The notes beneath the pieces are model-generated. The model saw nothing but the letters and a program-made list of their open reading frames with translations. It had not been told where the DNA came from and searched no databases. A DNA stretch of 64,000 nt, from contig NZ_JAGIOR010000001.1 in NCBI RefSeq assembly GCF_017876795.1, positions 4,676,501-4,740,500 on the forward strand, given 5' to 3'. Made by a program: the position numbers and the translations under genes. Shown here piece by piece: positions 1 through 64,000 of the stretch. Numbering within the stretch: the stretch's first letter is position 1; each line of letters opens with the position of its first letter. The DNA comes from Rhizobium leguminosarum. GTDB lineage: Bacteria; Pseudomonadota; Alphaproteobacteria; Rhizobiales; Rhizobiaceae.

Positions 1-257
1 TCGTCTCCGACAAGACCGCCGTCACCTATCGGCGCATCTTCGCCAAGGTCGGCGACGGGCCGGAGCGGGCGATGATGGTCGGCAATTCGCTGAAATCCGA
101 CATCGTGCCGGCAATCGCCGCCGGCAGCTACGGCGTCTTCGTGCCGCACGAACTCACCTGGGTGCTGGAACATGTGGAAGAGCCGACGGAGGCGCCGCGT
201 TTCCGCAAGATCGGCCATCTCGGTGAATTGCGCGACCTGATCGACCGGCTGGCATAG
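1..257 (+). CDS. HAD-family hydrolase, C-terminal part
   Basis: Only the last 84 or so residues lie in the window; the gene starts upstream. The frame is open from base 3 and ends at a stop at 255-257. The segment MMVGNSLKSDIVPAIAAG matches motif IV of haloacid dehalogenase-like phosphatases (GNS..SDI, with the Asp that holds the catalytic Mg), followed by the usual V-P/W-x-L-E-H turn. The substrate cannot be told from this part. The converging secreted-protein gene ends 20 bp downstream. Confidence 0.8.
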   Translation, partial: VSDKTAVTYRRIFAKVGDGPERAMMVGNSLKSDIVPAIAAGSYGVFVPHELTWVLEHVEEPTEAPRFRKIGHLGELRDLIDRLA

Positions 258-277
258 GCGGACAAAAGCGCTCTGTT

Positions 278-787
278 TTATTGCGGCTTGGCAGGCGCCT
301 TCGGAAACAGCGTCGGGCGCTCCGGCTCGGCTGGTGGCTGCGGCTGCTTCGGCGCGGTGGCCAAAGGCTCGATCAGAATGCTGAAGGGGGCGCCAAGGCC
401 GCGACGCGGCGAGACCTTGGAATAATAGGGACGCAGCAGCCAGGTGGTGTTTTCCTTGACCGTCGTCTCGAAGCTCAAGCCGTCCTCGTCGGTGCCGAAG
501 AAGGCCTCGTCATCCGGTTTCGACAGGTCGAAGATCGCCAGGAAGGCAAACTTGCTCTTGGTGGCAAAGTCGATCTTCAGGTGCTGGCCGGTGCGCACCG
601 GCAGCGTGTAGACATGGCCGTTGCCGAACTTCGTCCAGCCCTTGAGCTGCATGGTGACGGCCGGGAACTGAAGTTTCTCTAGTTTCTCGCCGGGATCGAG
701 CTGCGGCGTCTGCGCCATGGCTGAGACTGGCAGGAGAAACAGGGCAGCGGCGGCGATCAATGTTCTCACGGATGTATCTTCTTTCAT
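278..787 (-). CDS. Secreted protein of unknown function
   Basis: 169 residues. The N-terminus is a clear Sec signal peptide (charged MKEDTSVR, hydrophobic LIAAAALFLLPVS, then AMAQ, with likely cleavage after AMA). The mature part is about 145 residues with no motif I recognise and ends in a proline-rich tail (PKQPQPPAEPERPTLFPKAPAKPQ region, residues about 146-169) typical of a flexible periplasmic linker. Its ATG overlaps the stop of the upstream tag gene by 4 bp (ATGA), so the two are probably translated from one mRNA. No link to DNA repair can be read from the sequence. Confidence 0.8.
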   Translation of the reverse strand: MKEDTSVRTLIAAAALFLLPVSAMAQTPQLDPGEKLEKLQFPAVTMQLKGWTKFGNGHVYTLPVRTGQHLKIDFATKSKFAFLAIFDLSKPDDEAFFGTDEDGLSFETTVKENTTWLLRPYYSKVSPRRGLGAPFSILIEPLATAPKQPQPPAEPERPTLFPKAPAKPQ

Positions 788-1413
788 GGACGAACCAAAG
801 CGGCGCGCATCGCCTCGACCTCAGGCCGGCAGAAGCAGCCCTCCAGATGATCGTTGACGAGACCCATCGCCTGCATGAAAGCATAAACTGTGGTCGGGCC
901 GACAAAGGTCCAGCCGCGTTTCTTCAGATCTTTTGAGATGACCGTCGATGTCGGCGTCGTCGGATTGGCGACGATATGATCACGGTCGACCGCTCCAGGC
1001 CGCTCGTTATGGCCGGGTTCGTATCGCCAGAAATAGTGGGCGAGAGAGCCGAATTCGTCTCTCAGCGCAATGGCGCGCCTGGCATTGTTGATGGTCGAGA
1101 CGATCTTGCCGCGATGGCGGATGATGCCGGCATCGGCCAGGCAGCGAGCGACGTCCTCGTCGCCGAAGAGAGCGACCTTCTCGAAATCGAAGCCGGAAAA
1201 GGCGGCGCGAAAATTCTCCCGCTTGCGCAGGATGGTCAGCCAGGAAAGGCCTGACTGGAAGCCTTCGAGGCAGATCTTCTCGAAGAGTCGAATGTCATTG
1301 GTGACAGGGCGGCCCCATTCCTCGTCATGATATCTGAGATAATCGGGCAGATTGGCATGCCAATGGCAACGGCTCCTGCCGTCCTTGTCGATGATGATGC
1401 CTGTCTCGCTCAT
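784..1413 (-). CDS. tag: DNA-3-methyladenine glycosylase I
   Basis: 209 residues, full length for the family. The enzyme excises 3-methyladenine from alkylated DNA (base-excision repair, cytoplasm). Family marks seen: RCHW near residue 16, the YHDEEWG motif, FQSGLSWLTILRKRENFR in the helix-hairpin region, and the C-terminal NDHLEGCFC. The first Cys, the His of YHDEEWG and the C-terminal H...C correspond to the zinc ligands of E. coli Tag. It is the first gene of a two-gene unit, with a 4-bp overlap to the secreted protein downstream. Confidence 0.95.
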   Translation of the reverse strand: MSETGIIIDKDGRSRCHWHANLPDYLRYHDEEWGRPVTNDIRLFEKICLEGFQSGLSWLTILRKRENFRAAFSGFDFEKVALFGDEDVARCLADAGIIRHRGKIVSTINNARRAIALRDEFGSLAHYFWRYEPGHNERPGAVDRDHIVANPTTPTSTVISKDLKKRGWTFVGPTTVYAFMQAMGLVNDHLEGCFCRPEVEAMRAALVRP

Positions 1414-1656
1414 GTCCGCTTCATTCCCGAGTCCGTCTGTTCGCCGAGTCCGCTTCGCTTTCCGGTCATGATTCCGGCTTTACCATTTGCAAACCGTCTT
1501 TCCAAACCGAACGGTAACCCTGACGAAAAGTTTATCCCACAGGTCGGCCTTTCATGAATCGATCTTTACCATTCGCTGGCGGATAGGGTGGCAGCGTCTT
1601 TGCCGGGCGGACAGTGCCGCCAGTGCATTTTCGGCCATTTGTAGAGAGTCCGTCCG

Positions 1657-2406
1657 ATGATGAAACCGCTTGTTCTTGCTGCAGCCCTGCTCGGCATTTT
1701 CTCCACGGCCGCCCTTGCAGACGACCGCTACGCCACTCGCCCACCTATCGTGCTCAGCCCCGACCTGACCGCGCCCTGGGTCAATCAACTCGGCGGCGGC
1801 ACGGTTCGTCCCGTCGTCTATCAGCGGCCGGTCGTCCAACCGCAGCAGCGCGGCCTTTTCCAGCGCCGCGTGCTGCGCCAGGCGCCGCAAGTGTCACCGC
1901 AGACCGTTTCGGCGATCAATCCCGGCATACCGGCGATCCGCCATCCGATCGAGCCGCAATACCTGCCGCAGATGGTTGACTACGACACCCAGGAAAAGCC
2001 CGGCACGATCGTCATCGATACCAACAACCGCTTCCTCTATCTGGTGATGCAGGGCGGCAAGGCGCGGCGTTACGGCGTCGGCGTCGGCAAGCCCGGTTTC
2101 GAATGGGCAGGCGCCCACAAGATCACCCGTAAGCAGGAATGGCCGGACTGGACGCCGCCGTCCGAGATGATCAGCCGCGAAGCTGCCAAGGGCCACTATC
2201 TGCCGGCGCGTATGGACGGCGGCGCGGAAAACCCGCTCGGCGCACGCGCCATGTATCTCGGCTCGACGCTTTACCGCATTCACGGCACCAACGCGCCCTG
2301 GTCGATCGGCAGCGCCGTCTCCTCCGGCTGCATTCGCCTGCGCAACGAAGATGTCGTCGACCTCTACGATCGCGTCAGCGTCGGAACCCGCGTCATCGTC
2401 ATGTAA
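1657..2406 (+). CDS. L,D-transpeptidase (YkuD/ErfK family)
   Basis: 249 residues with a signal peptide (MMKPLVLAAALLGIFSTAALA-D). A proline- and glutamine-rich linker covers about residues 25-105 and the YkuD catalytic domain about 110-249. The catalytic signature is intact: RIHGTN, then SSGCIRLRNEDV with the nucleophile Cys. Such enzymes form 3-3 peptidoglycan cross-links or attach proteins to peptidoglycan in the periplasm. The product is very similar in its catalytic half to the next gene (2758-3450), so the pair looks like a tandem duplication. They are separated by RIME repeats, so they are probably transcribed separately. Confidence 0.92.
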   Translation: MMKPLVLAAALLGIFSTAALADDRYATRPPIVLSPDLTAPWVNQLGGGTVRPVVYQRPVVQPQQRGLFQRRVLRQAPQVSPQTVSAINPGIPAIRHPIEPQYLPQMVDYDTQEKPGTIVIDTNNRFLYLVMQGGKARRYGVGVGKPGFEWAGAHKITRKQEWPDWTPPSEMISREAAKGHYLPARMDGGAENPLGARAMYLGSTLYRIHGTNAPWSIGSAVSSGCIRLRNEDVVDLYDRVSVGTRVIVM

Positions 2407-2419
2407 CGGCACACGTAGT

Positions 2420-2640
2420 AGCTAGAGCAATTCCAGCAAAAGTGTGCAGCGGTTTTGCGTCCGGAATTGCGTAGAAACAAGAAGATAGAGCATTTCCGCG
2501 TTTCGTAGAAAAACGGAAATGCTCTAGAACAGGATGATTTTAGGCTCGGTCGGCTTAAAATCTGAATCCTGTTCTACATTAAAGAGTTAGAGCATGATGG
2601 CGTCCGAAAACCGCACACACTTTTCGGCATCATGCTCTAG
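2420..2640. repeat. Cluster of RIME-type palindromic intergenic repeats
   Basis: Three adjacent palindromic units fill the gap between the two L,D-transpeptidase genes. The first, at 2424-2472, begins AGAGCAATTCC and closes with GGAATTGC. The second, at 2487-2527, has AGAGCATTTCCG against CGGAAATGCTCT. The third, at 2526-2640, is a long unit with AGGATGATTTTA, ATCCTGTTCT and a terminal palindrome from AGAGCATGATG to CATCATGCTCT. The long unit recurs at 14345-14454 and 19276-19385, and the short ones recur in part at 29730-29832. This matches the known Rhizobium-specific intergenic mosaic elements. Confidence 0.85.
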
Positions 2641-2757
2641 AAAGCCGCAAGAACAGGCGGCTCCCATCTCCAAAAATGCTCTATCCGGCCACGCCGATCT
2701 TGAATCGGGCAGAAGTTCATGTAGCTTCGAGCGAATTTGCTTGAGGGGAATCGATTC

Positions 2758-3450
2758 ATGATCAAATTAATGCCGGGTCTGGCTGCCGCCGGACTTGTCC
2801 TGTCCTTGATTTCTACATCCGCCTTTGCAGCGCCGGCCGGCTCCACGCCCGACAATACACGGCATCAGACGCAGATCGTGCGCGTCGCGCAGATGCCGAA
2901 ATATGTGAAGCCGGAGTTCAAGCGCAAGAAAGTGCGGCTGGTGACGCCGGAAGCGGCCGGCACCGTGATCATCGATACCAACAACAAGTATCTCTACCTC
3001 GTCGAAGGCAACAACCGGGCCACCCGCTACGGCATCGGCGTCGGCCGTGACGGCTTCGGCTGGTCGGGTGTCGTCAAGATCGGCCGGAAGGCCGAATGGC
3101 CGGGCTGGACGCCGCCGGCCGAGATGCGCCGCCGCGAAGCCGCCAAGGGCCATATGATTCCTGCCTTCCAGGAAGGCGGCGAGGACAATCCGCTCGGCGC
3201 CCGCGCCATGTATCTCTACCAGGGCGGCCGCGACACCATTTTCCGCATCCACGGCACCAACCAGCCCTGGACGATCGGCCTCAACATGTCTTCCGGCTGC
3301 ATCCGGATGATGAACGAAGATGTGACGCATCTCTATGATCGCGCGCCCGTCGGCACCAAGGTGATCGTCATCGGCCCCGGCAACAGGCAGGGCACGGTCG
3401 CCTTCGAGGACAGAGGTATCGACGTGCTGCGGACGATATTCGGCGGCTGA
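2758..3450 (+). CDS. L,D-transpeptidase (YkuD/ErfK family)
   Basis: 230 residues from the ATG at 2758. I prefer this start to the upstream TTG at 2737 because a strong GAGGGGAA Shine-Dalgarno lies at 2743-2750, 7 bp before the ATG. Signal peptide MIKLMPGLAAAGLVLSLIST with AFA-A cleavage. The YkuD domain ends with FRIHGTN and SSGCIRMMNEDV (nucleophile Cys). It lacks the long proline-rich linker of its upstream paralogue and has a longer C-terminal tail (GPGNRQGTVAFEDRG region). It acts in the periplasm on peptidoglycan. It is followed by a clear intrinsic terminator. Confidence 0.92.
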   Translation: MIKLMPGLAAAGLVLSLISTSAFAAPAGSTPDNTRHQTQIVRVAQMPKYVKPEFKRKKVRLVTPEAAGTVIIDTNNKYLYLVEGNNRATRYGIGVGRDGFGWSGVVKIGRKAEWPGWTPPAEMRRREAAKGHMIPAFQEGGEDNPLGARAMYLYQGGRDTIFRIHGTNQPWTIGLNMSSGCIRMMNEDVTHLYDRAPVGTKVIVIGPGNRQGTVAFEDRGIDVLRTIFGG

Positions 3451-3471
3451 GCAACACTCAGGAAAAAAACG

Positions 3472-3503
3472 AAAGGCGCTCTTTGACGCGCCTTTTATTT
3501 TTC
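3472..3503 (+). terminator. Rho-independent terminator after the second L,D-transpeptidase
   Basis: An 8-bp perfect stem, AAAGGCGC (3472-3479) with GCGCCTTT (3488-3495), an 8-nt loop and a T-rich tail (TTATTTTTCTT), 21 bp after the stop codon. Confidence 0.9.
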
Positions 3504-3575
3504 TTAGACATTGCGGCGGAAAGCTGGCACATCTGCGGCAAGGACGACTTATTTTTACAATATCGGGGCTATTCA

Positions 3576-4250
3576 ATGACATATGCGCTGCGTTCTTCCG
3601 CTTCGCTGCTTGCGGGCATCGCGTTCTTCACGATCTGTTCGGCAGCCTCCGCCTCGGCGGAAGACCTGCAATTCTCTGTCTACGGCGGTTACCAGACGGC
3701 ACCGCATAGCGGCGTCGATCTTTCCGACGGCACGCATTTCACCGCCGGCTGGGAAGGCAAGTCCTTCGGCAGCCCGCCTTACTACGGCGGCCGCGTCACC
3801 TGGTGGCTCGAGAACTTCAACAAGCCGAACTGGGGTATTTCGCTCGATTATACCCATGACAAGGTCTATGCCGACGACGATACGCTCGCCAAGACCGGCT
3901 GGTCGCATTTCGAATTCACCGACGGCCTGAACCTGCTGACGGTGAATGGGCTCTATCGCTTCCAGGATCCGGCTCGCCGCTGGACTCCCTATCTCGGCGC
4001 CGGTGTCGGCGTGAACATTCCGCATGTCGAAGTGATTCGTCCCGAGGGCAAGACCTGGGCTTATGAATTCGGCGGCGTGACATTGCAGGCCCAGGCCGGC
4101 GTCGACTTCAAGGTGACCGATCGCTGCTCGACCTTCGTCGAATACAAGGGCACCTATTCGCGCATCGACGTTCCGATCGACAGCGGCATGGACCTGAAGA
4201 CCAACATCTTCACGAATGCCGTCAACGTCGGCGTCGCGTTCCACTGGTAA
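3576..4250 (+). CDS. lpxQ: Outer-membrane beta-barrel protein, candidate lipid A oxidase LpxQ
   Basis: 224 residues from the ATG at 3576. An in-frame ATG at 3483 lies inside the preceding terminator and is rejected. Signal peptide MTYALRSSASLLAGIAFF, cut near ASASA-E. The mature part alternates short aromatic/hydrophobic strands with polar turns, shows GGYQTAPHSG, YLGAGVGVN and FVEYKGTYSR, and ends in the aromatic residue of VGVAFHW, as outer-membrane barrels do. Length, signal peptide and barrel form agree with what I recall of Rhizobium LpxQ, which oxidises the proximal glucosamine of lipid A to aminogluconate. The specific name is an inference; a generic OmpA/OmpW-like barrel is the alternative. 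Confidence 0.6.
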   Translation: MTYALRSSASLLAGIAFFTICSAASASAEDLQFSVYGGYQTAPHSGVDLSDGTHFTAGWEGKSFGSPPYYGGRVTWWLENFNKPNWGISLDYTHDKVYADDDTLAKTGWSHFEFTDGLNLLTVNGLYRFQDPARRWTPYLGAGVGVNIPHVEVIRPEGKTWAYEFGGVTLQAQAGVDFKVTDRCSTFVEYKGTYSRIDVPIDSGMDLKTNIFTNAVNVGVAFHW

Positions 4251-4277
4251 TTGAATAATTGAATTTTGGCTGCGGTG

Positions 4278-4721
4278 CTATTTGGTGCCGCAGCTGACCT
4301 TGCCCTCGACGGCATAGGGTTTGCTGCTGCCGCCTTCGATCGTCAGGGAATAGGTGCCGCTGAAATTTGCCGCCGGCTTGCCGCGTTCGCCGGCAACCAC
4401 GACCAGATCCAGCGTTGCTCCGCCCGTGTCATCTTCGCCGCCGTCGAAGACTTCCAGCAACAGATCGCCATCGCGCGACCAATGGTTGGTCAGATGCTGC
4501 GATTCGAAAACACGCTTTCCGAACACGGTCGATTGCGCCGGATCCTTGACAACAAGCGCGCCGCGGAAATGGTTGAGTTTGTGGCCGGCTTCGCTTTCGA
4601 AACCGCTTTCGAGCGTGAAGCGCGCTTCCTTGTCATCGGCGGAACAGAAAAAACGGCTATTCGCATGGGCAGTTCCTGCCGCAACGAGCAGTCCCGCAAG
4701 CACAATCATTCCCCGCCACAT
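4278..4721 (-). CDS. Secreted protein of unknown function
   Basis: 147 residues. Signal peptide MWRGMIVLAGLLVAAGTAHA-N with a good Ala-x-Ala site. The mature protein (about 127 residues) has two cysteines, FFCSADD near its start and VSCGTK at its end, which could form a disulfide joining the termini. No known domain recognised. It converges on the lpxQ candidate, 27 bp from its stop, and lies 39 bp upstream of nothing on its own strand except the glcF end, so it is probably monocistronic. Confidence 0.75.
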   Translation of the reverse strand: MWRGMIVLAGLLVAAGTAHANSRFFCSADDKEARFTLESGFESEAGHKLNHFRGALVVKDPAQSTVFGKRVFESQHLTNHWSRDGDLLLEVFDGGEDDTGGATLDLVVVAGERGKPAANFSGTYSLTIEGGSSKPYAVEGKVSCGTK

Positions 4722-4760
4722 CGTCTAAACTCCCGAGACCGGCCCGATCGGCCTTTCACT

Positions 4761-6071
4761 TCAGCCTAAGGGCAAACCTCTTAATTTTTCCGGCACAGTG
4801 CCGCCGTAGGCCCAATCGAGCAGCTCGACCGTATGCAGGATCGGCATGCCGGTGCCGGTGGCGATCTGGGTGATGCAGCCGATATTGCCGGTGGCGATGA
4901 CATCGGCCTTGGTCGCCTCGATATTCTTGACCTTGCGTGCCTTCAAGGCAGCCGAGATCTCCGGCTGCATGATGTTGTAGGTGCCGGCCGAGCCGCAGCA
5001 GAGATGGCCTTCGGCCGGATCGCGCACGGTAAAACCCGCCGCTTTCAGCAATTGCTTCGGCGCCAGCGTGATGCGCTGGCCGTGCTGCATGGAACAGGCG
5101 GAGTGATAGGCGACGGTGATGCCCTTCGGCATATGCGCCGGCAGGTCGAGGGTTGCGAGATATTCGGTGACGTCCTTGGCGAGGCCCGAGACCCTCGCCG
5201 CCTTTGCGGCATAGGCGGGATCGAGGCGCAGCATATGGCCGTAATCCTTGATCGTCGTGCCGCAGCCCGAGGCGGTGATGATGATGGCATCGAGCCCCTG
5301 CCCGTCGATTTCGCGTGTCCAGATGTCGACATTGGCCCGCGCACCGGCGAGCGCCTGTTCGGCGCGGCCCATGTGATGGACGAGCGAACCGCAGCACACC
5401 TCGCCTTCCGGCAGCACGACCTCGACGCCGAGCCGCGTCAGCAGCCGGATCGCCGCCGCATTGATGCCGGGATCGAGCACCGGTTGGGCACATCCGGAAA
5501 GGATCGCCACCCGCCCACGCCGTTCGATCTCCGGCAGGTGCGTGCCGGGTTTTGCCAAGGCCGAAGCTGCGGGGATGCGGCGCGGCGCAAGCGCCAGCAT
5601 GGCGGCGAAGGGTTTCAGCGCAGCTCCCCGCATCAGGCCGGCAAAAGGCCGGCCGAGGCGGGCGAGATTGAGAGCCAGGCGGAAACGGCCGGGATAGGGC
5701 AGCACGGCGGCAAGAATGGCACGCGTCAGCCTGTTCATGAACGGACGCTTGTAGGTCTTTTCAATATGGGCGCGGGCATGATCGACCAGGTGCATATAGT
5801 CGACACCCGAGGGACAGGTGGTGACGCAGGCAAGGCAGGAGAGGCAGCGGTCGATATGGGTGACGACCTCGGCATCGGCAGGCCGGCCGTTCTCCAGCAT
5901 GTCCTTGATCAGGTAGATGCGGCCACGCGGACTGTCGAGTTCGTTGCCGAGCGTCACATAGGTGGGACAGGTGGCGGTGCAGAAGCCGCAATGGACACAT
6001 TTGCGCAGAATCTGCTCGGATTCGGCGACATCGGGGTCGAGGAGCTGGGTCGGGGTGAAGTTGGTTTGCAC
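4761..6071 (-). CDS. glcF: Glycolate oxidase iron-sulfur subunit
   Basis: 436 residues from a GTG at 6071, chosen over an upstream in-frame start (6128) because GGAGG sits 8 nt before the GTG. Two ferredoxin-type clusters are near the N-terminus: CVHCGFCTATCP (about residues 25-36) and CLSCLACVTTCP (about 75-86). Two CCG domains follow (VCCGSLVHHMG and LCCGSAGTYN). It passes electrons from GlcD/GlcE flavins to the respiratory chain during oxidation of glycolate (or D-lactate) to glyoxylate. It is the last gene of the glcDEF operon; 69 bp separate it from glcE. Confidence 0.93.
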   Translation of the reverse strand: MQTNFTPTQLLDPDVAESEQILRKCVHCGFCTATCPTYVTLGNELDSPRGRIYLIKDMLENGRPADAEVVTHIDRCLSCLACVTTCPSGVDYMHLVDHARAHIEKTYKRPFMNRLTRAILAAVLPYPGRFRLALNLARLGRPFAGLMRGAALKPFAAMLALAPRRIPAASALAKPGTHLPEIERRGRVAILSGCAQPVLDPGINAAAIRLLTRLGVEVVLPEGEVCCGSLVHHMGRAEQALAGARANVDIWTREIDGQGLDAIIITASGCGTTIKDYGHMLRLDPAYAAKAARVSGLAKDVTEYLATLDLPAHMPKGITVAYHSACSMQHGQRITLAPKQLLKAAGFTVRDPAEGHLCCGSAGTYNIMQPEISAALKARKVKNIEATKADVIATGNIGCITQIATGTGMPILHTVELLDWAYGGTVPEKLRGLPLG

Positions 6072-6140
6072 TAGCGGGACCTCCGCTTTGGGAGGATCTC
6101 GGGCGTTGCGCCTGGGTACTCCGCGCACAGACTCATCTTC

Positions 6141-7340
6141 TCACCCCATCTTCCCCGGATTAAAAATCCCGGCCGGATCGAACTTCTCCTTCACCCGCCG
6201 CGACAGCATCGCCACCGCCTCGGGCTCCGGATGAAACGCCGCGGTGACCGCCCTCGCCTCGCTCGATGCGCGGATCAGCGTCGCATGGCCGCCGCCGAGC
6301 GCCTTGATATAGCGGCGGACCAGCTCGGCTTCGGGGCCGGCCTCCATGCGCATCCAGACGAGGCCGCCCTGCCAATCGTAGAACGCGTCGACGCCGGCTG
6401 CTAGGCGCAGCGCTGCGACCAGCTGATGGCCGGTGCCGGGAGCGACCGAGACACGCCAGACCGGCCGCAAAGTCGCATCGGCATAGGGCAGCACGTCACG
6501 GATTTCCTGCCAGAGCTTGCAGCTTTCCGGCTCATCCAGCCGCGTCACCGTGGCATAGGCCGACATTGCCGCCGCAAGCTTTTCCAAGCGCACGTCGACC
6601 GAGCCGGCCAGGCCTTCGATGCGCAGAACCGTCGCCTCGCCCTCCGGCAATCTGCCGTCGAGGAATTTCCACGTCACCGTCAGCGGCAGGTGGGCGGCGC
6701 CGGAGACTTCGACCGGCAGCGCCATCGCCGCCGCCATGGCGTTTGCCGCCTCGGCGTCGTTGAGACCGGAGAGAACCACCGTGCGCTCGGTCTTCGGACG
6801 CGGCGGCACCCGGAAGGTGACTTCGGTGAGGAAGCCCAGCGTGCCATGCGAGCCGGCGAACAGCTTGACGAGGTCGAGGCCGGTGACATTCTTCATCACC
6901 CGGCCGCCGGCCTTGATGATCTCACCCTTGCCGTTGACGAAGCGCACACCGAGCAGGCTGTCGCGGGCGGCCCCGGCGATCAGCCGACGCGGGCCGGAGA
7001 CATTGGCGGCAAAGACACCGCCGATCGTCGGCTCGCCCGAGGTGCCCATGACAGGGCGATGATCCATCGGCTCGAAGGCGAGCATCTGGCCGCTGTCGGA
7101 AAGGGCCGCCTCGACCTCTGCAAGCCGCGTACCCGATCGCACGGTCATGACCATTTCGCCGGGGTTGTAGGCGACGATACCGGCAAGCCCGGTCGAGCGC
7201 AGCCGGTCTTCGGCGATGACGGCATTGCCGAAGCCCGAGCGGGTATCGCCGCCGCAGATTGCAAGCGGCCGGCCGGCCTCGGCATGGGCGCGGACGATCG
7301 CCGCCGCCTCTTCCTCGCTCGTCGGCATCAGATCGATCAT
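6141..7340 (-). CDS. glcE: Glycolate oxidase FAD-binding subunit
   Basis: 399 residues starting at MIDLMPTSEEEAAAIVRAHA. The longer in-frame opening (to 7808) runs through glcD in another frame and is not real. The ATG overlaps the glcD stop by 4 bp (ATGA, 7337-7340). A PCMH-type FAD-binding domain covers the first 200 residues (PLAICGGDTRSGFGN, TIGGVFAANVSGPRRL, GRVMKNVTGLDLVKLFAGSHGTLGFLTEVTF), and a linked-oxidase C-terminal domain ends at FNPGKMG. It works with GlcD and GlcF at the membrane. Confidence 0.93.
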   Translation of the reverse strand: MIDLMPTSEEEAAAIVRAHAEAGRPLAICGGDTRSGFGNAVIAEDRLRSTGLAGIVAYNPGEMVMTVRSGTRLAEVEAALSDSGQMLAFEPMDHRPVMGTSGEPTIGGVFAANVSGPRRLIAGAARDSLLGVRFVNGKGEIIKAGGRVMKNVTGLDLVKLFAGSHGTLGFLTEVTFRVPPRPKTERTVVLSGLNDAEAANAMAAAMALPVEVSGAAHLPLTVTWKFLDGRLPEGEATVLRIEGLAGSVDVRLEKLAAAMSAYATVTRLDEPESCKLWQEIRDVLPYADATLRPVWRVSVAPGTGHQLVAALRLAAGVDAFYDWQGGLVWMRMEAGPEAELVRRYIKALGGGHATLIRASSEARAVTAAFHPEPEAVAMLSRRVKEKFDPAGIFNPGKMG

Positions 7341-8776
7341 GCGGCGGGGCGCCCTTCGAGCGGGAAGACCTTCGACGGGTTGAGGAGCCAGCCGGGATCG
7401 AAGGCGGCGCGCGCCGCCATCTGCTGGGCGAGATCGGCCTCTGAATATTGATGCCGCATCAGGTCGCGTTTCTCGATGCCGACGCCATGTTCGCCGGTCA
7501 GGCAGCCGCCGGCATCGACGCAGAGCCTGAGGATATCGTTGCCGGCCGCCTCGGCGCGAGCGGCATCCGCCGGATCGTTGGCATTGAAGAGGATCAGCGG
7601 ATGCATGTTGCCGTCGCCGGCATGGAAGACATTGGCGACCCGCAGGCCGTAATGATCGATGATCTCGGCGGTTCTCTTCAGCACGTGGGAAAGCTGGCTG
7701 AGCGGCACGGTGCCGTCCATGCAGATATAGTCGGCGATGCGGCCGGTGGCGCCGAAGGCGGATTTGCGGCCCTTCCAGATCAGCGCCGCTTCGGTCGCCG
7801 ACTGGCATTCGCGCACGGTCTTGACGCCGTGGCGGCGGGCGATCTCGACGATGTCCCTCAGCGTGGCGTCCATTTCCGCTTCCGACCCTTCGACCTCGAC
7901 GATCAGCAGCGCGCCGACATCGAGGGGATAACCGGCATGGGCGAAGGCCTCGCAGATCTCGATCGCCGGCTTGTCCATGAATTCGATCGCGACCGGGACG
8001 ATGCCGGCGGCGATGACATCGGCAACGCAGGCGCCGGCCTCTTCTGACGCTTCAAAGCCGAAGAGCACGGGCCGCGCCCCTTCCGGCTTGGCGATCAGCC
8101 GCACCGTCGCCTCGGTGACGATGCCGAGCTGGCCTTCATGGCCGCAGACGAGGCCGAGCAGGTCATAACCCGCCGCATCCAGCGCCTTGCCGCCGAGTTC
8201 GATCACCGTGCCGTCGACCAATACCATCCTGACGCCGAGCAGATTGTTGGTGGTGACGCCGTATTTCAGGCAATGGGCGCCGCCGGAATTCATGCCGATA
8301 TTGCCGCCGATGGTGCAGGCGGGCTGCGAGCTCGGGTCGGGCGCATAGAAAAAGCCGTCTGCGGAGACGGATTCTGAGATATTGAGATTGGTGACGCCGG
8401 CCTGAACGACGGCGACGCGGTTCTGCAGATCGATTTCGAGGATGCGGTTCATCTTCGACAGGCCGAGCACGACGGCATCCTCCTGCGGAATGGCACCACC
8501 GGAAAGCGACGTGCCTGCGCCGCGCGGCACGACCGGAATACCGTAGCGGTGGCAATAGCGCATGATGGCCGAAACCTCGGCCGTGGTGCGCGGCAGGGCG
8601 ACGGCGAGCGGCAGGCGACGGTAGGAAACGAATGCGTCGGTCTCGAACGGCACCAGCTCGCGGGCCTCATGCACCAGGCATTCCGGCGGCAGAAGATCGG
8701 TCAGATCGGCGACGATCTGGGCTCGGCGCGCCAGGACATCGGCGCGTGGCTCGAGAAACGATATGGCGTCGGACAT
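7337..8776 (-). CDS. glcD: Glycolate oxidase FAD-linked catalytic subunit
   Basis: 479 residues, full length. FAD-binding motifs VPRGAGTSLSGGAIP and CTIGGNIGMNSGGAHCLKYG, then GHEGQLGIVTEATV. The C-terminal FAD-linked oxidase domain carries ANVFHAGDGNMHPLILF and GCLTGEHGVGIEKRD. It oxidises glycolate to glyoxylate and feeds photorespiration-like or purine-derived glyoxylate metabolism. It is first in the glcDEF operon and diverges from a LysR-type regulator gene across a 164-bp region containing repeats that may be operators. Confidence 0.95.
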   Translation of the reverse strand: MSDAISFLEPRADVLARRAQIVADLTDLLPPECLVHEARELVPFETDAFVSYRRLPLAVALPRTTAEVSAIMRYCHRYGIPVVPRGAGTSLSGGAIPQEDAVVLGLSKMNRILEIDLQNRVAVVQAGVTNLNISESVSADGFFYAPDPSSQPACTIGGNIGMNSGGAHCLKYGVTTNNLLGVRMVLVDGTVIELGGKALDAAGYDLLGLVCGHEGQLGIVTEATVRLIAKPEGARPVLFGFEASEEAGACVADVIAAGIVPVAIEFMDKPAIEICEAFAHAGYPLDVGALLIVEVEGSEAEMDATLRDIVEIARRHGVKTVRECQSATEAALIWKGRKSAFGATGRIADYICMDGTVPLSQLSHVLKRTAEIIDHYGLRVANVFHAGDGNMHPLILFNANDPADAARAEAAGNDILRLCVDAGGCLTGEHGVGIEKRDLMRHQYSEADLAQQMAARAAFDPGWLLNPSKVFPLEGRPAA

Positions 8777-8870
8777 GGCGTTCTCCCTGAACCTCTTTCA
8801 TCGGGAAAATGACGACAGGAAATGGCGGCGGAAACCGGCCGCGAACCTCCCTGCCGCCGATAGACCCGGC

Positions 8871-8944
8871 TTAGCACTTTCCCGAAACTGGCGCAAATGC
8901 TAAGCACTTATGACAAAAGGGGAAAAAGTCACAAAACCTTATGA
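8871..8944. promoter_or_regulatory. Possible operator repeats between glcD and the LysR gene
   Basis: The divergent promoter region holds an inverted pair TTAGCA (8871-8876) and TGCTAA (8898-8903), and a direct repeat CTTATGAC at 8907-8914 and 8937-8944, the second copy running into the LysR start codon. TTATGAC also faces GTCACAA with a 13-bp gap. LysR-type regulators usually bind dyads in such a position. No -10/-35 could be assigned with confidence. Confidence 0.4.
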
Positions 8945-9837
8945 CCAATCTGGGTGATCTCGAAATCTTTGCCAAGGTCGTTTCGACAGGCAGCATGTCG
9001 CTCGCCGGGCGCGCGCTCGGCTTTTCCCCCGCCGTCGTCTCCAAACGGATCAAGCGGCTGGAGGATCGGCTCGGCACCCGGCTTTTGCAGCGTACGACGC
9101 GGCAAATCTCGCTGACGGAGGCCGGACAGGGTTTCTACGACCGCGTTCTCGGCATTCTCGCCGGACTGGAGGAGGCGGAATTCTACATTTCCGGCCGCTC
9201 GGCGCAGATGCACGGCACGCTGAAGATCTCGGCGCCGACCTCTTTCGGACGCATGCACATCGCGCCGCATCTGAAGCCGTTCATGCAGGCGCATCCGGAG
9301 CTGGCGGTCAACCTGGTGCTGACGGACGAATTCAGCGACATCGTCGGCGGTGGTTTCGATCTGGCGATCCGCATCGCGGAACTCACCGATTCGAGCCTCG
9401 TCGCTCGCCGGCTGGCGCCGGTGCGCCGGCTGCTCTGCGCCTCGCCGGATTACCTGGCGGCACATGGCGAGCCCAGGCACATCGACGAGTTGAAACACCA
9501 CCGCTGCCTGCCGGCGCACAACAATGATACGTGGCGGCTGAACGGGCCGGACGGGATGCTCAGCCTACGGCCGGAAGGCATGCTGATTACCAATTCCAGC
9601 GAGGTAATCCGCGAGGCGGTCATCTCAGGTCTCGGGATCGCGCTGCGCTCCACCTGGGATATCGGCGAAGAGCTCAAAGCCGGCCGGCTGGTGCAGGTGC
9701 TGCCGGCCTATGAGGGCTCGCACAATGTCGCACTGTCGGCGGTCTATCCCAGCCGGCAGTTCCTGCCAGCCAAGGTGCGGCTGTTCATCGACTATCTCGC
9801 CGAACTTTACGGACCCGTCCCCTATTGGGAGCGCTGA
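8941..9837 (+). CDS. LysR-family transcriptional regulator, likely of glcDEF
   Basis: 298 residues. The N-terminal winged helix (LGDLEIFAKVVSTGSMSLAGRALGFSPAVVSKRIKRLE) has the typical LysR helix-turn-helix with Ala-x-x-L-x-x-S-x-x-S/T-V-S pattern. The effector domain from about residue 90 (GTLKISAPTSFGRMHIAPHL) is of the DsdC/DmlR-type lineage. It is divergent from glcD, so control of glycolate oxidation is the obvious inference, not proven. The start at 8941 overlaps a CTTATGAC direct repeat, hinting at autoregulation. No strong Shine-Dalgarno is visible. Confidence 0.9.
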   Translation: MTNLGDLEIFAKVVSTGSMSLAGRALGFSPAVVSKRIKRLEDRLGTRLLQRTTRQISLTEAGQGFYDRVLGILAGLEEAEFYISGRSAQMHGTLKISAPTSFGRMHIAPHLKPFMQAHPELAVNLVLTDEFSDIVGGGFDLAIRIAELTDSSLVARRLAPVRRLLCASPDYLAAHGEPRHIDELKHHRCLPAHNNDTWRLNGPDGMLSLRPEGMLITNSSEVIREAVISGLGIALRSTWDIGEELKAGRLVQVLPAYEGSHNVALSAVYPSRQFLPAKVRLFIDYLAELYGPVPYWER

Positions 9838-9852
9838 CGGCAGGCGCCCGGT

Positions 9853-11013
9853 TCAGCGTGAGAGATCGAGATAGGCGTTCGCCACCATCGCATCGATATC
9901 GCTAGGCACAGGCACGATACAGGATTCGGGGCCGGCCTTGCCCTTGGCGATGCGTTCCAAGCAGCGGGCCTGAATGGTGAAGCCGAGATCCATCGATTCG
10001 ACCGTGTTGCCGAGCGGCCGCGGGCCGGCGAGATTGGCCATGTGACCGCCGCCAAGCAGGTGGAAAGAGCGGCCGTCCCTCAGATGGAAGGTCTCGATAT
10101 GGTCGGCCTCGTAGCGATCGATGCCAATGACGTCGGGATGGCGGCGGAAGGCCTCGACATCGATCTCATGCGGGAAATGGCCGCCATTCATCAGGATCGT
10201 GCCGTCCTTGACGAGCGGCAGGTCGGCCGCGGTGACGATGCCGGCAAAGCCAGTGACGGTGACGATTATATCGGCCGAGCGGATAGCCGCCTCGCGCCGC
10301 GGCGTGACGAAACCGTCGAGATGGGCTTCGAGTGTGGCCACCGCATCTATATCGACGACGCTGACGGTGGAAAAGGCGTTGCGGAAACAGGCGGCCGTAC
10401 GCTTGCCGCAGGCGCCGTAGCCAAAGACCGTCACGCGTTTGCCATTGGTCGAGCGGTTGGTGAAGCGCAAATAGCTTTCGAACAGGCTCTGGCCGACAGC
10501 ATGCCGGTTTTCGGCGAACTGCTTGATCGGGCTGTCGTTGATGACGAGGATCGGCATGTTGAGGCGTTCGCGCAGCGGCAGCAGCCGCGTGCGCCCGGAG
10601 GTGGTCTCCTCGGTGCCGCCACGGAGATTGGCGAAGGGCCTTTCCGCCGCCATGGCGAAGAGATCGCCGCCATTGTCGAGCAGCAGATCCGGCTTTTCGA
10701 CAATCACCGCTTCGAGGCTTTGATGGTGGGCGGCGGGATCGGTCGTCTGCGTGGCGAAAACGGTGATGCCCTGGGATCGCAGGAACTCGACCGTCGAAGG
10801 CTGGGTGCTGTTGAGATTGCCGGTGCAGACGAGACGGGCGCCGCCGGCGCGAAGCGTCATCAGCAGCGCTACCGTCTTCGGTTCCAGATGAATGCCGGTG
10901 CCGATCGACAGGCCAGCGAAGGGACGCGTCCGCTCGAATTCAGCCGCCGTCGCCTTCAGCAGCCGGCAGCTGCTGCCGATCCAGTCGATGCGTGTCGCAG
11001 TCTTTTCCATCAT
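9853..11013 (-). CDS. S-adenosylhomocysteinase-like protein, divergent and short
   Basis: 386 residues against about 465 for bacterial AhcY. Relics of the family are GNLNSTQPS, GTEETTSGRTRL, VINDSPIKQF, a Rossmann motif FGYGACGKRTAA and NGGHFPHEIDV. The ASCN/IFSTQD-type substrate loop is altered, the NAD loop reads GACGKR rather than G-D/E-V-G-K-G, and the C-terminal K-x-D-H-Y-R-Y tail that closes over NAD is missing (the protein ends NAYLDLSR). It is therefore a paralogue with an uncertain, possibly different, substrate. The start may be 11013 or 11010. A GcvA-like LysR gene lies 96 bp upstream on the same strand. Confidence 0.75.
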   Translation of the reverse strand: MMEKTATRIDWIGSSCRLLKATAAEFERTRPFAGLSIGTGIHLEPKTVALLMTLRAGGARLVCTGNLNSTQPSTVEFLRSQGITVFATQTTDPAAHHQSLEAVIVEKPDLLLDNGGDLFAMAAERPFANLRGGTEETTSGRTRLLPLRERLNMPILVINDSPIKQFAENRHAVGQSLFESYLRFTNRSTNGKRVTVFGYGACGKRTAACFRNAFSTVSVVDIDAVATLEAHLDGFVTPRREAAIRSADIIVTVTGFAGIVTAADLPLVKDGTILMNGGHFPHEIDVEAFRRHPDVIGIDRYEADHIETFHLRDGRSFHLLGGGHMANLAGPRPLGNTVESMDLGFTIQARCLERIAKGKAGPESCIVPVPSDIDAMVANAYLDLSR

Positions 11014-11109
11014 TTCATCCCTGTTGCCGATGCTCCCATATTTTTTAGCGGAGCGGCAGGGCGGCGAATATGGAGGTTATTGTGGCGAAAGGGCAGAAAA
11101 TCTGCCCTT

Positions 11110-11988
11110 TCAGCTCGGCCTCCCGCACCGGCGCAGCCAGTCGGACAAAGCCGCAAAACCCGGCCGCTTGGCATCCGGCGTGCGGTAGCAGAGGCTGTAG
11201 CCGGACGGCCGGGCGATGAAGCCGTAGGGCGCGACCAGCTGACCGCGCTGAAGATCGTCCTCGATCGAGGCGCGCGGCGCAAGGGCGATGCCGAGCCCCG
11301 AGCGGGCGGCAGCGAGCGCCAGTAGCAGATCCTCGAATTCCTGGCGGCGGGAAAAGGCAACCGGCGGCGTGCGGCTTTCGTCAAACCACTCGTCCCAGAG
11401 CTTCGGAACGCTGCGGCTGGCAAGCATGGTGAGCCGGCCCATCGCGGCCGGGTCCTCCGACACCGTCGCGGCAAGCGCCGGCGTGGCGACCGGGCCGAAC
11501 TCGTCCTCCATGAACCGCACGGCGCTAATCCCCGCGGACGGCCGGTATTCGCCGCCCATGATCACAGCGTCCAATTCCGGGTGCATCTGCAACGGTTCGA
11601 CCACCGTCATCGGTACGATGTCGACCACCACATCGCCGAGATTCGTCTGCATGTCCGCGAGACGCGGCATCAGCCACCAGACCGCGAAGGCGGAGGGCAC
11701 GCCGAGCCGGATGCAGCCCGACACCGCGCCTTCAAGCTCGCAAGCGGCGCGCTGCAGAATGTCGAAAGCCGCGCCTGACGCCTCGGCGAAAGCACTGGCC
11801 TCTGCGGTCGGGATCAGCCTGCGGCCGTCGCGCGCAAAGAGCTTGCGGCCGAAGTGGCCCTCCAGTGTGGCAATCTGCTGGCGCACAGCGCCGCGCACCA
11901 CATTCAGCTCTTCGGCAGCCTTGAGAATGCTGCCATGACGGCAGACTGCCTCGAAGGCGCGGACGGCATTGAGCGGTGGAAGGCGCAT
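11110..11988 (-). CDS. LysR-family regulator, GcvA-like
   Basis: 292 residues from the ATG at 11988; the longer frame to 12075 lacks family sequence. The opening MRLPPLNAVRAFEAVCRHGS is the hallmark of the GcvA/AmpR branch, followed by the helix-turn-helix LKAAEELNVVRGAVRQQIATLE. The effector-binding domain begins near residue 90 (GCIRLGVPSAFAVWWLMPRL). It lies upstream of the S-adenosylhomocysteinase-like gene on the same strand and may control it; the 96-bp gap would allow either co-transcription or a separate promoter. Confidence 0.88.
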   Translation of the reverse strand: MRLPPLNAVRAFEAVCRHGSILKAAEELNVVRGAVRQQIATLEGHFGRKLFARDGRRLIPTAEASAFAEASGAAFDILQRAACELEGAVSGCIRLGVPSAFAVWWLMPRLADMQTNLGDVVVDIVPMTVVEPLQMHPELDAVIMGGEYRPSAGISAVRFMEDEFGPVATPALAATVSEDPAAMGRLTMLASRSVPKLWDEWFDESRTPPVAFSRRQEFEDLLLALAAARSGLGIALAPRASIEDDLQRGQLVAPYGFIARPSGYSLCYRTPDAKRPGFAALSDWLRRCGRPS

Positions 11989-12237
11989 GTTTGCGACATT
12001 CAAAGATGATGGTGGATCACTTGATCTTGCGATTGAACGAAAGGCAAGACCACGCCATATTGTACAGCTGTGCAATGTGGCGCATTCGAAACAGAACGTG
12101 ACGGATTTTCAAGTCTGGCCCAGCCTGATTTCCTCTATGACGGGGATCGAATTGGGTTCGGAGCGTCTGTGGCTTTTGGATTGCGTAAGCTTTTCGTGAT
12201 ACACGTATATGAGTGATTCCTAACAACCGCTGCGAAG

Positions 12238-12780
12238 GTGACCCGACAATTGACTCTTCTCGCCCGATTGGCATCCGATGTGCAGCTGATGTTCCGGCGT
12301 CCGCCGCGACAGCAATATGGTGCGATCTGCTATCGGGTGAAGAAGAAGGGCGGTGATGCCGAGATCCTTCTGATGACGAGCCGCGATACCGGCCGCTGGG
12401 TCATTCCCAAGGGCTGGCCGATGACGGGCAAATGCGCCCATGAGGTCGCCGCACAGGAGGCCTTTGAGGAAGCCGGCGTCCGCGGCGCGGTCGAGACGGA
12501 AACGCTCGGCGCTTACAGCTATTCGAAAATTCTGCGTGACGGCGTGCAGGTAGCCTGCAAGGTGCAGGTCTATGCGCTCGAAGTCACCGACATGGCGAAG
12601 AACTTCAAGGAAAAGGGCGAACGCACCATCGAATGGGTCTCATTCGACGAGGCGGCCGGGCGCGTGCGCGAGCCGGAGCTGCGCGGCCTTTTGCTGGCCT
12701 TCAAGCGAAAGATGGCCGAGAGGCTTTCGGCCAGAGCAGTGAAGCAGGGACCAGCGGGAAAGCAAATTCCGGCGGAATGA
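12238..12780 (+). CDS. NUDIX hydrolase
   Basis: Up to 180 residues. The NUDIX box is G-W-P-M-T-G-K-C-A-H-E then AAQEAFEEAGV, so the usual Arg of R-E-x-x-E-E is Gln here while the three metal-binding Glu remain. The family removes nucleoside diphosphate-linked moieties; the layout (RQQYGAICYRV..., KGWPM) is like the small diphosphoinositol-polyphosphate/ApnA phosphohydrolases. The start is uncertain: GTG at 12238 or TTG at 12250, the latter with AAGGTGA 7 bp upstream. The PiT gene follows 63 bp later on the same strand. Confidence 0.85.
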   Translation: MTRQLTLLARLASDVQLMFRRPPRQQYGAICYRVKKKGGDAEILLMTSRDTGRWVIPKGWPMTGKCAHEVAAQEAFEEAGVRGAVETETLGAYSYSKILRDGVQVACKVQVYALEVTDMAKNFKEKGERTIEWVSFDEAAGRVREPELRGLLLAFKRKMAERLSARAVKQGPAGKQIPAE

Positions 12781-12843
12781 ATCCTGCCATCTTGCGGTGC
12801 TAGAAAAGCAGCGTAGAAGCAGATTTCATACCTCGGAAAACGA

Positions 12844-14343
12844 ATGCCGCCACGTCCCACAGTCCTTACGAAACGCACGCTCGACAAAGACCTCGCCAAG
12901 ATCACCCATGCCGAGGACGCGACGAAGCATGTTTTGCGGCGGCTGGTGGCGCCTGGTCTCGGCCTGATCTTCGTCGGTCTGGCCATGCTGTTTGCCGGCG
13001 TCTATGTGTTCGACCATCCGGGAGCGGTGCTCGTCGTGGCGGCGGCCGCCCTTGCCGGCTACATGGCGATGAACATCGGCGCCAATGACGTGACCAACAA
13101 TGTCGGCGCGGCCGTCGGGGCGCGCGCCATGACGATGGGCCAGGCGCTGGTCATCGCAGCGATTTTCGAAATCCTCGGCGCTACGATCGCCGGCGGCGGG
13201 GTGGTCAAGACGATTTCTTCCAACATCGTCGACGCCGTCCAGGTGCCGCCGCCGCTGCTTGGCTGGATCATGATGGCGGCGCTGATGGCGGCCGCCCTCT
13301 GGATCCACCTCGCAACATGGATGAACGCGCCGGTTTCGACCACCCATGCGATCGTCGGCGCGGTGATCGGCGCCGGCATCGCGGCCGTCGGGCCGGAACC
13401 GGTAAATTGGCGGGTGATGCTGGAGATCACCTCGAGCTGGATCACCTCGCCGCTGATCGGCGGGCTGATTGCGGCCGGGCTGCTCTACCTCGTCAAGACC
13501 CTGATTATCTATCGCGACGACAAGGTCGCGGCCGCCCAGCGCTGGGTGCCGGTGCTGGTCGCAGTGATGGCCGGCGGCTTCATGGCCTATATGGTGCTGC
13601 AACTGTCGCCTACCGGCAAATTTCCGTCTTCCACCATCATTCTCGTCGGAATCGGCATCGGGTTGGTCAGCTGGCTTGCCGCCCGGCCGCTTGTGCTCGC
13701 CCAGGCGCGCAATCTCGAAAACCGCAACAGCTCGCTGCGGGTGCTGTTCCGGCTGCCGCTGATCGGCTCTGCGGCGCTGCTTTCCTTCGCGCATGGCGCA
13801 AACGACGTTTCGAACGCGGTCGGGCCGCTTTCAGCGATCGTCCATTCGGTCGGTGTTGGCGGTGGCGACGGCATTGGCCATCCGCCGCTCTGGGTGATGC
13901 TGATCGGCGCCTTCGGCATCTCCGTCGGCCTGCTGCTGTTCGGGCCGCGCCTCATCCGTCTCGTCGGCGAGGAGATCACCAAGCTCAATCCGATGCGGGC
14001 CTATTGCGTCGCGCTGTCGACCGCCTTCACCGTCATCGTCGCCTCCTGGTTCGGCCTGCCGGTCAGCACCACGCATATCGCCGTCGGCTCCGTCTTCGGC
14101 GTCGGCTTCTTCCGCGAATGGTACACCCGCCATTCGAAGCGCCGCATCGCCTATATCAGGCGCAAGGCCGAAAGCTTCGATATCGACGAGCCGGAGGAGC
14201 CGAACATCCACGAGACACGCCGGCGCTATCTCGTGCGCCGCTCGCATTTCATGACGATCGTCGCCGCCTGGATCGTCACCGTGCCGGTTTCGGCAGTGCT
14301 TGCGGTAGTGATTTATTGGGCTATGTTCGCGCTCTTCGTCTAG
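12844..14343 (+). CDS. pit: Inorganic phosphate transporter, PiT family
   Basis: 499 residues with ten or more membrane segments. The duplicated PiT signature is intact: MNIGANDVTNNVGAAVGARAMT in the first half and AHGANDVSNAVGPLSAIVHS in the second. The matching NAPVSTTHAIVGAVIG and LPVSTTHIAVGSVFG motifs also appear twice. It is a low-affinity proton- or metal-phosphate symporter in the inner membrane. The N-terminal 45 residues are soluble and charged. No pap/DUF47 partner gene lies next to it, unlike the pap-pit operon of Sinorhizobium. A RIME repeat directly follows the stop codon. Confidence 0.93.
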   Translation: MPPRPTVLTKRTLDKDLAKITHAEDATKHVLRRLVAPGLGLIFVGLAMLFAGVYVFDHPGAVLVVAAAALAGYMAMNIGANDVTNNVGAAVGARAMTMGQALVIAAIFEILGATIAGGGVVKTISSNIVDAVQVPPPLLGWIMMAALMAAALWIHLATWMNAPVSTTHAIVGAVIGAGIAAVGPEPVNWRVMLEITSSWITSPLIGGLIAAGLLYLVKTLIIYRDDKVAAAQRWVPVLVAVMAGGFMAYMVLQLSPTGKFPSSTIILVGIGIGLVSWLAARPLVLAQARNLENRNSSLRVLFRLPLIGSAALLSFAHGANDVSNAVGPLSAIVHSVGVGGGDGIGHPPLWVMLIGAFGISVGLLLFGPRLIRLVGEEITKLNPMRAYCVALSTAFTVIVASWFGLPVSTTHIAVGSVFGVGFFREWYTRHSKRRIAYIRRKAESFDIDEPEEPNIHETRRRYLVRRSHFMTIVAAWIVTVPVSAVLAVVIYWAMFALFV

Positions 14344-14344
14344 G

Positions 14345-14454
14345 ACCGGATGATTTTTGGCCCCTCGGCCTAAAATCTGAATCCTGTTCTAAATTAAAGC
14401 GTTAGAGCATGATGTCATGAGAAACCGCTCACACTTTTCGGCATCATGCTCTAA
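14345..14454. repeat. RIME-type palindromic repeat
   Basis: Second copy of the long unit also seen at 2526-2640 and 19276-19385, here placed 1 bp after the pit stop codon. The terminal palindrome AGAGCATGATG to CATCATGCTCT is complete, so it could form a stable hairpin in the 3' end of the pit mRNA. Confidence 0.85.
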
Positions 14455-14471
14455 AACCCGCGAGTTTTTAA

Positions 14472-15209
14472 ATGCGCGCCAATTTCCGCATGCAACGGCT
14501 TTTCGTCGACGCGCCGCTTTCCAGCGGCGCCGCCCTTGAGGCGAATGCCGACCAGTTCAACTATCTCGCCAATGTGCTGAGGATGGAGGAAGGTCAGGAG
14601 ATCCTGCTCTTCAACGGCCGTGACGGCGAGTGGAAGTCGACCCTCACCTTCCCCACCCGCAAACGCATTCAGCTGAGAGCAATCGAAGAGACGCGGCCGC
14701 AGCCTGCGCCATGCGACCTGCATTATCTCTTTGCGCCGCTCAAGGTTGGCCGCCTGGATTATCTCGTGCAGAAGGTGGTGGAAATGGGCGCCGGGCTGCT
14801 GCAGCCGGTCATGACCCAGCACGTCCAGGGAAAGATCACCAATCTCGACAAGCTGCGCGCCAATGTCGTCGAAGCGGCGGAGCAATGCGGCGTTCTCGGC
14901 ATTCCTGATGTGGCCGAGCCGGTGAGACTTCTCGACCTGCTCGACCGCTGGCCGAGGGAGCGCCGCATCATCTATTGCGACGAAGGTGATGCCGGGCAAA
15001 ACCCGTTGCCGGTGCTGTCGGCGATCAAGGAAAGACACCTCGCTCTGCTTGTCGGGCCGGAAGGCGGCTTTTCCGAAGAAGAACGGACGCGGCTTCGAAG
15101 CCTCGATTTCGTCACCGCGATTCCGCTCGGACCGCGCATCCTGCGGGCCGATACGGCAGCCGTTGCAGCCTTGGCGCTGGTCCAGGCGGCGATCGGCGAC
15201 TGGAACTGA
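14472..15209 (+). CDS. rsmE: 16S rRNA (uracil-1498-N3)-methyltransferase
   Basis: 245 residues. N-terminal PUA-like domain ([26 protein letters not shown]), then a SPOUT knot: [12 protein letters not shown] at about residue 193 and [18 protein letters not shown] at the C-terminus form the SAM-binding trefoil. It methylates U1498 of 16S rRNA. It is followed 147 bp later by gshA on the same strand; an rsmE-gshA pair is common in Rhizobiaceae. Confidence 0.94.
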
Positions 15210-15356
15210 CGCCGAAAACGGGTGGACACGGAAATTGCTGCTATTTTTTTGATGCGTCGTTGAAAGAATTTCACTTGCAACATGGGTGGCTTGGGTCCAA
15301 ATCACCCTTCCAATTGCCCGGCCCCCTGGGCGCCTTTTTCAATGCAGGTATCCCGC

Positions 15357-16730
15357 ATGGCCCGCGACACCACCGACCAGACACCGCTCTCTTCGGTCCA
15401 GGATCTGACCGATTATATTGCTGCGGGCAACAAGCCGCGGGAGCGTTTCCGGATCGGCACTGAACACGAGAAATTCGCCTTCTTCCGCGCCGACAACAGC
15501 CCGGTTCCCTATTTCGGCGATGCCAGCATTTCGGCCCTGCTGACCGGCCTGCAGAAGAAAAACGGCTGGGAGCCGATCACGGACGGCGGCAACATCATCG
15601 GCCTTGCCGAGCAGAGCGGCATGGGCGCCATCTCGATCGAGCCCGGCGGCCAGTTCGAACTCTCCGGAGCACCACTGGAGACGATCCACGAGACCTGCAA
15701 GGAATCGAACCAGCACCTGGCGACGCTGCGCGAAATCGCTGAACCGATGGGCATCCGCTTCCTCGGCATCGGCGGCAGTCCGAAATGGACTTATGCTGAA
15801 ACCCCGCAGATGCCGAAATCACGATACGAGATCATGACCCGCTATATGCCGAAGGTCGGCACCATGGGTCTCGACATGATGTACCGCACCTGCACCATCC
15901 AGGTGAATCTCGATTTCTCCTCGGAAGCCGACATGCGCAAGAAGATGCGCGTCTCGATGAAGCTGCAATCGCTGGCGACCGCGCTCTTCGCATCCTCGCC
16001 CTTTACCGAGGGCAAGCCGAACGGGCTGCTCTCGTGGCGCGGCGATATCTGGCGCGATGTCGACAACCGGCGTGCCGGCCTGCTCGATTTCACCTTCCGC
16101 GACGACTTCGGCTTCCGCGACTATGCCGAATGGGCGCTCGACGCGCCGATGTATTTCATCGTCCGCGACGGCCGCTATCACGACTGTACCCATGTCACTT
16201 TCCGTCAATTCATGAATGGCGCGTTGAAGGGTGAGATCGCCGATCCGGCGCCGACAATGGGCGACTGGACGAACCATCTCTCGACGCTCTTCCCCGACGT
16301 GCGGCTGAAGCGTTTCCTCGAAATGCGCGGCGCCGACGGCGGCCCGTGGCGGCGCATCTGCGCACTGCCGGCCTTCTGGGTCGGCTTGCTCTATGACGAT
16401 GCCGCACTCGAGGCCGCCGACGAGTTGACGAAGGATTGGAGCTTTGCCGAGGTCGGCGCCCTGCGCAATGCTGTTCCGGCGCAAGGCTTGAAGGCTGAAT
16501 TCCGCGGACATTCGCTGTTCGACATGGCGCGCGAAGTGGTCGGCATATCAAAGGCTGGCCTCAAGGCCCGCGGCAAGCTCAACGGCGAAGGCCAGGACGA
16601 GAGCATCTTCCTGGCGCCGCTCGACGAGGTGCTCGCCAAGAAGGCGACGCTCGCCGAAGATCTGCTGTCGCTCTACCACGGCCGCTGGCACGGCTCCGTC
16701 GAGCCGGTCTTCGAGGATTATCAGTACTGA
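15357..16730 (+). CDS. gshA: Glutamate-cysteine ligase, plant/alphaproteobacterial type
   Basis: 457 residues from the ATG at 15357, the length usual for rhizobial GshA; the in-frame ATGs at 15282 and 15342 would add residues without family sequence. Conserved blocks: RIGTEHEKFAFF, ISIEPGGQFELSGAP, GIGGSPKW, MYRTCTIQVNLDF, RDGRYHDCTHVTFRQFMNG. It catalyses the ATP-dependent first step of glutathione synthesis. In rhizobia glutathione supports stress tolerance and nodulation (family knowledge). A hairpin 50 bp downstream may end transcription. Confidence 0.95.
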   Translation: MARDTTDQTPLSSVQDLTDYIAAGNKPRERFRIGTEHEKFAFFRADNSPVPYFGDASISALLTGLQKKNGWEPITDGGNIIGLAEQSGMGAISIEPGGQFELSGAPLETIHETCKESNQHLATLREIAEPMGIRFLGIGGSPKWTYAETPQMPKSRYEIMTRYMPKVGTMGLDMMYRTCTIQVNLDFSSEADMRKKMRVSMKLQSLATALFASSPFTEGKPNGLLSWRGDIWRDVDNRRAGLLDFTFRDDFGFRDYAEWALDAPMYFIVRDGRYHDCTHVTFRQFMNGALKGEIADPAPTMGDWTNHLSTLFPDVRLKRFLEMRGADGGPWRRICALPAFWVGLLYDDAALEAADELTKDWSFAEVGALRNAVPAQGLKAEFRGHSLFDMAREVVGISKAGLKARGKLNGEGQDESIFLAPLDEVLAKKATLAEDLLSLYHGRWHGSVEPVFEDYQY

Positions 16731-16781
16731 GCCTGTCGTGGTTTCTCTGCCGCTCGGAAAACCGCTCGGCACTTTTGCCGC

Positions 16782-16815
16782 AACGGCTTTAAGTTCTTAT
16801 GGCAAAAAGCCGTTT
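16782..16815 (+). terminator. Hairpin after gshA, possible terminator
   Basis: Nine-base arms AACGGCTTT (16782-16790) and AAAGCCGTT (16806-16814) with a 15-nt loop lie 50 bp after the gshA stop. Only a short T run follows, so termination is likely weak or the hairpin has another role. Confidence 0.45.
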
Positions 16816-16878
16816 GCACATTACCTTTTCCGGATATAGTGGCGTTACCAGCGTCACGACTCGGGGAAAGGGACCTCC

Positions 16879-17742
16879 ATGCTGCCACTCTTCGACATGA
16901 TGATGCAGGCGCAGAACGGCGCGGCGATGGAGGCAGTCGCCCGGCAGTTCAACCTCGCGCAGGAACAGGCGACCAAGGCGATGGCGGCCCTGATGCCTGC
17001 CTTTTCCGCCGGCCTGAAACGCAGCACCAGCAACCCTTATGATTTCGTCGGGCTGATGCAGGCGGTCTCCTCCGGCAATTATGCACGATATTTCGAGGAT
17101 ATGAGCCGGGCCTTCACGCCGGAGGGCATTTCCGACGGCAACAACATCCTTGCCCAGCTTTTCGGTTCGAAGGAGGTTTCGCGCGCGGTCGCCGCGCAGG
17201 CCGCACAGATGACCGGCATCGGCCAGGACATCTACCAGCGGATGCTGCCGGTGCTCGCCGATACGCTGATGGGCGGGCTCTTCAAGCAGACGACCGGCCA
17301 GATGGCCTCACCGGTCAACCCCTTTGTCAATACGGCGATGGGAGAGACCATCCAGAAATGGCTTGAGAGTACCGGCTTCGCGCCGAAACCGAAGACGGTC
17401 TCAGAACATAGCATCTTCGACAATCCCTTCACGCAGGCGATGCAGCAGATGTTTTCGGTAGCAAAGGCGGAACCGGCGTCTCAGCCGAACCCCTTCCTCG
17501 ACAATCCCTTCGCCAAGGCCTTTCAGGAGATGATGGGCGGGCTTGGCCAGCCGCCGGCCGCCAAGCAGCCGGCCACGAAGACGCCGGAGGCGCCGAAGGA
17601 AGAGGCGAAGGTTGCCGATAGCTATACCGAGATGCTGAACGCCATGTTCGACAGCGGATTGGAAGTGCAGAAGACCTACCAGAGGAACCTGGAAGCGATC
17701 TTCGAGACCTATCGGCCGAAGCCGCCTGAAACCAAGGCATAA
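16879..17742 (+). CDS. DUF937-like protein
   Basis: 287 residues, no signal peptide or membrane segment. The first 190 residues are helical and resemble DUF937 proteins (FNLAQEQATKAMAALMPAFSAGLKR, then ILAQLFGSKEVSRAVAAQAAQMTG). The C-terminal third repeats a short module: IFDNPFTQAMQQMF and FLDNPFAKAFQEMM, each an N-P-F followed by an amphipathic helix, with a P/A/K-rich linker between. The function is unknown. A good GGGAAAGGGACCTCC leader gives a Shine-Dalgarno. It converges with the DUF1127 gene. Confidence 0.8.
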   Translation: MLPLFDMMMQAQNGAAMEAVARQFNLAQEQATKAMAALMPAFSAGLKRSTSNPYDFVGLMQAVSSGNYARYFEDMSRAFTPEGISDGNNILAQLFGSKEVSRAVAAQAAQMTGIGQDIYQRMLPVLADTLMGGLFKQTTGQMASPVNPFVNTAMGETIQKWLESTGFAPKPKTVSEHSIFDNPFTQAMQQMFSVAKAEPASQPNPFLDNPFAKAFQEMMGGLGQPPAAKQPATKTPEAPKEEAKVADSYTEMLNAMFDSGLEVQKTYQRNLEAIFETYRPKPPETKA

Positions 17743-17743
17743 A

Positions 17744-17782
17744 AAAACCCGGCGATGGCTTGGGAAAGCCGATCACCGGGTC
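17744..17782 (-). terminator. Rho-independent terminator of the DUF1127 gene
   Basis: Read on the minus strand, ACCCGGTGATCGGCTT pairs with AAGCCATCGCCGGGT, followed by a run of seven T. It lies 48 bp beyond the stop of the gene at 17830-18129 and directly after the stop of the plus-strand gene. Confidence 0.85.
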
Positions 17783-17829
17783 AAGCAGCAGGGCTATTGG
17801 CTATCACCCTGCGGGGAAACTCGACGCTC

Positions 17830-18129
17830 CTACTCCTCATAGGAGCGGAAGAGCGACAGGCGCCAGCGATTGCGCGCTGAGCGCGTCAGATGTTCCGACG
17901 GGTCCTCGAAGAAAGTCGAGGCCAGGAACGCAGAGGTCAGGTCGGCCCTGCTAAGGCCGATATCCCTCAGCTGCGTGTCGTTCAGATCATGCAGCGCGTT
18001 GATCTCCATGCGATTGCGGAACCCGCGAAGGAAAGAGGTCAACGGTGCGAGAGCTACTACCAGACGCTGGGAAAACGTCGGGGTAAGCTTGCCGCAGTCG
18101 AGTTCTGTTGTCCGGTCTGTCATAAGCAT
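17830..18129 (-). CDS. DUF1127 (YjiS-like) small protein
   Basis: 99 residues; a second ATG two codons in is equally possible. The core RNRMEINALHDLNDTQLRDIGLSRADL (residues about 38-64) is the DUF1127 motif: Arg-rich helix, L-x-x-L-x-D-x-Q-L-x-D-I-G-L-S-R. Short proteins of this family in alphaproteobacteria bind RNA and influence sRNA turnover and phosphate or stress responses (family knowledge); this one is about twice their length, with an extra basic C-terminal tail. It diverges from a LysR gene and ends in a strong terminator. Confidence 0.82.
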   Translation of the reverse strand: MLMTDRTTELDCGKLTPTFSQRLVVALAPLTSFLRGFRNRMEINALHDLNDTQLRDIGLSRADLTSAFLASTFFEDPSEHLTRSARNRWRLSLFRSYEE

Positions 18130-18334
18130 CGAACTCTCTCCTCTCTTAGGGCGCGCAACAACCCACCCCTCCCGCGAGGTCGTGCGGGAAGAGATAAGGC
18201 TGAATTCTGCTTGGACAGGCAGGGTGTCTGTCCTTCACTTTGCTTGATTTGCATCCCGAAGATGCCAAAGAGCTATTGATCAGTCCAACGAATGTTTCTA
18301 ATGATTATCATCAGCAATCTTTATGGGTGACACT

Positions 18335-19267
18335 ATGCCCTCTCCGCTTGATCTCGACCAGTTGCAGACTTTCATCGCCATCGTCGATTCCGGCAGCTTC
18401 ACGAAAGCCGCCGACCGGGTCTACAAGACCCAATCGGCCGTCTCCATGCAGATGCGCCGGCTCGAAGAGCGCATCGGCAAGCAGCTGTTCATCAAGGACG
18501 GCCGCGGCAACCGACTGACGGTCGAGGGTGAAAAACTGCTCAACTATGCCCGGCGCATCATCCGCCTCAACAATGAGGCGATTGCGGCCTTTGACGATAA
18601 CAGGTTGGAGGGGACACTGCGTATCGGCACGCCGGACGATTATGCCGACCGCTACATGCCCGAGATCATCGGCCGCTTCGCCAAGACGCATCCGAATGTC
18701 GAGCTCTATATCGTCTGCGAGCCCTCGGTGGATCTGGCTGAGCGCATGCACAAGGGCGAGCTCGACATCGCGCTCGTCACCCATAATCCGCGCGAGCGTA
18801 TGTCCGATGTGGTGAGAACCGAGCCGCTTTGCTGGGTGGGTTCGGCAAACCATCCGATCCGCGACGACGCACCGGTGCCGCTTGCCGTCGGCCGGCGTGA
18901 TTGTCAGTGGCGCCAGCTTGCCTGTTCGGCGCTCGATGCTGTCGGACGCGAACACCAGATCCTGTTCACCAGCTGGTCATGCACCGTCGTTGCCGCCGCC
19001 GTGCTTGCGGGCATGGCGGTCTCGGTGATGCCGGAATCGGCGCTGCGAACCGGCATGAAGGTGCTGAGCCAGGCGGACGGCTTTCCGGCGCTGCCGCCGG
19101 TACAGATCGGCATCATGAAACGGCCGGGCGTTTCGCTCTCGCTGATGAACGCGATCACCGCCCATATCACCGCCTGCCTCGACAACATCACGCCGGCTGA
19201 CGTCAAATCCGCCCAGGCACGCCTTTATCCACGGCTGAAGGCCGCCAATATGGTGCCGAGCTGGTAG
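18335..19267 (+). CDS. LysR-family transcriptional regulator
   Basis: 310 residues from the ATG at 18335 (an ATG at 18323 is also in frame). Helix-turn-helix LDQLQTFIAIVDSGSFTKAADRVYKTQSAVSMQMRRLEERIGKQLF is textbook LysR. The effector domain starts at GTLRIGTPDDYADRYMPEII, the LrhA/HexA-like type. No target can be inferred from neighbours apart from the divergent DUF1127 gene, with 193-205 bp between them. A RIME repeat and then an IS5-type element begin immediately after the stop. Confidence 0.88.
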   Translation: MPSPLDLDQLQTFIAIVDSGSFTKAADRVYKTQSAVSMQMRRLEERIGKQLFIKDGRGNRLTVEGEKLLNYARRIIRLNNEAIAAFDDNRLEGTLRIGTPDDYADRYMPEIIGRFAKTHPNVELYIVCEPSVDLAERMHKGELDIALVTHNPRERMSDVVRTEPLCWVGSANHPIRDDAPVPLAVGRRDCQWRQLACSALDAVGREHQILFTSWSCTVVAAAVLAGMAVSVMPESALRTGMKVLSQADGFPALPPVQIGIMKRPGVSLSLMNAITAHITACLDNITPADVKSAQARLYPRLKAANMVPSW

Positions 19268-19275
19268 GCTCGTGC

Positions 19276-19385
19276 AGGATGATTTTAGGTCCGGTCGGCC
19301 TAGAATCTGAATCCTGTTCTAAATTAAAGGGTTAGAGCATGATGTCGTCCGAAAACCGCTCACACTTTTCGGCATCATGCTCTAG
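19276..19385. repeat. RIME-type palindromic repeat abutting an IS
   Basis: Third copy of the long unit (compare 2526-2640 and 14345-14454). It begins GCAGGATGATTTTA and ends at CATCATGCTCTAG, where the IS5-family element starts without any spacer. The IS therefore sits at, or within a base of, the end of the palindrome. Confidence 0.85.
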
Positions 19386-20199
19386 GAGCTGTGGACACTT
19401 ACCTGAGCCATAGGATTGTTGCGGCCAGAGCGATCATGGCTCGGTAGTTTCGCACGGTTTTCTCATATCGTGTGGCGATGCGTCGAAACTGCTTGAGTTT
19501 TGAGAAGCAGCACTCGACGAGATAACGTTGAGCGTAGAGTTGCTTATCGAGTGGGTATTTGCGGGCGCGGGACGGATTGTTTGGTATCACCGCTTTCGCG
19601 CCCTTCTCGGCAATAGCCTGGCGTAGTCGGTCACTGTCGTAGGCGGTATCGGCCAAGACGACCTCGGCTGGCATGCCCTCGATTAAGACGTCGGCTTGTG
19701 GTGCATCGCCTTTCTGGCCGGCAGTCAGCACGAAGCGAACAGGGCATCCAAGGCCACGCACTGCCATGTGGATTTTGGTGCTCAAGCCGCCGCGGGAACG
19801 GCCAAGTGCCTGATCTTCAGCCCCTTTTTTGCACCGGCGGCGTGTTGATGAGCCCGGATGATTGTGCTGTCGACGATCAGATATTCAAAATCACTGTCAT
19901 CCGACATCGCTTCGAAGACACGCCACCAGACACCCTTCTGGCTCCACCGGCTGAAGCGACGAAACACGCTGTTCCAATCGCCGAACGCGTCCGGCAGATC
20001 GCGCCAAGGCGAGCCTGTACGCACAATCCACAAGACCGCTTCGACGAACATGCGGTTGTCGCGACCCGAAGAACCACGCGTTCGATCATCGCCGATAATA
20101 TACTGCGACAGCCGATCCCATTGATCGTCTCGAAGAATCAAACGGTCAAGAACACCCATGACTGCCTCCAAAAAGCAGTCTTGAATCACATCACGGCTC
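19386..20199 (-). mobile_element. IS5-family insertion sequence (IS427-like group)
   Basis: About 814 bp holding one transposase gene read on the minus strand in two overlapping frames. The boundaries are proposed from weak terminal inverted repeats: GAGCTGTGG at the left end and, on the other strand, GAGCCGTGA at the right. No convincing target duplication was found. A remnant of a closely related element is present at 57213-57340. Confidence 0.75.
19399..20159 (-). CDS. IS5-family transposase made by -1 frameshifting (orfA/orfB)
   Basis: orfA (20159 or 20189 down to 19782) carries the helix-turn-helix part and the first catalytic Asp (LIVDSTIIRAHQHAAGAKKG). orfB (19785 down to 19399) carries ADTAYDSD with the second Asp and the Y-(2)-R-(3)-E-like motif QRYLVECCFSKLKQFRR. 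At the orfA end the sequence GCAAAAAAGGGG is a slippery A6G4 run. A -1 shift there gives KKGAEDQALGRSRGG-LSTKI, which joins the two halves in the normal family order. All catalytic parts are present, so the element may be active. Confidence 0.88.
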
Positions 20200-20571
20200 T
20201 TCTGGGAATCTGGAGGGTTCTGTGAGGTCCGGGCGCTGAGCGTGCGGCATTCACTGATCGGACCTCATTGAAGCCGGATTGAGCGAAGGCGCGGGTTGTT
20301 TGGCGCTATGGGGATTTAGCCGAAGCGGTGGATGGCGTTTGGCAGGGTCGAGCCTTGGCGGAGCATGTGGACAGGTCTGGAAGGAGATTCTTGCCGGTCA
20401 TTGCGGTGTCTTTGACGCCCCTGTCGGCTGGTTTGCATCGACCGAACCCTTGGTGCTGTTGCGCTTTACGTCGCCCATTACATCGTGCTGGCACGATTGG
20501 CCAAAGCACTCGCCCCGCGGCTTCTCGGCATGCCGACGCTGATCGTTGCAATGATGCCGCACCTGATATGA
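20200..20571. other. Non-coding end of the IS91-like element
   Basis: No supported gene in these 370 bases; open frames here are shadows without codon-use support. The stretch lies directly downstream of the IS91-type transposase reading frame and upstream of the IS5 element, and most likely is the 3' terminal (ter-IS) region of the IS91-like element. The exact IS91 terminus could not be fixed. Confidence 0.5.
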
Positions 20572-21548
20572 TCATGAACTGTCGTTCCATGCTGGCCGGC
20601 AGGCCGGCTGAAGCGGGGTCCACGCGCCGATGATCGTCATGGCTCCGCCGCAACAAGGGCAGCGGTGCGCCAAAGGTGGTGGCTTTGCGTCCGGTTCTTC
20701 GACCCGCTCCGGCGGCGAGACGTCGAGCAGGCTTCGGCACAGGTCCAGCTTCAGTTGCCGATGGCCATTGGCAAGCAGGCCGTAATGACGAATGCGGTGA
20801 AAGCCGTCCGGAACGGTGTGAAGCAGGAAACGGCGGATGAACTCGTGGGCATCGAGCGTCATCACCTTTTGCCTACCGCCCGTTCGATAATCCTTCCATC
20901 GGAATGTGACGCGATCACCATCAATGCTGACGAGGCGGGAATTGGAGATGGCAATGCGATGGGTATAGCGCCCGAGATAGGCCAGCACCTGTTCGGGTCC
21001 GGCAAATGGCGGCTTGGCATAGACGACCCAGTCGATGCGACGCGCTGCTTTGATGGTTCGATTGAAGGCGAGCGGATCGGCCAGACCGGCGATATCGCCG
21101 AAGAATTGAAGTTGGCCCAGATCGTAGGCCTGCTTCAGCTCGTCGAGAAACAGCCGCCGGAACAGACGCGACAGGACCCGTACGGGCAGAAAGAAGCTTT
21201 GCCGGCAGGCAACCCAACGGGACTGGTCGAACGACAACCCGCCGCCCGGCACGATGCAATGGATATGCGGGTGATAATGGAGGTTCTGTCCCCAGGAGTG
21301 CAGCACCGCGATGAAGCCGATCTCTGCACCCAGATGTCTGGGATCCGCAGCAAGCTTGCGCAGCGTCTCGGCGACGGCGCGAAACAGGATCGTGTAAACG
21401 GCATTCTTGTTCTGGAAGGCGATTGCGGCGATCTCTCGCGGCAAGGTGAAGACGACGTGGAAATAGCCGACCGGCAGAAGGTCGGCCTGCCGCGCGGCAA
21501 GCCAGTCACGGCTCGCCTGTCCCTGGCACTTTGGGCAATGCCGGTTGC
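20572..21548 (-). pseudogene. IS91-family HUH transposase, C-terminal part (split)
   Basis: This encodes the transposase from RNRHCPKCQGQASRDWL onward. It includes the HUH metal site LHYHPHIHCIVPGGG, the catalytic-Tyr region YLGRYTHRIAISNSRL and a C-terminal zinc motif HRCPCCGG. The N-terminal 65 or so residues are encoded at 24894-25083, 3.3 kb away. Joining RIAYNSC to RNRHCPKC across the intervening RIT element restores one uninterrupted frame. IS91 enzymes drive rolling-circle transposition; this copy is inactivated by the insertion. Confidence 0.9.
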
Positions 21549-21573
21549 GGCAGGTAATGGGCATTTCCCATTA

Positions 21574-21613
21574 CCTGCCTTATGGGCAGATCCAGTAATG
21601 GGGAGCTGGCGGC
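21574..21613 (+). repeat. RIT left 40-bp inverted repeat
   Basis: Begins CCTGCCTTATGGGCAG and ends GAGCTGGCGGC; exactly complementary to 24854-24893. It contains a core dyad CTGCC-TTATG-GGCAG and, around it, CCATTAC and GTAATGG, a nested symmetry expected of a tyrosine recombinase site. Confidence 0.9.
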
Positions 21614-21698
21614 CGCGGTGTCAGTATTTTCCTGTGAATCGTCGATCTCTCACTCTTCATAACATGCCGCCGGTGTTGCCCCGTCTGCTCGGCCACTG

Positions 21699-22916
21699 AT
21701 GGCCGATCACAAGCGGGGACAAACATGTTGGAGATGCGCGGCGACAAACAAGGTGAGACGGGCGTCTCATCCTGATCGTCGCGCTATATATGGCCCCGAG
21801 ACGGCCGTGCGCTATCTGCGGGCGGCAGCTCATGTCAGCCATGTCATGGCAGAGCGCGATGCAAGCGTGAGCGACATCGATTTGGCGGCGTTCGAACAGC
21901 ATCTACGAACGTGCCGATGTCCGCGCGCCAAGGGAGGCCGCCGCAACCATCACACCATCTACGGCGCAAGGCTCTTCCGTCGGCACCTCGAAGAAATAGG
22001 CGTGTGCGAGCGCGCCGTCGCGGCGATACGGCCTGCCGAACCGCAGTTGGTCCTCGGCTTTAAAGCATGGCTCAGCAAGCATCGTGGGGCATCCGATGCG
22101 ACCATAAGGCTCTACGCGCGCGATGCAGTCAGCATTATGGCAGCACTTGGAACGGACCCGACGCGTTGGAGCCCCACCGATATCCGCGGCTACTTCACGA
22201 AGCGCGCGAGCACATGCGGGCGCGGCACCATCGAGAAGATGACCACGAGCCTGCGGGCATTCTTGCGCTACCTCGCCGTTAAAGGGCACTGCCAGGCCGA
22301 TCTCGACAATGCCGTTCCGGCCTACGCCCATTGGCAGCTTGCCGAGATGCCGCGATATCTCTCGGGCGAACAGGTCAGCCGGTTGATTGCTGCTTGCGAT
22401 GGTGATGCCGGCGCGTGTCGGCGGGATCGCGCCATCGTATTGCTGTTGGCTCGCCTCGGCCTGCGGGCCGGCGACGTGGCACAGCTCCGTCTCATCGATA
22501 TCGAGTGGCAGGCGGGTTCGCTTCGGGTCACGGGCAAGTCGCGCTATGAGGTTCGCTTGCCGCTGCCCCAGGACGTCGGGGATGCGATCGCTGCCTATCT
22601 CGAATGTCGACCGTCGTGCTGTCGAAGCGATCGCGTGTTCCTGAGTACGATCGCGCCCAGCCGCCCGTTCCGGAACGGCGACGGCGTCTCCTCGGTGGTC
22701 AGGCGCATTATGAAGCGCGCTGGCGTCGTGACGCCCGTCAAGGGTGCGCACGCCCTGCGGCACACCGCGGCGACCGAGATGCTGCGCCATGGCGTACCGC
22801 TCGACAAGATCGGCCTAGTCCTCCGGCATCGTGGCATTGACACGACGGCCCACTACGCCAAAGCCGATGTCACTCTTCTGAAGCAGGTGGCGCAGCCTTG
22901 GCCGGAGGCACTCTGA
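21699..22916 (+). CDS. RIT tyrosine recombinase, first of trio
   Basis: 405 residues. N-terminal SAM-like/core-binding domains cover about residues 60-215 and the catalytic domain about 225-395. Active-site residues seen: Arg in LARLGLRAGDVAQL, Lys in VTGKSRYEVRLPL, HALRHTAATEML (H-x-x-R), His in LRHRGIDTTAHYAK and its Tyr nucleophile. The extra N-terminal region has a CxxC (TCWRCAATN) that may bind metal. The stop codon overlaps the next start by one base (TGATG). Confidence 0.9.
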   Translation: MADHKRGQTCWRCAATNKVRRASHPDRRAIYGPETAVRYLRAAAHVSHVMAERDASVSDIDLAAFEQHLRTCRCPRAKGGRRNHHTIYGARLFRRHLEEIGVCERAVAAIRPAEPQLVLGFKAWLSKHRGASDATIRLYARDAVSIMAALGTDPTRWSPTDIRGYFTKRASTCGRGTIEKMTTSLRAFLRYLAVKGHCQADLDNAVPAYAHWQLAEMPRYLSGEQVSRLIAACDGDAGACRRDRAIVLLLARLGLRAGDVAQLRLIDIEWQAGSLRVTGKSRYEVRLPLPQDVGDAIAAYLECRPSCCRSDRVFLSTIAPSRPFRNGDGVSSVVRRIMKRAGVVTPVKGAHALRHTAATEMLRHGVPLDKIGLVLRHRGIDTTAHYAKADVTLLKQVAQPWPEAL

Positions 22917-23821
22917 TGTTAAACACCATCGAGACCTATCTCGCACTGCGCCGTGCCACGGGCTTTGCGATGTCGAATGCCGAGTACCTGCTCAAGAGCT
23001 TCGCCGCCTTCGCGGTCGAGCGCGGGCACGCGTATGTCCAAACGCAAACAGCCATCGATTGGGCCGCGCTCGGACCGTCCGTTGCGCAACGCGATGCTCG
23101 ACTGAAGGCCGTCTGCCGCTTCGCACGCCATATCCGCGTCGAAGATGTCCGGCACGAGTTGCCCCCGGCCAATCACTTCGGTGCCCGCAAAAGGCGTCGA
23201 CCGCCGCACATCTACTCGGGCACGGAGATCGGTCGCCTGATCGAAGCCGCCGGCCGGCTTCGACCTCAAGGAGGCCTGCGCTCGCTGACGTATGCGACCT
23301 TGATCGCCCTGCTCGCGGCCACCGGGCTGCGCATCTCCGAAGCACTCAAGCTCACGTTCGCGGACATAACGAGCGACGGCCTGTTGATCCGCGAGACCAA
23401 GTTCCGCAAGACCCGTCTCGTGCCGTTGCACGATACGGCGGCGGCGGGCTTGCAACGCTACCTGAAGCGCCGCGGACCTGGCTCGGGAGATGATCCCGTG
23501 TTCGCCGACACGCGTGGCCGGTCACTGCGCTACATCGCAGTCAAAGAGACCTTCGACGGGCTGGTCTGCAAAGTTGGCATCCGGCCAACGTCGGCGCGGC
23601 GCCCTCGGCTGCATGATCTGCGGCACACGTTCGCGGTGCGGGCGCTACAAGGCAGTCCAACGGGCCGAAACCGATGCGGTGCGCATATGGTCGCGCTCGC
23701 TACGTACATGGGTCACGTCAACATCTACACCACCTACTGGTACCTGGAGGCTACCGCCGACCTCGTTCGCGACATCGCCGTGGCGGGAGAGGCGTTCATG
23801 TCAGAGGGGAGGCTACCATGA
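22916..23821 (+). CDS. RIT tyrosine recombinase, second of trio
   Basis: 301 residues from the ATG at 22916, which has GGAGG 7 bp upstream and overlaps the previous stop. Catalytic-domain signs: Arg in AATGLRISEALKLTF, Lys in TKFRKTRLVPLH, HDLRHTFAVRAL, His in YMGHVNIYTTYWYL followed by Tyr. The third gene's ATG overlaps its TGA by 4 bp, so the three proteins are probably translated coupled and in fixed ratio. Confidence 0.9.
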   Translation: MLNTIETYLALRRATGFAMSNAEYLLKSFAAFAVERGHAYVQTQTAIDWAALGPSVAQRDARLKAVCRFARHIRVEDVRHELPPANHFGARKRRRPPHIYSGTEIGRLIEAAGRLRPQGGLRSLTYATLIALLAATGLRISEALKLTFADITSDGLLIRETKFRKTRLVPLHDTAAAGLQRYLKRRGPGSGDDPVFADTRGRSLRYIAVKETFDGLVCKVGIRPTSARRPRLHDLRHTFAVRALQGSPTGRNRCGAHMVALATYMGHVNIYTTYWYLEATADLVRDIAVAGEAFMSEGRLP

Positions 23822-24807
23822 CACCGATCACTCCCCTCATCGAAGCGTTCCTGCGCGAAACACTCGTCCGTCAGCGGGGCGCCAGCCGACACACGTGCGA
23901 TTCCTATGCCCAGAGCTTCCAACTCCTGTTCGAGTTCGCCGCTGCGAGGCTCAAGAGTAAACCATCCAAGCTGATGCTGGAGCAGATCGACTCCGGTTTG
24001 GTCAGCGCCTTCCTCGAGCATCTCGAGGATAAGCGCAAGAACGCCGCCGTGACGCGAAACGTTCGTTTGGCGGCTATTAAGTCGTTCTTCCGCTTCCTCG
24101 AATACCGGCAACCGGCAGCCCTCGATCAAGTCCGCCGCGTGCTGGCGATTCCGTTCAAGAAGACGGACACACGTCTCGTTCCCTATCTACTGCGCGAGGA
24201 GCTGCAAGCGCTGCTCGACGCCCCGGACCCGACAACGCGCGACGGCATCCGCGACCGAGCCATGCTGCATATGGCCGTGTGTGCAGGATTGCGCGTCTCC
24301 GAACTGACGGGTCTGAAGATCGACGATATCGACATGTCGTCGATGAGCATACGCGTCGTCGGCAAGGGGCGGCGGGAACGAGCGCTGCCGCTGTGGAAGC
24401 CGGCAGCCACGGCACTGCGCGCCTGGCTCGCCATTCGCGGAAAGGTCGCGACACCCGAAGTGTTCGTCAGCGCGCGTGGTGAACCTTTGAGCCGATGGGG
24501 CTTCGCCTATTTGCTCAAGCAGCACGCCGCGGTTGCTGCTCGCCAGCAGCAAGGCCTCGCCAAGAAGCGCGTCTCGCCTCATGTGCTCAGGCACACCTGC
24601 GCGATGATCATCCTGCAGGCGACGCAAGACATCCGGAAAGTATCGCTGTGGCTGGGCCATGCCACGCTGACGACCACAGAGGTCTACACACGCGGCGATC
24701 CAACCGAAAAGCTCGAGGCCATGGAAGAGATCGTGCCACCGCATCTGCGGCGCGGCACCTTCCAGCCGACCGACAAGCTGATAGCACTGCTAAAGAGCAC
24801 TTCGTAA
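23818..24807 (+). CDS. RIT tyrosine recombinase, third of trio
   Basis: 329 residues from the ATG at 23818 with GAGGGGAGG just upstream; a longer in-frame opening to 23674 lies inside the previous gene. It is XerC/D-like throughout. Core-binding domain about residues 1-100. Catalytic residues in CAGLRVSELTGL (Arg), GKGRRERALPL (Lys), HVLRHTCAMIIL (H-x-x-R), LGHATLTTTEVYTRG (His, Tyr). It ends 46 bp before the right inverted repeat. Confidence 0.92.
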   Translation: MTPITPLIEAFLRETLVRQRGASRHTCDSYAQSFQLLFEFAAARLKSKPSKLMLEQIDSGLVSAFLEHLEDKRKNAAVTRNVRLAAIKSFFRFLEYRQPAALDQVRRVLAIPFKKTDTRLVPYLLREELQALLDAPDPTTRDGIRDRAMLHMAVCAGLRVSELTGLKIDDIDMSSMSIRVVGKGRRERALPLWKPAATALRAWLAIRGKVATPEVFVSARGEPLSRWGFAYLLKQHAAVAARQQQGLAKKRVSPHVLRHTCAMIILQATQDIRKVSLWLGHATLTTTEVYTRGDPTEKLEAMEEIVPPHLRRGTFQPTDKLIALLKSTS

Positions 24808-24853
24808 TGGTGAGCCGGGCTGGCGGCGAAATGCGTGAAAGAGCAGTCAGGTC

Positions 24854-24893
24854 GCCGCCAGCTCCCCATTACTGGATCTGCCCATAAGGCAGG
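24854..24893 (-). repeat. RIT right 40-bp inverted repeat
   Basis: Exact reverse complement of 21574-21613. The last six bases GGCAGG also occur at the outer left junction (21549-21554), and the IS91 coding frame resumes directly after them. Confidence 0.9.
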
Positions 24894-25083
24894 AATTATA
24901 GGCGATACGGATCGCGTCGCAATCCTGACATTCATGAACATGCCCACCCAGCCGAGCGGTCCGGCACATCTCTACCGCGCTCATAACGCGGCGCTCGACA
25001 CGCCCGAGATGAGCGTCGTACGATTGACGATATCCTCCCCCGTAGCGGCGGAATATATCCGCCACCTCAAATCCCGCCGCCAT
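24894..25083 (-). pseudogene. IS91-family transposase, N-terminal part (split)
   Basis: This encodes the first 65 or so residues of the transposase: ADIFRRYGGGYRQSYDAHLG, then the zinc-binding HECQDCDAIRIAYNSC. The natural continuation RNRHCPKC lies at 21548 on the far side of the RIT element. In the present arrangement the frame runs on into the RIT end and stops at 24847. The start lies 12 bp after the stop of the IS91-associated integrase. Confidence 0.88.
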
Positions 25084-25095
25084 GGCGAGGCAACC

Positions 25096-25962
25096 TCAAC
25101 TCGGTGGCACGACCTCCAGCGTTAACCGGTCGAGTGGACTGGTCGTGCTGCGGATCAGGGCGTTGGAGACCTTCGTATAGCGCGCCGTGGTGGACAGGTT
25201 GTTGTGGCCCAGCAGAACCTGGATGATGCGGATGTCGGTTCCGCTTTCCAGAAGATGGGTAGCAAAGCTGTGGCGCAGCGTATGCACCGTCACCCGTTTG
25301 TCGATGCCGGCAGCAGTGCACGCCGAACGGCAGGCAGAATACAGGACCTGGACGTCGATGGGCTTGGTCTCGTCCCGACCCGGAAACAGCCAGACCTCGG
25401 GTCTCGCCAGCCGCCAATAGACCCGCAGGATCGCAAGCAACTGCGCTGACAGCATGACGTTGCGATCCTTTCCGCCCTTGCCATGCTCGACGCGGATGAC
25501 GCCGCGTTCGCCATCAATGTCGCGGACCTTGAGATGCACAGCTTCCGAGGCGCGCAGCCCCGCCGCATAAGCTGTCGTCAGTGCGGTGCGGGTTCTCAGG
25601 CTCGGAACCGCTTCAAGAAACCGCACGATCTCGTCGCCGCTTAGGATCGTCGGCAGCTTGGCGGGTGTCCGGGCATAGGCAATGCGCTCCGGTATCTCGG
25701 CATGACCGAGCGTGACGCCAAAGAAGAACCGGAGGGCACAAACTGTCTGGTTCAAGGCCGGCCACGATAGTCCCGACGACACCAGATGCACCTGAAACGC
25801 ACGCACGTCTTCCAGTCCGAGACGGTCTGGCGATCGCCCGAAATAGCGCGAGAACTTCGCCACCGCATGCAAATAAGATCGTTGCGTCGCAGGCGAAAGG
25901 TTGCGGATCGTCATGTCCTCGATCATCCGCCGGCGTAGAGGGCTCATCTCCATCATCGTCAT
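25096..25962 (-). CDS. Tyrosine recombinase associated with the IS91-like element
   Basis: 288 residues, or 286 from the ATG at 25956 (AGGAG lies 6 nt before that codon). Core-binding domain about residues 8-95, catalytic domain about 105-275. Active-site residues: Arg in AYAAGLRASEAVHLK, Lys in HGKGGKDRNVMLS, HTLRHSFATHLLE, His in LLGHNNLSTTARYTKVS with the Tyr. IS91-like elements in rhizobia and pseudomonads often carry such an accessory integrase ahead of the transposase (family knowledge). It is intact, while its transposase partner is split. Confidence 0.9.
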   Translation of the reverse strand: MTMMEMSPLRRRMIEDMTIRNLSPATQRSYLHAVAKFSRYFGRSPDRLGLEDVRAFQVHLVSSGLSWPALNQTVCALRFFFGVTLGHAEIPERIAYARTPAKLPTILSGDEIVRFLEAVPSLRTRTALTTAYAAGLRASEAVHLKVRDIDGERGVIRVEHGKGGKDRNVMLSAQLLAILRVYWRLARPEVWLFPGRDETKPIDVQVLYSACRSACTAAGIDKRVTVHTLRHSFATHLLESGTDIRIIQVLLGHNNLSTTARYTKVSNALIRSTTSPLDRLTLEVVPPS

Positions 25963-26079
25963 CTCCTGTTTGAAGGTTGGGCAAAACAGCCCATTTCTTC
26001 AAATCAAGAGCACTTCATGCAATCAGATCCTCCAAATGCCGCGAAAGCGGCTTCGTTCAATCCCAAGAGTCCACGCACC

Positions 26080-26721
26080 CTAGGCGGCGTTCGGCAGGGT
26101 CGTGGCGAAAAGGGAGGCGCGGATGACGCGTTTCCACTCGTCGAGCATACGCCGCGCCAAGGCCTCATCGCTGACGGCGGCAAGCCGGATGACGGCGCCG
26201 ATCAGGTGGCTGAACAGGTAAGTGCGCGCATATATCTGCTCGTCGCAAAAGTCGGGAGCCAGCCGGCGCACAGTCTCATGAAAGATGCCGGCGACGCGGC
26301 CGCTATGCTCGATATTCAGCTGTAGCAGATCCTGGTCGGTCTCCGTTCCCATCCAGACGCCGAGATAGACGGGATCATTGTGGTAGGAATCGTAATACCA
26401 GTCGATGATGTCGCAGACGAGGTCGAGCGCCTGGTCGAGCGACCGCACGTCGGCGAACATCGCCACCGTCTTTGCCTGTATTGCCGAGGCGTGCTGGTCG
26501 AACAAGGCTTTAACGATCGCCGCCTTCTCGGGAAAATACTGGTAAACCGAGCCGATCGGCACTTTGGCGGCGACGGCAAGTTCCGTCATCCGCATGGCGC
26601 TGACGCCCTTTTTGGCGATGATCTTGGCGGCGGCAGCGAGAATGAGGTCCAGCCTCTGGATGCTGCGCTCCTGCTTCGGCTGCCTGCGCAGGCCTATCCG
26701 ATCCATGCTTTCCGCGCCCAT
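26080..26721 (-). CDS. TetR-family transcriptional regulator
   Basis: 213 residues from the ATG at 26721. The frame is open to 26844, but the sequence before MGAESMDRIG does not look like family sequence; the exact start is uncertain. The helix-turn-helix is RLDLILAAAAKIIAKKGVSAMRMTELAVAAKVPIGSVYQYFPEKAAIVKALF, a standard TetR N-terminus. The C-terminal ligand domain (about residues 80-213) is specific to an unknown ligand. No obvious target gene adjoins it; the mobile region ends just downstream. Confidence 0.88.
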   Translation of the reverse strand: MGAESMDRIGLRRQPKQERSIQRLDLILAAAAKIIAKKGVSAMRMTELAVAAKVPIGSVYQYFPEKAAIVKALFDQHASAIQAKTVAMFADVRSLDQALDLVCDIIDWYYDSYHNDPVYLGVWMGTETDQDLLQLNIEHSGRVAGIFHETVRRLAPDFCDEQIYARTYLFSHLIGAVIRLAAVSDEALARRMLDEWKRVIRASLFATTLPNAA

Positions 26722-27010
26722 GTCGTTCCCGTTCTTATCGTTCGCGAGGGCAGGCATCATGCCAAACCAGCGCGTCTGGCGGATATGACATTGCAGGTCT
26801 TCATCAGTCGTAAATGAAAACGCTCGCATTTTAACGACCGGCAAAAGCGTGTGAAATCAGGCCCCTAGATCATATCATGCTAATTGATCAGCAACCGAAA
26901 GACCTGAAATAGTTGTAGGATTCTTTGACCGAAGAGATATCCATGCCGCGGCCGGAGACGAGTGACAATGCTGTCCACCCGCCGCCTGACGAGGCACTCC
27001 GCGCCGGGCC

Positions 27011-27427
27011 TTAGCCCATTGCCATCCATAGGGCGAGCCAGAACCACATAGCTCCCAACACCAGGTATCCGGCGGCAAAGACCGGGCTGCGGTAGCGCAG
27101 ATCATTGCCGGAGACATGGATGGCGGCATGAGCGTAACGCAGGGCGACGAAGATCCAGGCGAGGCCGACGGCGACGATATTGTCGGCCTCGGTGGTATAG
27201 AGAAGAAGACAGCAGGCGTAGAACAGCACCGGCAGTTCGAACTGGTTGGCGAGGCAGTTCTTGACGACGAGGCTTTCGGCCGGCTCGTCACGATTTTCGC
27301 GGTAGTCCGATTTCTCGATATTGCCGGCGCGGACCATTCTTGCGCGCCGCAGCCCAAGAAGCGCATAAAGACCGTAGACCAGGGCGGCATGGGCAAGCAG
27401 TGGCCAGAAGATTTGATAGCCGGTCAT
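27011..27427 (-). CDS. MAPEG-family membrane protein
   Basis: 138 residues with four predicted membrane helices (about residues 5-25, 64-84, 86-104, 115-136). MAPEG marks: NCLANQFELPVLFYACCLLLY and RYAHAAIHVSGNDLRYRSPVF. Members are eicosanoid/glutathione-related membrane proteins; bacterial members mostly lack a known role. It is the third gene in the guaB direction, 84 bp after the membrane protein at 27512-28066, and may share its transcript. Confidence 0.85.
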   Translation of the reverse strand: MTGYQIFWPLLAHAALVYGLYALLGLRRARMVRAGNIEKSDYRENRDEPAESLVVKNCLANQFELPVLFYACCLLLYTTEADNIVAVGLAWIFVALRYAHAAIHVSGNDLRYRSPVFAAGYLVLGAMWFWLALWMAMG

Positions 27428-27511
27428 ATGGTTCCTGAGTCTTTCCGCTTCCGAATTCGTTGCGACCAGTATCCGAAAGGGGAGCCGGCTACCAGCGCCT
27501 GATAAAGCGGC

Positions 27512-28066
27512 TCAGTCCTGGCCCGCAGAGAGCCAGCGGGCGATGGCAAGCCGGGCGATGAGGATGAAGCAGATGGCGAGGCTTACGAATTTCAGCCGTG
27601 TCATCCACGGCAGCAGCTCGGTTGCGAGACTTGCGGACGCACCGTTGCCGAAGGCGATCAGGCTCGCAATATTCTCGCCATAGTCGGCGAAGCCGTAAAT
27701 CAACGGCAGCAGGTAGACCGCTTTGCTTGCGAGCGGATGCAGCGATCGCCCGAACCACGCGCCGGCGGGACCAAGCTTGGCGAAGGCGAGGAACAGCAGC
27801 GCCGTCAGCAATGCCGGAAAGATCAGCTCCGGCCCGAAATACATGGCCCGGAGCAGCTTGGTCGCCGTCTCGTTCTCATCGAGCAGCTTCTGCATATGAA
27901 AGACGGCCGCCTCGTCGTAACCGGCGAAATAGGTATCGAGAACCGCCTGCCCGGTTTCGTGCTTGAAGGGCACAACGAAGCCGAAAGTCGTCCAGGCGAG
28001 CACGGCAAGGCAGAGGGCTGCGAGCAGCGCGACGATCCAGAGAGGAATCCCGCTGCCCGCCTTCAT
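27512..28066 (-). CDS. Membrane protein of unknown function
   Basis: 184 residues. An N-terminal anchor (IPLWIVALLAALCLAVLAW) is followed by a 60-residue, probably periplasmic, stretch, then three further hydrophobic segments (about residues 75-95, 110-130, 155-180). No recognised domain. The start is 2 bp after the guaB stop, so it is almost certainly co-transcribed with guaB. Confidence 0.75.
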   Translation of the reverse strand: MKAGSGIPLWIVALLAALCLAVLAWTTFGFVVPFKHETGQAVLDTYFAGYDEAAVFHMQKLLDENETATKLLRAMYFGPELIFPALLTALLFLAFAKLGPAGAWFGRSLHPLASKAVYLLPLIYGFADYGENIASLIAFGNGASASLATELLPWMTRLKFVSLAICFILIARLAIARWLSAGQD

Positions 28067-28068
28067 GA

Positions 28069-29661
<1,593 letters not shown>

Positions 29662-29682
29662 CTATGACAGGAAGGAAATAGC

Positions 29683-29713
29683 AAAAAGCCCGGCCTGTCC
29701 GCCGGGCTCGGCA
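29683..29713 (-). terminator. Rho-independent terminator upstream of guaB
   Basis: On the minus strand, GAGCCCGGCGG and CCGGGCTTTTTGC form a GC-rich hairpin with a T run. It separates the metallo-hydrolase gene (29834-30825) from guaB. Confidence 0.8.
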
Positions 29714-29729
29714 TGGGTGCCATGCGCCT

Positions 29730-29832
29730 GGAGCATCCCCTCATTTCCCCAGCGCATGGAGATGCTCTATCTCTTTGTTTTCACGCACTCCGGACGCAAA
29801 ACCGCTGCGCAGTTTTGCTGGAATTGCTCCAG
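29730..29832. repeat. RIME-related mosaic repeat, partial
   Basis: GGAGCATCCCC and AGATGCTCTA, followed by the unit with CGGACGCAAAACCGCTG and GCTGGAATTGCTCC, which is the reverse of the first unit at 2424-2472. It fills the gap between the terminator and the metallo-hydrolase stop. Confidence 0.65.
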
Positions 29833-29833
29833 A

Positions 29834-30825
29834 TCAGATGTCGAACTGATAGGTCTTCGGCACGAAGCGATAACCGCCATCCTGCCTCTCGACGAAGCCG
29901 ACCGCTGGGAACGGCATGTGGTAGCCGAGGAAGGCGATCTTCTCGGTCGCGATCATCTCGAAGACCTTGCGGCGGGTGGCGGCGGCCTGCGTCTTGTCCA
30001 TGTCGAAGCGTACCTCCCAATCCGGCCGCAGCAGCGAGAGGATGTAGTGGTTGGCCGTATCGCCTGTGAGAACCAGGCGCTTGCCCTCGGATTCGACGTG
30101 GACACCATGTGCCCCGGCGAGTGGCCGGCTGCCAGAATTGCCGTTACGCCGGGCGCGACGCGGTCACCGTCCTTGATGAAGGCGACTTTTTCGACAAGCG
30201 GCGTCACATTGGCGAGCACCGCCTTGTGGCCGCCCTCGGCCGGCGTGCCCTCGCGCGCGGTGTTCGACCAGAAATCATACTCGGTCTGGCCGATGACATA
30301 ACGGGCATTCCGGAAGGCAGGCGCACCATTTTCCATCAGCCCGCCGATATGATCGCCGTGCAGATGGGTCAGCGCCACCAAGGTGACGTCGTCGGCCGAA
30401 TAGCCCGCGGTCTTCAGACCCTCGGTAAGCTGGCCGGTGCCCCGTGCGCGGCCGCTCGCGCCGAAGCCGGTATCGATGAGCATGACATCCGAACCGGTAT
30501 CGATCAGGGCCGGCGCATAGCCGTTCACGAGCTTGTCGGCCGGCAGGAAATTTGCGGTCAGCAATGACTTGACCGTCTCGGGGTCCTGATCGGTGCCGTA
30601 GGTTTCATGAGGCTTTTCGGAGATGTTGATGCCATCGCGGACGACGGTGAATTTATAGGAACCAAGCTTGAATTGATTGATCTCGGGCAAAGGCAATGCA
30701 TTCATAGTATTGTTTTCTCCAGTCGCGGTCGCTTCGGCCTTCTCTCTCAAAATTGTCGGCGCCGCCAGCAGGCCGAGGCCTGCTGCTAACAGCGTGCGCC
30801 GCTTTAGTCGCGTCGAAATTGCCAT
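29834..30825 (-). pseudogene. Tat-exported MBL-fold metallo-hydrolase, frameshifted
   Basis: From the ATG at 30825 the protein begins with a twin-arginine signal (RLKRRTLLAAGLGLLAAP). The metallo-beta-lactamase domain has the metal-binding THLHGDHIGG and later AAGHSPGHM. After GHMV the frame fails: the continuation HVESEGKRLVLTGDTANHYIL...PKTYQFDI lies in the next frame and ends at the TGA at 29834-29836. One base appears missing near 30100-30103 (GTG-T-CC where family sequence suggests GTG-TTC-CAC). Uncorrected, the frame runs to 29953 as nonsense. It is either a true frameshift or a sequencing error. Confidence 0.85.
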
Positions 30826-31089
30826 ATATCTCTTCTCCCAGGCCGTGCGGTGTCTCGCCGCACGGCCGATCACCTTTCCGGCCGATGACATTCCCCGCCG
30901 GATTTCTTGCCCCGGCAGAGTAAACATATGTCAATCTTGACACCTGACGTTGTCGGACAAGCGGTCTCACGCAGACGTGAAGCAAACATGTGGTCGAGCC
31001 GGAATTGAGCGTTGGCAGGACCATGAAGTGGGACTAAACAGCACGGGCCTTCCCCGCTCCCATCCGCAGCCCATCAAGGCCTCCCGCCT

Positions 31090-32514
31090 ATGAACCGCAT
31101 CGTCCCGCTGATCCTTGCCGTCGCTCTCTTCATGGAACAGATGGACTCCACCGTCATTGCCACGGCGCTGCCGGCGATCGCGGCGGATCTCAATGTCGGG
31201 CCGATCACGCTGAAGCTGGCGCTGACCTCCTATATGGTGGCGCTGGCAGTGTTCATCCCGGTCAGTGGCTGGATGGCCGACAGGTTCGGCGCCAAGAAAA
31301 TCTTCCGCCTTGCCATCTCCGTCTTCGTCATCGGCTCGATCTTCTGCGCCATCTCGTCCAACCTCGTCGAATTCGTCTTTGCCCGCTTCCTGCAGGGCAT
31401 GGGCGGCGCGATGATGACGCCGGTCGGCCGTCTCGTGCTGGTGCGCACGACGAAGCGCAGCGATCTGGTTTCAGCCATGGCGCTGCTCACCATCCCGGCG
31501 CTGGTCGGCCCGCTCACCGGTCCGCCGCTCGGCGGCTTCATCACCACCTATTTCAGCTGGCACTGGATCTTCCTGATCAACGTGCCGGTCGGCATCATCG
31601 GCATCTGGCTGGCGACGATCTTCCTGCCGGAGGTCGAGGCGACGGCGCCGCCGAGGCTCGATTTCACCGGTTTCGTGCTCACCTCGCTTACGGCCGCCGG
31701 CGTCGTCTTCGGCCTGTCGGTGGTCAGCCTACCGGCCCTGCCCCCGATCATCGGCGTCACCGCCACCGTGATCGGCCTTATCTGCGGCTTCCAATATGTG
31801 CGCCATGCCAAACGCCACCCGGCGCCGATCCTCAACCTCAACCTGTTCAAGAACCCGACCTTCCGCGCCTCGACCTTGGGCGGCACGCTCTTTCGTATCT
31901 GCGTCGGTGCCATGCCTTTCCTGACGCCGCTGATGCTGCAGCTCGGCTTCGGGCTGACGCCGTTCCAATCCGGCCTGATCACCTTTGCCGGAGCGATTGG
32001 GGCGATCACCACCAAGTTCATGGCGAAGCGCGTTTTCGCGGCCGCCGGCTTCCGCACGACACTGCTTTGCGCCGCCATGGTCACGACCCTCGTGACTGTC
32101 GTTATCGGCCTGTTCACGCCGGCAACGCCACATCTGGTCATCATCGCTGTGCTGTTGCTCGGCGGCTTCTCCCGCTCCTTCATGTTCACCGGCGTCAATG
32201 CGCTTGCCTTTGCCGATATCGATGATGCCGAAGCCAGCCAAGCGACATCGATGAGCTCGGTGATGCAGCAGGTCAGCCTAGCGCTCGGCGTTGCGGTCGC
32301 CGCCGCCATCCTGGAAAGCTCGATCTATATCAGGGGTGAAGCGTTGCAGGTCGCCGATTTCCACCTTGCCTTCTATATCATCGCCGGACTGACGGTCATT
32401 GCCACCATTCCCTTCATCCGGATGGACCGCAATGCCGGCGCGCTCGTTTCCGGCCACCGCGCAAGGGCGGTGATGCAGTCTCCGATTGACGCCGAGCAGC
32501 CGGTGGTGAAATAG
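31090..32514 (+). CDS. MFS drug exporter, DHA2 (EmrB/QacA) family
   Basis: 474 residues with about 14 membrane segments. DHA2 marks: MDSTVIATALPAIAADL at the N-terminus (motif D1), the motif-A loop SGWMADRFGAKKIFRLA, the RFLQGMGGAMMTP motif and PLTGPPLGGFITTYFSWHWIFLINVP (motif C and following). It probably exports a hydrophobic compound by proton antiport. No membrane-fusion partner is adjacent. The start is the ATG at 31090, preceded by AAGG. Confidence 0.92.
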   Translation: MNRIVPLILAVALFMEQMDSTVIATALPAIAADLNVGPITLKLALTSYMVALAVFIPVSGWMADRFGAKKIFRLAISVFVIGSIFCAISSNLVEFVFARFLQGMGGAMMTPVGRLVLVRTTKRSDLVSAMALLTIPALVGPLTGPPLGGFITTYFSWHWIFLINVPVGIIGIWLATIFLPEVEATAPPRLDFTGFVLTSLTAAGVVFGLSVVSLPALPPIIGVTATVIGLICGFQYVRHAKRHPAPILNLNLFKNPTFRASTLGGTLFRICVGAMPFLTPLMLQLGFGLTPFQSGLITFAGAIGAITTKFMAKRVFAAAGFRTTLLCAAMVTTLVTVVIGLFTPATPHLVIIAVLLLGGFSRSFMFTGVNALAFADIDDAEASQATSMSSVMQQVSLALGVAVAAAILESSIYIRGEALQVADFHLAFYIIAGLTVIATIPFIRMDRNAGALVSGHRARAVMQSPIDAEQPVVK

Positions 32515-32521
32515 GGCGGCC

Positions 32522-32905
32522 CTATACGGGGTTTTCGCAGACGGCGCAGAGCTTGTTGCCGTCGAGATCGCGGATATAGGCGGCATAGAAATGGGCATGG
32601 TAGGAGCGCAGGCTAGGCCCGCCCTCATCCATTCCGCCTGCCGCCATCGCCGCCGCGTGGAAGGCATCCACGGCCGCCCGCGTTTCGGCCGCAAACGCGA
32701 CCATGGCCCCATTGCCCGACGTCGCCCGGCGGCGATTGAAAGGGGTCACCACCCAGAAGCGGCAGCGCGTATCGCTCTCGGCGGAATAGCCGATTTCCTC
32801 TTCCGAATAATGCTGGCGGCGATAGCCGAGCACAGGTAGCACGGCATCATAAAAATGCCCTGCGCGATAAAGGTCGTTGGTTCCGAGCGTGACGTAGAGA
32901 AGCAT
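32522..32905 (-). CDS. VOC-family (glyoxalase/bleomycin resistance-like) protein
   Basis: 127 residues, single VOC domain of two beta-alpha-beta-beta-beta units: MLLYVTLGTNDLYRAGHFYDAVLPVLGY and later SYHAHFYAAYIRDLDGNKLCAVCENP. It is a metal-dependent dioxygenase/lyase-like fold; the substrate is unknown. It converges with the MFS gene (7 bp between stops). Its upstream side abuts the extra copy of the rlmE 3' end. Confidence 0.88.
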   Translation of the reverse strand: MLLYVTLGTNDLYRAGHFYDAVLPVLGYRRQHYSEEEIGYSAESDTRCRFWVVTPFNRRRATSGNGAMVAFAAETRAAVDAFHAAAMAAGGMDEGGPSLRSYHAHFYAAYIRDLDGNKLCAVCENPV

Positions 32906-32937
32906 TGGATCAGCAGCCCACTATCCTCAAGCCGGCT

Positions 32938-33015
32938 ATCATCCGACATGATCGGCCCAAAGATCAAGCTTGCTGTTCAGGCATCGGCCTTGCGCCCTTT
33001 GAAGCCCTTGGCCAG
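32938..33015 (-). repeat. Duplicate of the rlmE 3' end (outer copy)
   Basis: About 78 bp closely matching 34689-34766, the last codons of rlmE and the bases after them. Shared runs include AAGATCAAGCTTGCTGTTCAG and TTTGAAGCCCTTGGCCAGC; a few substitutions and small gaps separate them. Same orientation, 1.75 kb apart, with an O-antigen ligase gene between. Confidence 0.85.
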
Positions 33016-33034
33016 CCGCCCACGTGCAAGACCG

Positions 33035-34309
33035 TCAGCTCGAAACAACGGGCCCAAAGAGTGTGCTGCCGCGATCCGCACAAATAAGGGCGACCAGGTA
33101 GGCGAAGATCGGATCCAAGGCCTTCTGATTGAACATGATGCCAAAGCTGCCCGTTATGACGTAGCTGCTAACGAGCAGGAGAGCGAGCGCAATGGTCAGG
33201 TCCCGGCCCGGCCCAGCTTCCTTTCTCCAGGCGCCGATCACCGGCGTCGCGAGCATCAGCGAAAGCGCTGCAATGCCGAATATGCCGGCATCGATTCCCG
33301 CGGTCAGAAAACCGTTGTGGACATGCGTGAAGGACAGCTGCGGCCTTATGTTATCGGGCAGCTCTGCCAAAACCGAAGTCATCCGGTTTTGCGGGCCGTA
33401 ACCAGTCAACGGGTCCTTACTGATTGCCGATAGTGCACCTTTGTACAAAGCGAACCTCGCGCTGAGCGAGGTGATCTCACCGTCGGTGCGTTCGAGCGAT
33501 GTCAGATTTTCCTGAAGCTCCTGAATGCGATAAAAAACCGGGCCGCTACCTAAGGCAACAAGGCCCACAAACAGCAAGGAGCCGGTAATGGCGAGGCTGC
33601 GCAAGCTCAGATGGAAGCCGCGTTTGCGAAAAAACCAGAGAAAGATGACGACATGGACGGGAATGACCAGCCAAGCCGAGCGCGTTCCCGACAGCAGAAC
33701 GCAGCCGAGACCGGCGGCATATCCCAAAATCGCAATCCTTTGCTCCACGCTTTTGGTAGATTGAAGGTTGAGGAGCGCAATGCCGCCGAAGAGAATGCCT
33801 ATGATCCCGAGCAGGGCAGCGTTCGTAGTCCCGCCCTCCGCCCGGTCCATAAGAAACGCGATCTGCAGGAGACTGAGCAGAAAAGTAACGATCATGCCGA
33901 TCCCTGCGCCGAGGATGAAGAGCGGCACGAGACGGCCATCGGGAGATTGGCGCATCCGAGGCAATACCAGCCAGATCGAAAAGAACGGCAGGAGCCGGAG
34001 TATCCACTGCAATTCTTCGGAGTAAGGTGGATTGATGAATATGCTCGCGATCATCACCAACGGGTATATCGACATACCGATGGCAACCAGCCGGTCGGAT
34101 CTCGACAGGTTCAAGGCAAGGCGGCCTGTCGCCAGAGAGTAGGCGCCCCACAGCATCGACGCGAGGAGGATGAAGGCGTTAAAATTCGGCGAAAGTCCTG
34201 GTAGGATTGCAAAGAGAAAGACAGCGATGCCGTTGTTGCGGTCGTGTGCACTTACAGTCCCATTCCCGGGATAAAGCGCTTCTGTCATGAGTTGTTTGAA
34301 ATATTTCAT
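33035..34309 (-). CDS. O-antigen ligase (WaaL/RfaL) family membrane protein
   Basis: 424 residues with about 10-12 membrane segments. It has the Wzy_C/O-antigen ligase core: GCVLLSGTRSAWLVIPVHVV, a long periplasmic loop with SARFALYKGALSAISKDPLTGYGPQNRM, and SFTHVHNGFLTAGIDAGIFG with the conserved His. It would transfer O-antigen from undecaprenyl diphosphate to lipid A-core (or polymerise repeats) at the periplasmic face. Base composition is lower in GC than its neighbours. It sits between two copies of the rlmE 3' end, suggesting acquisition by insertion. Confidence 0.87.
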   Translation of the reverse strand: MKYFKQLMTEALYPGNGTVSAHDRNNGIAVFLFAILPGLSPNFNAFILLASMLWGAYSLATGRLALNLSRSDRLVAIGMSIYPLVMIASIFINPPYSEELQWILRLLPFFSIWLVLPRMRQSPDGRLVPLFILGAGIGMIVTFLLSLLQIAFLMDRAEGGTTNAALLGIIGILFGGIALLNLQSTKSVEQRIAILGYAAGLGCVLLSGTRSAWLVIPVHVVIFLWFFRKRGFHLSLRSLAITGSLLFVGLVALGSGPVFYRIQELQENLTSLERTDGEITSLSARFALYKGALSAISKDPLTGYGPQNRMTSVLAELPDNIRPQLSFTHVHNGFLTAGIDAGIFGIAALSLMLATPVIGAWRKEAGPGRDLTIALALLLVSSYVITGSFGIMFNQKALDPIFAYLVALICADRGSTLFGPVVSS

Positions 34310-34688
34310 TTTACCGGCCTGACCGTATCGGTGCTGACTCGCTAAGGATCGCGAAGTCGGCTGTCAAGCCGCGATAAGGGCGAAATCCATGACCTTATTC
34401 AAGGCGGCATTCAGGCAACAGCATTCCGAGTCGCCATAGCCCTATCTAAACAATGGTCAACGATGCGACGCAAGGATCAAGTTGATCGGCAGAAAAACAC
34501 GGCTGAGGTGCAGGCTGATTTGATCTCTGATCGGCATGGCTTGCATGCGAGACACCGTTGTTCGAGCGCGGTTAGCAGCTATCCGTGCCTGGAACTGTAT
34601 GGACACGACCGAATGCACCGCTAGGGCAGGCCTATGTCCCACAAGACTTGGATCGACTTGAGATCATCCGGATCTAATTAGGATCGCC
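34310..34688. other. Gene-free stretch upstream of the O-antigen ligase
   Basis: I see no supported gene. The sequence is richer in A/T than the flanks and lies within the segment bounded by the two rlmE 3'-end copies. It probably contains the ligase promoter, but no clear -35/-10 pair could be assigned. Confidence 0.5.
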
Positions 34689-34766
34689 ATCATCGGACAA
34701 GAATGGTCCGAAGATCAAGCTTGCTGTTCAGCTTCGGCCTTGCGCCCTTTGAAGCCCTTGGCCAGC
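34689..34766 (-). repeat. Duplicate of the rlmE 3' end (inner copy, within rlmE)
   Basis: The copy that is part of the functional rlmE gene (stop at 34715-34717). Counterpart at 32938-33015. Confidence 0.85.
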
Positions 34767-35431
34767 AGGAACATTTCGACCGATTCGGCGCGCGACGAGT
34801 TGGGCTTAACATGGACGACCTGACGGAAGTTCTGCTTCAGCATGGCGAGCAGATCACGCTCGGTGCCGCCCTGGAAGGTCTTGGTGAGGAAATGCCCGCC
34901 CTCCCCTAGCACCTCGATGGCGAAATGGGCCGCTACTTCGCATAGATGCATGGTCCGCAGATGATCGGTGCGGCGGTGGCCGGTAGTCGGCGCCGCCATG
35001 TCTGATATAACGAGATCAGGCGTGCCGCCGACCGCCTCCAGCAGCCTTTCCGGCGCACTGGGATCGAGGAAGTCGAGCTGCAGGATTTTCACGCCGGGAA
35101 GCTGGGCCATTTCGAGGAAATCGATCGCCGCCACACGGACATCATCATCCGTCGAGCCGGTGACCTTGGCGGCGATCTGCGACCAGCTGCCGGGGGCAGC
35201 CCCCAGATCGATAATGCGCCGGGCGCCGCGCAGGATGTGGTATTTCTCGTCGATTTCCAACAGCTTGAAGGCGGCGCGGGCGCGATAGCCTTCGAGTTGG
35301 GCGCGCTGCACATAGGGATCGTTGATGTGGCGCTGTAGCCATTGGCGGGAGGATGCCTTCATTTTCTTGTTCTTGACGCGCTGGCCGAGCTTGCGGCCGG
35401 TGCGGTTTCCCGCGATCGGTGCCTTTGTCAT
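34715..35431 (-). CDS. rlmE: 23S rRNA (uridine-2552-2'-O)-methyltransferase
   Basis: 238 residues from the ATG at 35431 (GGGGAAAG upstream); the frame to 35494 overlaps ppx and is rejected. FtsJ/RrmJ fold: a basic N-terminus ([20 protein letters not shown]), [13 protein letters not shown] with the first catalytic Lys, SAM site [22 protein letters not shown] (Asp), FLTKTFQGG (Lys) and [15 protein letters not shown] (Glu), completing K-D-K-E. It methylates U2552 late in large-subunit assembly. It lies 10 bp downstream of ppx, in one operon. Its last bases are duplicated at 32938-33015. Confidence 0.95.
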
Positions 35432-35441
35432 GGCTTTCCCC

Positions 35442-37007
35442 TTATTTCGCACGCTGGCCGCGGCGGTTGCGGTTGCGCCGCCACACGCCGTCATCGGCCA
35501 TCATGTCGGTGAGCAGGCCTTCCCTCAAGCCGCGATCGGCAACACGCATGCGCGGGCTCGGCCAGCGGCGGCGAATCGCCTCCAGAATAGCACAGCCGGC
35601 GAGCACCAGATCGGCCCGGTCGGGCCCGATGCAGGGATTGGCGGCGCGGCTTTCGAAATTCCACGAGAGAAGCTTTGCCTGCATGGCGGAGACTTCGTCG
35701 TCGGACAGCCAGATACCATCGACCTTGCGCCGGTCATAACGCGGCAGGTCGAGATGGACGCCGGCAAGTGTCGTCACCGTGCCTGATGTGCCGATCAGAT
35801 GGAAGTCGCCGGTCTGGGCAACCTCGATCTCCGGGCAATCGAAGCCCTCGAGCATGCCGCCGACTTCGCGCACCATGCCTTCGAAAGCCTCCGGCGTGAC
35901 GTCGCGGCCGCCATGACGCTCCGACAGCGTCACGACGCCGACCGGCAGAGAGGTCCAGTGGGTGATGTGATTGGCGAGGCGACTGTAACGATTGTCACCA
36001 ATGCGGATGACGGCGATCTCCGACGAGCCGCCGCCGATATCGAAAAGCACGACGGAACGTGTCTCACGCCCGACCAGCGAGGAGCAGCCGGAGACGGCGA
36101 GGCGCGCTTCGGTCTCGCGATCGATGATCTCCAGCGCGAGGCCGGTTTCGGCAACGACCCGGCTGAGGAACTCCTCCCCATTGACCGCCTGGCGGCAGGC
36201 TTCGGTGGCGATCAGCCGCATCCGGCGGATCTCGCGGTTTCTGAGCTTGGAGGCGCAGATCCTCAGCGCTTCGATTGCCCTCTCCATCGCCTCGTCGGAC
36301 AGACGGCCGCTGGCCGCAAGGCCTTCACCAAGGCGCACGATACGGGAAAAGGCGTCGACCACCCGGAATTGCCCCGGACGGGTCGGCTGGGCGATGAGCA
36401 GACGGCAATTGTTGGTGCCAAGGTCGAGAGCGGCGTAGAGTTCGTCCGGCCACGCGTGTTCACTAGCCTGGCGGTCCCCCTGAAAACCTGGATGGCCGTG
36501 ACTGTCCTGGCGGCCCTTGCGGTTGGCGGCTGTGCCGTTCTGCGTTTCGCGCGGAACAGCAATGCGCACCGTCTCTTCCGCGCGGCTTTCCTCTTGAGGT
36601 GCACCTGACGGTTTTGCCGACGTCAGCGGCCGGCCCTGAAGACCGCGCTTGCCGCGATGTTTGCGGCGATTGCGCCGGCTCGGCGTCTGCTCGCCTTCGG
36701 ACCGAGCAGCACTGTCTGCCGCTTGGGTCTGCTCCATCGGATGGGTATGAGGGGAACCGTCCTGCGGCGCGCCTTGGCCGCCACGACGGCGACGCTTTCG
36801 CTTGCGGGCCGGATTGCCGGCCGCATCTTCCATCGGGCGCGCAGGCTGTCCGGCACCGCCGGTAGGCTCATGCGAAGCGGGATGAGCCGCGCTGCGGGAT
36901 TGCCCGCCACGCTTGCCCTTGCGGCGCCTGGACTTCTTGCCGTCCTTGCGCCCTTCCGCCCACGCCCCGTCAAATTGCGGCTTTGCGCCGCCTTCGGGGT
37001 CTTCCAC
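35442..37007 (-). CDS. Ppx/GppA phosphatase with long basic N-terminal extension
   Basis: 521 residues. The catalytic part starts only at about residue 190 ([16 protein letters not shown]), followed by [24 protein letters not shown] and [12 protein letters not shown], all intact ASKHA-fold motifs of exopolyphosphatase/guanosine pentaphosphate phosphohydrolase. The first 185 residues are low-complexity and very basic, with repeated K/R blocks ([35 protein letters not shown]) between P/A/G/S/E-rich stretches, like RNA-binding tails of RNase E. It is co-transcribed with rlmE 10 bp downstream. The start at 37007 is the best ATG; exact start uncertain. Confidence 0.9.
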
Positions 37008-37248
37008 GTTGTTTTTCCACCGCGCCGCGCAAGTTCTGAGATATGCAGCAGGCGCTCATTTGATTTTTGCGTTGCGGCAAGAATATCAGCGCCCGCAGAA
37101 ATCGCCAAATTCTTTTTTGAACCGGGATTTGCAGCGGTTTCGCCTTTCTCATTGAACACCGATTTTTTTCAAAACGGGTATTTGCAATCCCACGGCTTTT
37201 GGTTATAAGCGCCGCACAGCAGCCAAGCCATGCTTCGGCGGCAACTGC

Positions 37249-37322
37249 TGGGGAATAGTTCAATGGTAGAACGACGGACTCTGACTCCGTTAATCTTGGT
37301 TCGAGTCCAGGTTCCCCAGCCA
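37249..37322 (+). tRNA. tRNA-Gln (anticodon CTG)
   Basis: 74-nt cloverleaf. Acceptor TGGGGAA pairs with TTCCCCA, D-arm GTTC/GAAC, anticodon stem ACGGA/TCCGT with loop CTCTGAC (anticodon CTG, reads CAG), T-arm CTTGG/CCAGG with loop TTCGAGT, and an encoded CCA. The 3' end is repeated in part at 43656-43680, so it serves as the attachment site of an island. Confidence 0.95.
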
Positions 37323-37479
37323 ATTCTCCCTAAATGCCTTTAAATCCTTGATTTTCCAGTCGTGCCGGATATCGTTTTGGCGTCATTGGCGACCTGATGC
37401 CCAGAACTGGTGCCCACAGGTGATGCCCACGCGCAAACTGCGTGGCGGCCTCGCAGGTGGCAGGCAAGGGCAACTACCC

Positions 37480-37791
37480 ATGGCAGTCCGCCACGACGTC
37501 GAAAACCTTATTCGCCGCGGCAACATCTTTTACTGGCGCGCACGCGTGCCCACCTCGTTCACGCAATGCCAGCCGGGCAGCCGGCTTTCACTGAGCCTTC
37601 ACTGTTCCGACCATAAAAAGGCGCAGGCGATCGGCCGAAAGCTCAACATACTGATGGCCGAGCTGAAGATGAATTCGAAGGGATCAATGTCCAAGGAGCA
37701 GCTCCAAGAGCTTTGCGAACACGAACGACCCAATCGCGGCAGGTCCGGCCTCGATCATTCTTGCCATCGATATGTCCCGAACCGCACTTGA
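37480..37791 (+). pseudogene. Tyrosine integrase, N-terminal fragment
   Basis: MAVRHDVENLIRRGNIFYWRARVPTSF and LSLSLHCSDHKKAQAIGRKLN match the N-terminal arm/DUF6538-type domain of phage-like integrases that target tRNA genes. Only about 90 recognisable residues remain before the frame ends at 37791; the core-binding and catalytic domains are gone. In-frame ATGs at 37423 and 37348 could extend it. It starts about 160 bp after tRNA-Gln. Confidence 0.8.
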
Positions 37792-37922
37792 TTTCCGTTT
37801 GATTAAATTTCAGCCTAGGCTTACATTGTGATCAGAACCGTCCCTCGCACCGTTGACCGCGGATGTACCGGCAGCGGCGCGGCGCGACGACGAAAGGTCG
37901 GGTTAGCCCGATGAAGACCACA

Positions 37923-38264
37923 CTATCCGCCATAACCTCCAGGCCTTGCCATCGCGGCTCTACCGCCGCATCTTGAGCCGTCGGCGGCAGTGTCCTCTTC
38001 GGTGGGGCAGTTTCCGGCATACGGTTGCTGACCGCCCTGGACCTGGCCGCCCCCGTTATAGTCTGTCATGACCCGGCCGACCCGCCGGCCGTCCGCATAA
38101 ATGCGTGTGTCCTGAGATTGCGGATTGAACGGCTGGGCGATGTGGATCGCCTTGTTCGCCTCCATGGCGTTCCCAGCCCCGAAGGTGATCGTGTCGCGAT
38201 GGTTCATGTAATCGGCGCAGCCGGTTAGCAGAACTGACACGGCGCAAATCAACAGCCTTTGCAT
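37923..38264 (-). CDS. Small lipoprotein of unknown function
   Basis: 113 residues from the ATG at 38264. Signal MQRLLICAVSVLLTGCADY with lipobox LLTGC, so it is predicted to be lipid-anchored. The mature start HRDTITFGAGNAMEANKAIHIAQPFNP is a pattern found in small rhizobial/bradyrhizobial lipoproteins of unknown role. The C-terminus is glycine-rich. It lies inside the tRNA-Gln island. Confidence 0.72.
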   Translation of the reverse strand: MQRLLICAVSVLLTGCADYMNHRDTITFGAGNAMEANKAIHIAQPFNPQSQDTRIYADGRRVGRVMTDYNGGGQVQGGQQPYAGNCPTEEDTAADGSRCGGRAAMARPGGYGG

Positions 38265-38460
38265 TTGAGCCCCCTCTCGCAATAGCCGGTGCAGTGAAAC
38301 TCAAAAGTGTGCCTGTGTCAAAGATGACCCAAGATTAGCACACGGCAGGCCTGGAACCCCGCCCGGATGCTTCTCGTGATCGATCAAGCGGAAAATTTGC
38401 CGTTTGATCCGATCTGCGGTTTCGGAGGCTGGGGCACCGCAATTCTCGTAATTTGCGCGA

Positions 38461-38811
38461 TCACCTGGTGCGAGCCTTCCGCCATCCGGCGTTGCGAGCC
38501 GCTTCCTCGGAGCAAAACCACTGCTCTCCGTACAAGTACGCGATGCGCGTTTCCCAGTAATACTCTTGTCCAGGAATGTGGTAGATCCGCTCGCCGGTCG
38601 ATTGGCTGATATTGCCCTTGATGTCGCATCCGGGGATCAGCGGCACATATTCGGAAGCGTACACGCCCAGTGCCGCTACGATGGCGAGGCCGGGAATCCA
38701 ATTGAACTTTCGGGGGGACGATCGATACGCACGCGATTTATGCGGAATTTGCGCGTTACGCTCCTTCCGCTTCCTACGCTTTCGCGGATCGAACCCGATG
38801 ATTTGCCCCAT
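38461..38811 (-). CDS. Small membrane-anchored protein with a sunset-type C-terminal domain
   Basis: 116 residues from the ATG at 38811. N-terminal basic segment (DPRKRRKRKERN), one membrane helix (WIPGLAIVAALGVYASEYV), then CDIKGNISQSTGERIYHIPG and YYWETRI...WFCSEEAARNAGWRKAR. This C-terminal motif recurs in rhizobial proteins, sometimes after nuclease domains, and is called a sunset domain in some annotations. Its role is unknown. Confidence 0.72.
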   Translation of the reverse strand: MGQIIGFDPRKRRKRKERNAQIPHKSRAYRSSPRKFNWIPGLAIVAALGVYASEYVPLIPGCDIKGNISQSTGERIYHIPGQEYYWETRIAYLYGEQWFCSEEAARNAGWRKARTR

Positions 38812-39000
38812 GACTTCCCCCGAAACGCAAGGATGCCGTGCATTCATGGAGGAGTCTAGCTTAAGCTAATAGGTGTTGACTGTCATACCGCAAAGGGTTG
38901 CCCCAGAGCGCCGCACAGACGCGCATCAGGCGCTCGCGACTGTCTGACAACAGCGGCTAGGCCGCCGATCGCTCTTGCTAGGCTTCTGTGGTCGCCCGGT

Positions 39001-39245
39001 GTGGCATCGATCATCTTGTCGAAGATATCCCGCCTTCGGCTCTTCCTTCAGATAGGCCATCAGGTCCGCCGACGTGATGCCGAGCAATCGTGCCGTCGCG
39101 TTGGCATGGACTCGTTATCCAGCCGGCCGCCGTTGTCATCGACGAACGCTTGCACCATCGGGAGAGGATTGAGCCGGTCGATGTTCGCGACCGCTGGCGC
39201 CTACTTCTCCAGCTTCGCGAGGCGGGTGTCAAAGGTGGTCGACAT
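39001..39245 (-). pseudogene. Degraded small gene
   Basis: Starting at MSTTFDTRLAKLEK the frame meets a stop after 14 codons. Protein-like pieces continue in shifting frames (ANIDRLNPLPMVQAFVDDNGG, then DLMAYLKEEPKAG). Several stops or shifts make it a remnant. The start overlaps the end of the gene at 39229-40023, as in a former operon. Confidence 0.5.
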
Positions 39246-40023
39246 CACTAAGCCCCGAGAGTGCATATTGCGCCGCCTTGGACTTCGGTTCTTTGTCACC
39301 CTGCCAGAGCGGCAGGCCGACTTCTTCCGAGACCTGCGGATCGGCTGTGTAGATGGGATAGCCTTGCCTGAGCAGCCTTATCAGGATTTCCCGGTCGAAA
39401 CGGGTATGTTTGCGGGTCAGATTGGCGCTGTTGTATATGTGGCCGTTCGAACGGGGATTGATGCCGGTTATGATGACCGCGCTGGCATCGTTGTATAATG
39501 CAAACAACACTGCGATCATTCCGTTCGAGCACTTGGTTTCGGCATCGAGCTCAAGGTTCACCAGTCCGCTGGCTTTGTGCATCAACGCTATGCGCTGGTA
39601 GCGGCCCACGAGATGGAGATCCCGGTAGCAATAGCTGAACGAGTTCAGATTGTTTTTCACGCGCGCCTGGCGTTTCTGACCCCGCCGCCAGGTGAGAACG
39701 TAGAGAGCGCCGGTGCGGTGCCCCGTGAGAACGCGCCTTGTCTCCACGGCTGCCGTATTGCCGCCCTGGAGCTCGTTGAAGCCCATCAGGGTGATGTCGG
39801 GCGCATCGATGCCCCAGGCATGGACAGCTATTTGCGAGGCGTTCACCGAAATGATGCGATATGTTTCATCGAAGCCGACGGGCTTGTGGGAAACGGGTGC
39901 CGATCCGACGACCACGACAGGGCCGGCAAATGGTACACTGGTTTTCGGAGGCTTGGGCCTTGTCACGGTATATCTGATGCGGCGGTAGATGATTTTATGC
40001 ATCCGCGCAAGCAAATTTGGCAT
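39229..40023 (-). CDS. Unknown protein, possibly glycosyltransferase-like
   Basis: 264 residues. After a basic N-terminus it shows a nucleotide-binding-like start VVVVGSAPVSHKP, then YRIISVNASQIAVHAWGIDAPDITLMGF and near the end SNGHIYNSANLTRKHTRFDREILIRLL. The G-S-A-P plus S/N-x-x-x-x-x-x-x-G-x-x-P-D pattern resembles DUF115/GT29-like proteins that sense or transfer sugars, but I cannot place it in a family. It is intact, in contrast to most of the island around it. Confidence 0.6.
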   Translation of the reverse strand: MPNLLARMHKIIYRRIRYTVTRPKPPKTSVPFAGPVVVVGSAPVSHKPVGFDETYRIISVNASQIAVHAWGIDAPDITLMGFNELQGGNTAAVETRRVLTGHRTGALYVLTWRRGQKRQARVKNNLNSFSYCYRDLHLVGRYQRIALMHKASGLVNLELDAETKCSNGMIAVLFALYNDASAVIITGINPRSNGHIYNSANLTRKHTRFDREILIRLLRQGYPIYTADPQVSEEVGLPLWQGDKEPKSKAAQYALSGLSDVDHL

Positions 40024-40142
40024 TCGAAGTATGACTCCAGCTCATGCTAACCTGAATTATCTCAAAGTAAGAGGTGAATCGGCCCCAAGAATCTGAGAAC
40101 TGCTTTTGTAACAAAGATTATCAGACTGCAAGACGGGGTCCG

Positions 40143-40611
40143 ATGCAACTACACTGTATCTCCACGCAGCTCGAATTTGAAGGCTTCGACGGCCACAAAG
40201 TTGTGGCTGGTTTCGATGGCGGCGCGATCACGTCGGATGCCGGCGCGCTTTTGCTTCGCCATGTCGACAAAGTCATTGGCCTGTTCGAGCGGATGGCGGC
40301 GTGCTTTGTTGACGCCGCGCTGCGGCTTGCACGGTCCACAGTGTGCGCACGCTGGTCGGGCAGCGCATCGCGGCGATCGCCTTGGGATACGAGGACGTCG
40401 ACGACCATGACAGGCTGCGCCATGACCCGGTTCTTCGGCTTCTGTCGCAGAGCCTGACGCCGAAGCGGCCCGACTGTGCGGTGCTGACCGGCAAATCCAC
40501 CTTGAACCGGCTGGAGCACGGCCCCCTGGGGCAGCCGACGCGCTATCATAAGATCGGTTATAGGGCTAGCGCTGGAAACCTTATTTGTCGAGCTGTTTCT
40601 GGAGGCCCAAG
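40143..40611 (+). pseudogene. IS1380-family transposase, N-terminal fragment with frameshift
   Basis: FDGGAITSDAGALLLRHVDKVIGLFERMAACF begins the IS1380 transposase. Around 40320-40345 the frame shifts, and RTLVGQRIAAIALGYEDVDDHDRLRHDP to KSTLNRLEHGP follows in another frame. A last piece, LFVELFLEAQ, ends at about 40611, where an ISAzo13-like element is inserted. The missing middle resumes at 42380. Confidence 0.85.
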
Positions 40612-40683
40612 CTAAGGATCTGACGCCATATAAGCACTGCATATTTTGACAAACCGGTGTCTGGCTTATGTCCGGATTGAAGG

Positions 40684-41022
40684 TCAGTAGTTGCGACCGT
40701 TTTGCTGTTTGAGCTTCTTGATACGGTGCCGTTGATAGGCGTCGATTTGCCGGAACGGCGGCATCCGTTTGTTAAAGATGAGATGCGTGATGGAGACGAT
40801 GCAGGGGGTTTTGGTTTCCGGTCCGCCGATGTCCAACGCGCACACAATCCCGCCCTCTTCTCCCATGTAGAAAAGGCTTGTCACGTTGCAACCATCGGGG
40901 ATCTCGAGATCCGGGGATTGCTTGGTCAGCGTTATTTTAAGCGTTTGAGACAGCCTCGTTTCGAGGGGAAGTGACGCCTCGAGTTCACGAACAAGGTGAT
41001 CGGTTTTCTCAGGATCATCGAT
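40684..41022 (-). CDS. Companion gene of the ISAzo13-like transposase, unknown function
   Basis: 112 residues from MIDDPEKTDHLVRELEASLP; its ATG at 41022 overlaps the transposase stop by 8 bp, so translation is probably coupled. It contains VTSLFYMGEEGGIVCALDIG and THLIFNKRMPPFRQIDAYQRHRIKKLKQQ, an acidic first half and a basic C-terminus. No known domain recognised. Its place within the IS suggests a transposition accessory or a regulator. Confidence 0.65.
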   Translation of the reverse strand: MDDPEKTDHLVRELEASLPLETRLSQTLKITLTKQSPDLEIPDGCNVTSLFYMGEEGGIVCALDIGGPETKTPCIVSITHLIFNKRMPPFRQIDAYQRHRIKKLKQQNGRNY

Positions 41023-42262
41023 CATCGGCAACACTCTCGGCGATAGCGCTATCGGACACAACGGAGGTGGGCGAAATCGTGTAGTTCCACTCACCGTGGA
41101 AGGGATCACGATCAATATTGATTGCATTCATTTCAGCATCGGTGATCTTGATGGCCTTGGGATAGTCATTTTCGTCGAGGCAACATTGAACGTCGAGCCC
41201 GTTGGCCGTCGTCGTGGCCCCGATCAGTTGAACGATGACCTCATGACTGACGAGGGGCTTGCCGCGCCAATTCTGTGTGATGAATGCAAATAGCCGGTGT
41301 TCTATGCGGTTCCATTTGCTGGTCCCCGGCGGGTGGTGAGCGACCGTGATAGCTAACCCAGTTTCATTGGCGAATGATTGAAGCTCGCGCTTCCACAGTC
41401 GCACACGGGCCCCGTTGCTGCCACCGCAATCGGCGGTAATGAGTAGACCGGTTGAACCAGGATAGCGGCTCTTTCCCAAGACATTCCACCACCGTCGAAT
41501 GCTCTCTACGGCAAAGGCGGCGGTGTCATGATCGATGCCGACATTCACCCAACCCGAGTTGTTGGTGATGTCGTAGACGCCGTAAGGTGCGACCTTGCCG
41601 AGTTCGGGTATCTTGAAGTCGTGAACGCGCACGGGTTCGGGGCCGCCTTTGGGACGCAGCTCACGCCCGCCGTTCTTGAAATCGCCAACCAGCTCCTTTT
41701 TCTTTGTGTCGACCGAAATGGCGGCCTGGCCGGCCGCCTGGAACTGCTTGATCTTCTCGTTGATGTGTTCGAACTGGGTGTCGCGGTCAGGATGAGACGC
41801 CCCCTCCAAGGTCTTCTTGTTGGCCTGGAGGCTGAAGCCAAGCTTGCGCAGCAGCCGACCAACCAACTTCTGGCTGGCCGTAAAGCCGCGTTGTGCCAAT
41901 GCGCCGGCAAGGTGGCGCTGGCTTCTGCTCACCCACAACAATGCTGCTTCAGGGTCGCCACGGATCGCCGATTGAACCAATTCTTCAAGTGCAGCCAAGA
42001 GGCCCGGCTCAGTCTCGATCTTTGGCCTGCGGCCGCCGCCCGGCCGCCGAACCCGGCGTTCCAGTCGTGCATCTGCGGTCCGCAACTCCGTAAGACCGCG
42101 CCCGATCGTACTGCGCGCAACGCCGGTCGCCGCCGAAACCGCCGTCACTCCACCCCGGCCCGCCGCGCGAGCCTCGGTTGCCGCCAACAAACGCCGTGCC
42201 CGCTCATCGAGATAAGGCGCAAGCGTCTCAAAGCGAGCTTTGATCGCCGCGATATCAATCAT
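41015..42262 (-). CDS. ISAzo13-family transposase
   Basis: 415 residues. N-terminal helix-turn-helix (TAVSAATGVARSTIGRGLTEL), a basic linker RVRRPGGGRRPKIE, then a DDE core: ISVDTKKKELVGDFKNGG (first Asp), LLITADCGGSNGARVRLWK (second Asp) and HHPPGTSKWNRIEHRLFAFI (Glu). All three acidic residues are present, so the transposase may be functional. Confidence 0.9.
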   Translation of the reverse strand: MIDIAAIKARFETLAPYLDERARRLLAATEARAAGRGGVTAVSAATGVARSTIGRGLTELRTADARLERRVRRPGGGRRPKIETEPGLLAALEELVQSAIRGDPEAALLWVSRSQRHLAGALAQRGFTASQKLVGRLLRKLGFSLQANKKTLEGASHPDRDTQFEHINEKIKQFQAAGQAAISVDTKKKELVGDFKNGGRELRPKGGPEPVRVHDFKIPELGKVAPYGVYDITNNSGWVNVGIDHDTAAFAVESIRRWWNVLGKSRYPGSTGLLITADCGGSNGARVRLWKRELQSFANETGLAITVAHHPPGTSKWNRIEHRLFAFITQNWRGKPLVSHEVIVQLIGATTTANGLDVQCCLDENDYPKAIKITDAEMNAINIDRDPFHGEWNYTISPTSVVSDSAIAESVADDR

Positions 42263-42379
42263 CCAGGTCGCTCAAATTCATTCGCCCACTGAATCAGAAA
42301 GTTTAACCTCCGTCCAGCATCGCTCATCTCTACACCAAGTAATCTACCAAGATCTAACGAATCGTTTGTTCCGTCTCAG

Positions 42380-42715
42380 GCCCTAAGCCGCGGGCCGAGA
42401 TCGTGCTCGATCTCGACGCCACCGACGATCCGCTGCACGGCCACCAGGAGGGTCCGGTTCTTTCACGGGTATTACAAATTGCCACTGCTATCTGCCGCTT
42501 TACATCTTCTGTGGCCGCCACCTGCTTATCGGCCAAGCTGCGGCGTTCCAACATCGACGCCAGCGCCGGATCGGTCGCCGAAATCGATCGCATCGTTGGG
42601 CAGATTCGCGACAGATGGCCGAACGTGCGCATCATCCTGCGCGCCGATTCCGGCTTCGCCCGCGACGAACTGATGGACTGGTGCGAGACCAACAAGGTCG
42701 ACACGGCAATCGAAA
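42380..42715 (+). pseudogene. IS1380-family transposase, middle fragment
   Basis: This continues the fragment at 40143-40611: EIVLDLDATDDPLHGHQEG (first catalytic Asp), then, after a shift, KLRRSNIDASAGSVAEIDRIVGQIRDRWPN and IILRADSGFARDELMDWCE (second Asp region). It ends at about 42715, with no C-terminal third. Confidence 0.85.
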
Positions 42716-42739
42716 GCTTCGGCGGCAACGCGGTCGGCG

Positions 42740-43310
42740 CACGACCAGCGGCTTCGGCGGTAACTGCTGAGTTTGCCTGCGGCGACGCCGACCTGGAGCG
42801 AATAGATGCGGATCGGCTCAGCGATATTTTTGAGCTGGGTGTTGCCGAGATCGCTGACGGAGAGATCGAGCCTCGCCTTGACCTGACGGTAGGCGTCCTC
42901 GGACAGGCAAATGGCGCTCGGCGCTGCAATGCGCTCCAAACGCGAGGCGATGTTGATGCCGTCGCCCATCAGGTCGCCGTCGCTTTCCTCGACAGATTGA
43001 TGCCGATCCGGAACTCGATGCGGCGGTCCTAGCCACGGCGGCATTGCGCTCGACCATACCGTTCTGCACCTCAATGGCGCAGCGCACGGCATCGACCACG
43101 CTGCGGAACTCGACGAGTGCCCCGTCACCTGTGCGCTTGATAACGCGCCGTTATACACGGCGATGGTCGGATCGATCAGGTCGCTGCGCAGTGCCCGCAA
43201 CCTCGCTGGGGTGCGATCTTCGTCGGTCCTTGCGAGCCTGCTGTATCCGACCACGCCGCGGCCAGAATTGCGGCCAATTTGCGATTCTCGCTCATAGGGC
43301 GGCGGTCTCC
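42740..43310 (-). pseudogene. Adenylate/guanylate cyclase domain remnant
   Basis: Pieces in two frames resemble class III cyclases: VVGYSRLARTDEDRTPARLRALR, then VVDAVRCAIEVQNGMVERNA in another frame, then DGDLMGDGINIASRLERIAAPSAICLSEDAYRQVKARL. The G-D-G metal/substrate segment is lost at the frameshift. No start or C-terminal domain remains. Confidence 0.8.
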
Positions 43311-43655
43311 TCTTCCCCAGGATAGCGGGAAGACAGAGGGCGAGAGGCAACTTTTCGCTTCTGCTCAGAGCGATCTCGGTTGAGATCAAATCGCCCGTGT
43401 TTACGAATGGGCCGACGTGCGGATCAGGCAATAACAGCTCTGTGGACTTTCGGCCTTTCAACGTGGTCGTTCCGAAAGCCTATTGACGATCAAATCTGCG
43501 CGTTGATCGCCGCACCGCCCGAGGCGTGCATTTTCCGCTGCGCCGACTCCGCTCTTGCGAACAGTTCTCACTTTTGTATCAGAATTTTGGCGCTCTGGCG
43601 AGATTCATGATCTCTCAGTAGGAACCGTTTCAGGTCCGCCTTGGATCCGACAAAG

Positions 43656-43680
43656 GGTTAGTTTCCAGGCTCCCCAGCCA
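43656..43680 (+). repeat. Partial copy of the tRNA-Gln 3' end (island attachment site)
   Basis: 25 bp with 21 identities to 37298-37322, sharing TCCAGG and TCCCCAGCCA. It marks the right end of the tRNA-Gln island. Confidence 0.75.
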
Positions 43681-44272
43681 TATCGCGTATGCAAAAATCG
43701 TCCGACTCGGTAAGCTTTGGTAATGAGGCCTGATATCGCGGCGTGTTCCGTGTATGTTTGAACTTCCAACACCATAACAATGGCCTCACCCTATTTTGCT
43801 GGAGATACGGGTGATCGACGTTTAGCAAGTACCATCAGACTCCTCATGGACATCTCGGGGATCCCCGCACAACGGCAGGAGGCCGATTCCTCAGTGTCCG
43901 CATGTTGTGTAGAAGACGGAAGACGCTGACGAATTGGGATTAGGACATGTTTCGTTAGATGGGTGCTAGGCTAGACTGGCTGCCTATGTTTTGGGAAATT
44001 GGATTTTTGGCAATTGCGGGTGTGGCTGGTTTCACCTTGGGACGAGGGCAAGGCAACTTAGTCTGGCATCGTCACGGCCGTGCTAGCCATGACCGTGGTG
44101 TTCATATTTATCATGTAAAAATAAATCCCCATCGAGGAGCGCGGCGTCGTCACTGACAACCGTAGCGATTCGTCACTAAGGTGCAACTGTATCGACGTCG
44201 CAAACCCTTGCTTGGCCGAGAACGCGTCGTTACAAGATTTGCGATTAAATGATGTTGAAGAGAACGTGAATT
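43681..44272. other. Gene-free region before pseB
   Basis: About 590 bases with no well-supported gene. A 65-codon open frame at 43959-44156 encodes a hydrophobic stretch (WEIGFLAIAGVAGFTLG) but has no clear ribosome site and an odd basic tail, so I do not call it. The pseB promoter presumably lies here. A GAAGAGAACG sequence before the pseB ATG may be its Shine-Dalgarno. Confidence 0.5.
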
Positions 44273-45271
44273 ATGCTGACAGGTCAATCGATCCTCATTA
44301 CCGGCGGCACCGGGTCGTTCGGCCATGCATTTCTTCCAATGACACTCGAACGTTATAATCCGCGCCGCATCATCGTGTATTCACGCGACGAAATGAAGCA
44401 GTGGGAAATGGCCAAGAAATACAGTGCCGACAAGCGAGTGCGCTTCTTCATTGGTGATGTGAGAGACCGGGAGCGGCTGTACAGAGCGCTCGACGGGGTC
44501 GATTACGTCGTTCATGCAGCGGCAACGAAGATAGTGCCGACAGCGGAATACAACCCCTTTGAGTGCATCAAGACCAACATCAACGGCGCCATGAACGTCA
44601 TCGACGCCTGCATAGACCGCGGAGTAAAGCGCGTCGTTGCACTGTCGACGGACAAAGCCAGCAGCCCGATCAACCTGTACGGCGCAACCAAACTCGCTTC
44701 CGACAAGCTTTTTGTAGCGGGCAACTCATATTCGGGTGGACATCGCACACGCTTTGCCGTGGTTCGCTATGGAAACGTCATGGGATCGCGCGGCTCGGTC
44801 ATTCCGTTCTTCCTCTCCATCAAGGACAAAGGTGTGCTGCCCATCACCGACCCGCGCATGACCCGGTTCATGATCACGCTTGAACAGGGTGTGGAACTGG
44901 TCTGGCACGCTTTCGACGACATGGAAGGCGGCGAGATCTACGTCAAAAAAATCCCTTCAATGAAGATGGTGGATCTAGCCGCCGCCGTTGCGCCGGAAGC
45001 TCAGATAGAAATTGTCGGTATCCGCCCAGGCGAGAAAGTTCATGAACAGATGATTGGTGAAGAAGACTCTTTCTACACCTACGAATATAGCGACCATTTC
45101 AAGATACTGCCTGCAATCAATAATTGGGGCACCAGCGCGGAGCGCATAAAGGACGGGGTGAAAGTCCCGGAAGGCTTCAGCTATACGAGCGACAACAATA
45201 AGGAATGGCTGAGCGCTGTCGCTCTCCAGTCCTGGATCGAGCAAAATCGCCTAAAGATCGGAATGATATGA
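44273..45271 (+). CDS. pseB: UDP-N-acetylglucosamine 4,6-dehydratase (inverting)
   Basis: 332 residues. Extended-SDR fold: NAD motif ILITGGTGSFGHAF, VHAAATKIVP, and the catalytic K-x-x-D region STDKASSPINLYGATKLASDK (Tyr and Lys of YGATK), then VRYGNVMGSRGSVIPFF. PseB-type enzymes dehydrate UDP-GlcNAc at C4/C6 and invert C5 to the L-arabino product, the first step to pseudaminic acid-type sugars. The stop overlaps pseC by 4 bp (ATGA). Confidence 0.93.
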   Translation: MLTGQSILITGGTGSFGHAFLPMTLERYNPRRIIVYSRDEMKQWEMAKKYSADKRVRFFIGDVRDRERLYRALDGVDYVVHAAATKIVPTAEYNPFECIKTNINGAMNVIDACIDRGVKRVVALSTDKASSPINLYGATKLASDKLFVAGNSYSGGHRTRFAVVRYGNVMGSRGSVIPFFLSIKDKGVLPITDPRMTRFMITLEQGVELVWHAFDDMEGGEIYVKKIPSMKMVDLAAAVAPEAQIEIVGIRPGEKVHEQMIGEEDSFYTYEYSDHFKILPAINNWGTSAERIKDGVKVPEGFSYTSDNNKEWLSAVALQSWIEQNRLKIGMI

Positions 45272-46437
45272 GTTCCTCCATTCCCTATGGCAGACAGGAT
45301 ATCAATGATGCGGATATCGACGCAGTCGTTGCCGTTCTGAGATCTGACTTTCTGACGCAAGGTCCTGTCGTGCCTCGCTTCGAGCAAGCGGTCGCATCCT
45401 ATTGCGGTGCACTCCATGCTGTTGCGGTGAACAGCGCGACCTCGGCGCTCCACATTGCCTGTCTCGCTCTCGGACTTGGTCCCGGTGACTTGCTTTGGAC
45501 AAGCCCGATCACGTTCGTAGCATCCGCCAATTGCGCTCTATACTGTGGCGCTGATGTCGACTTCGTCGATATCGACAAGGACAGCTACAATCTTTCGCCG
45601 GCAGCGCTCGAGCAAAAATTGCTGGAAGCAGAGCGAGCGGGACGCCTGCCGAAGGTGGTCGTCGCAGTCCATCTGACCGGGCAGCCCTGTGACCTTGCGG
45701 CGATCCATGCTTTGGCACTTCGTTATGGCTTTGCCGTTATCGAGGATGCATCGCACGCGATTGGAGGTCGCTATCTCAACGAGCCCATCGGCAACTGCCG
45801 CTATAGCGACATCACGATATTCAGCTTTCATGCTGTAAAAATCATCACCTCGGCAGAGGGCGGAATGGCCGTTACCAACGAACCAGAACTCGCCCATAAG
45901 ATGCGTCTGCTTCGTAGCCATGGCATCACGCGCGAACCCGACAGGATGACGCAACAGCCGGACGGGCCATGGTACTATCAGCAGATAGATCTCGGCTATA
46001 ACTACCGCATGACCGAGTTGCAGGGCGCGCTGGGATTAAGCCAGATGGATCGTCTGGACAGCTACGTCTCCAAGCGCCATCAATTGGCGAGACGTTATAA
46101 CGACGCGTTCAGCAACTTGCCTGTGATCACGCCCTGGCAGCATCCTGACGGATATTCCGCACTGCATCTCTACGTCATTCGCGTCCAATCGGGGGAGATC
46201 GGGAAGAGTCACAGGGAAATTTACGATTCGCTGCTGAAGCAAGGTATTGGCGTGAACCTCCATTATATCCCGGTGCACCTGCAGCCCTATTACCATCGTA
46301 TGGGCTTTCAACGGAACACCTACCCGGAAGCCGAAGCTTATTACTCAGAGGCCATAACCCTTCCGATGTACCCAACGATGACTGATGCGCAGCAGGAACA
46401 GGTTATCGTGGCGTTGCGGGAAGCCGTTACCGCATAA
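45268..46437 (+). CDS. pseC: UDP-4-amino-4,6-dideoxy-N-acetyl-L-altrosamine transaminase
   Basis: 389 residues from the ATG at 45268. DegT/DnrJ/EryC1 aminotransferase: VNSATSALHIACLALG, VIEDASHAIGG (the Asp that contacts the PLP ring), PLP-lysine loop ITIFSFHAVKIITSAEGGM and LGYNYRMTELQGALG. It acts on the PseB product with glutamate. No pseH, pseG, pseI or pseF follows; the next genes run on the other strand. The pair may therefore only supply a 4-amino-4,6-dideoxy sugar for O-antigen. Confidence 0.92.
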   Translation: MSSSIPYGRQDINDADIDAVVAVLRSDFLTQGPVVPRFEQAVASYCGALHAVAVNSATSALHIACLALGLGPGDLLWTSPITFVASANCALYCGADVDFVDIDKDSYNLSPAALEQKLLEAERAGRLPKVVVAVHLTGQPCDLAAIHALALRYGFAVIEDASHAIGGRYLNEPIGNCRYSDITIFSFHAVKIITSAEGGMAVTNEPELAHKMRLLRSHGITREPDRMTQQPDGPWYYQQIDLGYNYRMTELQGALGLSQMDRLDSYVSKRHQLARRYNDAFSNLPVITPWQHPDGYSALHLYVIRVQSGEIGKSHREIYDSLLKQGIGVNLHYIPVHLQPYYHRMGFQRNTYPEAEAYYSEAITLPMYPTMTDAQQEQVIVALREAVTA

Positions 46438-46705
46438 GGCTGCCGATCCTCTGATCGAGGACGGCGGATATTACCTGGCAGGCGGCGCGCCTGCCATCTC
46501 GGACGCCACCTTCACTGCCCCCAAACCATCAATTCCTACCGCAGAGATGAACCTCGCGGCAACATCCTGCGCGCCTGGATCTTCCATCATCGATGACTCT
46601 ATTTTTCAGCGATTGAGCTCCAGTAACTGCAATCCCAGGAACATCCGGCCCCGCACTCGGTTTCAAGCGTGATCTCGTGAACATCGGCCGGTACGGCGAA
46701 ACTCT

Positions 46706-48946
46706 CTATCTGCTCGCCACGATCGGCCTGTACAGCGGCTGGATCGAGACATCTTTGCACGAGGGTCTGCTTTCCATTTCAAAGAAACATACGCCATCCG
46801 TGTGACCACCATCTTGCCAGCCGCCAGGCCGTATGCCGAACGAGAGCGATATCTTCGATGAGGGTGTCACCGGTAGACGCAGTACAGTCGGCGCATGGGC
46901 CTGAAGTCCCTCGGGCACCCGAGAAACAGTCGTCCCGTTCAGAGCGTTCATGCGCAAAAGGGGGAGAATTTTTTTATCGCGTTGCAGGGCGTTTTCTACG
47001 ATCGGCCCGCCGGAAGCCTCTCTGAGGACATCCTTGTCGAGCTCCGTAAAAGTCACCGTAATCGCCGATTGATAGAAAAGACCATTCCCGATCCCCGTCT
47101 TGATCTTGACCGACTGCGCGTGCTTGAGATCCGGGTAATCCGAGTGCCCGGAGGAAACCTTCAAGTATGCAACAGGGTCGACAACCAGCGGCGAAACAAG
47201 AAAACCCTTACCTGCCATCCCGGGTATCAGCCGGTAGACGCCGGTTGATCCATCGGAGTAATTGACGGATATCTGCGACATCGGTGGTCGGTAGATCAGG
47301 TCCGCCAGGCGCCCAAGAAGGGTTGGCCGCATGTCGACTGCGATCATGACCGGGTTGTCTGTTTTCGGCAGCGGAACATCCTGGCCGAGTTCCATCGGAA
47401 CCGCGATATCCTGCTTTTTCACGCCCGATACCGCGGTCGGACGCTTCCGCAATATGATCTGGCGATCGGTTTCGATAAAAGGCTCATATTTGGCAAAAAA
47501 TAGCGGCCACAGCGCTCCCTCGGCGGAAGCTGGATGGCGTCCGTCGATCGAGCCTGGGGCCATTATCAGGTATTCCGGTGCTTCAGGGCCTTCATAAAAG
47601 GCTCGATCGCGCTCAATCAATTCTGGTGTATAGGAGGTGTATTCCTGCACAGTCGGACGGGGACGGTAGTCGAGGCCATTCCCTATGACATCCGATTGCT
47701 CCGACTGGATAATATCAACGGAACCGTTCAACGCCGGCAGCGGCGTTTTTTTGCGTATGGCAGCCAGAGAGGCGGCATTCTCGCCTTTAAGCTTATCCAG
47801 CCAAACGGTTGGCTGAAACAGAAACTCGCGTCCTCTGGCCAGGCCTTCGGATATCTGTTGCGGCAGCGACGGAACATTTGCGAAAGGCAACGCCTTATAG
47901 GCGACATAAACGGCGGCATAGCTCGGCACAATGCAGACGCAGGCCATCAGGATCAGCGGCTTTTTCCACCGCGTCCCGGCGTAAGCTGATGAAAATCCGA
48001 CCGCTGTAATCGCCATCGCCAACGCGCTCCAGGAGATAAGTGTATGGAGATCATGACGAACAAGCCCAGCCTTGAAGGCAACGAAAAGAAAGCCGGCAAT
48101 GACGAGAGGTCGGGCGATGAGGATGTCGTAAGGCATGCTGCCAGCCCGCGATACGGCATCACGAAGAAGGATCACGATGAACACCACCGCCATTGCGAGC
48201 CAGATTACAAGATCGGCCACGTAGGCGGACAGGCTCATTGCGCTGGAATACCCCCCGGAAACCTGCACGCTTGCGATCAGGAACGCAGGCAACTGCGCCA
48301 GCGGCTGGCCGGAGATTAACAGGCCCGTGTAGAGCCCGGCCGCCATCGCCAGAAAATGCAGTGGAACTCGCCGGCGACGCACCGCCACGATATCAAGCAG
48401 CAGCATAGCCAGTATGGACGCCGGGAACGTGGAAAATTTAGCGAGCGCGAGTATGCCCGATAGATACCCGCATGAAATCGTTACGGGCAGCCCTCGTTTC
48501 GAATCATTCTCGAACCCGTATAGAGCGCCCAGAAGCGGCACCAGCAGCAGGAGAGTGTCCTTGGAAATCATGCAGACAGACAGCAGGACCCAACCTGACA
48601 TCAGGCTGAGGACGTTGCCAGATCTGGAAAAAAGCGACCCTAGCGAAAGAGCCAAGAAGGCGACGATGCCAAGGGATATAATCGCTACCGCGAAGGCGGT
48701 TGTGGGCTCGAACTGCTTGGTATAGATGCTGGATAGAGGGCCGCCCGTAAAGACGAGATCTGTGCCGAACAACAGGTGATGTTCGACACCGTAAGCCAAG
48801 GCTGCCTGCCACGAAGGGTCGAGGCCTGACCGCACCGGATGAAGGGCGAGCGGCTGAAACTTGAGATAAAGACTGACGAACAGCAGCAGAAAACCGACTG
48901 CAGCCATCCACCATGTTTTTCTCGGTTCAGATGTCTTCAACATCAC
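46706..48946 (-). CDS. Large membrane protein, GT-C glycosyltransferase-like, with 3' frameshift
   Basis: 746 residues. The first 370 or so hold 10-12 membrane helices, with SGLDPSWQAALAYG in the first periplasmic loop (an Asp at the usual GT-C position). The last 350 form a soluble, probably periplasmic domain. This is the layout of membrane arabinosyl- or mannosyltransferases. After CFFEME (about 46770) the natural ending KQTLVQRCLDPAAVQADRGEQ ... CSWDCSYWSSIAEK lies in the next frame and stops at 46599-46601. The frame as it stands ends early at 46706. It overlaps the gtrA-like gene by 4 bp and is the last gene of the putative polyprenyl-phospho-arabinose operon. Confidence 0.72.
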   Translation of the reverse strand: MMLKTSEPRKTWWMAAVGFLLLFVSLYLKFQPLALHPVRSGLDPSWQAALAYGVEHHLLFGTDLVFTGGPLSSIYTKQFEPTTAFAVAIISLGIVAFLALSLGSLFSRSGNVLSLMSGWVLLSVCMISKDTLLLLVPLLGALYGFENDSKRGLPVTISCGYLSGILALAKFSTFPASILAMLLLDIVAVRRRRVPLHFLAMAAGLYTGLLISGQPLAQLPAFLIASVQVSGGYSSAMSLSAYVADLVIWLAMAVVFIVILLRDAVSRAGSMPYDILIARPLVIAGFLFVAFKAGLVRHDLHTLISWSALAMAITAVGFSSAYAGTRWKKPLILMACVCIVPSYAAVYVAYKALPFANVPSLPQQISEGLARGREFLFQPTVWLDKLKGENAASLAAIRKKTPLPALNGSVDIIQSEQSDVIGNGLDYRPRPTVQEYTSYTPELIERDRAFYEGPEAPEYLIMAPGSIDGRHPASAEGALWPLFFAKYEPFIETDRQIILRKRPTAVSGVKKQDIAVPMELGQDVPLPKTDNPVMIAVDMRPTLLGRLADLIYRPPMSQISVNYSDGSTGVYRLIPGMAGKGFLVSPLVVDPVAYLKVSSGHSDYPDLKHAQSVKIKTGIGNGLFYQSAITVTFTELDKDVLREASGGPIVENALQRDKKILPLLRMNALNGTTVSRVPEGLQAHAPTVLRLPVTPSSKISLSFGIRPGGWQDGGHTDGVCFFEMESRPSCKDVSIQPLYRPIVASR

Positions 48947-49335
48947 CGGTCGCTCCCGAACGTAAAGTATTTATGGAGAAAGTAACTTGTTGCTATCGGG
49001 CTCAGAACGCCGATCACATGAGCGACTGTTTCCGCATGGAAATTAAAGCCGACAAGCGGAACGACGAAGTGGACAAGTCCGACGCTCACAAGCCAGACCT
49101 GCGCGAATGCCACGAAATTGACAAGGCCGAACCGCAGATATTCATGGCCGACATGCCGCCCCGACTTCTCGAACACGAATATCTTCATCAGCACATAGGC
49201 TGTCGACATGCCGATCAGGTATGCCAGCACGATTGCCGGCGTGTAGTCCATAATCGTCGACAGCGCGATCCGTGAAAGAATATTGGCTGCCGCCGCGATC
49301 CCACCTGACACTGCAAATCGGACGAACGGCCTTGA

Positions 49336-50267
49336 GAGCCTGACCGAAAAAGAGTTGAGTGAAATCAGCCAGTTGTGATTCTGTTTGTTTGCTTAGGACG
49401 AACGGAGACCACAATGGGCTGGACTGATTTCACCCGTCGGCAATATGCCCGACGCACAGTGCGGTATGCAAGCGATCTGACGGACCGGGAGTGGGGATTG
49501 ATCTCGCCTTGCCTGCCTGGACCGAGGCGGTTGGGCAGGCCGCGCAGTACCGATCTTCGCGAGGTCGTGAATGCGTTGCTTTACATCGCCACGACGGGGT
49601 GCCAGTGGCGGATGATGCCCAGAGATTTTCCACCTTTTACAACTGTGCAGTCCTATTTCTATGAATGGCGAGCGACAGGGTTATGGGGTCGGATCAACCA
49701 TCATCTTGTGATGGAGGCGCGTGACTTGGAAGGTCGGGAAGCCTCGCCGTCTGCGGGCGTGATCGACAGTCAAAGCGTGAAAACCACGGAAAGCGGCGGA
49801 ATTTCGGGCTATGACGCGGGCAAGAAGATAAAGGGACGCAAGCGTCATATCGTCGTCGACACGCTCGGACTGATGGTCGGCCTCATGGTTCACAGCGCCG
49901 ATATTCAGGATCGCGACGGCGCGCCTGCGGTTCTCAAAACCATTCTCAAGCGCTGGCCGTGGCTGAGACATATCTTCGCCGATGGTGGTTATGCCGGACC
50001 GAAGCTGAGGGGCGCACTGCAAAAGATCGCTGCGTTCACTCTCCAGATCGTCAAGCGGACCGACAAGGCCAAGGGCTTCGAGGTTCTGCCGCGTCGCTGG
50101 GTAGTGGAGCGCACCTTCGCATGGCTTGGCAGATGCCGACGATTGGCGAAGGATTGGGAAAAGTCCGTCGCCTCAGCCGAGGCCTGGGTCACTATCGCCC
50201 ACATCCGGGTCCTGACACGACGCTTGGCAAGGTACGGATATCGTTGAAACCTTTTCGAGTCAGGCTC
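49336..50267 (+). mobile_element. IS5-family (IS1031-type) element, copy 1, in the gtrA-like gene
   Basis: 932 bp, from GAGCCTGACC to GTCAGGCTC, flanked on both sides by TGA (49333-49335 and 50268-50270), the T-N-A duplication expected of this group. It encodes one intact transposase. Its sequence appears the same as copy 3 at 63185-64000, in the opposite orientation, and is related to copy 2. Confidence 0.93.
49414..50247 (+). CDS. IS5-family transposase (copy 1)
   Basis: 277 residues from MGWTDFTRRQYARRTVRYAS. DUF4096-type N-terminus, then the DDE domain: GVIDSQSVKTTES (first Asp), FADGGYAGPKL (second Asp) and RRWVVERTFAWLGRCRRLAKDWE (Glu in the Y-2-R-3-E-6-R region). It is complete and probably active. 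Confidence 0.95.
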   Translation: MGWTDFTRRQYARRTVRYASDLTDREWGLISPCLPGPRRLGRPRSTDLREVVNALLYIATTGCQWRMMPRDFPPFTTVQSYFYEWRATGLWGRINHHLVMEARDLEGREASPSAGVIDSQSVKTTESGGISGYDAGKKIKGRKRHIVVDTLGLMVGLMVHSADIQDRDGAPAVLKTILKRWPWLRHIFADGGYAGPKLRGALQKIAAFTLQIVKRTDKAKGFEVLPRRWVVERTFAWLGRCRRLAKDWEKSVASAEAWVTIAHIRVLTRRLARYGYR

Positions 50268-50296
50268 TGAGAAAAGGCTGACGACCACGTCCCCGA

Positions 50297-51577
50297 TCAA
50301 GTCAATGCCTCCGCCATATTCCGGCCGTAGCGGACACTTTCTGCAATGCCTCGATCCTCGGGATAGTAATAGCAGGTGTCGGCAATCTGCAGTCCGGCGA
50401 TCGGTGTCTGGATCGGCGGCAGCTTGTCGAGGAAGTTTGGTTCGCAGACAGGCTGCGCGTATTTCAGCCGCCCGACCTTGGCCTCTATGAGGTCGTCCCG
50501 GGTGATCGCCGGATTAACCTTGCGCAGATAACCAAAGGCCTCCTCAACGAACTGGCTGTCGCTCCATTGCCACTTCTCCTGGCTGGTCGGCATATAATAG
50601 GGGACATAGACGATCGTTTCCTTCGCCGGCCGCAAGTTGGAAAACTCGATCAGTCCCGGAATCTCGACGGTTTCATCGACGATGTTGATCCAGAAGTTTC
50701 GGCTGACGGACTTCTTCATTTTGAACAGCAGGCAGACGACGCCGATGTTTCGGATGGCGTCGTATTTCGCTTTCGACTCTTCCGGCAGAGACGGGACAAG
50801 CGTGGAGATATAAGGTGTCGGCACAGTCGAAATGACGGCGTCCGCGGGGAAGAATTTTCCCGCTGCCGTCACTCCCGTCGTCTTGCCTGCTTCGGTCTCG
50901 ATACGCTCCACGGGCATGCCGAGATGGAGACGGCCGCCTTGCGCCGTATAGGCGGAAACAAGGGCATCCACCAGCGTCTGGCTGCCGCCCTCGATGTAAC
51001 CCAGTTCCTCCTGAAAGATGGAACGCCGCGAATTGCCAATGCGCCGGACACGCGTGGCGATCCAGGATGCGGATACGTCGTCCGCGAGCTCATAGAACTT
51101 CAGTTCCATGAGGCGCTTCCACAGCGTGTTGTAGACTTCACGCCCCGAGCCGCCTTCCAGCCACTGTCGGGCCGTCTTCCTTTCGATAGAAGCGAAGCTC
51201 TTCGCCTTGGTGGTCAGGAACATCTGCAGACCGGTGCGGATCTTGGCAATGAGGCTGAGATGCGGGAATTTCAACAGACTGATCGGATCGCCCCAGGAAT
51301 GGATCTTTCCTTTCATGTAGTAGCCCATCGATGTCGGCCGCCAGCGCATGCGATCGCCGATGCCGAGTTCCTTCATCAAGGCAAACGTCGGTTCATCCGA
51401 TTTGCATACGAAATGGTAGAAACGCTCGATCGACACGCCGCCGAAATCGAAATGCGCCGCCATCCCACCCGCGACGGTATCCGCCTCGATGAGATCAACG
51501 TCGTGACCTAAACTCACAGCTCTGTGCGCTGCCGCCAGTCCCATGGCGCCAGCGCCTATAACCACAACCCGGCTCAT
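50297..51577 (-). CDS. FAD-dependent oxidoreductase of the polysaccharide operon
   Basis: 426 residues from the ATG at 51577, with AGGAGAGG just upstream; the longer frame to 51727 is inside the neighbouring gene. Dinucleotide fold VVIGAGAMGLAAAHRA, then EADTVAGGMAAHFDFGG and FYHFVCKSDEPTF, and near the end PIAGLQIADTCYYYPEDRGIAESVRYG, the FAD-closing motif. Resembles the protoporphyrinogen-oxidase/UDP-galactopyranose mutase-like amine-oxidase superfamily. The substrate is unknown; in this operon it may act on a sugar or a polyprenyl-linked sugar. Confidence 0.82.
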   Translation of the reverse strand: MSRVVVIGAGAMGLAAAHRAVSLGHDVDLIEADTVAGGMAAHFDFGGVSIERFYHFVCKSDEPTFALMKELGIGDRMRWRPTSMGYYMKGKIHSWGDPISLLKFPHLSLIAKIRTGLQMFLTTKAKSFASIERKTARQWLEGGSGREVYNTLWKRLMELKFYELADDVSASWIATRVRRIGNSRRSIFQEELGYIEGGSQTLVDALVSAYTAQGGRLHLGMPVERIETEAGKTTGVTAAGKFFPADAVISTVPTPYISTLVPSLPEESKAKYDAIRNIGVVCLLFKMKKSVSRNFWINIVDETVEIPGLIEFSNLRPAKETIVYVPYYMPTSQEKWQWSDSQFVEEAFGYLRKVNPAITRDDLIEAKVGRLKYAQPVCEPNFLDKLPPIQTPIAGLQIADTCYYYPEDRGIAESVRYGRNMAEALT

Positions 51578-51587
51578 CTCACCTCTC

Positions 51588-52520
51588 CTAAAATTCCAAT
51601 ACAATGCTGCTGTAGACCGGATCCAGGTAGCTTTGGCGGATCGCTTCGCGCAGCGGTGTCGGTGAAACATCGAACAATCCCGGCCAGTCGATGACCGGAA
51701 ACGTCTCAGGGATGACGAGAGCCTCAAGCTGGCTGGTCGTAAAGGGAGGCTTGCTGCTGAACTTGCCGTAAACGAACAGCAACAGCCAGAACAGCCGGTA
51801 GGGCACCCGGATGATGCGTGCTCTCGGCTTCACCGTGTCATGAATCATCCGAATCACCTCGCCGTAATAGATCTGCTCCAGCCCGGATATGTCGAAGCTC
51901 CCGACCGGCTTGTTGCGCAGCGACGAGATGATGATGGCTGCGAAATCACCGACATACAGCGGTTGGCGGATGAACTTTCCGTCGCCGGGGATAGGAAAGA
52001 CGGGCACGCGGTCCATGAAACGGCGAAGCCAGCCCAGATGCTTCCGGTCGAACCACCCGAACATCAATGTCGGCCGCAACACGACGTGCGGTATGTCGGT
52101 TACAGTATCGATGAAGCGTTCCTGCGCCGTCTTGGAGCGCGTATAAAAGTCCTCTGCCTTGGAATGCACGACGGATGACGAGATGTGCACGAAATAGGGG
52201 ACGCCGTGCTGGCGCATGGCTGCGACGATCTGCTCGGTGGCCACGACGTTGTTGTCGATGAATTCCTGCTCGTCGAGGCCGCCGATCTGCGCCTGGTTCA
52301 ACAGAACGGCAGTTGCGCCAGCAAAAGCGTCCTTCCACGGACCGTCCACGGCAAGATCGGCTTCGATCACCTCGATTTCGGGGTGAAGCCGGCGAAGCAA
52401 TGCGGTATTGCTCGGATGTTTGTCGATGCCCACGATCTGGAGGCCGGGCTCGCTCTTCAGTCGAGCAATGACGTTCTGGCCGACCAGACCCGCTGCGCCG
52501 GTAATGACTATCTTCGACAT
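51588..52520 (-). CDS. NAD-dependent epimerase/dehydratase
   Basis: 310 residues. Extended SDR: VITGAAGLVGQNVIARL (NAD site), LNQAQIGGLDEQEF, the active-site run HISSSVVHSKAEDFYTRSKTAQ with the Y-x-x-x-K pair, and LRPTLMFGWFDRKH. It probably modifies a sugar nucleotide or lipid-linked sugar. The ATG shares one base with the stop of the SDR gene before it, and the FAD oxidoreductase starts 10 bp after it. Confidence 0.85.
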   Translation of the reverse strand: MSKIVITGAAGLVGQNVIARLKSEPGLQIVGIDKHPSNTALLRRLHPEIEVIEADLAVDGPWKDAFAGATAVLLNQAQIGGLDEQEFIDNNVVATEQIVAAMRQHGVPYFVHISSSVVHSKAEDFYTRSKTAQERFIDTVTDIPHVVLRPTLMFGWFDRKHLGWLRRFMDRVPVFPIPGDGKFIRQPLYVGDFAAIIISSLRNKPVGSFDISGLEQIYYGEVIRMIHDTVKPRARIIRVPYRLFWLLLFVYGKFSSKPPFTTSQLEALVIPETFPVIDWPGLFDVSPTPLREAIRQSYLDPVYSSIVLEF

Positions 52521-53257
52521 CAGATTTCCATCCGGTTGAAAATGGCGCTCGGAAGGTTCCGAATGATCAACATGATGTAGCGCCAGAAGCCTGGCGCATA
52601 CGCCACCGGGCCGCCTCGATACGCACGCGCATGAACGATTGCCGCGACCTGCTCCGGCTTGGCCCAGAGCGCACCCTTGCGGTTCATGCCCTCGGTCATC
52701 GGGGTCATCGTCGGACCGGGTTTGATGAGCACGGCCCGCGGCCCCTTATCGGCAAAACGATGCGCTATGCCGACAACCAGCGCCTCCAGACCGGCTTTCG
52801 ACGCCCCATAGATGAAGTTGGCTCGACGGCCCCTGTCGCCTGCAACCGAACCGATGACAGCGAGCGTGCCGCGGCCCTGCTTCTCGATAATGTTGGCAGT
52901 CGCAAGGCACCACGCAGCAGCCGAGTTGAAATTGACCCGCAGGATGGTTTCCGCGTCGGCCAGATCGCGCTCGGCCTCGCCCTGATTGCCGAGAATGCCA
53001 TAGGCCAGGAGAACGTGATCGACGCCGCCAAGCTGCCTGACGAATGCGTCCAACCGCTGCTCGACGTCAACCGGGTCACCGAGATCGCTGATGGCGACTT
53101 CGGCGGCCTCCGCGCCACGCGCCTTCAGATCCGCTGCAGCTTGCGCCAGACGATTTTCGTCCCGCCCGACCAGCAGCAGGCTCGCACCTTCCGCTGCATA
53201 AAGCCTCGCGGCCGCAGAAGCGATAGCCGAGGTGGCCCCTAAAATGATAACCCGCAA
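52520..53257 (-). CDS. DprE2-like short-chain dehydrogenase
   Basis: 245 residues. Classical SDR: ILGATSAIASAAARLYAAEG (cofactor site, T-S-A-I rather than T-G-x-G), LAYGILGNQGEAE, the IGSVAGDRGRRANFIYGASKAGL active site (Ser, Tyr, Lys) and LIKPGPTMTPMTEG. LGNQ, GDRGRRANFIYG and VKPG-type features are those of DprE2, which reduces the 2-keto intermediate to polyprenylphosphoryl-arabinose. It directly follows the DprE1-like gene (11-bp gap), as in mycobacteria. Confidence 0.85.
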   Translation of the reverse strand: MRVIILGATSAIASAAARLYAAEGASLLLVGRDENRLAQAAADLKARGAEAAEVAISDLGDPVDVEQRLDAFVRQLGGVDHVLLAYGILGNQGEAERDLADAETILRVNFNSAAAWCLATANIIEKQGRGTLAVIGSVAGDRGRRANFIYGASKAGLEALVVGIAHRFADKGPRAVLIKPGPTMTPMTEGMNRKGALWAKPEQVAAIVHARAYRGGPVAYAPGFWRYIMLIIRNLPSAIFNRMEI

Positions 53258-53268
53258 TGGAGCCCCCT

Positions 53269-54603
53269 TTACTCTTGCGACACACGCTTCCAGAAATGTG
53301 AACTGAACCCGCTGTCTACGTATTTAGCGAAGTCCTGCCAAGCCGGATAACCGGCCTTGAACATTCGTGCCGACATACGGCCGTCCTTGGCGGGGTAAAG
53401 CCGACCTCCCGCCTCCAGCACGATATCGTCGAGCCGAGCCATCAGCCTCAGGGTCGTCTCGCCATGATTTGGAAAATCCAGGGCCAATGTCGTGCCCGGT
53501 CGCGGGAAAGACAGCATTCCCGGCGAGGCAACCGCGCCAAATGTCTTGAGAACGGCTAGAAAGGACCCCTGCCCGCTGGCGGAGATGGTCTTTAGCATTT
53601 CTTTCGTGGCGTCTTTCTCGACGGCTGGCGGCACCACCGACTGGAACTGATACATTCCCTTGCTGCCATACATCCGGTTCCAGCGCCCGATGGAATCGAG
53701 CGGATAGAAGAACTGATATATCGGTATGTTCTGCCTCCCGGCCTTTCGCTTGCCGTTCCGGAAATACAGCGAATTGAAAGCGCTGATCGAATAACGATTC
53801 ATGCAGAGGCGGGGAAGGCTGAGCGGCATCGTGAACTTGGTGTTCCCGCGGCCGGGCAAGCGAGAGCCGGTCTTTGCGTGGTTGCCACGCGTGAAAATTC
53901 CGCGGCCCAGGGACGCGCCTTTTGCGAGGCAATCGATCCAGGAGACCGTGTAATCGAACGCGTTGTCGCTCTCGGCCGCCAGGGAGAAGAACATGTCGAG
54001 ATTGTCAAAGGGAATGTTTTCGGCGTCCATGACCGCGCTCTCGTTCGGCAGGACCTCCAGCTCAACCCAGGTTATTGCACCGGTCAGCCCCAGGCCGCCG
54101 ATCGTCGCCGAAAACAGCTGGGGATCGCTTTCGAGCGTCAGCTCAAGTTCCTCGCCGTTGGAGCGCATCAACCCGATCCTGCGGACCCAGCGCCCGATGG
54201 TGCCGTTGATATGATGGTTCTTGCCGTGAACGTCGTTTGCGACGGCGCCCCCCATCGTCACGAAACGCGTGCCGGGTGTGACAGGGAGAAAGGATCCCTG
54301 GCGGACGATAACCCCGAGCAAGGCATCGAACGACAAGCCTGCTTCCACCCGAACAAGGCGGCGCTGGGGATCAAAGCTGATGATCCGGTCGAGACCGGCC
54401 ATATCAATCAATCCGCCTTCGGGATTGAGGCCATTGTCACCATAGGAGCGGCGCAGGCCCGTCGCCAAAAGCGCTCGCCCTTCCTGGCGGCCGGACAGCA
54501 CGATGCGGGGAAGCTGGTCTCGCCAGGCAGGAAAAGCTGCATGGTGTTCCGCTTGCAGCACGTTACCCCACGAACGGACGTCGGCCGGCTCGAATCTGGT
54601 CAT
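53269..54603 (-). CDS. DprE1-like FAD oxidase (polyprenylphosphoryl-ribose 2'-epimerase subunit)
   Basis: 444 residues from the ATG at 54603, which overlaps the UbiA stop by 4 bp (ATGA); the open frame to 55002 is a shadow. FAD domain: RSYGDNGLNPEGGLID, VTPGTRFVTMGGAVANDVHGKNHH, GGLGLTGAITWVEL. The C-terminal substrate domain has YQFFYPLDSIGRWN, PGMLSFPRPGTTLALDFPNHG and GGRLYPAKDGR. The layout and motifs match mycobacterial DprE1. Where that enzyme has NICVDFP with the inhibitor-target Cys, this one has TLALDFP, so the Cys is replaced; the Lys of Y-x-A-K-D is kept. Confidence 0.87.
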   Translation of the reverse strand: MTRFEPADVRSWGNVLQAEHHAAFPAWRDQLPRIVLSGRQEGRALLATGLRRSYGDNGLNPEGGLIDMAGLDRIISFDPQRRLVRVEAGLSFDALLGVIVRQGSFLPVTPGTRFVTMGGAVANDVHGKNHHINGTIGRWVRRIGLMRSNGEELELTLESDPQLFSATIGGLGLTGAITWVELEVLPNESAVMDAENIPFDNLDMFFSLAAESDNAFDYTVSWIDCLAKGASLGRGIFTRGNHAKTGSRLPGRGNTKFTMPLSLPRLCMNRYSISAFNSLYFRNGKRKAGRQNIPIYQFFYPLDSIGRWNRMYGSKGMYQFQSVVPPAVEKDATKEMLKTISASGQGSFLAVLKTFGAVASPGMLSFPRPGTTLALDFPNHGETTLRLMARLDDIVLEAGGRLYPAKDGRMSARMFKAGYPAWQDFAKYVDSGFSSHFWKRVSQE

Positions 54604-55376
54604 AGTGCGACCAGGAACAAAATCGCGACGACGACACCAAGACCCGCGCTGATACGGTCGCGAATGGCAAAGCTGACCGGGTCGTCGTTCATCTTCCCCC
54701 GGTGAGCCAGAAGCCAGATTCGGCCAAGCCAAATCGACAGCATGATCGGAATTCCACCCAGGAACTGCGGAGAGGAATAGGCTTTGCCGGGCAACATTTC
54801 CTGCAAGACGAAGATCATCAGGACGACGAGCGATGCCAGGGCGGCCCCGATACCGAGCGAAAGCGTCAAAGGCGCGTCCTCGATTTCGTAACCGCGACTC
54901 TTGAGACTCAGGGAGCCGCTGGTTGCTGCCCGAACAATTTCCGTATGACGCTTGGCCACGGCCAGCGAAAAGAACAGGAACACTGCGAAGGTCAACAGCC
55001 ACGCCGGCTTCGAACTCTCGAGCAATACCGTCCCCATGATGAGGCGCGTCGTGAAAAGTATGCCAATAATAAGCGTGTCAAGCAGCGGAACCCGCTTCAA
55101 GCCCAGCGAATACGCGCCCGTTATCACCAGATACGCAAGGAGCGCGAGCGTGAATTGCAGGGACAGCAGGGTCGCGAAAAAGAAACCGCCTACCAGCAGC
55201 CCACCGGCAAGCATGAAGCCGGCCCGGATCGACAGCTTGCCGCTGGCCAAGGCCCTGTAGCGTTTCGACCAATGCTGACGATCCGTATTGAGGTCGGCGA
55301 TGTCATTGAGCAAATAGGTGGCAGAGGTGACGGCCAGGAGACAGGCGAATGCTGAGATGGTTTGCAGAATGAGTAA

Positions 55377-56309
55377 GAGGCTGCCCCAAAAAGATATGAG
55401 TGATTTCAGCCAGTTGTGATTCCCTCGGATTTGCGAAGATTCGATGGAGTGCACAATGGCCTGGACTGAAACCACCCGACAGCAATATGTCCGTCGGACG
55501 AGCCGATATGCAAGCGATGTTACCGATCGCGAATGGGAATTTATTGCGCCGTTCATGCCCGCGCCACGGCGCCTGGGCCGGCCACGCAAGACCGATCTGC
55601 GCGAGGTTTTAAACGCCCTTCTCTATATCGCTTCGACAGGCTGCCAGTGGCGGATGCTGCCGAAGGACTTTCCGCCCTGTTCAACGGTGCAGCGGTATTT
55701 CTATGAATGGCGGGCAATGGGTCTTTGGCCACGGATCAACCACCACCTCGTCATGGAGGCACGGGAGCTGGACGGGAAGGAAGCTTCACCGACGGCTGGC
55801 GCCATCGACAGCCAAAGCGTCAAAACTACTGAAAGCGGCGGTATTCGGGGCTTTGATGCGGGTAAGAAGATCAAGGGCCGCAAGCGCCACATCATTGTTG
55901 ATACGCTCGGGCTGATGGTCGGCCTCATGGTGCACAGCGCTGATATCCAGGACCGCGACGGCGCTCCCGATCTCCTGAAATCTATCCGCAACCGATGGCC
56001 GTGGCTCCTTCATGTCTTCGCCGATGGCGGCTATGCGGGCGACAAGCTGAAAAAGCGGCTGCAGAAAATAGGAAAATGGACACTCGAAATTATCAAGCGT
56101 ACCGACAAGGCCAAGGGTTTCGAAATCCTGCCGCGCCGCTGGGTCGTCGAGAGGACGTTCGCCTGGCTGGGACGATGCAGAAGATTGGCCAAGGACTTCG
56201 AGACATCCATCGCTTCAGCAGAAGCCTGGATAACCATCGCTCACATCCGAATGCTCACCAGGCGGCTGGCAAGATACGGATATCGTTGAAACCTTTTCGA
56301 GTCAGACTC
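55377..56309 (+). mobile_element. IS5-family (IS1031-type) element, copy 2, in the HAD-UbiA gene
   Basis: 933 bp from GAGGCTGCCCC to GAGTCAGACTC, flanked by TAA on both sides (55374-55376 and 56310-56312). It is related to but clearly different from copies 1 and 3, so it is a second IS species of the same group. Confidence 0.93.
55456..56289 (+). CDS. IS5-family transposase (copy 2)
   Basis: 277 residues from MAWTETTRQQYVRRTSRYAS. Same domain plan as copy 1 (AIDSQSVKTTES, FADGGYAGDKL, RRWVVERTFAWLGRCRRLAKDFE) with many substitutions. All DDE residues are present; complete. Confidence 0.95.
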   Translation: MAWTETTRQQYVRRTSRYASDVTDREWEFIAPFMPAPRRLGRPRKTDLREVLNALLYIASTGCQWRMLPKDFPPCSTVQRYFYEWRAMGLWPRINHHLVMEARELDGKEASPTAGAIDSQSVKTTESGGIRGFDAGKKIKGRKRHIIVDTLGLMVGLMVHSADIQDRDGAPDLLKSIRNRWPWLLHVFADGGYAGDKLKKRLQKIGKWTLEIIKRTDKAKGFEILPRRWVVERTFAWLGRCRRLAKDFETSIASAEAWITIAHIRMLTRRLARYGYR

Positions 56310-57212
56310 TAAGACGTTGGTCCATTCATGGGCCAGAATCAGTGGAACAAAAAGAAGAATGTTCTTGGTCCAATGATGAACGCGGATGGCCTTCAAGAAC
56401 TCCCTGAACTTCAGTGACGGCGTATGAAATTCGGCGATTACCGGCAGGTTGCGGCGCTTGAGCTCTCGCGACACACTTTGACTGACGCCGGCGGGCACGG
56501 CGCCCTTTGACGCCTGCCAGACATGCAGGTCCGCCGCATGGTCACCGACATAGATGAAGCCGTCAGGAAAGCGACCTTCGAGATAGAGCGCCTTGGCTTT
56601 GCCTTTCAGATTTGTGCTTGAAGAGCCGACGGCCGACGCGAATATGCCGACTCTTTTCGCGACCGCGTCTACTACGGATTGATTGGCGGCCGAGCAGAGA
56701 TGGAGTTCATGCCCCTCTTCTGCCTTGCTGCGCAACCATTCGACGAGATCCTCCCGAAGCGGCAACACCTCGTGGGTCAGGTCGACTTCTTTCGCGATGG
56801 CAGCCTTCAGTTCATGGCGGCCCTTCACAAGCTGTGTCAGCGCGTGAACCAGAACCAGCGGTTTACGAAAAAGCGCAACTGCAGCGGACTCATGCAAGGT
56901 ATCCGACAGGATGAGCGTACCATCCAGATCCACAACGATAGGCAATTTCGATTCTGGGTTCAGATAACCGTCAAACAACTGATTTGAAGTTTCCATGACA
57001 CCTAAGTCTATTTTTTAGCCGAGCATTCGCTATACGGAATCCCGACACCCAATATCAACAATGATTCTGGCCTAACACCTGTCACGCGCGGTCCAATAAC
57101 ACACCAATCGGGTTGTGGCGATCTGCAACGCCCCCCGAAGCGGACTGTCCGGCGATTGGAATAGCATATTTCGTCGCTAAAGGCGGTCGCCCACCAGCAC
57201 GCCTCCGACGAA

Positions 57213-57340
57213 AAAAGAGGCTGAAGATCAGGCCATTGGCCAATCTCGCGGGCGGCCCGACCAGCAAAATCCATATGGCCACGCGTGGCCTTGGATGTCC
57301 TGTTCGTCTCGTGCTGACCGCCGGCCAGATCACCGCGCGG
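57213..57340 (+). mobile_element. Remnant of an IS5-family (IS427-like) transposase gene
   Basis: The stretch ACGAAAAAAGAGGCTGAAG to CTGACCGCCGGCCAG matches the frameshift and early orfB region of the element at 19386-20199 (TSKIHMATRGLGCPVRLVLTAGQ against the intact STKIHMAVRGLGCPVRFVLTAGQ). The slippery A run is still visible. It lies between the HAD-UbiA gene and the ABC ATPase stop. The 57000-57212 stretch before it holds no gene I can support. Confidence 0.85.
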
Positions 57341-57354
57341 CTCGCTAGCTGCCC

Positions 57355-58107
57355 CTACCCGAGCGACTTGGTGTAAGCCGCAAGGACATCGTCGATCGCG
57401 CCACGCATCCGCATGCGACCGTGCTCCATCCAGAGGCCCTCTTTACACCATGCCCGTAACAGATCGTTCGAGTGAGACGCCATCACCAGAATTCCAGCGT
57501 TGGAAATGAAAGTGCGCATCCGTTCCTGCGCCTGGGCAAGAAATGCCGCGTCGCCTGCGCCGATACCCTCATCGATAAGCAGTATCTCCGGCTTGATCGA
57601 TGTCGAGATCGCGAAGGCAAGCCTTGTCGACATGCCGGCGCTGTAAGTGCGAAGCGGCATGTCGAGAAATTCGCCCAGCCCCGTCAAAGCACCGATCTCC
57701 TCTGCGCGGGCCTCGATCTCCTTGCGGCTGTATCCGAGATACATTCCCCGCAGAATGATGTTTTCCCAGCCACTTGACTCGGGATCCATACCGAAGCCGA
57801 TGTCGAACATCGATGCGACTTCGCCGTCGATCTCCGCTGTTCCGATCGATGGTTCGTAGATGCCGGCCATCACCCGCAGGATTGTCGATTTTCCTGCGCC
57901 GTTGTGGCCGAGCAAGCCGAGGCGCGTGCCATGTTCGATATCCAAAGTCAGACTTTCGATCGCCCGAATCACGACCGAACCGGTGCCTTCACGGGGCTTT
58001 ATCTGTCCGCCTGTGGCTGAAGCGAGAATACTGTTCTTCAAAGAACGATGGCTGGCGCCGTAGATCGGAATGTCGACCACGACATTCTTCAGAGAGATTT
58101 TAGCCAA
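57355..58107 (-). CDS. Polysaccharide ABC exporter, ATPase (Wzt-like)
   Basis: 250 residues. Walker A GHNGAGKST, signature YSAGMSTRLAFAIS, Walker B EILLIDEGIGAGDAAF, H-loop VMASHSND. This is the TagH/KpsT/Wzt class that powers export of lipid-linked polysaccharide across the inner membrane. It has no C-terminal carbohydrate-binding domain, so it is a short Wzt. It starts 3 bp after the permease stop and is the last gene of its operon. Confidence 0.93.
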   Translation of the reverse strand: MAKISLKNVVVDIPIYGASHRSLKNSILASATGGQIKPREGTGSVVIRAIESLTLDIEHGTRLGLLGHNGAGKSTILRVMAGIYEPSIGTAEIDGEVASMFDIGFGMDPESSGWENIILRGMYLGYSRKEIEARAEEIGALTGLGEFLDMPLRTYSAGMSTRLAFAISTSIKPEILLIDEGIGAGDAAFLAQAQERMRTFISNAGILVMASHSNDLLRAWCKEGLWMEHGRMRMRGAIDDVLAAYTKSLG

Positions 58108-58110
58108 GAA

Positions 58111-58932
58111 TTAGCTCCAATAGACGACGCGTGCGCGGTAACGGGCGAAAAAGACCGTAGCGATCGCGCCAAGGGCAATCGTAATGCCGATACTCGCCGT
58201 CCAGTTGAGTGCAGTGCCCGTTTTTCCGAGCAAGGGATCCCGGATGATTTCGATAAAATGATAGAAGGGATTTGCAGTCAGGACCCATGCGCGCCTTGGC
58301 ATCTGGTCGGCGCTCCAGATGATTGGGGTCATGAAGAAAACGATTTGCATAACGCTTCCAATGATCATCGGCACGTCGCGAAACCGCGCGCATAGCGGAC
58401 CGAGTATCATCGATATAAAAAATCCACTTAAGACAACAAGAAGGAGCGCCGGAAAGAACAGAAGGACATTCCAGCCCGGGTTCATCAGAAATACAACGGC
58501 GATAATTATATATACTAGAAAGTTATGCGCAAAAACCAGAAGCTGACTCCAGATGAACTGGAAGATAAACATGCTGACCGGCATCCTGATCTGCCGCATG
58601 GCCCCACCGGCAACGCTGAATATCCTGCATGCCCCGATGATAATTCCGTTGATCAGGCCCCAGACGATGAGACCTATCGCAAGCCTGGGCAGGTAATTCG
58701 CGACATCGATCTTCAATATTTCGGAATAAAGCACGCCGAGACCAAGAACCATCATTCCCATGGAAAGTGTCAGCCACAACGGACCTATGATGGAGCGGCT
58801 GTATTGCGACTTTATCTCCCGCCAGCCCAGGTAGAGCCATAATTCACGCTGGTCGAACCCGCCACGGATATCATCCAGCGCACGCATGGTATTGCTTTTA
58901 GCTCGCGTCGCCATCGTGCTCTTCTCGATCAT
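58111..58932 (-). CDS. Polysaccharide ABC exporter, permease (Wzm-like)
   Basis: 273 residues from the ATG at 58932; 58914 is an alternative and the frame to 58983 looks non-coding. ABC2-type permease with six membrane helices. ELWLYLGWREIKSQYSRSIIGPLWLTLSMG is the amphipathic interface helix and first membrane helix typical of Wzm/TagG, and FMTPIIWSADQMP is the conserved periplasmic motif. It partners the ATPase 3 bp downstream. Its presence says the polymer of this locus is built in the cytoplasm and exported whole. Confidence 0.92.
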   Translation of the reverse strand: MIEKSTMATRAKSNTMRALDDIRGGFDQRELWLYLGWREIKSQYSRSIIGPLWLTLSMGMMVLGLGVLYSEILKIDVANYLPRLAIGLIVWGLINGIIIGACRIFSVAGGAMRQIRMPVSMFIFQFIWSQLLVFAHNFLVYIIIAVVFLMNPGWNVLLFFPALLLVVLSGFFISMILGPLCARFRDVPMIIGSVMQIVFFMTPIIWSADQMPRRAWVLTANPFYHFIEIIRDPLLGKTGTALNWTASIGITIALGAIATVFFARYRARVVYWS

Positions 58933-59015
58933 GCTGTTCCATCGCTGTCTCCTGGCGCAGGGGCCGCGACCGCGCGATGGCAATCGTAAACTTCAATTTT
59001 TTGTCCATCCGGATG

Positions 59016-61775
59016 TCAGGACGCCGGGGTGGGATCAATATCGTTTCGCGGCGGCCATGCAAGCGAAAAATCCTCGTACTCCAATGTCAGATTAGAGTTG
59101 TAGGCCGGATCCGCCATCAACACTTTCTCCCAGCGCCGGAGCATGAAAAGCACCTCGGATTGGAAGCGCTGCTTCTTTTCGGGAGTATCTTCTACCCCTC
59201 GCGTCGCCGACTCGTGGTGGCGGAGTTCGGCGTAAGGCGTCCAGACATTCCGGAAGCCCGCCTCTCGGATCTTCAGGCAGAAATCGACATCATTGAACGC
59301 GACCTTGAGATTTTCCGCGTCCAGACCGCCGACCAGTTCGTAAGTGGATTTTTTGACGACAAGACATGCCGCCGTTACAGCGCTGAGCGTTTGCGTGAGC
59401 TCGCCCCGCGAGAAATAGCCATGTTCACCGCGTCTCAACATCTTGTGGGCGTGACCGGCCACCCCGCCGATCCCGAGAATAATGCCGCCATGTTGCAGCC
59501 GGTCATCCGGATACCACAGCCGCGCGCCAACCGCGCCAACCTTCGGCTGCATGGCGATCGCCATCATTTCGCTCAGCCAATCCGGAGAGACGACCTCGAT
59601 ATCGTTATTGACGAGGCCCACATATTCGCCGTCGACAAGACTGACGGCCTTGTTGTTGATTGCGGAATAATTGAAAGCCTGTCCATCACGAACGACCTTC
59701 ACCCGCTCGTGCGACTGAATTTCGTCGAAATAGCGCAGCGTCGCATGGTCGTCCGAATTGTTGTCGACGATCAGGATCTCAAAATTGGGATAGGTGGTTT
59801 TCTCGAGAATGGAGCTGACACACTGACGCAGAAGCCGCAATCCGTTTCGCGTTGGAATGATCAGGCTTACCTTCGGCGGATTGGGCGGCAGATCGTAGCG
59901 CGCCCTGTACATTCCAGTCGGCAATATTTCGATGTGACCAGCCAACCCCGTCCGCTGCAGATGTTCGTTCAGGGCGGCTTGACCGGCGATGGTGGCATAA
60001 TTTTTGTTGCCGCCGCTTTGCGCCGTGCTGCCGGAATGGCTTCGCCAGTGGTACAGAACCCGCGGGATATGGCAGATCTGCCCCGGCAGCAGGCCCTCAG
60101 AGAAGCGCAGCACAAGATCGTAATCCTGGGCGCCTTCAAAGCCTTTCCGAAAGCCGCCGATGGCCCGCACATGATCCATCCGGTATGCGCCAAGATGGCA
60201 AACCATGTTGTGCGAACGCAGCAGATCCGGGTTCCAGTCCGGCTTGAAGTAAGGATCATAACGCCGGCCGTTTTCGATCTTGTCCTCGTCGGAATAGATC
60301 AACGCAAGGTTTGGCTCACGGCTGATGGCACGACCGACATAATACAGCGCATCCTCCGTAAGAAGATCGTCCTGATCGAGAAGAACCATCCAGCTGCCGG
60401 AGGCGAGTTCCAAGGCGGAATTGGAGGCCTCGGATATATGTCCGTTCGTCGCGCGATAAACCACCTTTATGCGCGGATCGGCAGCGGCGAGTTTTTCAAG
60501 AAGGGGGCGCACGTGCTCGGACGTCGACCGATCGTCGGCAATGCACAACTCCCAGGACGGATAGATCTGCGCCTGCACGGACGCAATCGCTTCCTTCAGC
60601 CAATCGACCTCCGGATTGTAGACCGGCATGACGACCGAAATCAGCGGCGGCTTTTCCCACGACGCAATTTCGGAGCGGATTTTTTCGCGCCCCACCTCAT
60701 CGAGGCCGGAATATCGCTTAAGCCAGCTCTCGTAGTCGTTCCCGGAAAGCGGGTTGCCTCCATGACGCAATGCCCTGGCGCGCGCCCATGCTGTTTTGCC
60801 GCCTGCCAACCCATCCTGCCTCAGGATGTTCAGCGATCTCTGTGCAAGGCGCGCATAGCCGCCGTGTCTCTTGGCCAACATCTGCATCATGCCGGCAAGC
60901 TGCGGAATACGCGCAGCCACGCGGTTCGCCAACCGGAGCGGAGCCGTCAATTTCCAGCTCATCGAAAACCGCATCATGTCCATCGCCTGGCGATGTTGTT
61001 CGAAGGCGTTGGCGATACGGTCGCGATCGGCCGTCAGCAGCTTGGCCTGCTCCCCAATGACTCCCAACTGCTCACGAGCCACGTCTATCTGGTGATCAAG
61101 AGAATTGACGAGGCCCAGCCTCGAGTAGAGCATGCGGTTGACAGCCTGTTCTTCCGGCGTAAGAGCGCAGAGAGCCTTCAACGCCTCCGGCGCGTTCTTG
61201 CCCACGACGAGGACGCCCAGACCATTGCCGTGATGAAACTCGAAGTTCGGATGCGCGGCGGAAATCTCCGCCCAAAACTTCCAAACGCCGAAGTCGCCGG
61301 TCTCTACGCGCGTATCATGAAACAGTACCACCGCTCGGTCGGATAGCGCGCTTTCCCAACCTTGAAAGTCTTCCAGCACATCCTCATAGCGATGGCGCCC
61401 ATCGATATGCAGAAGATCGACGGATCCATCGACGAACTGGGGCCTCGCATCGGCAAAAGTCGACCGCACCATGGTGCCGATGTCTGGATATTCCTTGAGC
61501 AGTTCGGCTCGGAGTGAATCGTGCACTTCAGACTCGTAGAGACCGGCATGCTCGTCCCCTTGCCACGTATCTACGGCGTAGATTCTTGTGTCTGTCCCAC
61601 CCGCCTTGGCTGCCTGGCAGAATGAAAGAAAGGAAAAGCCGTTGTGTGTCCCGAGTTCGACCACGGTGCGAGGCCGCAGCTCCTGCATCACCCAGAACGC
61701 GAAAGGCGCATGTTCGAGCCAGGCCGATTTTCGGACGTGCTGAGAAGGTTCGAGCGAATTTTTGGATACAAGCAT
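59016..61775 (-). CDS. Three-domain methyltransferase/glycosyltransferase
   Basis: 919 residues. Residues about 20-190 form a class I SAM methyltransferase (VVELGTHNGFSFLSFCQAAK, VDLLHIDGRHRYEDVLEDF). About 190-310 form a helical linker. Two GT2 domains follow: ISVVMPVYNPEVDWLKEAI with LLDQDDLLTEDALYYVG, and VSLIIPTRNGLRLLRQCVSS with FEILIVDNNSDDHATL and GLVNNDIEVVSP. Such proteins assemble O-antigen and may cap it by methylation. It lies upstream of the Wzm/Wzt pair (83 bp), consistent with an ABC-dependent O-polysaccharide. Confidence 0.9.
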   Translation of the reverse strand: MLVSKNSLEPSQHVRKSAWLEHAPFAFWVMQELRPRTVVELGTHNGFSFLSFCQAAKAGGTDTRIYAVDTWQGDEHAGLYESEVHDSLRAELLKEYPDIGTMVRSTFADARPQFVDGSVDLLHIDGRHRYEDVLEDFQGWESALSDRAVVLFHDTRVETGDFGVWKFWAEISAAHPNFEFHHGNGLGVLVVGKNAPEALKALCALTPEEQAVNRMLYSRLGLVNSLDHQIDVAREQLGVIGEQAKLLTADRDRIANAFEQHRQAMDMMRFSMSWKLTAPLRLANRVAARIPQLAGMMQMLAKRHGGYARLAQRSLNILRQDGLAGGKTAWARARALRHGGNPLSGNDYESWLKRYSGLDEVGREKIRSEIASWEKPPLISVVMPVYNPEVDWLKEAIASVQAQIYPSWELCIADDRSTSEHVRPLLEKLAAADPRIKVVYRATNGHISEASNSALELASGSWMVLLDQDDLLTEDALYYVGRAISREPNLALIYSDEDKIENGRRYDPYFKPDWNPDLLRSHNMVCHLGAYRMDHVRAIGGFRKGFEGAQDYDLVLRFSEGLLPGQICHIPRVLYHWRSHSGSTAQSGGNKNYATIAGQAALNEHLQRTGLAGHIEILPTGMYRARYDLPPNPPKVSLIIPTRNGLRLLRQCVSSILEKTTYPNFEILIVDNNSDDHATLRYFDEIQSHERVKVVRDGQAFNYSAINNKAVSLVDGEYVGLVNNDIEVVSPDWLSEMMAIAMQPKVGAVGARLWYPDDRLQHGGIILGIGGVAGHAHKMLRRGEHGYFSRGELTQTLSAVTAACLVVKKSTYELVGGLDAENLKVAFNDVDFCLKIREAGFRNVWTPYAELRHHESATRGVEDTPEKKQRFQSEVLFMLRRWEKVLMADPAYNSNLTLEYEDFSLAWPPRNDIDPTPAS

Positions 61776-61954
61776 CTAGCTCTCTCTCGGCATTTGGAAC
61801 GCTGCGTTATCGAGGTTTGGTTCTATCGATAATTGCTGTGTTGGAAAGAGGGTATTTGACAAAAGGTCTTCCCACAGGATTTTACCACCGGAATTGTCCA
61901 GTTCCGGCCTCGTGCGCGAACCAACTTCTGGTTGGCGCATGTTCGATAGGCGGA

Positions 61955-62073
61955 GGATGTGGCCCAGACACTGGAGCGGATGTGCCGGCAGATCACCTAT
62001 CCGGCAGCGATCTGCCTCGACAATGGTAGCGAATTCATCTCCCGTGACCTCGATCTGTGGGCCTACCTACCCC
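61955..62073 (+). mobile_element. IS3-family transposase remnant
   Basis: AQTLERMCRQITYPAAICLDNGSEFISRDLDLWAY is the integrase-core region of an IS3-type orfB (second Asp in D-N-G-S-E-F). Only about 40 residues remain; both ends are lost. The 61776-61954 stretch before it contains no supported gene and likely includes the promoter of the operon at 61775. Confidence 0.8.
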
Positions 62074-63184
62074 TTAGGCATTTGATGGCTGGGCGGTCAG
62101 TGAGAGCTCCTCGACAAGCCCAGCTTCAATCAGCTTCAGGACGATGGGATAGATATCCCAAATCGCCACGCCGATCCTGTTCGACACCTCCAAAAGCGAT
62201 GTTCTGCCGTCGAGCTGAGAGATAACGTTCATCATCAGTCTGACGGTTGCGCCTGACGTCTTTGTGGAAATGGTGGGATAGAGGCCCCGCTTTCCAAGCT
62301 GCGGCTCGCCGAGAACATTGATCTTGTAATGACGGTCCTGTTCCACCGCTAAAATTGCGCCCTGAACGACTCGAATAGCCCCCGCAAGGCCAGCCGGCGA
62401 AATAAGATCCAGATTGTCGAGTGACGTATGATATTCCGGATAAACGCCGTATTTGGATCGCATAATTGAGGCAACTGGCAAATCGACACCGGGAGCGCAA
62501 TATTGCCGTTCGTCGCTGCCACGGTCCCACCAAGAATAGCGTTCAAACCCGCCGGCGACATGCTCCAAGGCGTGGAGCGCCGCGCGATCTGCCAGCGTAT
62601 TGCCGTCCCTCGACGGCAGGAAGGAATAGGCGCGGTCATCACCTGCGCAGGTGATGTTGAACCCGGCGCGCACTCTTTCTTTCATAATCCCCAGATTGCG
62701 ACTGAGATAGCAAATAGAACCAATCGTTTCAGGGATGAATACGACGCGAAATGAATAGGGAAGCCTATCTCGCGAAATTAGCCATTTGACAATCCCGGTT
62801 GCAACAACCGGACCAGAAAGTTCATTGTTTGCCATGGAAGGATGACAAATATAGGTGGATAGGAAAACTTCTTCGGCACTATCACCGGCTATGAGGATTT
62901 CGCCATAATTCAGGTTGCCAGGGGCGAGCGTAGAGTCAATCAGAACCCGATATTGTCCAGGTTTCAACGACAAGCGCTGATGATGACTGAGGCAAAATCC
63001 CCATCGGCGGGCGTAATAGGACGTAATATAAGGTATGGCATCCGGTTGGTCCGGAAGCGAATAAAGATGCGATTGCAGATCGTCCAAGGACAATTCGCAG
63101 TTCACCGGTTCCGAGTATCCCATCAGATGGAGATTGTTGGCCTTGAAATCGACGATACGATTGCCGTCCGAATCTTCGATGTAA
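62074..63184 (-). pseudogene. DUF4910/DUF2172-type aminopeptidase-like protein, 5' end cut off by an IS
   Basis: The open frame from within the IS boundary reads YIEDSDGNRIVDFKANNLHLMGYSEPVN, then RRWGFCLSHHQRLSL, LSTYICHPSMANNELSG (Zn-binding His/Asp-like region), ITCAGDDRAYSFLPSRDG and VYPEYHTSLDNLDLISP, the M28-like DUF4910 catalytic domain, followed by a C-terminal winged-helix-like part. Such proteins are frequent in polysaccharide clusters. The N-terminal part lies beyond the IS, outside the window. An ATG at 63123 could give a 349-residue product. Confidence 0.85.
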
Positions 63185-64000
63185 GAGCCTGACTCGAAAA
63201 GGTTTCAACGATATCCGTACCTTGCCAAGCGTCGTGTCAGGACCCGGATGTGGGCGATAGTGACCCAGGCCTCGGCTGAGGCGACGGACTTTTCCCAATC
63301 CTTCGCCAATCGTCGGCATCTGCCAAGCCATGCGAAGGTGCGCTCCACTACCCAGCGACGCGGCAGAACCTCGAAGCCCTTGGCCTTGTCGGTCCGCTTG
63401 ACGATCTGGAGAGTGAACGCAGCGATCTTTTGCAGTGCGCCCCTCAGCTTCGGTCCGGCATAACCACCATCGGCGAAGATATGTCTCAGCCACGGCCAGC
63501 GCTTGAGAATGGTTTTGAGAACCGCAGGCGCGCCGTCGCGATCCTGAATATCGGCGCTGTGAACCATGAGGCCGACCATCAGTCCGAGCGTGTCGACGAC
63601 GATATGACGCTTGCGTCCCTTTATCTTCTTGCCCGCGTCATAGCCCGAAATTCCGCCGCTTTCCGTGGTTTTCACGCTTTGACTGTCGATCACGCCCGCA
63701 GACGGCGAGGCTTCCCGACCTTCCAAGTCACGCGCCTCCATCACAAGATGATGGTTGATCCGACCCCATAACCCTGTCGCTCGCCATTCATAGAAATAGG
63801 ACTGCACAGTTGTAAAAGGTGGAAAATCTCTGGGCATCATCCGCCACTGGCACCCCGTCGTGGCGATGTAAAGCAACGCATTCACGACCTCGCGAAGATC
63901 GGTACTGCGCGGCCTGCCCAACCGCCTCGGTCCAGGCAGGCAAGGCGAGATCAATCCCCACTCCCGGTCCGTCAGATCGCTTGCATACCGCACTGTGCGT
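63185..64000 (-). mobile_element. IS5-family (IS1031-type) element, copy 3, running off the window
   Basis: It starts GAGCCTGACTCG at 63185, preceded by TAA (63182-63184), the likely target duplication; the other end is beyond 64000. Sequence looks identical to copy 1 in reverse orientation. Confidence 0.93.
63205..64000 (-). CDS. IS5-family transposase (copy 3), start beyond the window
   Basis: At least 265 residues, identical as far as can be compared with the transposase at 49414-50247. All DDE residues are present. The first dozen or so residues (MGWTDFTRRQYA) would lie beyond base 64000. Confidence 0.94.
   Translation of the reverse strand, partial: RTVRYASDLTDREWGLISPCLPGPRRLGRPRSTDLREVVNALLYIATTGCQWRMMPRDFPPFTTVQSYFYEWRATGLWGRINHHLVMEARDLEGREASPSAGVIDSQSVKTTESGGISGYDAGKKIKGRKRHIVVDTLGLMVGLMVHSADIQDRDGAPAVLKTILKRWPWLRHIFADGGYAGPKLRGALQKIAAFTLQIVKRTDKAKGFEVLPRRWVVERTFAWLGRCRRLAKDWEKSVASAEAWVTIAHIRVLTRRLARYGYR

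Follow-up and report, generated by a model that had tools for sequence, protein, structure and literature searches.

DprE1 is a tuberculosis drug target. In mycobacteria, the decaprenylphosphoryl-D-arabinose pathway consists of UbiA (Rv3806c), DprE1, DprE2, Rv3789 and the Emb/Aft proteins, names that also appear in the available text of PMC11127046. The first-pass annotation of the locus studied here took this set as the nearest parallel, but its nearest counterpart in the literature is the Gram-negative HAD(PRP)-UbiA three-component system (Kelly et al., 2024; PMC11127046), represented by the extracytoplasmic pentofuranose systems of Citrobacter youngae O1/O2 (ORF12-15). In the portions of that paper at hand, which include the biochemistry of HAD-UbiA and GT-C proteins in Citrobacter, a HAD(PRP)-UbiA fusion makes polyprenyl-P-Ribf, the sugar is converted by an SDR or by DprE1/E2, and a flippase and a GT-C transferase bearing a carbohydrate-binding domain at its C-terminus complete systems that decorate O-antigen. 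In rhizobia, the genetics of noeCHOP concerns arabinosylation of Nod factors in Azorhizobium and Rhizobium sp. IRBG74 (PMC5080398, in the sections available).

Gene content of the locus

The window analyzed was a 64,000-nucleotide stretch of Rhizobium leguminosarum (GCF_017876795.1, contig NZ_JAGIOR010000001.1). The analysis confirmed the seven minus-strand genes and the families predicted for them in the first-pass annotation (Table 1): a six-gene module in the order HAD-UbiA, DprE1, DprE2, Epi, FAD and GtrA, then a GT-C-like transferase whose end is CBM51-like. The Wzm/Wzt exporter genes were found adjoining the operon, as had been proposed. The order and families of the seven-gene operon thus stood, but not its integrity, as HAD-UbiA and gtrA are each split by an insertion sequence (IS) and the 746-aa protein is shortened by a frameshift. 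The likely starts of DprE1 (54603) and FAD (51577) are internal to the mechanical ORFs. An intact collinear operon was found in Rhizobium anhuiense (L005), in other genera and in all five plasmid records opened; R. anhuiense CCBAU 23252 is one strain that carries it unbroken. Since the gene order recurs in R. anhuiense and also in other genera, the arrangement is more than chance.

Table 1. Features of the locus, with positions within the 64,000-nucleotide window
Feature	Position	Strand	Evidence
HAD phosphatase domain, 5' part of HAD-UbiA gene, IS-cut	56315..56996	-	PF12710 42.3 bits, DLDGT motif; NF006088 positions 8-222
IS5-type insertion sequence inside HAD-UbiA gene	55376..56314, ends approximate	+	DDE_Tnp_1 and DUF4096 transposase 55444-56289; site uninterrupted in L005
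UbiA-type polyprenyl-phosphate phosphoribosyltransferase domain, 3' part of HAD-UbiA gene	54600..55375	-	PF01040 80.5 bits; NDxxDxxxD motif aligned
DprE1-like FAD oxidase (2'-oxidase), 444 aa	53269..54603	-	NCBIfam DprE1 365.8 bits (cut-off 500); PDB DprE1 4aut 269 bits
DprE2-like SDR reductase, 245 aa	52520..53257	-	NF053786 DprE2 170 bits (cut-off 250); PRK07102 243.8 bits (cut-off 267)
Epi, NAD-dependent epimerase/dehydratase-family SDR, 310 aa	51588..52520	-	PF01370 74.6 bits
FAD, PRK07233-type amine-oxidase-like flavoenzyme, 426 aa	50297..51577	-	PF01593; NF005560 517 bits (cut-off 252)
Second IS5-type insertion sequence, ~10 codons inside gtrA	49335..50272, ends approximate	+	Transposase 49375-50247
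GtrA-family putative flippase, gene remainder 3' of IS	48943..49334	-	PF04138 56.5 bits for 48943-49311; intact 140-aa ORF in L005
GT-C-like polyprenyl-phospho-sugar glycosyltransferase, 746-aa ORF, frameshift in C-terminal CBM51-like domain	46706..48946	-	
Wzt-like ATPase, ABC glycan exporter	57355..58107	-	NF050108 galactan Wzt 317.5 bits (cut-off 400)
Wzm-like permease of exporter	58111..58983	-	NF050109 galactan Wzm 279.3 bits (cut-off 380)

Protein families and comparison with known systems

Profile and PDB sequence matches bore out the homology of UbiA, DprE1 and DprE2 to their named families. Both halves of the split gene matched the HAD-UbiA model NF006088, and the HAD aspartate and the NDxxDxxxD motif were both present; the best PDB sequence match of the UbiA half was DPPR synthase 8j8j (E 9.7e-15). 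DprE1 and DprE2 scored below the NCBIfam equivalog cut-offs; NF053785 was nevertheless by far the best model for DprE1, and NF053786 ranked second after PRK07102 for DprE2. Alignment to 4aut showed that five FAD-site and catalytic residues of DprE1 were kept, which in numbering and roles we take to be Y60, H132, K134, Q336 and K418. Where mycobacterial DprE1 has a cysteine (in NVCVDFP), the rhizobial protein has alanine. In Epi, the glycine motif and the S-Y-K residues were kept in all 24 aligned rows. The fold of FAD is that of flavoenzymes acting on isoprenoids, phytoene desaturase among them; names given to it in databases, such as protoporphyrinogen oxidase or UDP-galactopyranose mutase, were discarded as an argument. 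More distant cousins of FAD, at about 32% identity, have a GT2 and an LPG_synthase_TM protein as neighbors.

The 746-aa protein gave zero Pfam or NCBIfam matches. Its predicted fold was GT-C-like, as expected from the earlier reading, and its structural matches included EmbB and ArnT. An Asp after TM1 is invariant across 40 sequences, and the end of the protein is CBM51-like. In this architecture it resembles the transferases of the Kelly systems, and it is a candidate member of their family, GT136. The operon also shares with those systems the fusion, the sugar-converting enzymes, a putative flippase and a proposed role in O-antigen decoration, but the flippase there is a MATE protein, whereas here the putative flippase is GtrA (PF04138), and a MATE-family protein was absent among the 10 proteins scanned for Pfam domains. 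For the Kelly systems the available text names a single epimerase (for Xylf) or DprE1/E2 (for Araf); the rhizobial module has DprE1/E2 together with Epi and FAD.

With the mycobacterial pathway the operon shares homologous UbiA, DprE1 and DprE2, a GtrA-family protein (the family given for Rv3789 in the first-pass annotation) and a GT-C-like transferase whose structural matches include EmbB. In contrast, a fused HAD domain takes the place of an Rv3807c-type 5-phosphatase, and Epi and FAD are additions to the mycobacterial set, an idea of the earlier reading that was supported. The noeCHOP/noeN system, as described in PMC5080398, likewise employs UbiA/DprE1/DprE2 homologues for D-arabinofuranosylation, but its acceptor is the Nod factor, its phosphatase candidate noeN is separate and its transferase is NoeP; the available parts of that paper make no mention of Epi or FAD.

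Decay of the R. leguminosarum copy

Where the IS interrupts the HAD-UbiA gene, L005 has a single 488-aa ORF. A frameshift near codon 721 makes the 746-aa ORF shorter than its relatives (about 782 aa), and the neighboring pseG is mostly missing. A second enzyme of the HAD-UbiA class was not found in the R. leguminosarum genome with the HAD-UbiA query at 1e-25, the sole match being the IS-split gene in two pieces. Of the other three UbiA proteins, scanned over matched stretches of 240-252 aa only, one matched heme O synthase and the remaining two 4-hydroxybenzoate octaprenyltransferase, in one case below the cut-off. A functional operon in this strain was rejected on account of the broken UbiA, gtrA and transferase genes and because these scans found no second UbiA-class enzyme, and therefore the sugar is not expected from it; most likely the pathway is dead at its first step. 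The broken copy illustrates the loss of such a pathway.

Distribution of Epi and FAD and the proposed pathway

Since the HAD-UbiA, flippase and GT-C logic matches that of the 2024 three-component pentofuranose systems, the proposal that the module supplies a surface glycan with a polyprenyl-phosphate D-Araf donor is well grounded by analogy, and such a donor would not be new in kind. DprE1 and DprE2 would invert C2 to give polyprenyl-P-D-arabinofuranose; the steps up to Araf, flipping and transfer are modeled on published relatives. The unusual part of the module is Epi and FAD. Among 297 genomes of the order, DprE1 was found in 44 and the HAD-UbiA query matched in 74. Epi was present in 10 genomes and FAD orthologues (at least 59% identity) in the same 10, all of which also had DprE1, adjoined by DprE2, and a HAD-UbiA match. 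Epi and FAD thus occurred in 10 of the 40 genomes with both HAD-UbiA match and DprE1, and neither was found in the 34 with a HAD-UbiA match but without a DprE1 match. This constant company of DprE1, DprE2 and HAD-UbiA, and never HAD-UbiA alone, suggests a second tailoring step, which Epi and FAD would jointly perform on polyprenyl-P-Araf or on a DprE1/E2 intermediate. The new sugar that the first-pass annotation suggested for the pair would likewise follow from this co-occurrence. We regard the locus as probably the decayed remains of a module that makes a donor with which an exported surface glycan is decorated in the periplasm; DprE1/E2 would provide Araf, and Epi and FAD would then tailor it. 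The gene content, order, motifs, predicted folds, co-occurrence and lesions assembled in its support were all observed here.

The module might instead stop at plain polyprenyl-P-D-Araf, with Epi and FAD as accessories that act on the acceptor sugar, recycle a cofactor or improve the Araf route. Nineteen of the 44 DprE1 loci carry DprE1 and DprE2 without Epi/FAD orthologues, so Araf should need nothing beyond DprE1/DprE2, and a Devosia, of the same order, makes a D-arabinan (PMC8707391, in the part available). We nevertheless consider this unlikely: Epi and FAD were found only in the same 10 genomes, their genes lie between dprE2 and gtrA in the nine full loci, and in eight of these nine they are more similar to the R. 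leguminosarum proteins than UbiA and DprE1 are (in the exception, L005, all four are at 95-98%). It is very improbable that FAD acts like UDP-galactopyranose mutase, changing the lipid-linked pentose from furanose to pyranose while Epi adjusts a stereocentre. That the pair modifies the polyprenyl chain and not the sugar is likewise very improbable: the isoprenoid-type fold of FAD and the neighbors of its distant cousins speak for it, but a lipid-tailoring pair would be expected with HAD-UbiA alone as well (0/34 versus 10/40).

If Epi and FAD tailor the sugar, they may, tentatively, be a second oxidase/reductase pair that follows DprE1/DprE2 and inverts C3, giving polyprenyl-P-D-lyxofuranose or another pentofuranose beyond arabinose. 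A second epimerization to D-lyxofuranose is the boldest reading of the pair, and we know of no example of polyprenyl-P-D-lyxofuranose as a glycan donor. According to Kelly et al., in the text available, lyxofuranose is missing from all solved carbohydrate structures, possibly because both C2 and C3 would have to be inverted (PMC11127046). A conserved, partly plasmid-borne module in which a C2-inverting pair is joined by a second, putative redox pair offers a concrete target for a search for it. If the proposal is true, lipid-linked sugars would be tailored stepwise once attached, DprE1 chemistry would extend to diverse Gram-negative surface glycans, and rhizobiologists would have a testable source of between-strain surface-glycan variation.

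A sister locus type carries a class III aminotransferase and lacks DprE2 next to DprE1, and its gene content predicts a lipid-linked 2-amino-pentofuranose. Taken with these loci, the proposal would make DprE1 the entry point to a lipid-linked pentofuranose family (Araf, further-modified Araf and 2-amino-2-deoxy-pentofuranose). The membrane proteins encoded next to the module form at least three groups that show no BLAST similarity to one another, and a natural GtrA-transferase fusion exists (P0024).

Operon genes and enzyme families

The gene set and order that the first-pass annotation had claimed for a mycobacterial-style arabinose operon were borne out on the minus strand at 46.6-57.0 kb, where the order of transcription was HAD, UbiA, a DprE1-like oxidase, a DprE2-like SDR, an epimerase-family SDR (Epi), a PRK07233-type amine-oxidase-like flavoenzyme (FAD), GtrA, and a 746-aa membrane protein. 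This last protein, the GT-C-like transferase, had no Pfam or NCBIfam match. The top model for UbiA was the second half of HAD-UbiA NF006088 (296 bits; the cut-off of 351 is set for the whole model), and the next-best were NCBIfam decaprenyl-phosphate phosphoribosyltransferase models. The nearest solved relative was the DPPR synthase 8j8j, and the NDxxDxxxD motif was aligned. UbiA thus belongs to the DPPR-synthase class.

DprE1 scored 269 bits in alignment with solved DprE1, and the flavin- and substrate-site residues were retained. The proposed homology held for UbiA, DprE1, and DprE2. DprE1 (365.8 bits, cut-off 500) and DprE2 (170 bits, cut-off 250) were under the curated NCBIfam cut-offs, and are therefore homologues rather than certified equivalogs. 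In the same alignment to solved DprE1, the window protein had alanine at the position of the mycobacterial benzothiazinone-binding cysteine (C387).

Coordinates of features in the window and in related loci
Feature	Coordinates	Remark
IS5-type element	window, about 55376-56314	separates HAD from UbiA
IS5-type element	window, about 49335-50272	interrupts gtrA ~10 codons from start
Third IS5-type transposase	window 63205-63993	
DprE1	window 53269-54603	
pse-type genes flanking module	window 44273-46564; L005 12358-13515	pseB and pseC in window; pseG in L005
Tandem GT-C-like transferases	L006 10001-14760	
FAD-enzyme relatives with GT2 and LPG_synthase_TM	L050 9355-12740; L051 9417-12770; L052 9800-13068	
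Aminotransferase sister loci with HAD-UbiA		L030-L033, L035, L037, L038, L056, L063, L067, L071, L072

Lesions in the window copy

The operon copy in the window is broken. Rhizobium anhuiense locus L005 had no interruption at either insertion site within the operon, and its ORFs encoded a single 488-aa HAD-UbiA, a 140-aa GtrA, and a 783-aa transferase. The 746-aa protein carried a frameshift near codon 721 in comparison with its ~782-aa relatives. The third IS5-type transposase in the window resembled the two in the operon in Pfam make-up.

Three other UbiA proteins were present in the genome, one matching heme O synthase and two matching 4-hydroxybenzoate octaprenyltransferase, one of these under the cut-off; since all three match other families, no spare first enzyme was found in the genome. 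According to portions of a review, E. coli gtrA and gtrS, but not gtrB, are tied to undecaprenyl-phosphate sequestration, and corynebacteria without ubiA survive benzothiazinones (PMC12826051). The gtrA and transferase lesions may have been made harmless by the loss of UbiA.

Conservation of the module and exchange of the transferase

The related-locus search returned 15 loci, and nine of them (L005-L011, L013, L015) contained HAD, UbiA, DprE1, DprE2, Epi, FAD, and GtrA, with an additional gap ahead of gtrA in L010 and L013. In L014, Epi and FAD lay close to the end of a contig, with no UbiA or DprE seen, and in L012 and L016-L019 a transferase relative was present and the module was absent within the stretch examined. 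FAD was found at 1e-100 in 7 of 72,556 plasmid records. Five of the seven plasmids were examined (L077-L080, L082; one a conjugative Agrobacterium plasmid), and all encoded consecutive UbiA, FAD-binding oxidoreductase, SDR, epimerase, FAD enzyme, and GtrA. The data showed that the module is conserved. (L015 and L026 are one contig, and L023 and L024 are two sites in one genome.)

Variants were also seen: HAD-UbiA was reversed and placed after gtrA in L028, a transferase relative lay between DprE2 and Epi in L047, additional genes were inserted within the module in L049, and no GtrA was seen in L022. On the Burkholderia stagnalis plasmid (L078), the module lay close to a gene of the isonitrile synthase family and to a transferase relative, surroundings that do not resemble an O-antigen locus. 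FAD-enzyme relatives of ~32% identity adjoined GT2 (PF00535) and LPG_synthase_TM (PF03706) genes, without Epi, at three loci.

We compared 20 hand-picked membrane-protein candidates, 17 beside Epi/FAD modules and 3 in sister loci (defined below). Several of them formed three groups with no BLAST similarity between groups (L005-L006-L007-L009-L078-L079; L028-L029-L077; L021-L080), and the rest were singletons. The L007 row contained one in-frame stop, and one L080 candidate ORF had a single predicted TM only. TM1 was not captured in L009; in the rows of the three groups where it was, an Asp lay shortly after it. We take these data to mean that the donor module is constant and that its transferase can be exchanged. 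In L006, a tandem pair of GT-C-like transferases, 81% identical, followed the module.

DprE1 locus types in the Rhizobiales

Among the 44 DprE1 loci in 297 genomes, Epi and FAD were present at 10, DprE1 and DprE2 without Epi/FAD at 19, and a class III aminotransferase, with DprE2 absent beside DprE1, at 12 (sister loci). L034 and L070 were outside all types, and L036 had SDR and EamA genes with no aminotransferase seen. Weak matches were an SDR match to Epi (39-45 bits) near 5 of the 19 DprE2-only loci (L053, L062, L065, L073, L074), an aminotransferase match (119 bits) ~5 kb from one other, L055, and a DprE2 match (42 bits) several kb off in L067. The aminotransferase was closest to PigE (343 bits, cut-off 850); 11 of the 12 loci had an EamA-type small transporter gene and 10 an SDR.

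In the DprE1 tree (56 rows, quick method, SH-aLRT support only), the DprE2-only type was all on one side of a branch with support 100. The Epi/FAD type showed 3 changes and the aminotransferase type, with L036 counted within it, 4; none of 500 shuffles was as low for either. We predict that in the aminotransferase type the DprE1 2-keto product is aminated, giving a lipid-linked 2-amino-2-deoxy-pentofuranose.

Published three-component systems already combine HAD-UbiA, flippase, and GT-C, and DprE1/E2 homologues are reported in candidate systems for Araf-containing glycans (parts of PMC11127046). Sections of two other papers describe Nod factor arabinosylation by rhizobial noeCHOP (PMC5080398) and D-arabinan made by a Devosia of the same order as the window's host (PMC8707391). 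Since three-component systems, noeCHOP, and Devosia D-arabinan are already published, the operon is a variation on a known scheme; our literature search found no description of the Epi and FAD addition or of the aminotransferase type.

Pseudaminic-acid-type flanking genes

In L005, pseG (NCBIfam PseG, 294.6 bits, cut-off 153.6) was located directly 3' of the transferase. About 1 kb of pseG was absent from the window, where similarity to L005 ended between 46547 and 46564 and the next genes were pseC and pseB (NCBIfam, 562.6 and 538.8 bits, both above cut-offs). Genes of the pse type also adjoined the module in L079 and L082.
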